From positions 1 to 37,875 of the IMG/VR virus record IMGVR_UViG_3300044995_000332: 37,875 nt of DNA. One strand, given 5' to 3'. The translations under genes were made by a program, and so were the position numbers. The stretch is from a virus. Positions 1-37,875 of this stretch are shown in pieces (the first letter of the stretch is position 1; the number at the start of each line of letters is the position of its first letter). The notes under the pieces were generated by a model. It had not been told where the DNA came from. It saw nothing but the letters and a program-made list of their open reading frames with translations, and ran no database searches.

Positions 1-41
1 TAAAATATTTCATATAGAATTATTTTAATTGGTTATTAGTA

Positions 42-767
42 TTAATAATTTAAAAACCTTAATGGTTCGTCATGTACAAATAAACAATTTATTGGATCTG
101 TAAAAATTGCTTGTAAAGTTGTCTCTCGTCCATTTAAAAAACATTTATTTGAAACAAATCGTAAACCATGACTATAGTCTACATAGTCTATTTTATGATC
201 TTTACTGTTTAAATTTTGTATTCTTTGACCATTAGAATAATACCAGCCATAAATTGCTACATTACCTTTATTTTCTTTTTTAGTTAAGGCATTTGTAAGG
301 ACCACATCTTTTTTATGACCTGCAACAAGAGCATCTTGAGGTATGTTTCTTTTTTTTCTTTCATTTTTAATTGCATCATCAATTAAAAAATATAAACGAG
401 AAGAAGTGATGCTCTCTCCTCGCATTGGTTTTTGAGGTTTTGCTGGTATTTTATAATTCGCTTGTCTGTATATCTGATCTACCATAGTCGGAGTAGGTAA
501 TGAGCACTGTAGGGTTTTTAAAAATTCCCTAAGGGTAACTGGCGTGCATGGTGTTAAAAGATAGTCATCATCTGTTCCAATGCTAAAATAATCCCTTGCA
601 ACAAAATATCTCAAAACGCCTTGATTTCTTGAAATTGTTATTTCAACAAAATTATCTGGTTTTAAAAAACTAGGCAAAATATTTGAATTTATTGCCTGAA
701 TAATTTCCATTTCTCTCTGAATTCCTGTTTTATTGGCTATCTTATTTTTAAAATCAGTTCCGTTCAT
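42..767 (-). CDS. Conserved hypothetical protein
   Basis: A 241-residue protein of unknown function. The start ATG is preceded by a clear AAGGA ribosome binding site. The sequence contains the stretches SIGTDDDYLLTPCTP (about residues 62-76), CSLPTPTMVDQIY (about 88-100), and VAIYGWYYSNGQRIQ and VDYSHGLRFV in the C-terminal half. From memory, this combination recurs in a family of uncharacterised bacterial and phage proteins, so it is probably a real conserved family, but I know no function for it. There is no signal peptide or membrane segment. It is divergent from the next gene across only 49 bases, which must hold promoters for both; that spacer contains the small inverted repeat ACGG-AA-CCGT. 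Confidence is high that it is a gene and nil on its activity. Confidence 0.75.
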   Translation of the reverse strand: MNGTDFKNKIANKTGIQREMEIIQAINSNILPSFLKPDNFVEITISRNQGVLRYFVARDYFSIGTDDDYLLTPCTPVTLREFLKTLQCSLPTPTMVDQIYRQANYKIPAKPQKPMRGESITSSRLYFLIDDAIKNERKKRNIPQDALVAGHKKDVVLTNALTKKENKGNVAIYGWYYSNGQRIQNLNSKDHKIDYVDYSHGLRFVSNKCFLNGRETTLQAIFTDPINCLFVHDEPLRFLNY

Positions 768-816
768 TTTATTATATCCTTTTATAGTAAATACAAATTA
801 CGGAACCGTATATATT

Positions 817-1488
817 ATGAATAAAATGAAAGATTTAATTTTAAATTTAGATGAAGAATCTGTTATTAATTTAAAATTACCCTCTATAGATTTAAAAGAT
901 AAAAAAACAAAAGTTATATTTTATATAACAGATAAAGATTCTGAAAATTTTGGTTATTTTTTTATTGGAAATTTAAATAAAAATGAAGTGACAATAAAAA
1001 TACCAGCTATGCCTGAAACATTTTCAGAATCAAAAGTTTATAAAGGTTTAGCTGATATTTTTGTAGAAAATAAAATTTTTCATTCGTTTCAGTTTATAAT
1101 TAAATTCAAAAATCAACTTAATGATGATTTAAACCTAGATGATGTTATTTATCCAAATACAGAAAAAGAAAAAATAAAACAAAAAATAAAAGAAGAAGTT
1201 AAAGATTATTTAACCGAAGATGTTATAAATTCTTTAATATATGATTCAAAAGAAGAACCGAAAAAAGAAAACATATATGACCCAGATCTCATTAATGAAA
1301 TATTTGAAACCGCTTGTACTGGTTTACATAAAACAGAACATATACAAGACACCTCTTTTCAAACAAAAACTTCTTTTCAACCTATAATTCAAAAAAACAA
1401 CTATGATAAACCCGTTTTATCAACCAAAGCTTTTAAACTAAAAGATAAATTAAAAAACGTTTTAAAAGATGCCTTAACAAAGGAATAA
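817..1488 (+). CDS. Hypothetical acidic/lysine-rich protein
   Basis: Unrecognised protein of about 223 residues, one of only four plus-strand genes in the window. The ATG at 817 is chosen because the frame upstream overlaps the divergent neighbour; a weak GGAAC lies before it. The N-terminal half looks like a beta-rich domain (KTKVIFYITD, GYFFIGNL). The middle is charged and probably helical (EKEKIKQKIKEEVKDYL), and the tail is lysine-rich (KLKDKLKNVLKDALTKE). It has no cysteine pairs, signal peptide or membrane helix. The composition would fit a phage assembly or scaffold protein, but nothing specific supports that. It is followed by almost 600 bases without an obvious gene. Confidence 0.65.
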   Translation: MNKMKDLILNLDEESVINLKLPSIDLKDKKTKVIFYITDKDSENFGYFFIGNLNKNEVTIKIPAMPETFSESKVYKGLADIFVENKIFHSFQFIIKFKNQLNDDLNLDDVIYPNTEKEKIKQKIKEEVKDYLTEDVINSLIYDSKEEPKKENIYDPDLINEIFETACTGLHKTEHIQDTSFQTKTSFQPIIQKNNYDKPVLSTKAFKLKDKLKNVLKDALTKE

Positions 1489-2077
1489 AATAAAAGAAAA
1501 TTTTTATATAATAATACAATTATTTAAATTATTTTTGTTATAATCGTTAAGAAATTTTATATAACAAACATAAAACAACAACAAATTGTATGTTTAATAT
1601 ATAAGTACATTTTAATAGTTTTAAAAAAATGCATAATAATCAATGTTACAATTAGACAAAAATATTATTGAGACAAATAAACCTACTTTTTAAATTGTTA
1701 AACAAATACCAAATGTGATTATTTTTCATGCAGAAATTGAAAAGAATTTCAAAAACATTCAAAAATACCCCCAAAAAATTTTATATTTTCCATACATTAA
1801 CATATGATAAGATTTTTTATTAAATTTTGCTTATAATAATAGTAAATCAAAATTTAAAACAATTTCATTCACAAAACATCTTACTTATTAAATATGAATA
1901 ATGTTTGTTAAATTTTGACGTTAAAAATAATTACGGAACAAAACATTATAACAAAAAAATACTAGACCAAAACAATAAAGCAGTCATGTAGGTTTAAAAA
2001 AACCTATCATATGTTCTACTTTATTGTTTTGATCAAAATAATTTTACAAATTGAAAAAATTATAGAAACAATTATTT
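1489..2077. other. Intergenic region between convergent genes
   Basis: About 590 bases, very A+T-rich, lying between two converging genes. I see no convincing gene: the longest plus-strand frame, near 1729, is about 32 codons and has no ribosome binding site. The only clear structure is the long hairpin at 1965-2034. The string TTACGGAAC at about 1931 also occurs in the divergent spacer near 799, which may be chance. Confidence 0.5.
1965..2034. terminator. Long two-part hairpin, possible bidirectional terminator
   Basis: The outer arms CAAAACAATAAAG (1968-1980) and CTTTATTGTTTTG (2019-2031) are perfectly complementary over 13 bp. Inside them a second stem, TAGGTTT (1989-1995) with AAACCTA (2000-2006), closes a loop of four A's. 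The element sits 44 bases beyond the stop of the minus-strand gene at 2078, between convergent genes, so ending transcription is the simplest role. On the minus strand a T-rich stretch follows several bases after the stem. A processed small RNA is an alternative. Confidence 0.4.
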
Positions 2078-2668
2078 TTATTCAATTTCTTCAATTTCAT
2101 CGATTACTAATGCATGACGATAGGACCAAAGTTCAATTTTTTTAGTTGGATCTGTTACAGAAACTAAATTTAAACTTACTTGACCACCTCGACCAGGATT
2201 TAATTTTGCTTTTTCAACTAGCCAAGTTCCAGTAAATTCTGGAACTGCTGTACTTTTAATTCTGAGTTTTGTTGATGTTGTGCGACCCACGAGAGGTTTC
2301 AACAACTCTCTCATCTCTTTACCCGCTTCTTTATTTCTAGGTAAAACTTTGGGAATTTCAGCCTCAGAATTGGCTCCATAAAAAACATTATCAACAGTTA
2401 TATTTAAAATATAATCTGAAGTTGGTGTTCCCAATATATGATCTTTTGTTTTACCATCTTTATCAGTAATTTTAATAGACTTAAGAATATTACCTGTTTC
2501 AATATTTGAAAGTTCCATGCCTAAAGAGCCACCTTTACCCTTGCCTTTGTAAGTTTTTACAACTTTATAAGTTCCATTTAATTCAGAAAATTGACTTACG
2601 AAATTAATTTTTATTTCTTGATCTTGTTTTAATGATGTCATTACTGATTTCAATACTTCCTTGTTCAT
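2078..2668 (-). CDS. Hypothetical protein with two similar halves
   Basis: A 196-residue protein starting at MNKEVLKS. An in-frame ATG at 2677 is an alternative, but it would leave only two bases between AAGGA and the start. Two segments resemble each other: KINFVSQFSELNGTYKVVK followed by KGKGKGGSLGMEL in the first half, and LRIKSTAVPEFTGTWLVEK followed by NPGRGGQVSLNL in the second. Each has a beta-strand, an (L/F)-(N/T)-G-T-(Y/W) turn and a basic glycine-rich loop. This suggests an internal duplication of a small beta domain, possibly binding nucleic acid through the Lys/Gly loops. The function is unknown. A perfect 18-bp palindrome overlaps the ribosome binding site, which hints at regulation. 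Confidence 0.7.
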   Translation of the reverse strand: MNKEVLKSVMTSLKQDQEIKINFVSQFSELNGTYKVVKTYKGKGKGGSLGMELSNIETGNILKSIKITDKDGKTKDHILGTPTSDYILNITVDNVFYGANSEAEIPKVLPRNKEAGKEMRELLKPLVGRTTSTKLRIKSTAVPEFTGTWLVEKAKLNPGRGGQVSLNLVSVTDPTKKIELWSYRHALVIDEIEEIE

Positions 2669-2678
2669 TTGTTCCATC

Positions 2679-2696
2679 TTCCTTTCATGAAAGGAA
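2679..2696. promoter_or_regulatory. 18-bp perfect palindrome over the ribosome binding site
   Basis: TTCCTTTCATGAAAGGAA equals its own reverse complement. It ends 10 bases upstream of the start codon at 2668, and its second half supplies the AAAGGA ribosome binding site. It could act as a protein operator, or as an RNA stem or dimer that masks the binding site. It is seen only once in the window. Confidence 0.4.
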
Positions 2697-2764
2697 TATA
2701 GCAAATTAGCACTGTCGTTTAAAGTGTTTTTCTATAATAGAAAACTTTTAAAATTTTAAAAAAA

Positions 2765-2799
2765 TAAAATATTTTCCTCGTTAACTAAAACAAGGAAAA
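2765..2799 (-). terminator. Putative intrinsic terminator
   Basis: The arms are TTTTCCTCGTT (2772-2782) and AACAAGGAAAA (2789-2799): 11 pairs with one G-T wobble around a 6-base loop. On the minus strand a T-rich tail follows. It lies about 85 bases beyond the stop codon of the small gene at 2885-3124 and upstream of the next gene. Confidence 0.5.
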
Positions 2800-2884
2800 A
2801 ACAATTTATTATTTTATAAAATTATAAAAATTTTATTCTTATTATTTTAATATTTTATTAAATTTTTAACATTGTTATTATTTA

Positions 2885-3124
2885 TTATCTTTGATTTATT
2901 TTAAACAAATTGCATTTGAACTGATTTTCTGTAATTAAGAATTTTTTATTTTCCCATTCAATAACAATAAAATTGTTTTCTCGAAAAATAATCTTATCAA
3001 CAAATGAAACAATGGAATTTTTTGGTATAAGTGTTTCTTCATGATTTTCATTGGGTGCAGGAACACAGAAAATACCAGGAATATCTTTATCTCTAATAAT
3101 AACTCTATATTTTATCTTTGACAT
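2885..3124 (-). CDS. Small hypothetical protein
   Basis: A 79-residue protein starting at the ATG of MSKIKYRVIIRDK. A TTG five codons upstream is possible but less likely, and the ribosome binding site is weak in either case. The sequence looks like a small beta-barrel: strands YRVIIRD, SIVSFVDKIIFR, NFIVIEWENKKFLI. It has two cysteines that do not form a motif. I do not recognise a family. The gene lies alone between a structured intergenic element (3388-3494) and a probable terminator (2765-2799), so the upstream structured RNA could control its expression. Confidence 0.6.
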   Translation of the reverse strand: MSKIKYRVIIRDKDIPGIFCVPAPNENHEETLIPKNSIVSFVDKIIFRENNFIVIEWENKKFLITENQFKCNLFKINQR

Positions 3125-3527
3125 GGTTCTACTACCCAAACATCATATAACAAAAAAGAAAAAATAAAAATAATATTTGGTTATTATTTTAATTAATTTA
3201 TTAAAAAATAGTGTTTTCTTTTTTATTCAAAATATATATTTTTTAAATTTATTAAATAAATAAAAATCAATTTTGTCAATTACATTTACATAAAAGAAGA
3301 AATTGTTTTATTATGTTTTAAATAATAAAACAATTATTGTTTTCGTTTAAAAAACAGATAAAATAATTAAAAAAAACAAAAAATGTTTTTGTATTCCTGG
3401 GTAAGTACGGAGACAAATTACCTTCAAACTTTGATAAAGTGAAGTGATTTTGTCTCCGCGGCTGTCCAAGAATACAAAGTTTGTTCTTTGTATTAAAACA
3501 ACTTTAATTTAACTTATTTAAAAAATA
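3125..3527. other. Intergenic region holding a structured element
   Basis: About 400 bases without a gene. The part at 3125-3387 is A+T-rich with no feature I can support beyond T-rich runs on the minus strand. The part at 3388-3494 contains nested and competing stems, described separately. Confidence 0.5.
3388..3494 (-). promoter_or_regulatory. Structured RNA with mutually exclusive stems (attenuator-like)
   Basis: A long hairpin is built from three stacked stems: TTTGTATTC (3388-3396) with GAATACAAA (3470-3478), CGGAGACAAA (3408-3417) with TTTGTCTCCG (3449-3458), and CTTCA (3422-3426) with TGAAG (3440-3444). An ACTTT/AAAGT-type tip closes it. The same bases at 3471-3478 can instead pair with a third copy at 3486-3494 (AATACAAAG with CTTTGTATT). 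On the minus strand the short hairpin would form first and the long one second, followed by a T-rich run. That order matches an attenuator or riboswitch-type expression platform between the genes at 3528 and 2885. Which strand is used is inferred from the direction of those genes. Confidence 0.5.
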
Positions 3528-4064
3528 TTAAGCTACTACTGGCATCGGTGCTTGCATTGGCATTTGCATTGACATTTGTTCTGCGTTCGCAGTTAAGTTG
3601 GTTTGTTGATTTTGAGCGGGTTGTGAATTCATTGGTGCTTGTACAGTTCTGGCATTTATTGTTTGTGGGGTGTTATTTTGATTAGGTCTACTAACTATTT
3701 CACCCATTTTCGTTAAAAAAGATTCAAGTGAAACTTTATCTTGTTCGGATAGTGTATTAAACAATTCAGTAATTTGTTTATAAATTTCCGGCTCACTAAA
3801 TGATTTACCACCTCGAATAATGTTAAGTCTATCTATAATAACATCAACAGTTATAGGTTCACCATTTGAGGAAATAGGTTGTCCACTACTTGAACCAACA
3901 ACCTGTTGTTGTTGTTCATCTCTTCCCTGTCCCGGTAATGGTTGCATAGGATTTGTATTTGCTATATTTGGTTCTTGTGGTAAAAATTGTTGAGCTTGTT
4001 CATGAAGATAAAGAAACTCAATTGCTTTAAAAACATCTAACGCTAATTTACTTTTCGGTAACAT
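3528..4064 (-). CDS. Low-complexity Gln/Asn/Met-rich protein
   Basis: A 178-residue protein starting at MLPKSKLALDVF, where GGAG lies six bases before the ATG. An N-terminal helical segment (about residues 1-30) is followed by a Gln/Pro/Gly-rich linker. A folded middle comes next (VDVIIDRLNIIRGGKSF, KVSLESFLTKMGEIV), and the C-terminus is disordered and rich in Gln, Asn and Met with repeated MQ/MP pairs. It has no cysteines and no membrane helix. Such an architecture occurs in phage structural or scaffold-associated proteins, but no family is recognised. The structured element at 3388-3494 lies just beyond its stop codon. Confidence 0.6.
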   Translation of the reverse strand: MLPKSKLALDVFKAIEFLYLHEQAQQFLPQEPNIANTNPMQPLPGQGRDEQQQQVVGSSSGQPISSNGEPITVDVIIDRLNIIRGGKSFSEPEIYKQITELFNTLSEQDKVSLESFLTKMGEIVSRPNQNNTPQTINARTVQAPMNSQPAQNQQTNLTANAEQMSMQMPMQAPMPVVA

Positions 4065-4087
4065 ATATAACTCCAAAAATAAATATA

Positions 4088-4510
4088 TTAAAATTCAACA
4101 ACGCACAAGGGTAAACTGCCATAAAATTTATAACTAAATCTAGTTATACCAGAATTTATATATAACACTTTATTATTGTTTACAAATGTAATTTTTTTCA
4201 ATATTATTTTATTATCAAAAGGAACGAGATTTAAAAGCATTTCTTTTGTAACATAAAATTTATAAATTTGTTTTAATCTTATTTTTTTATATTCAAAAAG
4301 AATACATGTTATTTCTTTTATAGAACCGTCTGAAGTTTCAAAATGAAAAGTGCAAAGAAAACCATTATCAGTTGCTTGTATACATTCCATATTTTCTTCT
4401 TTGTTGCTTTTTATTATTGACTCATCAAGCATAGAATCAGGATCAATTTCCAGATTTTCATCACCATGAAAATCTATTATATTACCAAAATTTCCTATTA
4501 TTTTTTTCAT
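4088..4510 (-). CDS. Hypothetical protein
   Basis: A 140-residue acidic protein of unknown function. Its start lies within the last codons of the preceding gene (4482-4751), an overlap of 29 bases, so its translation is probably coupled to that gene. No independent strong ribosome binding site is visible. The sequence alternates predicted beta-strands (FLCTFHFETSDGSIKEITCILFEY) and has no obvious catalytic motif, signal peptide or membrane helix. The paired gene arrangement suggests the two products act together, possibly as a small complex. Confidence 0.6.
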   Translation of the reverse strand: MKKIIGNFGNIIDFHGDENLEIDPDSMLDESIIKSNKEENMECIQATDNGFLCTFHFETSDGSIKEITCILFEYKKIRLKQIYKFYVTKEMLLNLVPFDNKIILKKITFVNNNKVLYINSGITRFSYKFYGSLPLCVVEF

Positions 4511-4751
4511 TTTTTATTTTTTCAAGAATATTTTCAATGTCAGATTTTATTTTTGTTAAAGAAATATTATCATTATTAGAAAAGATTGTGCAATTAAATG
4601 TTGCTTTTTGTTTTTCTAAACAAAAATTAACTCCTTTATAAGAATAATAAAAAAATTTATTTAAAAATTCAAATTGATATTCTGGTTTTACATCTATTTT
4701 AAAAGTTAATTTATTTTTAACTAAATTTAAGGAATAAGAATCTTTATCCAT
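4482..4751 (-). CDS. Small hypothetical protein
   Basis: An 89-residue protein, MDKDSYSLNLVKNKLTFKID onwards, rich in aromatic residues and lysine. Predicted strands in the first two thirds are followed by a C-terminal helix (about residues 64-86, KSDIENILEKIKNEKNN). No ribosome binding site stands out before the ATG. The last 29 bases overlap the next gene (4088-4510) in a different frame. The family is not recognised. Confidence 0.55.
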   Translation of the reverse strand: MDKDSYSLNLVKNKLTFKIDVKPEYQFEFLNKFFYYSYKGVNFCLEKQKATFNCTIFSNNDNISLTKIKSDIENILEKIKNEKNNRKFW

Positions 4752-4781
4752 GATTTTTATAATAAATATATACTATAAAAA

Positions 4782-5717
4782 TCATTTGTTTTTCGGTGGT
4801 CTACCGCGTCGAGGCGGTGGGAATATAATATTCGCAACCATTGTTTGAAAACTTTTCATAATATTCAATTCATGTCTAGGAACATCCAATGGAGACATTT
4901 CTTTATATTGAGGTGATGGTGATGTATTGTAATCTTCAATAAGAGCTTCCATCACAAGATCTTTCCAAGCATCATCATTGCTCAATTCAATATCATTTGC
5001 CCATTTAGCAAAAAGTTCAAGCATCATATATTCTCTATCACGATCTTCCTTGTCATGAGATTCATAAAGTTTAGCAGCTTCTAAAACAGCTACAATTGCA
5101 TCTGGTGTAACAATATCATCTTCATTTCTTGCTTGTTCAATATAATCAACAAACATACCAGCTGCTTTAATTTGTGCTTTCTTTATTTTTAAAAAGAATT
5201 CATTAGAATATTCTTTATTACTCAAACTGTTTTTAAGAATTTCTTTGAATTTAGCAAGTTTAGCATCAGGGTTTTTTTCACTTGGAATAAGTTTATCGAT
5301 CAATTGATTAACTGCTGTTGCAGAAATTGAACGACCTGGGTCTAGTGTGGATCCAATTTCTTTTAGATTCATACCACCTGTTTCTGCCGCTGTTACATTA
5401 ACAGAATTATCTTCTTCTATTTTTTCTTCATCAATAGATGATAGACCTTTAAACATTGAAGAATTTTTATTCCAAGTTTTAAATGCATCAATAATTTGAT
5501 TTAAAGAAAGACCATAAGGAATAATTTTGTCGCTGAAAATTATTCCAATTTCTTCAATAATTTCATCAGGAGTAAGTAAATTTTGAATATTTTTGTCCTT
5601 AATTTGTTTCTTGACAAAAATTGCAAAATTTTCACGATCTTTTGTTGGGATTTTTTTGCGGATGTAATCAGATATTTTTTTTGCTAGGTCTTGTTTTACA
5701 TTTTCTGTTTTAGTCAT
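4782..5717 (-). CDS. Paralogue of the 5853-7400 protein, with C-terminal AT-hook-like tail
   Basis: A 311-residue, mostly helical protein of unknown function. AGAGAGG precedes the ATG at somewhat long spacing. Its C-terminal third resembles the gene immediately upstream: WKDLVMEALIEDYN...IMKSFQTMVANII here corresponds to WKDLVGEMLRLDLT...VFKSFQNLVAKTV there. The two are probably a tandem duplication. It ends in PPPRRGRPPKNK, whose R-G-R-P core matches the AT-hook that inserts into the minor groove of A+T-rich DNA, so DNA binding is plausible. The 5' leader contains a 7-bp G+C-rich hairpin (5740-5761). A virion or nucleoid-associated role is possible but unproven. Confidence 0.65.
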   Translation of the reverse strand: MTKTENVKQDLAKKISDYIRKKIPTKDRENFAIFVKKQIKDKNIQNLLTPDEIIEEIGIIFSDKIIPYGLSLNQIIDAFKTWNKNSSMFKGLSSIDEEKIEEDNSVNVTAAETGGMNLKEIGSTLDPGRSISATAVNQLIDKLIPSEKNPDAKLAKFKEILKNSLSNKEYSNEFFLKIKKAQIKAAGMFVDYIEQARNEDDIVTPDAIVAVLEAAKLYESHDKEDRDREYMMLELFAKWANDIELSNDDAWKDLVMEALIEDYNTSPSPQYKEMSPLDVPRHELNIMKSFQTMVANIIFPPPRRGRPPKNK

Positions 5718-5739
5718 TTAATCAATACCTCTCTTTCGA

Positions 5740-5761
5740 CGCCTTCAATCTATCGAAGGCG
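5740..5761. other. G+C-rich hairpin in the leader of the 311-residue gene
   Basis: CGCCTTC and GAAGGCG form a perfect 7-bp stem around an 8-base loop, in DNA that is otherwise very A+T-rich. It lies in the 135-base gap between two paralogous genes. No T-run follows on the minus strand, so a processing site or leader structure is more likely than a terminator. Confidence 0.45.
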
Positions 5762-5852
5762 ATTCAAGGTTTGGAGTAATTATTTATCGCACACTTACCC
5801 CCTATTTCCCCCCATTGCTAAATAATGCAGTTTATAATTAATTTAAATTAAA

Positions 5853-7400
5853 CTATTTTTTTCTAGTTGATTTATTAATTTTAGATTCAATATCTCCAAT
5901 TTTAATTTTTCCTTGATATCCAATTTCACTGGCAGCTGCTTGTGCTTTATCCATTCTTGCTTTAATTGCTGCATTAGGTCGTCCAGCTCCATCCTTTTTA
6001 AATGATGCTGGATCAATCATTCCAACAGTTTTTGCCACTAGATTTTGGAAAGATTTAAATACATTTGGAGAACTAATTCTTGTATCTCCAGATTTAACTA
6101 CGACTTTCTTTGTTAAATCTAGACGCAGCATTTCACCAACGAGATCTTTCCAAAGATCATTATCTGCATATTTTGGATCATTTACAATTTCTGCAATACG
6201 ATTCAATCCAATCATTTCATTTTGTATTTCTTGCTGTGTCACTCCATCATAAAGTCCCTCTTCCTCTATTTTCAATGCCAAATCTGTTGCTGTAAGATTT
6301 CCATCTGGATCAGGTATGTTATCAATAGCATCTTCAATTAGCATTATATATTCTTTCACTGCCATTCTTATTGCTCGTTGAGCAATGGCGTCATATGATT
6401 CAAGAGTTCTTTTAGCTTCCCCAGCGTTTCCTCTTGTAACAGCGTTATACAAAACATCATATATCGCCTTCACCTTTCCAGGTGGTATTGCCGCTAGAAT
6501 ATCATTGACAGCTTTTTCAGTAACTCCAAGAGCAGACGCAATTTCTCTGAGTTTTGATCCATCAACTTGTGTAACCTTAGCGTATTCTATACTTTGTTCC
6601 TCTTCTTCTTCTTCTGGTTCTGGTTTTTTCAGTTCATTTTCTATATCCTCAATACCTTTTTTAATTTGGAAAATGTCAAGAAATGCTCTAACATCAGTTT
6701 GAACCGATCTATTAACAGGTGGTGTATTACTCATAAAATCTACGTAAACAGTAATTGCAGTAATGTTATCATCAGTTCTGCGAATAACACTAGGATATTG
6801 ATCTTTCAAAAATTCAACAAATTTATTAAAAACAAAATCTTTAGATTTTCTATATCTTTTAGCATAGCTGGTTAAAGTTCTATTTATATATTCCATAAAC
6901 TCTTCTTCTTTACCTTTAAAAGCTTTATTTTTTTCTTCTTCACTTTTCGCTTTACGATATTCATATTTACTTAAACCTTTTTGAACAATAAACTTTGTTA
7001 CAAGATCATCTGCATATTTTTTAGCTCTTCGCCAACGATCACTAGAACTAACATTTGAATAAGCAGAAATTATTTTTTCTGCCAAATCTTCTAGAGATTT
7101 CACATATTTAAGATTTTCTAAATTATATTTTTCCGCATGTTTAGATATAAAATCAAGAAATTCATCAGAGATATCTAGTTTATAGGCACTGCCTTGACCT
7201 GTTCTATCTATAAGCAATCTGATAAGTTCTTGTTTGGCTTTTTCTTTTTCATGATCAAAATTAATATCTTCTTTAGAATCTTCACTCCCAATGAAATCAT
7301 CATTTTCTTTTAATAATCTTTTAGCAATTTCTTTTCTAACTGCTCTTGTAAGATAATTACGTAATTCTTTTGCGGTCATTTCTACAATTTTTTCTTTCAT
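5853..7400 (-). CDS. Large helical hypothetical protein, probable virion-associated
   Basis: A 515-residue protein starting at MKEKIVEMTAKELRN, with GGAG seven bases before the ATG. The N-terminal segment (residues 1 to about 30) is an amphipathic helix ending in RLLKE-NDDF, a pattern shared by several other proteins here and reminiscent of prohead-protease (I/L)-x-E sites. The rest is largely helical, with an acidic run (PEPEEEEEEQ) near the middle. A C-terminal region is homologous to the downstream 4782-5717 product (WKDLVGEML and KSFQNLVAKTV). The tail is basic (SKINKSTRKK). I cannot assign a function; a head-internal or core protein is an inference from the leader only. Confidence 0.65.
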   Translation of the reverse strand: MKEKIVEMTAKELRNYLTRAVRKEIAKRLLKENDDFIGSEDSKEDINFDHEKEKAKQELIRLLIDRTGQGSAYKLDISDEFLDFISKHAEKYNLENLKYVKSLEDLAEKIISAYSNVSSSDRWRRAKKYADDLVTKFIVQKGLSKYEYRKAKSEEEKNKAFKGKEEEFMEYINRTLTSYAKRYRKSKDFVFNKFVEFLKDQYPSVIRRTDDNITAITVYVDFMSNTPPVNRSVQTDVRAFLDIFQIKKGIEDIENELKKPEPEEEEEEQSIEYAKVTQVDGSKLREIASALGVTEKAVNDILAAIPPGKVKAIYDVLYNAVTRGNAGEAKRTLESYDAIAQRAIRMAVKEYIMLIEDAIDNIPDPDGNLTATDLALKIEEEGLYDGVTQQEIQNEMIGLNRIAEIVNDPKYADNDLWKDLVGEMLRLDLTKKVVVKSGDTRISSPNVFKSFQNLVAKTVGMIDPASFKKDGAGRPNAAIKARMDKAQAAASEIGYQGKIKIGDIESKINKSTRKK

Positions 7401-7452
7401 TTTTTTACTCCAAAATAGTTTAAAATAAATATTCGACAAAATTAGATATTTA

Positions 7453-8031
7453 TTATCGAGTTAAAAAATAAATAGTAACAGTAGATACAACTCCAACCGT
7501 TATTCCAGCAAGCCCAACCGCAACATAAGGCCAATAATTAACTGGTTGATTACTGTTTCTGGCATAATTATACAATCTGTTAATTTCAGAATCTCTGTTT
7601 CTTATAATTGCTTCATATGTCCTTCGTTGTGCTTCAATTGAAGCGTTTAAATTATCAATATCTCTTAAAGACATTGCAACAACTCGATCAATATCAGCTC
7701 GACGATTAATTAAACACTGCGCTTGTTGTGCTCTAAATTCCACATTAACCCGTGCTACAGCTGGTCCATTAAATAAAACTCCATTAAAAGGAGCTTGTTG
7801 CCCAGCTCTCATCGGAACTATTATTTCTCCATTTGGACCGCCACCATCCGTTATAGGAAGATTAATTGACACTTCAGAAGATGTTGGTAATGTTATTTGA
7901 TATGCATCTCTGTCAACGTAATAAATTTGTGATGCATCCACAGGTATAAAATTTGGTGGTGCTAATTCTTGTCGCTGTCTTGCAGAGCAAGCGGTAAGAA
8001 AAATAGAAATAAAAAAAATTTTTTGTTTCAT
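7453..8031 (-). CDS. Lipoprotein with C-terminal membrane segment (u-spanin-like)
   Basis: A 192-residue protein. The N-terminus (MKQKIFFISIFLTAC) is a short lipoprotein signal with lipobox L12-T13-A14-C15. A beta-rich periplasmic part follows (about 25-100), then a predicted coiled coil (about 108-155). One hydrophobic helix lies near the C-terminus (about 168-190), ending in Thr-Arg. An outer-membrane lipid anchor plus an inner-membrane C-terminal helix is the topology of unimolecular spanins such as phage T1 gp11, which disrupt the outer membrane at lysis. It overlaps the preceding gene by four bases (ATGA). The assignment rests on topology alone, and this protein is longer than T1 gp11. 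A virion or membrane lipoprotein of another function is possible. Confidence 0.55.
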   Translation of the reverse strand: MKQKIFFISIFLTACSARQRQELAPPNFIPVDASQIYYVDRDAYQITLPTSSEVSINLPITDGGGPNGEIIVPMRAGQQAPFNGVLFNGPAVARVNVEFRAQQAQCLINRRADIDRVVAMSLRDIDNLNASIEAQRRTYEAIIRNRDSEINRLYNYARNSNQPVNYWPYVAVGLAGITVGVVSTVTIYFLTR

Positions 8032-8411
8032 TGTATTGGTATCCCTAAAAGATTATGAATAGATTCTGCCATTTTATTAGGATCATCCTGTAATTCTTCT
8101 ATAATTTTTTTTATTTCTTCTTTTTTTTGTCTGTCAAGATTTGCAATTGCTTCCCTGTGAGTTCTTTCTATTTCTTTTATTGTTTGTTGATATTTTTCTT
8201 CTATTTGTTTTCTTTTTTGCTCTTCTTCTTCTCTTATTTTTTTAAGTTCTTCAATAGTTTTTTTATTTTCTTCTAATTGAGATTGTAAAATGTTTAAAAA
8301 ATTTTTAACTTTATTTCGCTGACCAAAAAACAAAAAAAAATATACAATTGTTAAAATTCCAATTGTAAAATAATACCAGTATTTTTTTATATTAGCAACA
8401 ACAATTTTCAT
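8028..8411 (-). CDS. Membrane-anchored coiled-coil protein (i-spanin-like)
   Basis: A 127-residue protein with a single N-terminal hydrophobic helix (about residues 11-29, YWYYFTIGILTIVYFFLFF). A long charged coiled coil rich in Glu, Lys and Gln follows (about 35-112). This is the layout of inner-membrane Rz-type spanins, and the next gene encodes a lipoprotein, as in Rz/Rz1 pairs. Its ATG follows the previous stop by a single base, and its own end overlaps the lipoprotein gene by four bases, so the three genes are translationally linked. No lysozyme or holin is recognisable nearby, which weakens the lysis interpretation. Confidence 0.55.
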   Translation of the reverse strand: MKIVVANIKKYWYYFTIGILTIVYFFLFFGQRNKVKNFLNILQSQLEENKKTIEELKKIREEEEQKRKQIEEKYQQTIKEIERTHREAIANLDRQKKEEIKKIIEELQDDPNKMAESIHNLLGIPIQ

Positions 8412-8412
8412 T

Positions 8413-8898
8413 TTAGTTTAAACCAAATTTTCCCTTTTTTTTATTAGCGTTTTGTTTTATTTCAGATACATCATCTAAACTTTCAAATGCTTCTTCTATA
8501 TAAGTATCATCTTGCTCCATATGGTTATACATATCTAAATTTTCAGCAATTAAACTGAAAAATGCATTTAAATCTTTCCATATTTTATTTGTATCATTAG
8601 CAAGCTGACCCAAAATAATGTTTTGATTTTTTAAAACATTTTGAATATTGTTTATATCTTTTTTTAAAGATACAATCTCTGCGGTTAAAACTGACAAAAC
8701 ATCTAAAATTTTCTTTTGTGGTTCTTGTAAATCATTATATGATTTTATTTCTTTTAATATTTCAGAATATTTGCTATCTGTTTCATTAATTGGAATAATA
8801 ACTTGAGAATCTTTAGAATTTTCAAGATTATTTTTTTCAACGGCATACAATTCTGTTTGGGTTGTAAGAAATTGAAAAATTTTTTTAAAAAAACTCAT
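8413..8898 (-). CDS. Coiled-coil hypothetical protein
   Basis: A 161-residue protein with a strong ribosome binding site (AGGAG, seven bases before the ATG). An amphipathic N-terminus (MSFFKKIFQFL) is followed by a helical, probably coiled-coil core (about residues 44-115, LSVLTAEIVSLKKDINNIQ). An acidic stretch and a basic end (ANKKKGKFGLN) close the protein. It is the first gene of a tightly linked trio with the two membrane proteins downstream and may work with them. No family recognised. Confidence 0.55.
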   Translation of the reverse strand: MSFFKKIFQFLTTQTELYAVEKNNLENSKDSQVIIPINETDSKYSEILKEIKSYNDLQEPQKKILDVLSVLTAEIVSLKKDINNIQNVLKNQNIILGQLANDTNKIWKDLNAFFSLIAENLDMYNHMEQDDTYIEEAFESLDDVSEIKQNANKKKGKFGLN

Positions 8899-8913
8899 TT
8901 TATTTCTCCTGAA

Positions 8914-9210
8914 CTATTTTTGATTTTTTATCGGGGACCTTTGTTCAAGCAAACTATATAAACCATTTATTGATAATGGTCGCGAATAAGAATGTTTACA
9001 ATTATTATTTTTATATTTTTCTTGTTTAGCCATTTCAATAAGATTAAGCAAGTTACTTTCTCTTTTTTGTGATAAAATAAATAAAAAACCTAAAAATTCT
9101 TGTACTGATAACCCATTAGAGAATAAAAGTTTACGAAATTCTATTAAAGCCTCTTCTGGTACTGCAATATCAAGACTTAATTTTTTTCTGTTGCAATCCG
9201 TAACAATCAT
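8914..9210 (-). CDS. Small protein, possible ribbon-helix-helix regulator
   Basis: A 98-residue protein starting at the ATG of MIVTDCNRKKLSLDI. An in-frame GTG at 9246 would overlap the upstream gene and is less likely. The segment KLSLDIAVPEEALIEFRKLL followed by LSVQEFLGFLFIL has the shape of a ribbon-helix-helix (Arc/CopG-type) DNA-binding domain: one strand, then two helices joined by a short turn. The C-terminal half is basic and shows no motif. If the fold is right, it could regulate phage transcription, but the similarity is only a pattern match by eye. Confidence 0.45.
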   Translation of the reverse strand: MIVTDCNRKKLSLDIAVPEEALIEFRKLLFSNGLSVQEFLGFLFILSQKRESNLLNLIEMAKQEKYKNNNCKHSYSRPLSINGLYSLLEQRSPIKNQK

Positions 9211-9220
9211 ATTTTTATCT

Positions 9221-9970
9221 CTAACTATTGGAATTACTACCGGCACCTACAGCGAAAGGAATTTCACCAACTAAATCTATTCTTTTTTGCATTTGAGTTC
9301 TGTTTGAAATATTATATGTGTTTTCAAGAGTTATAAGAAATTCCTTTGCTGTTTTTTCATCATAGTTTTGTCTTAAAAAAGCATAAACTCTATTTACTAA
9401 AATTGTTTTTGGATCTACAAGATTTTCGAAATTATTTATAAGTCTTGCAATTTTGTTTGTAAATAAAGATAAGTTAATTTGTGGTTTTGGAACAAAAGAT
9501 TTTTGTTGCTCTTCCGGTTGATTAGAAGTATCCGTTGTATCATTCATGCCAGCATTAAAGTCTGTCGCTAAACCCATGTCTCCACCAGAACCCATGTCTC
9601 CACCACCACCAGATAGAGCAGCCATTGGGTCTTCTTGTTCTAGAATCATTGAAAATGTTTTTTTTCTGTATTTTTCTTGAATGGCATTTGGTATTGAAAT
9701 TGGAACTGTGGTAGCAGCTTGACCACCGACAAAACCAGCCCAAGCACCTTGCGCTCCACTTTTCGAAGTTAAAGCCTTATCTATTCCAGAATCTTGAGAA
9801 AATCTAGCGGCCTGTGGATTTGATTCTCTTTCATATTGAATAAGAAATTTATCTACTCTTTCATCAATTGAATAATTTTGCGGTTGCACTGTCTCATCAG
9901 GACTTACCGATGGTATCGTAAACAATTCTTGTTCAAAAAGTATTTTTGATAATGTTTTTTTCTTTTTCAT
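9221..9970 (-). CDS. Hypothetical protein with (I/L)-x-E leader, possible head protein
   Basis: A 249-residue protein starting at MKKKKTLSKILFEQELF. The ATG follows the stop of the upstream SOD-like gene by one base, with GGA just before it. Two related motifs occur, TLSKILFEQELF at the N-terminus and TFSMILEQEDP near residue 110. Both look like (I/L)-x-E prohead-protease sites. A Gly-rich linker (SGGGGDMGSGGDMG) separates an Ala/Gly-rich half from a helical C-terminal domain (about residues 170-235, including RVYAFLRQNYDEKTAKEFL). The function is unknown; packaging into the head is suggested by the leader and by coupling to the SOD-like gene. Confidence 0.55.
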   Translation of the reverse strand: MKKKKTLSKILFEQELFTIPSVSPDETVQPQNYSIDERVDKFLIQYERESNPQAARFSQDSGIDKALTSKSGAQGAWAGFVGGQAATTVPISIPNAIQEKYRKKTFSMILEQEDPMAALSGGGGDMGSGGDMGLATDFNAGMNDTTDTSNQPEEQQKSFVPKPQINLSLFTNKIARLINNFENLVDPKTILVNRVYAFLRQNYDEKTAKEFLITLENTYNISNRTQMQKRIDLVGEIPFAVGAGSNSNS

Positions 9971-9971
9971 T

Positions 9972-10838
9972 TTATTTTCCAACATAAATTTTATCTGTAA
10001 TTTGTGACTTGTTTATAGGTGGAACATTTGCTATTCTAATGTCCCCTCTTTGAGTTTCTGAATTTGGATTTGCAACTGGTTTCACTAAAAATATTTGATG
10101 TACATTTGATTGTTCTGCTATTAACATTCTTGCTTCAACAACATTCCAATTAATTTCTCTCATGCAAGCATGTAAATAATTTATTTTTCCATCTTCCGAT
10201 GGGTAATCTCTAAACCAAGCGTGGTGCCAAGTGTCTATTACAAGGACTGGAATTCCGCAAACAGGAATACCTTCGGTGTGTTTCTCGACAAAACAATTCA
10301 TGTATCTTTGTTTAAAAGGTTCCCAATACAATATTGCCCAACCTTCTTTTGCTACTAAACCACATGCACGAAAATCAAATTGCCAATTTTCAAAAGATCC
10401 CCAATCTCTAGAAAGTCTCATATAAGGAATACTATCCATTCCAATATTTGAGGCTAAATCAGATATATTATCAAAGTATAATTCATGTAATTTAACTGCA
10501 TTTAAATTATTTTGTTCATCCTGTTTTAGTCTTCTAAAATCAGAATCGTTACTGTTAATTGGATCAGAAATTTTATCAACTGTATCTAGTTTTGAAGAAA
10601 TCTTATTAAAAGATTCTACATAATTTTTATATAATCGAAAATGATTTTCTTTTGTTATATTAGATAATGTTTCTGTTTTTAACACGAATGTTTTTGTACT
10701 TAAAATTACTGCTTCTTTTATAACTGATGGTTGTTTTTTTTGATTATTAATATTTTCTTTAATCAACCCTTCTGTTTTAAGAGTTGTAATCAATGATTTT
10801 TTTACTATATTTTTAATATCTTTTTCGTTTAATAACAT
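9972..10838 (-). CDS. Fe/Mn superoxide dismutase-like protein with N-terminal leader
   Basis: A 288-residue protein whose residues from about 55 onward match the Fe/Mn superoxide dismutase fold, which converts superoxide to oxygen and peroxide. All four expected metal ligands are visible: H66 (TKENHF), H118 (KLHELYF), and D202 with H206 (DTWHHAWF, corresponding to the family signature DxWEHAYY). The Gly-Trp segment KEGWAILYW and the C-terminal INW also match. The second-shell His of the HYxKHH helix is not conserved. The first about 50 residues are extra and contain GLIKE-N and SVIKE-A, resembling prohead-protease sites. GGTGG precedes the ATG. Catalytic activity is likely but unproven, since the fold can also serve a structural role. 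Confidence 0.75.
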   Translation of the reverse strand: MLLNEKDIKNIVKKSLITTLKTEGLIKENINNQKKQPSVIKEAVILSTKTFVLKTETLSNITKENHFRLYKNYVESFNKISSKLDTVDKISDPINSNDSDFRRLKQDEQNNLNAVKLHELYFDNISDLASNIGMDSIPYMRLSRDWGSFENWQFDFRACGLVAKEGWAILYWEPFKQRYMNCFVEKHTEGIPVCGIPVLVIDTWHHAWFRDYPSEDGKINYLHACMREINWNVVEARMLIAEQSNVHQIFLVKPVANPNSETQRGDIRIANVPPINKSQITDKIYVGK

Positions 10839-10884
10839 AAATCCACCAATATATAATTATTAGTAATAAATAGGAAGTATATAT

Positions 10885-11769
10885 ATGTTAGAATCAATAC
10901 TTTTTGAGAGAAGTGAATTTAGTTCGCAAATAAACAACATTTTTACACAAGCAAAAATTGATAATGTTATTAAACTTTACACAGGTAAAATAAATCCATT
11001 ATTAATTGCAAAAGGTTTCGATGAAGAAAATGATAATCCAAAAACAATTTCAGATTTATTAGAAGATGGGGCGTTTTTGGGTAAAGTTCTTGAAAAGACT
11101 GTTTTAAATAGATTAAAAAAAATGAATTTAGATGTTGAAAGTTTAGGAAGAAATGCACCATACGATCTAAAATATAGAATAATAGATGATGTCAGTAAAG
11201 AAATAAAAGAAGGAAACATTGAAATTAGAGTATTTGGAAAAAATGGTGTTTATTTGGGTCCAAGTTCTACAAAAGGGGCTAAAAGATTAGGAGATTTTGA
11301 AAAAACACAAAAAAAAATAGAAGGAGCTGATTTTTATATTCTTATTAATATTAGGAATATAACTAATTCATTAACTTATGATGTTTATCTTGTTGTTTCC
11401 ACTTATCTTGCAGATATGCTTAAAAATAATAAAATTGGTAAATATGGAAGAATAGAAAGTTATGAATATGCTTTATTATTGTTAAATAAAAAAGCAAATC
11501 CAAAAACTATAGAAGAATTCGAAGATACTATATCTTATTTAAAGGATAGACTAAATGATCCTGAAGTAAATAAAAATAGCATTAAAAATTTAATAAAAAA
11601 ATACGAAAAAGAATTACAATATTTAAAAAATAACCAAATACAACAGAATGAAAAAGGAATAGGAAATTTTAAAGACAACACTTCAATTTTTCCTTATGAA
11701 CCTCAGATTGTAGCAGAATATCCATATTATTATAAAAATTTTAATTTTATTGATTTTATAAACATATAA
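10885..11769 (+). CDS. Hypothetical protein, possible PD-(D/E)XK nuclease
   Basis: A 294-residue plus-strand gene inside a long minus-strand block, with a good ribosome binding site (AGGAAG, seven bases before the ATG). It starts MLESILFERSEF. Residues 65-120 follow the order expected of a PD-(D/E)XK nuclease core: a helix with E70 (GKVLEKTVLNRL), then PYDL (92-95), then a strand with IEIR (112-115). After that come GADFYILINIR and YDVYLVV, strands of the kind seen in restriction-type enzymes. The final Lys of the E-x-K motif would be replaced by Arg. The C-terminal third is a charged helix. The nuclease call is tentative. Its isolated orientation fits an acquired gene. Confidence 0.5.
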   Translation: MLESILFERSEFSSQINNIFTQAKIDNVIKLYTGKINPLLIAKGFDEENDNPKTISDLLEDGAFLGKVLEKTVLNRLKKMNLDVESLGRNAPYDLKYRIIDDVSKEIKEGNIEIRVFGKNGVYLGPSSTKGAKRLGDFEKTQKKIEGADFYILINIRNITNSLTYDVYLVVSTYLADMLKNNKIGKYGRIESYEYALLLLNKKANPKTIEEFEDTISYLKDRLNDPEVNKNSIKNLIKKYEKELQYLKNNQIQQNEKGIGNFKDNTSIFPYEPQIVAEYPYYYKNFNFIDFINI

Positions 11770-11804
11770 ACTAATTTCATCTAATAAAATTACTTTTATT
11801 ATAA

Positions 11805-11829
11805 AATTTTATTTATTTAAAATAAAATT
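11805..11829. terminator. A+T-only hairpin between convergent genes
   Basis: AATTTTATTT and AAATAAAATT form a 10-bp stem around a 5-base loop, between the end of the plus-strand gene at 11769 and the stop codon of the polymerase gene at 11828. The position fits a bidirectional terminator, but in such A+T-rich DNA a chance occurrence is possible. Confidence 0.3.
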
Positions 11830-14800
11830 AAGTATTAACCATGTTTAAAGTTCCGGCATTTACAGATATACCATAATTTGTTTTTGAAAACACACCAACA
11901 ATAACACTATACAAAGGAAAATCTTCTGCTTTACCTTTATAGTTCCAAAGATAGCAATCATATTTGTTATTCGTTTCTGATAACAATGTTAATTTAATAT
12001 AAGGTTTACCTGTTTTAGTGGTTGCATTAATTGCATTAGAAATTATTGCCCAATGTTTTCCATAGTTTTCATTACAAAAATCAATGGAGGAAAAACCAAG
12101 CTCTTCTAATTCATTCTTTTTTTCATCTGAAATAATAAGGCTAGTATTTATAGAGCCTGCCAAAGTAAGAAAATTTTGAATTTTTTCTTCTTTTGTCCAA
12201 TCTGGTTCTTCTTGAACGCTTTGGATTATTTTTTCCAATTCATTTTTTATTGAATTATCTTTTTTCCTTTTTGATATAGTTCTTAGTTTGTCATAATTTT
12301 CAATTAAAGCCAAGTAAATTTGACGATAGTTTTTAAATGTTTTACCTTCTCCAATTAAATTCATAGAATCAAGAGCTTCTAATTGAATAAGTGTTGCAAG
12401 TGCTCTTTTATTAAATTTCGAATGTCTCCAAGACCCATCAGGATTTATTAAAAGATCTTCTAAGGTTTTATATGGGCGAAATTTTTCAATTTCCTGAAAA
12501 ACAGCTAATCCAGTGTATTTCATTGAAGCAAAACCAGGATACAAATCTTTGTTTTTAGATGTAAATCCGTATGCTGAATAATTTATATCTGCTTTCTTAA
12601 TTTTATATCCAAGTTGCTGTGCTTCCATAATAGCAACAGTTTTTGGATCTTCTTTTCCAATTATTTTTCCTTTGCTAATAGTTGCATAATCAATATTTGT
12701 AGTTACCCATTCATCTGGATAATAAGTAAGAAACCAAGCACACTGATATGTTGTAATTGCATAAGCAATTGCATGACTTTTATTAAAAGAATAGGCAACC
12801 AAAGCTTCCATTTCATCAAATATTTTAGATGAAATTTCAGGATCTATATTATTTGCACTTTTACAAAGCCTCAAAAAATTTTCTTTTAATTCTTCTCGTT
12901 CCTTTATTGCTTGTTCTTTATTAGAAATATCTTTTTTCGTAAATGCCTTTCTAACAGAGTCTGTTTCTTCAAGAGGAACTCCAGCAAGCTTATGATAAAT
13001 CATTTGTAATTGTTCTTGAAAAATTAAAAGATTTTCCGTTTCCTTAAGAATTTCTTCTAATAAAGGATGTGCAAGCTTTACTTTTTTTGGGTTTTTTCTG
13101 TTTTCCAAAAACATTTTATCAACACCCAATTGCAACGGTCCTGGACGAAAGATAGAAGTCGCAATTGCAATATCCATAATATTTTTTGGTTTCATTTGAC
13201 GCATAAATTTTTGCGTCATTGGTTGTACAAACTGGAAAATACCCATGTAGTGTCCATCATGAAAAACATGTTTGTATACCGCTGGATCATCCATGTCATT
13301 GTTGTCTGGATGTAGGTTATCCCAAAACCATTTTTTAATTTCTTCAAATGTAGGATTTGGATTTCCTTGTTTTATAAGTATTTTTCTAACTACTTCTTCA
13401 AAAATTCTTAATGTACCAAGCCCAAGAATATCGAATTTTAATAAACCAAACTCTTCAAGATGACGATAGTTTAGGCCCTCTGGCCATGGTGTTTGTAAAA
13501 TACCCCCAAATTTGATAACTGGCATAATATCAGGTGCTTGATCTGTTATAACAACCCCGCCAGCATGTCTAGAAATATTTCTCATTTGTTTAAATAAAAT
13601 TTTTATTGTTTCGCTAAAAGAAGGATATTTTTCAAGTAACTTTCGAAATGTTTCTGAATTTTTTTCCGCTTCTTCAAAAGTTAAAACCCAAGTTTGACGA
13701 TCAAATCCTGGTTGAGACTTGGCAGCAGTCATTGCTTCCAATTCAATTTTAGAAGTCATTGCATTGATTTCCTCAAAGGGAATACCATAAAGTCTGGCAA
13801 CGTCTTTAATTAAAGATCTCAATTGAAGTTGATTGAAATTGGAAACAGATACAACGTTTTCAAATCCAAAATATTCTCTTAGCATTTTTACTGCTTCGTC
13901 TCTATCAGACCAATCGTTATCAATATCTGCGGCGCTTTTCTTTTTTCTTGAAAGAAACCTTTCCCAAAGTGTTCCAAATTTAATTGGATCCACTTGAGAA
14001 ATATTTAATACATATGCAAGCATACTTCCAGAAACAGAACCGCGTCCATTTCCTGTAAAAAGTTTTTTACTTGTAATATCCATAATCTTTTTATATGTCA
14101 AAAAATATTTTACATAATCAAATTTTGTATTTTTTTGCAAATATTTAATATCTTCAAGTTCTTTTTTAAGTCTTTCAATATACTCTTTTTTATTTTGTTT
14201 TTTTCTAAATTTTAAACCTTCTATAGAAAGATTAACGAGTTGTTTAAATAAAAGATCTTCTTCCGAAAGTTGTCCATATTTTTCTATTAATTTCTTTTTA
14301 TCTTCTTCTGAGATAAGTTTGTCTATTCCTGGTAATCTTACTTTTTTCTCTATTCTAACTTCATCAATCATTTCATGTGCAATTGTGTATGTTCTTTCAA
14401 TTGCATCTGAAATATCCTGCATATATTCTTCAAAATGTTTTTTGTAAGGTTTTGTATATTCAACAAAACTTTCCCACATTTGTTCATGATTCTTTGGATA
14501 AAGAACACATTTTAATTGATCAATTTTTTCTGGCAAGGTTTTTACATCAACATCTTTTTTTGTTTTAGATGCCCAAGCCATTGCTTTGTAAATTTCTCTA
14601 GCGCGCCAATGTTCAGGATTTGCATAATGAGAATCAGCCGTGGCAACAATAGGAGTTCCTGTTCTTTTAGCTAAAAATAAAAAATGTTTATTAACTAAAT
14701 GTTGAATTGGCAATTTATTCGCTTGAATTTCAAGAAAATAATTTTCTTTGCCAAAAATTTGTTGAAAAATTCTTAGTTTTTTCTCAAGTTCTTTTTGGAC

Positions 14801-15553
14801 CTTGTCAAAATCATGATCTGTGTCAGGACCCATTGATTTAATGTCGCCTTCGGGAAGATTGTCGTAAATGATTTTGGCCAGGTTACCGGCCAAACAAGCT
14901 TGCAAAGCAATAACATTTCCTTTTACATGTTCTTCTAACATTTTCAAATCTATTCTTGGATATCCATAAAACCCATCTATAAAAGACTTACTTGTTAATT
15001 TGAAAATTGCTTTTAGACCCTCTGTATTTTTTGGCAATAAAACAATATGATCTCTTTGTTTTAAAGGATCGAAAATTTTTGATTTTGAACTCTCTTCATC
15101 TTCAACTACTGTTTCTCCTTCTTCTTCTTCATCTTTTTCCTTGTTTGTTAATTCTTCTTCCAAATCTGCAAATTCGTTACCAATTGCATCAAGAGAATTT
15201 TCTTCTGTTTTGATTTTTTTTTCCTTTTTTTCTTTTATTTTTTTAATTGCTTGAGCATTTTTCAATGCTTTCCACTGATCAAGATCATCAATAAAATAAG
15301 CCTCAATTCCTGGAATAGTTTTAAATTTAATTCCAGCTTTATCGAGAGCTGCTTGTTTCATTTGTTGATGACTAATTCCATTCATATTTCCATGATCAGT
15401 TAATGCTAGTGCATCTGATCCATTTTTCAAAGCAAAGTCAATATGCTCTTGTGGTAATCCTATAGCATCTCCAATTGAGAAAGTACTGTGGGCATGCAAT
15501 CCGACAAATTTTCTTGGTGGACGAACTTCATTATTTTTAAAATTCTCATTCAT
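11828..15553 (-). CDS. dnaE: DNA polymerase III alpha subunit (family C replicative polymerase)
   Basis: A 1241-residue protein, near the usual length of bacterial DnaE. The N-terminal PHP domain shows HAHSTFS (H20, H22), LTDHGN (D53, H54), PGIEAYF and ADSHY. It is interrupted near residues 118-165 by an acidic low-complexity insert. The polymerase domain has GNGRGSVSGS (about 500-509) and ADIDNDW (about 541-547, the first two catalytic Asp, where most family members have PDIDxDF). The third catalytic Asp is in GLLKFDILGLGTL (about 705). A helical region and a C-terminal OB-like part follow. The residues needed for synthesis are present, so it should be an active polymerase. No clamp, clamp loader or separate proofreading subunit is seen in the window. 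AGGAG lies 11 bases before the ATG. Confidence 0.95.
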   Translation of the reverse strand: MNENFKNNEVRPPRKFVGLHAHSTFSIGDAIGLPQEHIDFALKNGSDALALTDHGNMNGISHQQMKQAALDKAGIKFKTIPGIEAYFIDDLDQWKALKNAQAIKKIKEKKEKKIKTEENSLDAIGNEFADLEEELTNKEKDEEEEGETVVEDEESSKSKIFDPLKQRDHIVLLPKNTEGLKAIFKLTSKSFIDGFYGYPRIDLKMLEEHVKGNVIALQACLAGNLAKIIYDNLPEGDIKSMGPDTDHDFDKVQKELEKKLRIFQQIFGKENYFLEIQANKLPIQHLVNKHFLFLAKRTGTPIVATADSHYANPEHWRAREIYKAMAWASKTKKDVDVKTLPEKIDQLKCVLYPKNHEQMWESFVEYTKPYKKHFEEYMQDISDAIERTYTIAHEMIDEVRIEKKVRLPGIDKLISEEDKKKLIEKYGQLSEEDLLFKQLVNLSIEGLKFRKKQNKKEYIERLKKELEDIKYLQKNTKFDYVKYFLTYKKIMDITSKKLFTGNGRGSVSGSMLAYVLNISQVDPIKFGTLWERFLSRKKKSAADIDNDWSDRDEAVKMLREYFGFENVVSVSNFNQLQLRSLIKDVARLYGIPFEEINAMTSKIELEAMTAAKSQPGFDRQTWVLTFEEAEKNSETFRKLLEKYPSFSETIKILFKQMRNISRHAGGVVITDQAPDIMPVIKFGGILQTPWPEGLNYRHLEEFGLLKFDILGLGTLRIFEEVVRKILIKQGNPNPTFEEIKKWFWDNLHPDNNDMDDPAVYKHVFHDGHYMGIFQFVQPMTQKFMRQMKPKNIMDIAIATSIFRPGPLQLGVDKMFLENRKNPKKVKLAHPLLEEILKETENLLIFQEQLQMIYHKLAGVPLEETDSVRKAFTKKDISNKEQAIKEREELKENFLRLCKSANNIDPEISSKIFDEMEALVAYSFNKSHAIAYAITTYQCAWFLTYYPDEWVTTNIDYATISKGKIIGKEDPKTVAIMEAQQLGYKIKKADINYSAYGFTSKNKDLYPGFASMKYTGLAVFQEIEKFRPYKTLEDLLINPDGSWRHSKFNKRALATLIQLEALDSMNLIGEGKTFKNYRQIYLALIENYDKLRTISKRKKDNSIKNELEKIIQSVQEEPDWTKEEKIQNFLTLAGSINTSLIISDEKKNELEELGFSSIDFCNENYGKHWAIISNAINATTKTGKPYIKLTLLSETNNKYDCYLWNYKGKAEDFPLYSVIVGVFSKTNYGISVNAGTLNMVNT

Positions 15554-15818
15554 TTAAATTACTTCTCCTAATTTTTCAAATTAAAAATTAATACAATAAT
15601 CTTATTTTTATATTAATTTAACAAATTTTAATAAAATAAATTGAATTTTGTTGTTGTTATTATTGTTTACATTTACGCCATTAAAATAAAAAATTAAATA
15701 GAAATTGAATTTTGCAATTTCTTAATAAATTTATTCAATTAATTTTCTATTCTATATATACAGCACCGCATGTGCGAGTATGTATGCAGGTGCGGGGTTT
15801 TTATACTCGATTAATTTT
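15554..15818. promoter_or_regulatory. Upstream region of the polymerase gene with duplicated element
   Basis: This 265-base gap precedes dnaE on the minus strand and probably holds its promoter. It contains one copy of a 24-bp direct repeat (15738-15761) and a G+C-richer hairpin (GCACCGCAT at 15763-15771 with ATGCAGGTGC at 15784-15793, one bulged A). The second repeat copy lies at 15810-15833, partly inside the next gene. The remainder, 15554-15737, is A+T-rich with nothing else I can support. Confidence 0.4.
15738..15761. repeat. 24-bp direct repeat, copy 1
   Basis: The 24 bases, beginning ATTAATTTTCTATTC and ending TATATATAC, recur identically at 15810-15833, 72 bases away. On the minus strand the motif reads with TATATATA near its start, which could be promoter-like. 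It lies 185 bases upstream of dnaE. Confidence 0.7.
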
Positions 15819-15833
15819 CTATTCTATATATAC
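15810..15833. repeat. 24-bp direct repeat, copy 2
   Basis: Identical to 15738-15761. It overlaps the last five codons and the stop of the AT-hook gene (15819-16427), so part of it is coding. The repeat pair brackets a G+C-richer hairpin. Confidence 0.7.
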
Positions 15834-16427
15834 TCTATCTTGTTCATTTACGTCAACAAGAAACTTATCAGAATCAGACAAATTTGCCGTCTCTACTTCT
15901 TCACTTAATGATTTTGAATAAAATTCGTTTCTTTCGCGTTTTTTATATTCTTTATATGTTATTTTTTCCAAACTTGTAGCAGCATGCCATTGTCTTGAAC
16001 CATCTTTCCAATCAACACAAACAAATCGAGAACCCACATCATGTCTTACAACAATTCCCTTGTGAACAAATTTACTGATTCCTGTTTTATCTTTAACATA
16101 ATCACCCACTTTAAAAATTGGAATGTCAACTGATACAGAAGTATTATTTACATAGACAACTGTTCCTGGAATAATTGTTGCAGCTTTTTTTCGCAACTCA
16201 TCTTTTATTTTATTTTCAAGTTCTAATTTTTCTTTTGCTTTTTGTTCAATATCTTTTTTTGAAGGTCTTCCTCTTTTTTTAACTTTTTCAATAATAGGTT
16301 TGGTTTTATCCATCATTGAGTTTGTTATAGTTACAACATGTTTTTCGGATAAAGAAGAAGAAAATGAAGAAGAAGATTTTAAAGATGTTTGAGATAAAAC
16401 AGGAGTTCTTTTAAAAAATATTTTCAT
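15819..16427 (-). CDS. AT-hook protein with SH3/KOW-like domain, unknown function
   Basis: A 202-residue protein. The ATG of MKIFFKRTPVLSQ is preferred over a TTG four codons earlier. A serine-rich N-terminus is followed by a basic segment with KKRGRPSKK (about residues 50-58), an AT-hook-like motif suited to A+T-rich DNA. A charged helix comes next. The region from about 90 to 155 (IFKVGDYVKDKTG, KGIVVRHDVGSRFVCVDWKDG, RQWHAATSLEKI) resembles small barrel domains of the SH3/KOW/Tudor type. The C-terminus is acidic. It may bind DNA or link the transcription machinery to DNA, but no specific family is recognised. The stop codon lies inside a 24-bp repeat. Confidence 0.65.
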   Translation of the reverse strand: MKIFFKRTPVLSQTSLKSSSSFSSSLSEKHVVTITNSMMDKTKPIIEKVKKRGRPSKKDIEQKAKEKLELENKIKDELRKKAATIIPGTVVYVNNTSVSVDIPIFKVGDYVKDKTGISKFVHKGIVVRHDVGSRFVCVDWKDGSRQWHAATSLEKITYKEYKKRERNEFYSKSLSEEVETANLSDSDKFLVDVNEQDRVYIE

Positions 16428-16446
16428 TTTATTACCCAATTAAAAA

Positions 16447-16722
16447 TTATCCTTTAATTAAAACATGATCTTGTATTGTTACATCAATATTGTTTGTTCT
16501 TGCATCTCCAATAACTTTTACAGGAACTTGCCAAACAGGATTAGTCTCTCTTTTTGCTTGTAGTTTTTGATATTGCTCCAAATCATTTTGCAATATTTCC
16601 ATAAATGCTGGCGTTAAAAACCTGGTTTTGTATTTAACAAGCAAATAATCTCTATAATGATCAAGTGCCTTTTCAAGATGATAAACGTTGACAACATATT
16701 CTACTTTTTCTTTTTCTGACAT
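16447..16722 (-). CDS. Small hypothetical protein
   Basis: A 91-residue protein starting at MSEKEKVEYVVNVYHLEKA. The start is fixed by GGAG six bases before the ATG; in-frame ATGs upstream lack such a site. The N-terminal two thirds are helical (residues about 10-60) and the C-terminus is a short beta segment (VPVKVIGDARTNNIDVTIQD). No cysteines or motifs. It ends 19 bases before the AT-hook gene and is probably co-transcribed with it. Confidence 0.6.
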   Translation of the reverse strand: MSEKEKVEYVVNVYHLEKALDHYRDYLLVKYKTRFLTPAFMEILQNDLEQYQKLQAKRETNPVWQVPVKVIGDARTNNIDVTIQDHVLIKG

Positions 16723-16735
16723 ATTGAACTCCATA

Positions 16736-16834
16736 TTAAAATCTAATAAAATTTCTGCGTATATCAATTTTTAATAAAACAATTATTGATAAAGCAAAAA
16801 GAAAATTTAATGCTGTAATTAAATCTAAAATCAT
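16736..16834 (-). CDS. Possible 32-residue membrane peptide
   Basis: A short frame encodes MILDLITALNFLFALSIIVL followed by a basic end (about LKIDIRRNFIRF). A single hydrophobic helix plus positively charged tail is typical of very small phage membrane proteins. The stop lies 13 bases upstream of the next start, consistent with an operon. No ribosome binding site is visible before the ATG, so this is uncertain. Confidence 0.35.
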   Translation of the reverse strand: MILDLITALNFLFALSIIVLLKIDIRRNFIRF

Positions 16835-16988
16835 TTTATTTTATCTGATAAAAAAAACAAAACATTTTTGTTATAAGAGTTTAAATATTATTTTCGGAAA
16901 TAACAATAAATTAATAAAAGATAATATATTCAAAATATATTTTATTTTTTGAATTACAATTTACTATTGATAGTTTAAAAACAAATAC

Positions 16989-17246
16989 TTATTTATCAAC
17001 TTTTATTGATTTAAATTTACCTTTTCTAAAAAAAATATTAAAAAATCGTCCGGGACTTTTATCAGAACAAAATTTATCAACTATCTCTTGATCTACTCCA
17101 AAATATTTATATTTTACACCTGTTGTAAAAGAAACAACAAGCTCCATAAGAATTTTATCATATTCAATGCTATAAATTAATTCAGAATTTTCAAAAACTT
17201 TTTTTTGAAACCTTTCAAAATTTAGTATTGATTCTTCATCATTCAT
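16989..17246 (-). CDS. KTSC-domain protein
   Basis: An 85-residue protein. The C-terminal 65 residues match the KTSC domain pattern: SELIYSIEYDKILMELVVSF, then TGVKYKYFGVD, then SPGRFFNIFFRKGKF, corresponding to the family's S-I-x-Y-D, L-V-x-F-x-x-G-x-x-Y-x-Y and S-x-G-x-F/Y-F-N elements. KTSC domains are small, frequent in phages and found next to lysyl-tRNA synthetase or other domains in some bacteria. No biochemical role is firmly established that I know of. The ribosome binding site is weak. A possible A+T-rich hairpin (16928-16954) follows the gene. Confidence 0.65.
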   Translation of the reverse strand: MNDEESILNFERFQKKVFENSELIYSIEYDKILMELVVSFTTGVKYKYFGVDQEIVDKFCSDKSPGRFFNIFFRKGKFKSIKVDK

Positions 17247-17252
17247 GAGTGC

Positions 17253-17426
17253 TTAATATTTTACATTTTTTGCAAGCAAAATTGTTTTATTATCTTCTAG
17301 TACTTTATAAACTTCCGATCCTGCTGGATATTTTAAACGATTTATTCTTATTGCCTTTACTGGGTCCTTAAATTTTCCAACAATTTTATTTTGATATACT
17401 ATTATATATTTAACATTAGTTTCCAT
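17253..17426 (-). CDS. Small hypothetical protein
   Basis: A 57-residue frame from METNVKYIIVYQNKIVGKFK to LLAKNVKY. The composition is protein-like, with alternating strands and turns (KYIIVYQNKIVGKF, SEVYKVLEDNKTILLAKN). It fills the gap between two genes exactly, ending six bases before the KTSC gene start. No strong ribosome binding site. It probably encodes a small beta protein of unknown role. Confidence 0.55.
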   Translation of the reverse strand: METNVKYIIVYQNKIVGKFKDPVKAIRINRLKYPAGSEVYKVLEDNKTILLAKNVKY

Positions 17427-17496
17427 AACACAAGGATAGCAGTTGTTACAACTGTTTTGAAGTGTTAGTAATAACAGTTAATGTTTTTTAAAATTT

Positions 17497-17775
17497 TCAG
17501 TTAGAAACTTTATCATTAGATTCGGTTTCAGTTACTGTTTTTGTTAATTCTTCAACTTGCTTCATTAAACCTTCAACGACATTATTGTGATATTGTACAT
17601 ATTCAGGTGTTAATGTCAAGAACCCTGGTTTTTCTTGACTTTCTTCAAATCTTAATTGACGCATATGATCAACTAAATTTGTTTGAGTTAACATTGCTAA
17701 TTGTATTAATTCTCTAATTTGAAAAATAACAACATCATCTAAACCAAAAAATTTTCTATCTTTTGTTTCTGACAT
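17497..17775 (-). CDS. Small helical hypothetical protein
   Basis: A 92-residue protein with a clear ribosome binding site (AAAGGA, about seven bases before the ATG). It is predicted helical, MSETKDRKFFGLDDVVIFQI onward, with a Gln/Thr-rich middle and an acidic C-terminus. No family recognised. It sits 45 bases downstream of dnaJ on the same strand. Confidence 0.6.
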   Translation of the reverse strand: MSETKDRKFFGLDDVVIFQIRELIQLAMLTQTNLVDHMRQLRFEESQEKPGFLTLTPEYVQYHNNVVEGLMKQVEELTKTVTETESNDKVSN

Positions 17776-17820
17776 TTTTTATTCCTTTTAACAATATTTT
17801 ATATAATTTTGTTTAAGTGT

Positions 17821-18846
17821 CTAAAGTCCAACTGATTTTAAATTTTCAATTGCTTTTAATTGTTCTGAAGTGGGATTTTCCGGAATATATGGTACAATTC
17901 GAATAAACAAATCTGTTCTTTCTTTAGCGTGCGGTGTCACTGGTATTCCTTTACCTTTTAATCGAAGTTCTTTGTTTATTCGTGGAGGAAGTTTAATTGT
18001 AACTGTTCCTTTTTCTAATAAATCAACAACAAACTTATCATTTCCAAGTACAATATCAGAATATTTAACTTTTAATGTTTTAATAACATTTTTTTCATTA
18101 TCAAATTTTATATCTTGAGGAATATCGAGATCAACTTTAAAAACAGCTTTTGTTTTTGATTTAAGTTCATCATTAAACACTGTTACTTCAACTAAACCTC
18201 CCATAAATCCTGGTGGGATTCTAACTTGCACTTCTTGTTCTTTTTCTATAAATCCAACTCCATTGCATTCTTCACAAATAGGATATTTTTTCTTCATTCC
18301 AAAACAAGTTGTACAAGTTGTATTAACAAACATTCTTTCACTAAATTTTTTGAAAATAATACCTTTTCCATTGCATGTGGGACAATCACCTTCTGGTTTT
18401 TGTAAATTTTTTCCAGAGCAAGAACAGGTTTTACAACCAAATTTTAATTTTGTCTTAAGTGTTCTTATGCAACCTTCTACAATTTCCCTTATTGTTATTG
18501 TAAAAAAACCATCAATATTATTTTTGTTTTGATTTCGAAAATCAAAATCTGGAATTGTTCCAAAAAAATTTCGGAACATTGATATTAACATTTCCTCAGT
18601 TGGGATTGCATCTTGATCAAACCCCGAAGGAAATCCATTAAGCTCCATATCATATTGAGCCTTTTTTTCTGGATCTGAAAGCACTTGATAAGCTTCGTTT
18701 ATTTTTTTAAACTTTTCTTCAGCACTCGAATTACCAGGATTTCTATCTGGATGATATTCAAATGCTAATTTTTTAAATGCGGTTTTAATTTGTTCTTGGT
18801 TGGCGTTTTTATCAATACCTAAAATTTCATAATAATTTTCATTCAT
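17821..18846 (-). CDS. dnaJ: DnaJ-type co-chaperone (Hsp40)
   Basis: A 341-residue protein with full DnaJ architecture. The J domain (1-70) has HPD at 32-34 (YHPDRNPG) and the [13 protein letters not shown] helix. A short linker follows, then a zinc-binding region with four CxxC pairs (CKTC, CPTC, CTTC, CEEC). Two of the pairs deviate from the usual CxxCxGxG. The C-terminal substrate-binding beta domains end the protein (about 205-325). DnaJ stimulates DnaK ATPase and delivers clients. No DnaK is encoded here, so the host's is presumably used, perhaps for replication or capsid folding. The Gly/Phe linker is short. Its ATG overlaps the stop of the upstream 70-residue gene by four bases. Confidence 0.92.
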
Positions 18847-19055
18847 GGCTCTTTATTTTTTTCTTTCCATTTAACTAATGCATTATGTAATTCTGCCAAT
18901 TCTTCAACAGTCCAACCTACTTCTTGGAAAGCCACATTTGGAACTTTCTCTAAATATAATTCTGCTCTGCGCTGATGGTTATGATATAACACAATACGCG
19001 CTTTTATAACCCATCCACCGCGCATTCCTAAAACTTCTTCTTTTATTATTTTCAT
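18843..19055 (-). CDS. Small hypothetical protein coupled to dnaJ
   Basis: A 70-residue protein: beta-strands ([20 protein letters not shown]) followed by a C-terminal helix ([19 protein letters not shown]). It starts at the ATG after CGAGA and ends in a four-base overlap with dnaJ, so the two are translationally coupled. No family recognised. Confidence 0.6.
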
Positions 19056-19109
19056 TTTTCAATTCTCGTTTGTAAATTTTATTCAATAATAAAAAATAGA
19101 AATAAATAT

Positions 19110-19424
19110 TTATTTACTTAATTTTTGCTTTTTTCTTTTTATTTCTCTAGTTTTCTTTTCTCCAAGTAACGCATAACCGGCCAAATCAACATAAGGACTT
19201 TCTCCGAATGCATCTTTTTTATTTGCAATTCTCATTAATTTGTCAAATATTCGAACAATACAGAGCATATCTGCATATTGTTCTGTAGTGATTCCATTTG
19301 GAAATAAAATTTTTAAAAAATCTTCTGCTTTATCAAAAGCATTTCCATAAGCTTTATTTTTTTCATTTAAAATTACTACTAGTTCTTTAGCTATTTGACT
19401 AAATTCATTAACCTTCATTGCCAT
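19110..19424 (-). CDS. Nmad1/DUF1599-like protein
   Basis: A protein of about 104 residues; the start is taken at MAMKVNEFSQIA, and MKVNEF two codons later is equally possible because neither has a clear ribosome binding site. It shows the conserved pattern of the DUF1599 / nucleotide-modification-associated domain 1: KNKAYGNAF, then IVRIFDKLMRIAN, then a C-terminal DLAGYALL. These helical proteins are found in phage and bacterial genomes near nucleotide metabolism or DNA-modification genes and are related in shape to MazG-type proteins. It lies next to DHFR, which fits. Its substrate is unknown. Confidence 0.65.
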   Translation of the reverse strand: MAMKVNEFSQIAKELVVILNEKNKAYGNAFDKAEDFLKILFPNGITTEQYADMLCIVRIFDKLMRIANKKDAFGESPYVDLAGYALLGEKKTREIKRKKQKLSK

Positions 19425-19463
19425 AAAACAATCATAACAAAACAATATTTTTTTTTAAAGTCA

Positions 19464-20021
19464 TTAATCTTTTATAAAATAAAAAGTTGAATATTTTAAA
19501 GGTTTTTTTTCAGAATCATCTATGAGATAAGAATTAGGATCTATTTTTTCTTTAACATTTTGTTTTACAAGTAACCAATTTTGAAAATCAATTTCTGGAA
19601 AATATGCATCGCCATTTATTTTAACATGCACAATTGTCCATAATATTTTATAAACAATTCCCAAATCTAAAGATTTTTCATATATTTTTGATCCTCCTAA
19701 AATGCAAGTTTCATTATATTTTTCAGGTAATTTTTTTAAAAAAGGTACAAATTCGAAATATTCTTCAAAACTACGAAAAAATATTAAATTATCCATTTTA
19801 TATTTTTCATTAAATTCAGCGGCTTGACTTGTTATAACTACATTATAACGACCTGAAAGGGGTTTCCTAATTGATTCAAATGTTTTTCTACCCATCAGCA
19901 CTATTTTGCCCATTGTATAAGATTTAAGTGCCGACATGTCTTCTGGTAATTTCCAAGGCAGTTTATTATCTTTCCCAATTACTCTATTTTCTGAACTTGC
20001 CACAATTATTGTATAAATCAT
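19464..20021 (-). CDS. folA: Dihydrofolate reductase
   Basis: A 185-residue DHFR, which reduces dihydrofolate to tetrahydrofolate with NADPH, supporting thymidylate synthesis. It begins MIYTIIVASSENRVIGKDNK, followed by LPWKLPEDM with the active-site acidic residue and MGRKTFESI for NADPH binding. The middle cofactor motif ILGGSKIY (about 108-115) and the C-terminal strand (YSTFYFI) are also typical. Slightly longer than E. coli DHFR (159). Its start follows a strong terminator by about 12 bases, so it probably has its own promoter or depends on readthrough. No thymidylate synthase is visible in the window. Confidence 0.93.
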   Translation of the reverse strand: MIYTIIVASSENRVIGKDNKLPWKLPEDMSALKSYTMGKIVLMGRKTFESIRKPLSGRYNVVITSQAAEFNEKYKMDNLIFFRSFEEYFEFVPFLKKLPEKYNETCILGGSKIYEKSLDLGIVYKILWTIVHVKINGDAYFPEIDFQNWLLVKQNVKEKIDPNSYLIDDSEKKPLKYSTFYFIKD

Positions 20022-20032
20022 TTTTTAACCCA

Positions 20033-20066
20033 TAAAAAAAGGATACAACTATTAAGTTGTATCCTT
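20033..20066 (-). terminator. Intrinsic terminator after nrdJ
   Basis: A perfect 12-bp stem (AAGGATACAACT with AGTTGTATCCTT) around a 4-base loop is followed on the minus strand by seven T's. It lies 26 bases after the ribonucleotide reductase stop codon. This is the clearest terminator in the window. Confidence 0.85.
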
Positions 20067-20091
20067 ATATATTTTATTATTTTAATTTATA

Positions 20092-23000
20092 TTATAAACA
20101 TTTTGAATCGCCACAATTTAGACAAGTTACACATCCTTGTTGAAAAGCTAGATTTGTTGATTCGCAAACATCACATTTTTTCTTTGTTGGTTTTGTACCA
20201 TCCTTGATATAATTTTTAAGAACTCTTATCATTGCTTTCGAGAAAGAAAAAAGATCAGATTCTTTATCAGAACCTTTTATTAATTGTTCAACAACATATT
20301 GGACAGGAGTACCATGTCTTAATGCCAAAGACAAAATTCTGGAAAATGCTGAATTTGTTTCATTTTGGAAAATGTTTCCAATATCTTTAATTATAACTTC
20401 ATCTTCTGGATTTTGATAATCATAATGGAAATCATATCTGGATTTCCCAGATGAATTTGTGTTTTTAACAATTTTTCCTTTTTTCACTCTTTTTGGAAGA
20501 TTAATGTGATTAGAAAGACCGCCCATAATTTCATATGGTTTGCCTTCAAGCAATGAAACAAATATAACCCATTTTTCACCACCGATTGTATGGTGATAAA
20601 CATCACATTCAAGTTCGGCTGGTCTTTTTGGTGCATCACGTTCAATTATGCCAACATTTTTTTGTTTTTCAGATTTATCTGATACAAGAACGCCACTTCT
20701 ACAATTTTCACGATATACAGTAACACCCTTACAGCCAGATTCCCAACCAGTCATATAAATTTGTTTTGTAATTTCTATTGGAGTATCTTCTGGGATATTT
20801 GTAGTGTTTGAAATACTATGATCAATCCATTTTTGTGCTGCTGCCTGCATTTTAATCTTTGCTACCCAATCTACATCGTTAGATGTGGATTTGTAATATG
20901 GAGAAATTTTTATTAATTCTTCAATTTTTTCATTTGTAACATTAGACAAGTCTATACCATTAACGTTTGCCCAATCCACAAATCCTTTATGAAAAACTCT
21001 GTATTCTTGCCATTTATCTCCAACATTATCAACAAAGTCAACTCTTGCTTGTTCGTCATTTTGATTTATCTTTTTCCTTCTTTTGTAAGAAATAAGAAAT
21101 ACCGGTTCAATACCTGATGTTGTTTGAGTACAAATTGAAACAGAACCAGCCGGAGCTGTTGTTAAGTTTGCAATATTTCTCCTACCATATTTAAGATACT
21201 CTTGATAAAGCTTTGGATCAGCATCCCAAATTCTCTTCAAAAACAAGTTGTCTTTTTCCAATTTAAAAGAAAAAGCAGGAAATGGTCCTCTTTCTTCTGC
21301 CAATTTTATAGATTCAGCATAAGAGGCTAAACACAAAGTACGATATACATGTTCAACAAAACGGATGGATTCTTCTGATCCATAAGTCATTCCCATCGCA
21401 GCAACCATATCTCCAATTCCAGTTACACCAAGCCCAGTTCTTCTTCCTTGTACACAAGCTTTTCTTATATTTAACCATAGATTTTTTTCTATATTTTTAA
21501 CATGATCAGGTTCTGGATCTTTTTCTATTTTTTGTAGGATGCGATCTACACATTCGATTTCTAAATCTACAATATCATCCATTAATCTTTGGGCTAATTT
21601 AGCCACTTCTTCGAATAATACCCAATCAAAATAAGCATTTTTTGTAAAAGGATTATTTACAAAACTATATGTGTTTACTAACAACAATCTACAACTATCA
21701 TATGCTGAAAGAGTTATTTCACCGCAATTTTTAATGCAAATACCAGAAGATGTAATGCAATTTTCATCTTTTTGTTTTGTAATTACATGATAATTATGAT
21801 TATCGTCAACAGTAATGTTGTAAACATCTTCATATCCCATAAATTCAATTGAAGAAACCTTCATTTCAGGAAATGATTCAATCTCTTCTTTTGTTGTAAC
21901 AACCTGCCGATAACCATTGTTGTTGTAGCTGTAAAATGGAAAAATAGAATCACCTACTTGCAAATCTTTTAACTGTTTATATTCAAGAGTTTTTAACAGA
22001 ATTTTATGATCTGGAGTTGCGACTAAAACACTTCCATCATTAAGAGTTAGTTTGAAAACTTCTTTTTTATTGCCGGTTTTACGAGGATTACGACCCAATT
22101 TAATTTCAACTTCACCTGTTTCAAGGTTGGTGGAGTAAACAGGGACATCTTTTCCTTCATTGGCAAGTTGCTCAATTGTAACAGCATTTCTACCGTCAGC
22201 AACTGCAATAAGTGTTGAACCAACAATGCAAGGATTTGTAGAAATAGATTTAAATTCTGGATATGAAGTAGTTGGACAATAATCTAAAATATTATCCCAA
22301 AACAATAATCCTGGCTCTGCCGAATTATGTGCAGCACTAATAATTTCATCCCATAGTTCAGCCGCATCTACATATTCTTGATATTTTGGATTTTCTTTTT
22401 CATCCACAGGAAATCTTAATTGGACCTTTTCTTTATTCTTAACAGCTCTCATAAATTCATTAGAGATACGAATAGAAATATTGGCACCAGTAACCTTTTT
22501 CAAATCTCTCTTAATGTTTATAAATGTTCTTATTTCTGGATGATGTACTGAAATTGTTAACATTAAAGCGCCTCTACGACCATTTTGAGCCGTTCGGCGA
22601 CATGTATCTGAGAAATCTTCCATAAATACTTCAATGCCATCAGTCGTTCCTGCGGCATTTGTAGTTTTCATACCTTTTGGACGTAATGTAGAAATATCGA
22701 AACCTACGCCGCCTCTACGTTTCATAATTTCAGCTTCTTCAGCGGCTGTGTATTTAATCCCTGACATTGAATCAAACGGACTTGGAATAACAAAACAATT
22801 GCTTATTGACATTATTTGAAAAGGATTGCCAATTCCAGCCATAGGGCTACCTTGTGGAACAATATATTTAAAATTGTTTAAATATTTTAATATTCTTTCT
22901 TCACTAACTGGGTTAGGATATTTTTGTTCTATTCTTGCAAATTCTTTTGCAAGACGTTTGTGCATATAAGATGGATCTGGTTCTAAAATATCACCATCAG

Positions 23001-23100
23001 GAGTTTTAAGTGCATATTTTCCTAAATAAACAGTCGCTGCCAAATTATCATTGTTAAAATATTTTAATGACTGTTCTAAAGCTTCATTATATGTTACCAT
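20092..23100 (-). CDS. nrdJ: Class II (B12-dependent) ribonucleotide reductase, interrupted by an intein
   Basis: A 1002-residue precursor; about 834 residues after intein removal. It reduces ribonucleotides to deoxyribonucleotides using adenosylcobalamin. It shows SNCF (redox C102), RRGGVGFD, the split catalytic motif NP/CGE (N289-P290 and C459-G460-E461), TAPAGSVS, SGIEPVF, and a TSCPD-like region (about 835-945). A C-terminal cysteine-rich tail (CDVC...CVTC, CLNC, DSKC) probably re-reduces the active site. No R2-type partner gene is present, which agrees with class II. A mini-intein occupies residues 291-458. AAGGAG lies just before the ATG. It is preceded by the helicase gene and followed by a strong terminator. 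Confidence 0.93.
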   Translation of the reverse strand: MVTYNEALEQSLKYFNNDNLAATVYLGKYALKTPDGDILEPDPSYMHKRLAKEFARIEQKYPNPVSEERILKYLNNFKYIVPQGSPMAGIGNPFQIMSISNCFVIPSPFDSMSGIKYTAAEEAEIMKRRGGVGFDISTLRPKGMKTTNAAGTTDGIEVFMEDFSDTCRRTAQNGRRGALMLTISVHHPEIRTFINIKRDLKKVTGANISIRISNEFMRAVKNKEKVQLRFPVDEKENPKYQEYVDAAELWDEIISAAHNSAEPGLLFWDNILDYCPTTSYPEFKSISTNPCIVGSTLIAVADGRNAVTIEQLANEGKDVPVYSTNLETGEVEIKLGRNPRKTGNKKEVFKLTLNDGSVLVATPDHKILLKTLEYKQLKDLQVGDSIFPFYSYNNNGYRQVVTTKEEIESFPEMKVSSIEFMGYEDVYNITVDDNHNYHVITKQKDENCITSSGICIKNCGEITLSAYDSCRLLLVNTYSFVNNPFTKNAYFDWVLFEEVAKLAQRLMDDIVDLEIECVDRILQKIEKDPEPDHVKNIEKNLWLNIRKACVQGRRTGLGVTGIGDMVAAMGMTYGSEESIRFVEHVYRTLCLASYAESIKLAEERGPFPAFSFKLEKDNLFLKRIWDADPKLYQEYLKYGRRNIANLTTAPAGSVSICTQTTSGIEPVFLISYKRRKKINQNDEQARVDFVDNVGDKWQEYRVFHKGFVDWANVNGIDLSNVTNEKIEELIKISPYYKSTSNDVDWVAKIKMQAAAQKWIDHSISNTTNIPEDTPIEITKQIYMTGWESGCKGVTVYRENCRSGVLVSDKSEKQKNVGIIERDAPKRPAELECDVYHHTIGGEKWVIFVSLLEGKPYEIMGGLSNHINLPKRVKKGKIVKNTNSSGKSRYDFHYDYQNPEDEVIIKDIGNIFQNETNSAFSRILSLALRHGTPVQYVVEQLIKGSDKESDLFSFSKAMIRVLKNYIKDGTKPTKKKCDVCESTNLAFQQGCVTCLNCGDSKCL
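21727..22230 (-). other. Mini-intein in nrdJ (168 residues, no homing endonuclease)
   Basis: It begins with C291 in CIVGSTLIAVADG (block A) and has block B VLVATPDHKIL (T362, H365). Block F YNITVDDNHNYHV (about 427-439) follows, and it ends GICIKN with terminal N458. The next residue, C459, is the catalytic cysteine of the extein and the +1 nucleophile. The penultimate residue is Lys rather than the usual His. At 168 residues there is no room for a LAGLIDADG or HNH endonuclease. Only a spliced product could be active. Confidence 0.93.
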
Positions 23101-23133
23101 TTTTATCTCCTTTTGTTACATAAATGAATAATG

Positions 23134-24570
23134 TTATATATTTTCTATACCGTTAATTTTTGAAAAAAGATTTTTTCTTTTTGAAATTGATTTTTTAAAG
23201 GAATTTAAAACTTCAGTTTTTGCTAATTGTTGAGCATCTTCTAAAGACATTTCACTATTTTCATCGGGATTGTTTATAATGGTTAATTTTGAACGAGATG
23301 TATCAAGATGGATATTGAATTGAACGCCATCTATTCCAAGCCTGCTTTTTGCTACAAACAAAGTACCATAACCAGTTGACTTAATAGCACTTTGCCTTTG
23401 TAATCCAAGAACAAAGTCGGCTTCACTTGCTTGTCCGTATGATTCCGCCATGTTTGTCGTATCTACAATTTCAGCTTTTGCTCCTTCTTTATTGGATTGC
23501 AAAGCTGTCCATATTGGTACATTTAACTCTTGGGCAAGATTTCTTATTTCCTGAATAACTGCTTGCATTTCTAATCTTGGTAAATCATATTTTTCAGTTG
23601 AACGAATAATTCCAGCATAATCAATAATAATCATATCTGGTTTTACACCTTTTAAAGACATTTTTTCAACATGAGAACGAATAGTATTAACAGTTATTTT
23701 TCTTGTTGGAAATTCTTTAATTATAAGTTTACCAATTTTTTCTTTATTTTCTTCAAGATATGCTCTTATTTCTTCTTTATGTTCCGGACAATCTGTAGAA
23801 GGAATTCCTGTTAATCTACTATCAAATCTAATTCCAATAAGTCTTTCTTTTAACTCCATTGAGTAATAAAACACATTTTTTCTTACAAGAAGCGCTCCAC
23901 AACCAAATTCTACAAGACAATGACTTTTGCCAACACCTGTTGGAGCAACAACAATACCCAATTCACCATTTCCAAGTCCACCATTCATGATTTTCTTTTC
24001 ATCAAGCTGCGGAATTCCTGTTGGTATTGGGTTTCTATATGTCATAGAATATCTTGCATCAATATCTTCATTATATTCATGACCAACATTAGTTGTCATA
24101 CCAGCAGCTATTGCATTTTTCATTAATTCCACAACAGATTCATATTTGTCGGTCATAATTAATTCTGAGCCTTTTAACAAAGCTTTTTTAAGCATTTGTT
24201 GTTTACAAAAGGTAAATGCTTTTTCCTTTACCCAAGGTAAATCACTTAAATCTTCTCTTTTTTTAATTGAATTAAGAATAAACAACATTCTTTCTCTTAA
24301 AACAGTATCATTTGCATTTGAATATTCATCTTTGATTATAGTTTCAAAAAGATCAAAAGTTGGAAAATCTTTATATTTTTTAAAATATTGAATATATGTT
24401 TTTGCCATTATTTTTAATGGAACATAATCAAAACATTCATCAACATCAAATACTTCAATAAATGAAGTGGCCCATTGTTTATCATCCATAAGGGCTTGCA
24501 TTACTTTTTCTTGAAATTTTTTACCTAATTGAGTAAATCCTTTTTCTTCTTTTTCTGTTTTTTCTAACAT
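23134..24570 (-). CDS. DnaB/gp41-type replicative helicase
   Basis: A 478-residue protein with a DnaB-like N-terminal helical domain and a RecA-like motor. Walker A is APTGVGKS (209-216) and Walker B is PDMIIIDYAG (311-320). The downstream motifs TALQSNKEG and DFVLGLQR are present. It matches the hexameric helicases of the DnaB / T4 gp41 / T7 gp4 group that unwind the fork 5'-3'. No primase domain is fused and no separate primase is visible here. AAGGG precedes the ATG. It is followed by nrdJ after 33 bases and is probably co-transcribed with it and with the exonuclease gene upstream. Confidence 0.88.
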   Translation of the reverse strand: MLEKTEKEEKGFTQLGKKFQEKVMQALMDDKQWATSFIEVFDVDECFDYVPLKIMAKTYIQYFKKYKDFPTFDLFETIIKDEYSNANDTVLRERMLFILNSIKKREDLSDLPWVKEKAFTFCKQQMLKKALLKGSELIMTDKYESVVELMKNAIAAGMTTNVGHEYNEDIDARYSMTYRNPIPTGIPQLDEKKIMNGGLGNGELGIVVAPTGVGKSHCLVEFGCGALLVRKNVFYYSMELKERLIGIRFDSRLTGIPSTDCPEHKEEIRAYLEENKEKIGKLIIKEFPTRKITVNTIRSHVEKMSLKGVKPDMIIIDYAGIIRSTEKYDLPRLEMQAVIQEIRNLAQELNVPIWTALQSNKEGAKAEIVDTTNMAESYGQASEADFVLGLQRQSAIKSTGYGTLFVAKSRLGIDGVQFNIHLDTSRSKLTIINNPDENSEMSLEDAQQLAKTEVLNSFKKSISKRKNLFSKINGIENI

Positions 24571-24657
24571 AAAAATACCCTTGTTCTAATTGATAAGTTT
24601 ATCGTAACAATTTAAGTTATTAATATCATTTCAAGACAATTAATGTTTGTTGCTTAA

Positions 24658-25644
24658 TTAGAACATTAAACATTTCATATCGGCAGCGACAGTTTCAATT
24701 TCTCTTGTAATAGGTATACTAGCTGCCATAAATGTTTTTAAATAACCCACATGATTCATTATAGGCTTAAAATTATCAAGCCTATAATCTATGCGTTGCA
24801 TTTGTGTTAAATTAAGAACACTATGACCCAAAAACATTAATTTCCAATTTCTACGAATAATTTCTTCATTTTCTATAATGTCTTTATAGCATCTTGGAGG
24901 ATTTTTGCCCTTATTGAGTTCTCTACATTTATTTAAAAGCCAATCTATGTCGTAATCATTAAAATCATCACCAAGTTCCGGAAACCTTTTGGCAATTGTT
25001 TTAAAACCTAATTTTGGAACACCTGGAATATTATCAGAATTATCTCCTACCAGGCATCTGGCAATTGTTATGTTTCTTACAGAGATTCCAAATTGTTCTT
25101 TGACATATTGTGGTGTCAATATTTTTTTTGTCACCAAATCATATATTTTAATTTTTGGATTTTCCATTAATTGATAAAAATCTTTATCAGAAGAAACAAT
25201 TATTTTATCTTCTTCTAAATTTTCAAATTTGTTTTTACAAAGATAAGTAATTACATCATCACATTCTACCTCTGGAACATATAATTGACAGACTGGTAGA
25301 TTATTTAATGCTGTTGTGAGCAATTTTATTTGATATGTTTTATTTTTTACATTTAATATTGGATAAAATTTATTGTTTTCATCGGTATATAGATTTTCAA
25401 AATCTTTTTGTTTTAATCTATTCGCTTTATATTCAGAATATATTTTTCTGCGACGAGGACATGCGCCACCTTGTTCCCAAACAATATAAACTTTGCTCGG
25501 AATTATATTTTTGACAAGATATCTTAAATTTTTTAAAAAACCAACAACACCTCCTACCGGTTCACCATAAGAATTTACAGATTGATTCATCATGAAATGT
25601 CTTAAAAACATATTCATGGAATCTATTATTAATATTGGTCTCAT
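24658..25644 (-). CDS. 5'-3' exonuclease (FEN/T4 RNase H family)
   Basis: A 328-residue nuclease of the flap endonuclease / T4 RNase H / Pol I 5'-exonuclease family, which removes RNA primers and 5' flaps. Visible metal-binding acidic residues are ILIIDSMN (D8), VECDDVI and IIVSSDKDFYQL. The region CLVGDNSDNIPGVPKLG is the typical metal site plus helix-3-turn-helix. The basic arch region PRRRKIYSEYKANR is present. In the first motif after the N-terminus the usual Asp is Glu (VWEQGGACP). It lies next to the helicase and pairs functionally with the polymerases. Confidence 0.88.
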   Translation of the reverse strand: MRPILIIDSMNMFLRHFMMNQSVNSYGEPVGGVVGFLKNLRYLVKNIIPSKVYIVWEQGGACPRRRKIYSEYKANRLKQKDFENLYTDENNKFYPILNVKNKTYQIKLLTTALNNLPVCQLYVPEVECDDVITYLCKNKFENLEEDKIIVSSDKDFYQLMENPKIKIYDLVTKKILTPQYVKEQFGISVRNITIARCLVGDNSDNIPGVPKLGFKTIAKRFPELGDDFNDYDIDWLLNKCRELNKGKNPPRCYKDIIENEEIIRRNWKLMFLGHSVLNLTQMQRIDYRLDNFKPIMNHVGYLKTFMAASIPITREIETVAADMKCLMF

Positions 25645-25944
25645 TTATATTGCATCCAAATAAATTGTTGTTTTTATTAGATATCTCTATAATAAACAAA
25701 GAGAATTTATTTTTATTTTTTTAAAACATAAACAAAATTAATTGTATAATTTAAATATTAAAAATTATACTTATACTTAATTAAAAATTTTATTTAAAAA
25801 TAAAATATTAAAATTATTTTTTTAAACTAATAAAAATAATTTTAATCTAAAATTCTATAAGTTATTATGTTATATTTTTATATTATACAAAATGGATTTT
25901 ACTAAATTGCAAAATCTTATTTGTATAAAATCTAAATTTATTTA
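25645..25944. other. Very A+T-rich intergenic region with inverted repeats
   Basis: Three hundred bases without a gene, among the most A+T-rich in the window. It contains a 9-bp inverted repeat (25744-25770, GTATAATTT with AAATTATAC) and a perfect 15-bp one (25807-25846). It could hold terminators for the dUTPase gene and the promoter of the exonuclease gene. A replication origin is conceivable from its position inside the replication genes, but nothing proves that. Confidence 0.4.
25807..25846. repeat. Perfect 15-bp inverted repeat
   Basis: ATTAAAATTATTTTT (25807-25821) and AAAAATAATTTTAAT (25832-25846) are exact reverse complements around a 10-base spacer. It lies about 100 bases beyond the dUTPase stop. 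It may act as an A+T-only terminator or as an unwinding element. Confidence 0.5.
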
Positions 25945-26400
25945 TTATCTACCAGAACTTCCAAAACCTTTATCACCTCTTTCTGTTTGAGTTACCTCAA
26001 CTGTTTCACTAACAAACGAATTGCTATCATCCATAATTTTTACAAGAACCATTTGTGCAATTCTATCTCCTGGATTTATTTCTAGTTTTGTTCCCGGTAC
26101 AATCGATGAAAGTAAAACAATAACTGAACCTCTATAAGTAGAATCAACAATCCCACCAAGTACAATTACACCATGATTTTTAGCAAGTCCTGATCTTGGT
26201 TTTATTTCCAGCATAATTTTTTCTGAAGGATCCGTAACAACATCTGCTAATTTTAAACCGGTATCAAATGCTGTAACTCTTCCATATTCAATAAAATCTT
26301 TAGTTATAGTAAAGAGATCCATTCCTGCATCTTCAGGATGTTTTCTTTGTGGTAATTTTGCCTCTGGTATAGTTTTTACAAATTTTATTTCAGTTTTCAT
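25945..26400 (-). CDS. dut: dUTPase
   Basis: A 151-residue trimeric-type dUTP pyrophosphatase, which converts dUTP to dUMP, lowering uracil misincorporation and feeding dTMP synthesis. All five conserved motifs are present: PEDAGMDL (1), KPRSGLA (2), GGIVDSTYRGSV (3), GDRIAQMVL (4) and RGDKGFGSSGR (5). The length is normal. GAGG lies just before the ATG. It is flanked by A+T-rich non-coding regions on both sides, so it is probably its own transcription unit. Confidence 0.95.
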   Translation of the reverse strand: MKTEIKFVKTIPEAKLPQRKHPEDAGMDLFTITKDFIEYGRVTAFDTGLKLADVVTDPSEKIMLEIKPRSGLAKNHGVIVLGGIVDSTYRGSVIVLLSSIVPGTKLEINPGDRIAQMVLVKIMDDSNSFVSETVEVTQTERGDKGFGSSGR

Positions 26401-26814
26401 AACAACCTCATTATTTTATTTAACTACACAATTAATATTTTATTCAGTTTCAAAGTATACAGGTTAACATTAACCATTTAAACCCTTTTGAAAAAATCAT
26501 ATCAAGGAATAATAATTCTTTTAAACATCCTTTTTAAAATTTTCTACAAGAATTTTAAAAAAAAATTCCAACATGTTTTGGAATTTAATATTTTGTATTT
26601 TACTGTCTTTATTCATATAAATCAGATATTGTAATTAATTGATATATACAATTTTTTATTTTTGTTTTGCTGTCGTCACAACATAAACAGAAATTATTTC
26701 ATTTTCTTTAATTAGATACTTTTTTTTGGATATTATTATTTACAATTTTTCCATGTTAAAAATCAGTAATTATATTATATAATATTCTACTTTGAATGAA
26801 ATAATTTAGTTTAA
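26401..26814. other. Intergenic region between recA and dut
   Basis: About 410 bases without a gene. It includes the recA terminator at 26555-26586 and presumably the dut promoter between the terminator and 26400. The remainder (26587-26814) is A+T-rich sequence in which I see no further structure; it would be the 3' tail of the recA transcript. Confidence 0.5.
26555..26586 (-). terminator. Intrinsic terminator downstream of recA
   Basis: AAATTCCAA (26563-26571) and TTGGAATTT (26578-26586) form a perfect 9-bp stem around CATGTT. On the minus strand the stem runs directly into a string of T's. It lies about 230 bases beyond the RecA stop codon and ahead of dut. Confidence 0.75.
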
Positions 26815-28080
26815 TCAATCTGCTGGAGGAACTTCCTCGACAGAATCACTTTCTTCTGGTCCTTTGAAAGTTGCATGCTCTTTATCTTCTGGATGCATAA
26901 TATATGCAGCATCAAAAAGTATATCAAAATATTCTTTTGTTTCTGGGTTATCCATAACTTCTTGTTTAAAATCCACTTTATGAAATTTCTTTTCCAGTAA
27001 TACTTTACCACTGTTAATGTCAGTTACTTTAAATTCCTTCCAGGCACCAGTGCCTGTTAAAGTTATTCTTTTATCTTCATAAACCACTCCATTTGATTTG
27101 TCGGAAAATGAACGCACTGTATCAAAAATATAAGATGCTTCTTGAATGCCTTCGTCAAATTTTATGTCAATTGTTACTTCTCTAAAAGCTCTTTCAATTT
27201 TGTTTTTTACAACTTTGATATCTACTGTAACACCTGTAATTTCATCACCTTCTTTTATTGGTGAAGGATTTCCTATTTTTAAACGTAACGAAGACCAAAA
27301 TGGAATTGCTGTCCCACCCGTAGTAGTTTCAGGAGAGCCATACAAAACTCCAATTTTTTGTGTTACATGGTTTAAAATTACAAAAGTAACTTTTTGTCCT
27401 GCCAATAGTTCATTGATTTTTCTCAAGCCTTTTCTTAAGGCGCGCGCCTGCAAACCAACTGTTTGCTGTTCGTGAGTTCCCTCAGCTTCTGCTTTTGGTA
27501 ACGCTGCTGCAACCGAATCCCAAATAACAAGCACAGGAATATCTTTACCTGTTGCTTTTATTCTAATTACAGCTTTTTCTATAAGATCAAAAACTTTTTC
27601 CGTGATTGTAGTTGGTGAATAACCAAAATTTTTTGTTATATCAACTCCAAGTTTTGCTGCTCTTTTTGTATTTAAAGCTTGTTCCGAATCAATATAAATA
27701 ATTGCACCACCCATTCTTTGAACATTTGCTGCCATTAGCAACGCCAAAGTTGTTTTACCAGATGCTGTTGGACCAAAAATCTCAATAATTCTTCCCTCTG
27801 GTATACCGCCATTTCTATCATTTCTAATAATAGTATCAAGTTGTCTTGATCCCGTTGGCAAAAATCTTTTTACAGAAATATAAGAATCATCTTCTTTTAA
27901 ATTAATCAGAGTTTGTTCGCCAATTTCTTTATTAATTCCTTTAAATAAATCATGCATAAAATCTACAACATCTTCCGATGTTGTTGCGGTTGATGAATTC
28001 GATTCTTTTTTTATTTTTGTTGAAGTTGCAATTTGAAGTGCTGCATTTGGTGTTAATTTCTTTTTAATTAACTGGGTCAT
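26815..28080 (-). CDS. RecA/UvsX-type recombinase
   Basis: A 421-residue RecA-family recombinase for strand exchange and recombination-dependent replication. Walker A is GPTASGKTT (103-111), followed by YIDSEQALN with the catalytic Glu, Walker B VLVIWDSVAA, and VILNHVTQKIG. The L2-type loop is SPETTTGGTAIPFWSSLRLKI. The N-terminal Ser/Thr-rich part (about 20-38) and the acidic C-terminus (EESDSVEEVPPAD) lie outside the core. The order of motifs fits both bacterial RecA and the phage UvsX branch. AGGAG precedes the ATG. It is separated from the SSB gene by a terminator. Confidence 0.92.
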   Translation of the reverse strand: MTQLIKKKLTPNAALQIATSTKIKKESNSSTATTSEDVVDFMHDLFKGINKEIGEQTLINLKEDDSYISVKRFLPTGSRQLDTIIRNDRNGGIPEGRIIEIFGPTASGKTTLALLMAANVQRMGGAIIYIDSEQALNTKRAAKLGVDITKNFGYSPTTITEKVFDLIEKAVIRIKATGKDIPVLVIWDSVAAALPKAEAEGTHEQQTVGLQARALRKGLRKINELLAGQKVTFVILNHVTQKIGVLYGSPETTTGGTAIPFWSSLRLKIGNPSPIKEGDEITGVTVDIKVVKNKIERAFREVTIDIKFDEGIQEASYIFDTVRSFSDKSNGVVYEDKRITLTGTGAWKEFKVTDINSGKVLLEKKFHKVDFKQEVMDNPETKEYFDILFDAAYIMHPEDKEHATFKGPEESDSVEEVPPAD

Positions 28081-28142
28081 TTTTTTGACTCCTAAATTTA
28101 CCCAAAATTTTTTATAACATAAAAAAACATAATTTTAAAGAA

Positions 28143-28178
28143 ATAAAAAGGCCAGTAACCAATTGGTCACCGGCCTTT
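28143..28178 (-). terminator. Intrinsic terminator after the SSB gene
   Basis: AAAGGCC (28147-28153) pairs with GGCCTTT (28172-28178), with further inner pairing around an ACCAATTGGT core. On the minus strand TTTTTATTT follows the stem. It lies 18 bases beyond the SSB stop codon. Confidence 0.8.
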
Positions 28179-28195
28179 CATTGTTTTAATTTGTT

Positions 28196-29080
28196 TCAAA
28201 TATCATCAAAAGCTTTATCAAGTACTTCATTATTATCTTCTTCTTCTTCGGCAGTTATATCAACAGATGTTTTTTTCTTGAAAAAATTTGAAGTTTCCTC
28301 TGTGGGTTTTTTAGAATTTACAGATGAAGAACTTTCAGTTTGTTTTTTTGAAGAAACCTTTTCAGCCTCCTCTTCAAGTTTAGTGATGAAATTTTCTAAT
28401 AATTCAATATAATATTCTGGTTCTTTACTTGCCTGTTTCTTGAAAATTTCTTCAAGATTTGGCATTTCATTAATCCATCTAGTTCTAATTTCTTTGTCTT
28501 TGTGTAAAGGTGAAGGTTTTCGACGAATTTCGAGTCTCATTTTCTTTACTGGAAATCCATTGAAACTTTTTGGTTTCCCACTGTCATCTACAGCCTGTGA
28601 CACAGTTAATTCAAAATCATATCCATTAATTGGATCAAAAAGATTTTCATCTATATAATCCTTTGATAGCATTTTTGTATAAATTGCATCTCGAATATCT
28701 TCGCCAAATTCCCAAACTTGTGGTCCCTCAACCTCTGCATTTCTATCAATTAAGACAGCATAAAAACGTTTCCTTGGTTTTAGATGTTTGGCAATAACCC
28801 AACCATTTTTTTCTTTTCTGCGCTCATTATAGATATCTCTAATTGGATCTGGTAAACCAAAAAAATATGGTGCTACAATTCTCTTGCCATCTGGACTTAT
28901 TTTTTCATAATAATGAACTTCTTGAACCGGGTGCCCATCACTACTTTGGTACGGTAAAAACCTAATGTCATGTGTGCCAATTTGTGGTTTGTAATATTTA
29001 ATTTTGGCTTCCTTGTTGGTTGAAGTTTTTTGTTTTAATAAAGCTGCACGAATTTTATCTAAATTATAATTTGTTGTCAT
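28196..29080 (-). CDS. T4 gp32-like single-stranded DNA-binding protein
   Basis: A 294-residue protein with the layout of myovirus gp32. A short basic N-terminus is followed by an OB-fold core with aromatic/basic residues (HDIRFLPYQ, HYYEKISPDGK, WVIAKHLKPRKRFYAVLIDR, PQVWEFGEDI). The C-terminal tail is Ser-rich and then strongly acidic (DITAEEEEDNNEVLDKAFDD), which in gp32 recruits replication partners. The Zn-coordinating Cys/His set of T4 gp32 is not evident. It coats ssDNA for the polymerase, RecA and helicase encoded alongside. AGGGA precedes the ATG. Confidence 0.8.
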   Translation of the reverse strand: MTTNYNLDKIRAALLKQKTSTNKEAKIKYYKPQIGTHDIRFLPYQSSDGHPVQEVHYYEKISPDGKRIVAPYFFGLPDPIRDIYNERRKEKNGWVIAKHLKPRKRFYAVLIDRNAEVEGPQVWEFGEDIRDAIYTKMLSKDYIDENLFDPINGYDFELTVSQAVDDSGKPKSFNGFPVKKMRLEIRRKPSPLHKDKEIRTRWINEMPNLEEIFKKQASKEPEYYIELLENFITKLEEEAEKVSSKKQTESSSSVNSKKPTEETSNFFKKKTSVDITAEEEEDNNEVLDKAFDDI

Positions 29081-29172
29081 TTTATTTTCCCTTATTGTAT
29101 AGATTTTGTTTTAATAAACAGATATGATAGGGTAGTTGAATTATTATATAAAGTCTTTTATTTGTTGTTCAT

Positions 29173-29778
29173 TTAAATAACTGATGCTTCTCGTTTAGAT
29201 TTGCCATCTAAACAAGCCATCGTTATCGCTTGATTTAATAAAATTGAAAGTTTTGGTTCATACTTCGAAAAATACTGGTCTTTAGTGTTATCTCTAACAT
29301 TAGAAATCGCATACCACTCATCAAGATCTAACATAAATGAATTTTGTGTTAATAATTTAAGTGAAAGTTGAGAAACTGGTATAAATGCCAATTTTTGATT
29401 AATTTCGTACATTTGACCTAATTTAGTTTTTTTCCATTCATCTTCTTGAGGTAAATAATAAGGTTTATTATTATAACCTACTTTACCCACATCATGCAAC
29501 AAAGAAACAAGTATAGCACTCGTAGCAGAGATATCTTTTTCAAGACCATAAACTTTTCTAAGTTTGGCAACATATGTCAAAACTCTAAGAGAATGTTCAA
29601 CTAAACCACCTGGATATGCGCAAACATAATCCAGTCTTGTAGAAGCTGGTGTTGTTGGTAACTCTAATTCTTCTAATTGCTCAATAAAATGAGCAATGTT
29701 TGGAGTTCTTTCACTTAATTTTTCTAATTGGGTACGAAAAGTTTCCCAATTTTTATAAAGTATCTCTTCTTGCAACAT
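29173..29778 (-). CDS. HD-domain phosphohydrolase
   Basis: A 201-residue protein of the HD superfamily, metal-dependent phosphohydrolases. Visible ligands: GGLVEHSLRVL (H62), LLHDVGKVG (H95-D96) and a final Asp near MACLDGK (D191). This H...HD...D order is the canonical set. Substrates in the family range from nucleotides to cyclic nucleotides and RNA ends, and none can be assigned. Placed between the gp32-like SSB and the family A polymerase, a role in nucleotide metabolism is plausible. No strong ribosome binding site is seen. Confidence 0.8.
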   Translation of the reverse strand: MLQEEILYKNWETFRTQLEKLSERTPNIAHFIEQLEELELPTTPASTRLDYVCAYPGGLVEHSLRVLTYVAKLRKVYGLEKDISATSAILVSLLHDVGKVGYNNKPYYLPQEDEWKKTKLGQMYEINQKLAFIPVSQLSLKLLTQNSFMLDLDEWYAISNVRDNTKDQYFSKYEPKLSILLNQAITMACLDGKSKREASVI

Positions 29779-29823
29779 AACAAGAAGATACTAGATTGTA
29801 ATATGGATTTAAAGAATTTATTC

Positions 29824-31035
29824 TTAAAATATTCTTTCAAAATTAATATAAAAAGTTTTATTTTCAAATCCTAAAATATTTTTTGAACCTGTTTTAGCTA
29901 ACAATGGAACAAACTCTTCAAAATCTTTGTGAATGTCAAAAAAAATACCATCATGTAAAATAAAAATTGGAACAATTTTTTCTTCAAAGTTTAACTCTTT
30001 TATAGTTGAAATTATATTGGAAAATCCTAATAAGGCTACATCAACAGCAGAACTTTGAATAAAGCGATTTATTAAAGCATATGTCCCTATTTCTAAAGTT
30101 GATACTCTTCTACCATAATAATTTTTAATATAAGCTTTATTATTTTTTTCGTATTCTGATAAAAGTTTTTCTTTTAATTTAGAAATTTGAAAATAATCTT
30201 TTATAGCAGAAATCAAATAATTAAGATTTTTTTCTGTAATATTCGGTAGTCTTTCTTTTATAGAAGATATTCCTGAACCATATAACTCGGATATTACAAT
30301 ATTTTTAATGTCAGAACGAGAATATTCTGTTAAATTTTGTGATGTTTTAATAAATTCATAAATATCTTTTGGAGGATTTATATCATTTCTTGTAAGTGTT
30401 AATAAAAGTCGTGGTTCAAGAGATATAAAATCTAAATAATAAATTGAACCATTTGTACCAAATCTAGATACAATCAATTTTCTATATTCTTTTTTTAAAT
30501 TCAAAATATTTGGTCCACTAACAATTTTTAGTCTTCCTGTAACAGTTTGTGTTCTATCATAAACTATTGATTTAGTAAATCCATCTTCCCCAGGTTTAAA
30601 ACTTTCAACATTTGGTTCTAATAAAATTTTATTATAATAATCTTTATCAATTTTAGCAGGTTTTAAAGAATTAATTACAACTTGACCTTTTTTATATATT
30701 TCATAATAACTTAAATCAATATTTTTAATTGATTCATATATTTCTTTTGCTATATTTAACAAAATGTCAAAATATGTTTTTTCAGGAATACAAAATCTCC
30801 ATGGAACATTTGATATAGAACTAAATTTTAATAAATTGCGATATGAATTAATATATTTTTCCGGCGGGAAATTTGGAATATTTATTCCATAAAGTTTTGA
30901 TATTTCTTCAAATTCTTTTGTTCCAACGACAAAACCATCTTTTACATTTTCTACAAAAATATTTTTATTTTCAACAGGATCATATTTTATATCAAAATTT
31001 AATCCTGTGTATTCTTTGCTTAAATACAGATCCAT
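29824..31035 (-). CDS. Minimal family A DNA polymerase-like protein
   Basis: A 403-residue protein from the ATG at 31035 (residue numbers below count two more, from a GTG at 31041). It covers only the polymerase domain; there is no 3'-5' or 5'-3' exonuclease. Recognisable motifs: TVTGRL (166-171) and GPNILNL; motif A LDFISLEPR (D204, E209, R211; Pol I has DYSQIELR); motif B R242-x3-K246-x7-Y254-G255; QSSAVD (329-334, cf. QGTAAD); and motif C HDG (363-365) where HDE is usual. The position matching Pol I F762 is Ile. Most nucleotide and template contacts are kept but the last motif C acidic residue is lost, so it may be weak, specialised or inactive. The start is uncertain, with no clear ribosome binding site. 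Confidence 0.8.
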   Translation of the reverse strand: MDLYLSKEYTGLNFDIKYDPVENKNIFVENVKDGFVVGTKEFEEISKLYGINIPNFPPEKYINSYRNLLKFSSISNVPWRFCIPEKTYFDILLNIAKEIYESIKNIDLSYYEIYKKGQVVINSLKPAKIDKDYYNKILLEPNVESFKPGEDGFTKSIVYDRTQTVTGRLKIVSGPNILNLKKEYRKLIVSRFGTNGSIYYLDFISLEPRLLLTLTRNDINPPKDIYEFIKTSQNLTEYSRSDIKNIVISELYGSGISSIKERLPNITEKNLNYLISAIKDYFQISKLKEKLLSEYEKNNKAYIKNYYGRRVSTLEIGTYALINRFIQSSAVDVALLGFSNIISTIKELNFEEKIVPIFILHDGIFFDIHKDFEEFVPLLAKTGSKNILGFENKTFYINFERIF

Positions 31036-31082
31036 TAACACATTATTTTAGTAAACAAATGCAATAAAATAAAGTTATTTAA

Positions 31083-34000
31083 CTATGTTGATGTTGATCC
31101 TTGTATATCATTAATATTTGTAACAAAAGCATTTATTCTTTCAAGGAAAGAACTATATCTGCCATAAGCATCAAGTGGAACAAATTTAATTTCTGTTAAA
31201 AATTCTCCAGGACTTAATTTATGTTGTAGTCCTGATATGCCATAAATATTATCTATACTTGTTCCTGTTCCAAGATCTATGAAAATTTGTTGCCCAAAAG
31301 ATAAAAGAGAACAACCCATTGTTGTCATACTTAATTCCATTGGAATAACAGAAAGGGGCAATCCTCCAAATTGCTCACCATTTGCTCGTATTGGAGATGC
31401 TCTTAAATTTCTTAACATGTTTACTGTTGAAAGTGCGGGTTCATTTTGTGATTCTATACTTGCATTCATAACATTTGAAGCTTGTGCTCCATAAATTATA
31501 TAAGGCATTGTTTTCATAACAAAATTTTTTATTCCATTGGCACCGCCAACTATTCTATAATAACGAGCACCTGAAGAAGAATTTAATCCTGGATCTTGTC
31601 TTATAGGTTCTATAATCCCTTCATTTCTCGCTTGATCTATAATTTGCTGCACTGTTCCACGATGATTTTCTAAAATAGCAGGTTCTCCATTATTATTTGT
31701 TGATGGGATAATAGACAATGCACTTAATGTATTATCTCTTGCTGAAGCCAATAAAGAAGCTTGACCATCATATTGAGTTGTTTGAAGATCAAAAACATGT
31801 ATTCTTAAAATTGTTGGAGCATTTTCTTCACTTTCAATATCTCCTGTTGTTAATGATCCCAATGGATCTCTTCTTAGATCTTCACCAATAATTCTTCTTG
31901 GTAAAGATTCAACATAAAAACTTATTGATGGCATTCTAAAAGAACCATCTGGAGTTTTTCTTCTAAGTCTATTCTCAAGTCTTGTTTGAAATTCAACACT
32001 GTTACCTCTAGGTCGCAATGTTTCAGTATCTGTTTCGCGATCCCTAACTCTTTCATAGAGATCATCTATCCCATATATAGAAGCACCTGGATCGTCTATA
32101 ATGACCGAAGAAACAAATTGCATAAATTCATTTAAAGTAACATTTCCAGCGCGATTTAATGATTCCATTCTAAATTTAACATACTCTTGAATGAAAAATC
32201 GCGCATCTATCATAAATTGAGATATATTTAATCCGTTGGCATAACCGGCATATGCGTTAAATGGGTAAAAAATAAACTGTACTTCAGAAAATTTGTCCTT
32301 TTGCGCAGCAAGAGGTAATCCAACAAAAACCATTAACAATTTACCAAGAGAAAAAAATGTGTTGTCAAATCCACTCAAATTAATATCTGGCAATCCATTA
32401 TTTCTTCTAGGAGCACCGTTTTCTCTAGCAATTGCCGCTCTACCTGCACGTCTCAAAAGAGGATTTGGACCATTTGTAAATTGGGGATCTGAAATGGGCA
32501 ACTCTTCAGCATTCCCATTATCAGAACGATTCCCTCCAGGTAATTTAAAGTTTTCTGGTGGAAAAAATGGGTCGTAACGATTATTCATAATCGATAATTT
32601 TTCTCTTATTTCATTTTGTATACTGGTTTGTAATTGTAACAAAGCTCCGCCAGTGTTAACATTAGAATTATTTGTATTTATTCTTTGACTTGAAGTTCTT
32701 GTATTGTATAATTCCCTAAGGTTTCTTAAAAGTTCTCTAACTTCAGGCCTTCCTCTTGATGTTCTTAAACTTCTCTCTAAATCATTAAGATTATTTAAAA
32801 TTTGAGGCGATAACCTAATATTGTTTTGAATATCGGAAGCGGCTTCAAGAATTTGAATTCCCCGTATTTCTCTACCGGAAGAAGTGCCGTTCTCAGTTCC
32901 ATTATTCCTAAAAACTCTTTCTCTGAGTAATCTTATTGCTTCTGATAATCTTTCAACATTTTGAATAGCTCTTTTTGTTCCTTCTGATGCAGTTGCAATT
33001 GATTCAGTTGCAAGTTCGTTTACACCTTTTGTAAAAAGATCAAGATTTATAATAACTTGACCAACATCATCAAAACTTATTCTTATATTTCTTATACCAT
33101 ATTTTTCTTTTATTCTTGTACAATTTAATAATACAGCATAAGGATTGCCAGAAGATGGTGGATCTGGATGAGACCAACCATATTCAATTAACAATTCTGT
33201 TGTACCATAAAGATCAGGTTTTATTAAATCTGCTATTTCATGTAATCTTGATCTATCATGCAATATAAATTCCATTTTTGCTGTTTTAAATGACATTAAA
33301 CCAACAGAAGGAGCAATATCTATTGTTAAACTTTTAAACGTCATAAAAGGTCTAAATTTATCTAAAACTGGTACAACTCTTTCGGCAGTGTCATTTCTAG
33401 AAAAACTTGGATTTGGAGTGTTTCCATTCACCATTGTTTGTGGTGAAGTAAAAAGTTCCATTCCAGCAACAGATAAAAACCCAGAATTATTTCTTGAACC
33501 TTCTATTGAACCGGCTATTCTATTACCTAAAGCAAGTTTTTCTAAAGGGCTTCCGTTTCTAACATTGACGGCTCCTTCAAGAAATTTAAAAATAGAAGTT
33601 GCATTTAATTGACCATTTGAATCAATTGCTTCTCTTCCAAAATGAAATCTAACATCAATATAAGGAACCGCTCTTGTCATTTCAATTGTTGGTATTCCAT
33701 TCATAAACACACTAATTGCCTGAGCATATTTGTTAGCTGGAGTTATTCTCGGAGTGTTTAATTGAATTGCACTTAATCTTCTTATCGTTTCATTACCTTG
33801 GTTTTGTCCTATTCCAAGCATTTCTGGTATTACCGGAAATGACCATGGTTTTTCTGGGGCTCCAGGAAAATCTGTCGCATGATAAATTCTTACCGTGTTT
33901 GCAAAATTTTGTAATAGAGTGCGACCGTTACCCGTTGCTCGTTCAGAATTTGTTTGTGTTGTTAGTTGATCTAACGCTCTTAATAAATCAATTCCGCTAT

Positions 34001-34235
34001 TTGGTTTATTATTAAACACTGGAACAGCTCCGAAATTTGTATTTATAATAAGATCCATTAGAGCTGTAGTTACTGGATCCTCTTGAAATGTTCTATTTGG
34101 TACTCTATCTCCGAAACCTTGTATTGCTTGAAAAGCAAGTTGTGCGGAAGCTTGTTCAGATGTTGTCAAAGAAAAATACTTAGACAAATCTTCAATTGCT
34201 TTCGCCAAATAAAAATTGTTTAATTTTTGCCCCAT
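31083..34235 (-). CDS. Large virion structural protein, probable baseplate hub component
   Basis: A 1050-residue protein. The N-terminal third includes IDVRFHFGREAID and FRPFMTFKSLTIDIAPSVG. A conserved block near 330-400 has MEFILHDRSRLHEIADLI, TTELLIEYGWSHPD and SFDDVGQVIINLDLFTKG. From memory this block recurs in large structural proteins of myoviruses. A helical, Arg/Asn-rich middle follows, and a beta-rich C-terminus ends with LGTGTSIDNIYGISGLQHKL and FLTEIKFVPLDAYG. Downstream of a gp26-like gene is where T4 keeps its hub gene 27, so a hub or wedge protein is inferred. GGAG seven bases before the ATG lies inside a stable hairpin. Confidence 0.6.
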   Translation of the reverse strand: MGQKLNNFYLAKAIEDLSKYFSLTTSEQASAQLAFQAIQGFGDRVPNRTFQEDPVTTALMDLIINTNFGAVPVFNNKPNSGIDLLRALDQLTTQTNSERATGNGRTLLQNFANTVRIYHATDFPGAPEKPWSFPVIPEMLGIGQNQGNETIRRLSAIQLNTPRITPANKYAQAISVFMNGIPTIEMTRAVPYIDVRFHFGREAIDSNGQLNATSIFKFLEGAVNVRNGSPLEKLALGNRIAGSIEGSRNNSGFLSVAGMELFTSPQTMVNGNTPNPSFSRNDTAERVVPVLDKFRPFMTFKSLTIDIAPSVGLMSFKTAKMEFILHDRSRLHEIADLIKPDLYGTTELLIEYGWSHPDPPSSGNPYAVLLNCTRIKEKYGIRNIRISFDDVGQVIINLDLFTKGVNELATESIATASEGTKRAIQNVERLSEAIRLLRERVFRNNGTENGTSSGREIRGIQILEAASDIQNNIRLSPQILNNLNDLERSLRTSRGRPEVRELLRNLRELYNTRTSSQRINTNNSNVNTGGALLQLQTSIQNEIREKLSIMNNRYDPFFPPENFKLPGGNRSDNGNAEELPISDPQFTNGPNPLLRRAGRAAIARENGAPRRNNGLPDINLSGFDNTFFSLGKLLMVFVGLPLAAQKDKFSEVQFIFYPFNAYAGYANGLNISQFMIDARFFIQEYVKFRMESLNRAGNVTLNEFMQFVSSVIIDDPGASIYGIDDLYERVRDRETDTETLRPRGNSVEFQTRLENRLRRKTPDGSFRMPSISFYVESLPRRIIGEDLRRDPLGSLTTGDIESEENAPTILRIHVFDLQTTQYDGQASLLASARDNTLSALSIIPSTNNNGEPAILENHRGTVQQIIDQARNEGIIEPIRQDPGLNSSSGARYYRIVGGANGIKNFVMKTMPYIIYGAQASNVMNASIESQNEPALSTVNMLRNLRASPIRANGEQFGGLPLSVIPMELSMTTMGCSLLSFGQQIFIDLGTGTSIDNIYGISGLQHKLSPGEFLTEIKFVPLDAYGRYSSFLERINAFVTNINDIQGSTST

Positions 34236-34276
34236 AATAAATCTCCATTTATTAAATTAAATAGAGATTTATTATG
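34233..34276 (-). promoter_or_regulatory. Hairpin sequestering ribosome binding site and start codon
   Basis: CATAATAAATCTC (34233-34245) and GAGATTTATTATG (34264-34276) are perfect 13-bp reverse complements with an 18-base spacer. On the mRNA the 3' arm contains both the GGAG-derived binding site and the AUG of the 1050-residue gene. The 5' arm begins four bases after the upstream stop codon, so ribosomes finishing the upstream frame should open it. This predicts translational coupling or masking of the site, as known for some T4 late genes. Confidence 0.65.
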
Positions 34277-34280
34277 TTGT

Positions 34281-34580
34281 TTATGTAAATCTTTGAATCT
34301 TTGCTGGCGTTTGAAACGGTTTTGTTTTCCCAGTTAAAGATCTTATATATGAAGTGTTATGATGTGGCGCTTTGGTTGGTATATCATTTTTATTTTCAGC
34401 TGCTTTCGATATCTCCTTTCCTATTCTATCAATTAACCATCTTTTATAAGCAACAGGAAATCTTAAATACGTATTCCAATCCATGCCACAATAATAGGTT
34501 AAAAGAAAAAAAGGTTCTAGTATTACTGCTTCTTTATCCTCTGGCGTTAGGCCAAAGAAACGTGGGACCGATTGGAACGG
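34281..34580 (-). CDS. Second frame of the gp26-like gene, probably reached by +1 frameshift
   Basis: This frame is open from just after a TGA at 34583 to the stop at 34281 (99 codons), overlapping the last 47 bases of the gp26-like gene. It reads GLTPEDKEAVILEPFFLLTY, then YCGMDWNTYLRFPVAYKRWL, then IDRIGKEIS. The first ATG (34484) cuts into this continuous segment and has no ribosome binding site, so starting there is unlikely. The hydrophobic-aromatic block before it resembles the ends of other phage chaperone-like baseplate proteins (from memory: ...F.L.Y...L P...R.w...). At 34557-34554 the sequence CTT-T, followed by GGC, would allow a +1 shift like that of prfB. A sequencing deletion is the alternative. 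Confidence 0.65.
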   Translation of the reverse strand, partial: PFQSVPRFFGLTPEDKEAVILEPFFLLTYYCGMDWNTYLRFPVAYKRWLIDRIGKEISKAAENKNDIPTKAPHHNTSYIRSLTGKTKPFQTPAKIQRFT

Positions 34581-35445
34581 TCAACACCTCCGTATGCCCA
34601 CAACCTGAGCAAACAAATTCACTTGACATGTCAATGCCTGGTTCGTGATCATCGTAATATTTTCTTAAGAAAACAGAATCCATGCCTAACATGTTTGAAA
34701 CAAATTTCATTATTAACGATCTATCTCTTCGACCTTCAACTGATTGAATCATTGCAAACATTCTTTGAGTAATTGGTTGTTCTGCAATTCCTTTTTTTCT
34801 TCTCGCTTCCATTTCAGCGAGCATTGCTTCCTCTTCGCCACTTGTTAAAAACTTAAACGTAATATTCTTTTTAGATGCTGGAAGTTGTACGTAAAATTCA
34901 TTTTTATATTCTTCAACTTGATTTAGTTTACTTAAATCTAACAGTTTCAAAGGTAATTTTGATAAGTCTATATGAAATGGTTGCTTCTTTTCACAAGCAG
35001 GGCAACTAATTTCAGGAGAATAATCAACGCCATATCCAACAGCTCTAATAGCAACTAATAGAGCATTTTTGTCTCCTGAAACTAAATCTGCAACATTTAT
35101 TCTTTTGTCAATTAAGCAAGAAGAAATCAAATGACTTAACATTGTTCCTTTTTTAATCAATGCTTGATTTACCAATATGTTTTCTTCGTATGTGGTAATT
35201 CCTTTAATATCAAGAGTTTTGGCACCTTTTAAAGGTTCTTTATCATATAATAACCCCTGCGAAGGAAGAGTTGGACTTTCAACTGGTAAATCAAATTCCA
35301 AAAGACCTTGAGTTGGACTATATTGCGTCACATTTGGTGGTAAAGTAACTCCATCATTTATTTTAGCGACTCCACCAGCTGCCATAACCGCTTCTCTAGC
35401 TGCTCTAGTAGCTTCCGCTAAACTTGTTCTATCTTCTGATGACAT
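34534..35445 (-). CDS. T4 gp26-like baseplate protein
   Basis: A 303-residue protein of the T4 baseplate gp26/gp51-type family (Pfam T4_baseplate, from memory). It shows FDLPVESPTLPSQGLLYD (about 49-66), then LDIKGITTYEENILVNQALI and ISSCLID, the usual order in these proteins. Two CxxC pairs (SCPACEKK near 150 and VCSGCGHTE near 280) could bind zinc. Such proteins act in assembly of the hub and tail rather than in catalysis. It ends FLWPNARG, but an overlapping frame continues the sequence. GGAG precedes the ATG. Confidence 0.75.
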   Translation of the reverse strand: MSSEDRTSLAEATRAAREAVMAAGGVAKINDGVTLPPNVTQYSPTQGLLEFDLPVESPTLPSQGLLYDKEPLKGAKTLDIKGITTYEENILVNQALIKKGTMLSHLISSCLIDKRINVADLVSGDKNALLVAIRAVGYGVDYSPEISCPACEKKQPFHIDLSKLPLKLLDLSKLNQVEEYKNEFYVQLPASKKNITFKFLTSGEEEAMLAEMEARRKKGIAEQPITQRMFAMIQSVEGRRDRSLIMKFVSNMLGMDSVFLRKYYDDHEPGIDMSSEFVCSGCGHTEVLTVPIGPTFLWPNARG

Positions 35446-35549
35446 TTACAAACTCCATTATTTTAATACATTATTATACTAACACAAAAATATTATTATG
35501 TTTGAAATTTGTATATTAGAATCAATTATTATTATTTAATGTTATAATA

Positions 35550-35858
35550 TTATTTTGTTACATCTTTTTCTCTTGGGAATGATTCTAATTTGCTTAAAGC
35601 ATCTAATATTGCTCTAACAACTTTTGATTTCATTTCTTCCATAATTTTAATATAAGCTTCTTGAACTTCTGGAGACATCTTATCTGGATGAATTAATTTT
35701 AATTGTTTTATAATCACATCTTCGAAATTCATTACTGATTCAGCCGCCGCATGTTGTATTCTGCGAATCGCAGTAAAATCATTATTTTCTTTTAGTGGTA
35801 TAATTTTATTAACTATATTTTCTACCATTTTATTAATCTCAGATTCTTTTATTTTCAT
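35550..35858 (-). CDS. Small helical protein with (I/L)-x-E leader
   Basis: A 102-residue helical protein starting MKIKESEINKMVENIVNKII followed by PLKENNDF. The leader resembles those of the 515-residue and SOD-like proteins, ending in L-x-E. The rest (about 30-95) is a helical bundle with an Ala/Glu-rich stretch. AAGGAG lies nine bases before the ATG. No function known; it may be a head- or tail-associated protein. Confidence 0.6.
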   Translation of the reverse strand: MKIKESEINKMVENIVNKIIPLKENNDFTAIRRIQHAAAESVMNFEDVIIKQLKLIHPDKMSPEVQEAYIKIMEEMKSKVVRAILDALSKLESFPREKDVTK

Positions 35859-35898
35859 TCTAATTTTCTCCTTAATTTTCTTTGTTTCATAATTGTTT

Positions 35899-36381
35899 TT
35901 ATTTTTTTAAAAATTTCAATTCTTGACGTTTTAATGCTCTCTTTAATAAATTACTTGATGGTTTCTTATCATCCATTATTTTTTTAAATAACAAATTAAT
36001 ATCTGGTTTAGTTGCATCTGGTGCATCTGGAGTACTAAAAATATCTTGTGCCATACCTTTTATTGCAGAAATAATTTCTGCTATATCTTCTGTTTTTTTC
36101 GCAATTGATTTTAATTTTTCAAATGACTTATCGATCAATTCTTCTTCAGTATTGGCACTATCAATGTCAGTATCATCATCCGATTTCTCATTTTCTGTTT
36201 CATTTGGCAATCCTGAATTAGGATCTCCCAAATTATTCACAGGATTATTTTCTCCTGTTGTTTGATTTTCTTTATTTTGATTTGAAAAAACATTAGGCAA
36301 TTCTTGTTCAAATATAATTTTATTTCTAAGAATTGACAAATAAAAATCAATTTGCTCTGAAATTATTTCTTTTATTTTCAT
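35899..36381 (-). CDS. Hypothetical protein with two leader-like motifs
   Basis: A 160-residue protein starting MKIKEIISEQIDFYLSILRN, then IIFEQELP. Both IISE-Q and IIFE-Q fit an (I/L)-x-E cleavage pattern, and IIFEQEL closely matches ILFEQEL of the 249-residue protein. A disordered Asn/Glu/Asp-rich middle (about 35-80) is followed by a helical C-terminus with a basic end (KRALKRQELKFLKK). AAGGA sits close to the ATG. Function unknown. It is divergent from the zinc-ribbon gene across 55 bases. Confidence 0.55.
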   Translation of the reverse strand: MKIKEIISEQIDFYLSILRNKIIFEQELPNVFSNQNKENQTTGENNPVNNLGDPNSGLPNETENEKSDDDTDIDSANTEEELIDKSFEKLKSIAKKTEDIAEIISAIKGMAQDIFSTPDAPDATKPDINLLFKKIMDDKKPSSNLLKRALKRQELKFLKK

Positions 36382-36436
36382 ATCCTTAATTATGATTATA
36401 AACTATAATATAATAAAAAGTAATTCTGGTGATAAA

Positions 36437-36730
36437 ATGAAAGAAGAAAATCTGAAAACAGGAAATTTTTTAAGAGTAAGCACTTGCCCAGAATGCGGTG
36501 CTCCAATTTGGATTGATCAAGTAACAAAATTAATTAACACATTGCCAAAAACATATTATAGTTGCAATTGTCATGAAACAAAACAACAAAAAATTAAAGA
36601 AATTGAAAACGAACTAAAAACACTTAAAAATGAATTGAGAATGTACAAAAAAACAACAAATGATGAAGAAGTAGTCACCGCCAAAGAAACTAAAGAAAAA
36701 CCCTCTGGGCAAACAAAAAAATTTTATTAG
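36437..36730 (+). CDS. Zinc-ribbon/coiled-coil protein
   Basis: A 97-residue plus-strand protein, MKEENLKTGNFLRVSTCPEC onward. CPEC (about 17-20) and CNCH (about 43-46) give four potential zinc ligands. A coiled coil (about 50-75, QQKIKEIENELKTLKNELRM) and a basic-acidic tail follow. GGTGAT precedes the ATG. Its stop codon overlaps that of the converging protease gene by four bases. Possibly DNA- or protein-binding; no family recognised. Confidence 0.6.
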   Translation: MKEENLKTGNFLRVSTCPECGAPIWIDQVTKLINTLPKTYYSCNCHETKQQKIKEIENELKTLKNELRMYKKTTNDEEVVTAKETKEKPSGQTKKFY

Positions 36731-37401
36731 ATTAAATTATATTTCTTTAGAAAATCTTGAATTTCAATATATTCAGGATCGTTTACAAAACTCATATCTT
36801 TAAGATCATTATCAATAAATTTTGGAAAAGGCCAAGTAAAATAATAATATTGTTTTGATAATTGAGAAATAATCCAGTTTCTAATTTGTTCTTTTATCTC
36901 ATCATTTTCATTTAAAAATAAAAGTAAATTTGTTCTGTAAGCTCTTATTTCCCAAACGTATCTAAACCATGCTGGAAGAGGCGTTAGAAATAATAAAAAT
37001 AAAAGACACAAAAGCCAAAATTTAGAAAACCAAATTGCCAATAAAGAAAACAAAGAAAATACTGCTAGTATTTGTGGAAACAAATAAGAAATAACAAATA
37101 ACATTCCATATTTTGAATGATCTTTTATATGAATACATTCATGAATTATAACACCTAACAGATCAAATAGATTTGCACTTAATGCTTTGTCTGGTATATA
37201 TATTGTGCTTCCCAATGTTGTATAGTAATTGCTCAAAAACTTTGGATTTATTTTAGTAACAGAAAAAAACCATCCAATTAGTTTCATAAGTTTAGATTTG
37301 GATTTTAAAACAAGTTTAATTTCTTTTTTTGAATACTTTTGCCCCACTTCATCAATGTATTTTTTTACAATTTCTGGAAGATTTATTGTTTCTTCTTTCA
37401 T
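36727..37401 (-). CDS. Membrane-embedded HExxH metalloprotease-like protein
   Basis: A 224-residue protein from MKEETINLPEIVK, with GAGG six bases before the ATG. A soluble N-terminal domain (1-80) leads into VIIHECIHIKDH (HExxH at 87-91). A hydrophobic hairpin follows (about 100-148, ISYLFPQILAVFSLFSLLAI then a second membrane helix), and WEIRAYRTN may provide the third zinc ligand (Glu). This is the arrangement of small zinc peptidases. The substrate is unknown; a role in membrane stress, lysis or exclusion is possible. The end overlaps the zinc-ribbon gene tail to tail. Confidence 0.65.
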   Translation of the reverse strand: MKEETINLPEIVKKYIDEVGQKYSKKEIKLVLKSKSKLMKLIGWFFSVTKINPKFLSNYYTTLGSTIYIPDKALSANLFDLLGVIIHECIHIKDHSKYGMLFVISYLFPQILAVFSLFSLLAIWFSKFWLLCLLFLLFLTPLPAWFRYVWEIRAYRTNLLLFLNENDEIKEQIRNWIISQLSKQYYYFTWPFPKFIDNDLKDMSFVNDPEYIEIQDFLKKYNLI

Positions 37402-37437
37402 AGTTAACCTCAAAGTTAAGTATAAAAATAAAATAAA

Positions 37438-37791
37438 ATGAATCAATTAATTATAACTGGTTTACCTGTTGATCCTGAAATGGCAAATAATATTAGAATA
37501 TTTTGCGAATTAAATAATTTATTTGCTGTTGATTGGTGTCATCCAGATGGAACTATTGGTTATGTTGATTCTTCTAATAAATTACTTGACGAAAAACAAC
37601 TCAGAAAAGATCTTGAAAAGATCGCCAAAAAATTTACTAATTTAAGAATTGGTGTTTCCTTGATGAGTGGAGAACCTAAAAAATACAATTTCCCTATCGT
37701 TGAATTTCTTGTTGAAAATGGTAAAGTAAAAAAAATGGATATGCCTCATATTGGACACAGTTTTCCAAAAAGATATAAGGCAGTTGTTTGA
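37438..37791 (+). CDS. Small hypothetical protein
   Basis: A 117-residue plus-strand protein, MNQLIITGLPVDPEMANNIR onward. It is compact alpha/beta, with VDWCHPDGTIGYVDSS in the first half and NLRIGVSLMSGEP and FPIVEFLVENGKV in the second. It has no strong ribosome binding site and starts 36 bases from the divergent protease gene. A symmetrical hairpin follows the stop. No family recognised. Confidence 0.6.
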   Translation: MNQLIITGLPVDPEMANNIRIFCELNNLFAVDWCHPDGTIGYVDSSNKLLDEKQLRKDLEKIAKKFTNLRIGVSLMSGEPKKYNFPIVEFLVENGKVKKMDMPHIGHSFPKRYKAVV

Positions 37792-37805
37792 TATTTATTA
37801 TATAT

Positions 37806-37834
37806 AAAGGGAACGAATTGATTTCGTTCCCTTT
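37806..37834. terminator. Hairpin terminator after the last plus-strand gene
   Basis: AAAGGGAACGAA and TTCGTTCCCTTT form a perfect 12-bp stem around TTGAT, 14 bases after the stop codon of 37438-37791. The stem itself ends in CTTT, and the sequence beyond is A+T-rich rather than a pure T-run. It could work in either direction. Confidence 0.65.
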
Positions 37835-37875
37835 GCATTTATAAAATTTTACTCTAAAAATTTAATACAATTTAC

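Follow-up and report, generated by a model that had tools for sequence, protein, structure and literature searches.

A putative +1 frameshift at a prfB-like slip codon in a gp26-type, probable tail assembly chaperone gene of T4-related phages

A gp26-type gene of an uncultivated virus is predicted to yield two products, a short form and a long form that would arise by +1 ribosomal frameshifting close to the end of the gene. We conclude, with a probability of roughly 0.9, that this gene encodes the tail assembly chaperone of a T4-related phage with a contractile tail. That the chaperone is made in a short and a frameshift-fused form had been proposed in an initial annotation of the DNA, and the comparative evidence supports it. 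The conclusion rests directly on the two reading frames, a conserved slip site, a protein that is continuous across the junction, and homology to gp26 and gp51 of T4-like phages. Throughout, the window denotes the whole stretch of DNA analysed (37,875 nt; IMG/VR record IMGVR_UViG_3300044995_000332), the features of which are collected in Table 1.

Two open frames at the end of the gp26-type gene

The 303-aa open reading frame scored 44.4 bits with PF12322 (T4_baseplate, gp26; cut-off 24.5), and its match to phrog_150 had an E-value of 5.6e-15. Its C-terminus reads PTFLWPNARG and is followed by TAA, while the +1 frame is open for 99 codons, between a TGA at 34583-34581 and a TAA at 34283-34281. 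After a +1 slip, residue 297 would be followed by a helical domain of 90 residues, resulting in a fusion protein of 387 aa. The -1 frame of the window runs into a stop after 3 codons, and it offers neither the in-phase heptamer nor the -1-frame domain found at T4-like -1 sites. The initial annotation had described the PNARG-TAA end of the gene, the 99-codon frame and the 47-base overlap, with coordinates that proved exact to the base. The CTT-T it had placed before GGC at 34557-34551 was confirmed as well, and its view that the first ATG of the second frame sits within one protein-like segment agrees with the position of ATG 34484 inside the conserved domain.

Table 1. Features of the frameshift locus and its neighbours in the window
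Feature	Coordinates	Strand	Basis or remark
Upstream neighbour, 102 aa	35550..35858	minus	tblastn 38% to L011, E 6e-12; 32% to L093
Short form (TAC-N), gp26-type protein, 303 aa	34534..35445	minus	PF12322, phrog_150
Overlap of both open frames, 47 bases	34534..34580	minus	frame reading
Putative +1 slip site TTT CTT T GGC	34551..34560	minus	TTY-YTT-T in 96/96 distinct loci
Slip-site parts: E-site TTT, P-site CTT, skipped T, zero-frame A-site TGG	CTT 34557-34555; T 34554; GGC of the new frame 34553-34551	minus	
+1-frame C-terminal domain, 90 codons (GLTPEDKEAVILEPFF...IQRFT) + stop	34281..34553	minus	conservation, alignment, model
67-aa ORF from the first second-frame ATG, judged no independent gene	34281..34484	minus	ATG inside conserved domain
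Downstream neighbour, 1050 aa	31083..34235	minus	directly downstream of the frameshift gene

Alone, the second-frame segment had no match in Pfam or PHROGs, and tblastn of its 99 aa against phages returned nothing meaningful. Because the latter search was uninformative, the C-terminal domain was traced through reading frames and HMMs instead. We also modelled the 387-aa fusion with AlphaFold2 (67 alignment rows; spliced by reading TGGC as G). The model was only partly confident, with a mean pLDDT of 69 and a pTM of 0.42; its confident regions were approximately residues 80-150 and, within the second-frame domain, helices 301-319 and 331-350 (pLDDT 85-92). The first of these predicted helices starts right after the junction.

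These data bear on the possibility that a small gene in its own right occupies the second frame, translated from an internal start or by re-initiation after the gp26 stop. Such a gene could begin at ATG 34484, and small genes are indeed annotated at this position in several phages, e.g. S-PM2 and CZ01. However, between the slip site and this ATG, 23 codons downstream, the +1 frame has no start codon of any type, whereas the conserved domain begins at the slip site itself; a protein started there would lose its first conserved helix (model residues 301-319). Moreover, a start near the site is absent from most relatives (84 of 96 distinct loci have none within 12 codons past the slip), and in T4 gp51 the domain and the N-terminal part share a single frame. 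We therefore consider a separate gene highly improbable and return to the frameshifted fusion.

A conserved slip site in a large phage clade

A profile search of IMG/VR, built on a five-row subset of relatives, yielded at least 589 relatives, of which 80 loci were examined. The +1 layout was present in all 80, in each case with the zero-frame stop a few codons past an FFWP, FLWP or FFYP motif. L001 (42% identity), an IMG/VR relative found before these 80, has the same break: frame 0 ends in ASFFWPDAER and a stop, while the +1 frame reads FFGLTPNDREYYLEQSFLLMYYMGFSYWECYNIPVQYR. Fifteen loci on contigs of GTDB MAGs showed the same layout. These were kept out of the building of an HMM for the second-frame domain, which matched the +1 frame in 15/15 of them (E ~2e-13 to 2e-34). 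Isolates with the +1 layout comprised Flavobacterium phage immuto, Microcystis phage Mel-JY01, Bacillus phage SP-15, Listeria phage LIS04 and Streptococcus phage GXN1. The locus thus shows what is expected of a frameshifted chaperone gene, two overlapping frames with a conserved slip site close to where the short form ends, and judged from these sequences the +1 arrangement is fixed in a large, mostly uncultivated clade of myophages.

The window record is one base away from a single frame, as might be the case after a sequencing or assembly error or in a broken gene. Yet the same break occurs at the same codon in ~100 independent contigs as well as in isolate genomes, which leaves this explanation with virtually no probability; we regard it as excluded by the comparative data (80 IMG/VR loci, 15 MAG loci and the isolates).

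Codon usage at the slip site was then compared over 96 distinct loci. The E-site codon was TTT in 89 and TTC in seven, and the P-site codon was TTT in 83 and CTT in 13, but never TTC or CTC. The base after the P-site codon was T without exception (96/96), the A site held TGG (74 loci), TAC (20), TAT (one) or TTC (one), and the zero-frame stop followed 3 to 10 codons past the slip site. The third base of the P-site codon was likewise T in 96/96 loci, though this base is synonymous in the zero frame and goes unread in the new frame; the E-site wobble base, in contrast, is not fixed. Upstream in the same genes, TTT accounts for 73% of the Phe codons and CTT for 23% of the Leu codons. For the 83 Phe P-sites the chance product is 4e-12, a value uncorrected for kinship.

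Most sites contain seven or eight consecutive T, on which RNA polymerase might slip to yield the second frame. The run is broken, however, at the 13 distinct loci that read TTTCTTT, counting the window, and at the seven that read TTCTTTT, and slippage of the polymerase is accordingly extremely unlikely. A ribosomal shift of -2 would reach the same frame as +1 and give a long form with one extra residue at the junction. In such a shift the P-site tRNA could presumably re-pair two bases back at TTT TTT T, and loosely so at TTT CTT. At the seven TTC TTT T loci, however, tRNA-Phe would land on TCT, a problem that recurs in the SP-15 branch at its TTC TTT C sites, whereas a +1 shift fits both. This makes the -2 shift very unlikely and argues for +1.

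Under the +1 model, most ribosomes would remain in the zero frame and produce the 303-residue gp26-type protein. A minority, with CUU-bound peptidyl-tRNA in the P site and UGG in the A site, would slip forward by one base (CUU to UUU), read GGC next and add the 90-residue helical domain, giving the long form of 387 residues. The occurrence and efficiency of the shift, its codon-level mechanism and the chaperone action of the products are inferred. With regard to stimulatory signals, folding of the 50-60 nt downstream of the 96 loci revealed no general RNA structure (mean z -0.6, equal to the control offset), and none was found by folding at the window site. There is no SD-like element just upstream of the window slip site (CCAATCGGTCCCACG); SD-like motifs within 16 nt upstream were present in 30/96 loci versus 2/96 for a control stretch, a count confounded by conserved Gly codons. 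Since neither a general RNA structure nor, in the window, an SD-like element was found, the likely driver is a slip-prone tRNA together with slow decoding of the UGG or UAC that occupies the A site. A second in-frame CTTT follows the slip site in the window.

At its shift site the prfB gene, which encodes RF2, has UGA in the A site, and an SD-like element lies 3 nt upstream. The CUU-U slip codon of prfB recurs in 13 distinct loci, the window included. The likeness drawn by the initial annotation holds for this codon; it does not extend to the stop codon or the SD-like element, as the window has UGG in the A site and lacks such an element.

Departures from the usual site were seen as well. In an SP-15-like sub-branch (L230, L233, L235, L239 and L240), the domain lies in the +1 frame, but just before the gp26 stop some members lack both YTT-T and TTT-C, reading CTA TTC AAT CCC AGT; this sub-branch may slip at CCC-A. 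In L005 (LR756508, a 484 kb phage), the +1-frame domain occurs at ~2700-2741 with the site TTT CTA TTC CCT rather than the usual YTT-T.

Relation to gp26 and gp51 of T4-like phages

In cyanophage S-PM2, gp26 (YP_195240) is followed by a 57-aa annotated 'gp51', which is in fact the out-of-frame C-terminal part, with -1 continuity at T TTT TTC. In 79/79 cyanophage-related IMG/VR loci, T TTT TTC was present and the -1 frame gave the top score with the C-domain HMM of the window clade. The same heptamer accompanies an open -1 frame in Acidovorax phage ACP17, Stenotrophomonas phage Bhz51, Vibrio phage CZ01, Agrobacterium phage OLIVR6 and Aeromonas phage P19, and a T-run variant does so in Pseudomonas phage pf16 and Vibrio phage VP-1. 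In T4 itself, PF12322 is matched by both gp26 and gp51. The sequence of gp26 ends at EFFELL, whereas that of gp51 continues; gp51 is a full-length gp26 homologue with the extension already in frame.

Profile comparison with HHalign aligned the +1 proteins, in spliced form, with their spliced -1 counterparts over 280 columns across the junction (probability 99.9, E 3e-35), and these counterparts with T4 gp51 over 229 columns (99.0, E 6e-18). Because the direct match of the spliced +1 proteins to T4 gp51 was weak (51%), the link from the +1 fusion to T4 gp51 runs via the -1 phages. The second-frame domain is, by this route, homologous to the C-terminal domain of T4 gp51 and of the cyanophage 'gp51'. 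The initial annotation had envisaged a gp26-type protein and its fusion to a gp51-like C-terminal part, to be checked by aligning the spliced reading with gp26/gp51 homologues. That alignment found the block in one frame in T4 gp51, and the fusion stands; the notion of gp51 as a C-terminal part only has to be dropped, as T4 gp51 is homologous over its full length.

The T4-like -1 phages (S-PM2, CZ01, OLIVR6 and P19) share with the window clade homology across the junction, a joint after the FF motif and the two-product logic, but shift by -1 at T TTT TTC, where the window clade would shift by +1 at TTY-YTT-T. T4 gp26 and gp51 similarly represent a short and a long form of one family; they differ in being two separate genes on opposite strands, without a frameshift.

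To place these changes, a tree was built from the N-terminal parts, leaving out the columns of the frameshift trait itself. It requires at least two changes of frameshift direction, its deep joins being unsure with long branches. One separates the +1 clade from the T4-like phages that shift by -1; the other sets off LR756511 and its relatives, which form another -1 group (T TTT TTC) nested within the +1 clade on its SP-15 side. On balance we lean towards the reading that one orthologous chaperone gene has switched frameshift direction at least twice while the fused protein and its joint were kept, and that the +1 class is undescribed. The sites would then run from -1 at T TTT TTC (T4-like) to +1 at TTY-YTT-T or TTY-TTT-C, and again to -1 in the LR756511 jumbo-phage sub-branch.

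In 2022, Vladimirov et al. reportedly proposed gp26/51 as tail assembly chaperones of T4-like phages, some of them with a frameshift. As relayed by papers citing this proposal (PMC10885494; PMC12846349), gp26-type chaperones with a frameshift are thus already a known kind: the former cites it for T4-like phages that encode the short form and the fused long form by separate genes, and the latter for poly-T signals of -1 shifting within the TAC-N genes of phages related to T4. A +1 shift at a prfB-like codon fixed across a clade was not found in the literature searched, the membership list of Vladimirov et al. (2022) aside. What appears to be new here is a forward shift at a prfB-like slip codon, seemingly fixed in a large and mostly uncultivated clade.

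Chaperone fold, gene order and implications

Of the PDB re-alignments of the N-terminal part, the best were to the HK97 tail assembly chaperone 2ob9 (Z 5.6), YqbN 3klu (5.5) and 3fgx (5.3). These three stand apart from the next (Z 3.3), although a Z under 8 is modest and can reflect a common arrangement. A Foldseek search of the model against the PDB gave nothing below E 0.001, and a PDB sequence search gave no match. With modest confidence, the model thus suggests a chaperone-like fold for the N-terminal part.

In phage lambda, gpG and its -1-frameshifted long form gpGT are encoded before the tape measure gene; the G/GT frameshift is widely conserved, T4 being a named exception in 2016 (PMC5009743). 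Compared by description only, the window gene resembles gpG/gpGT in having a short form and a frameshifted long form, and differs in the direction of the shift, -1 in lambda and +1 in the window. A +1 shift is also very likely for the tail chaperone of halovirus HSTV-2 (PMC5009743), another myovirus chaperone gene that, by description, would share its forward direction with the window. If the analogy with gpG/gpGT holds, the short and the long form alike would bind the tape measure protein, and recruitment of tail tube subunits would fall to the added C-terminal domain.

Gene order in immuto and LIS04 is sheath, tube, gp26, second frame and tape measure, which is the lambda G-T position. With regard to the chaperone position claimed in the initial annotation, a tape measure neighbour is seen in these relatives; in the window no tape measure gene was recognised, and the next gene downstream encodes 1050 aa without a match in Pfam, in PHROGs or by tblastn against phages. 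The 102-aa upstream gene is kept beside gp26 in L011 and L093. In L011 (1527-2927, 6491-6889), the nearest relative of the window, genes upstream of gp26 are kept, including a 122-aa homologue of 35550-35858; next come a thymidine kinase and, ~2.4 kb downstream, an ORF resembling the start of a tape measure.

Elsewhere on the minus strand, an intein splicing domain (PF14890, E 3e-12, residues 299-438) interrupts the ribonucleotide reductase large subunit encoded by the window (20092-23100; PF02867). Two polymerase genes are present as well, one for a DNA polymerase III alpha-like protein with a PHP domain (11828-15553; PF07733) and one, with a GTG start, for a 405-aa part of a family A polymerase (29824-31041; PF00476).

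The natural sites place TTY-YTT-T followed by TGG or TAC and the T4-like -1 signal in one protein context, so that the determinants of slip direction become testable. For hundreds of uncultivated phage contigs, in which the C-terminal part tends to stay unannotated or pass as a separate small gene, the +1 reading would supply the missing long form of gp26. Finally, the predicted fold adds evidence for gp26 as a tail assembly chaperone rather than a part of the baseplate.
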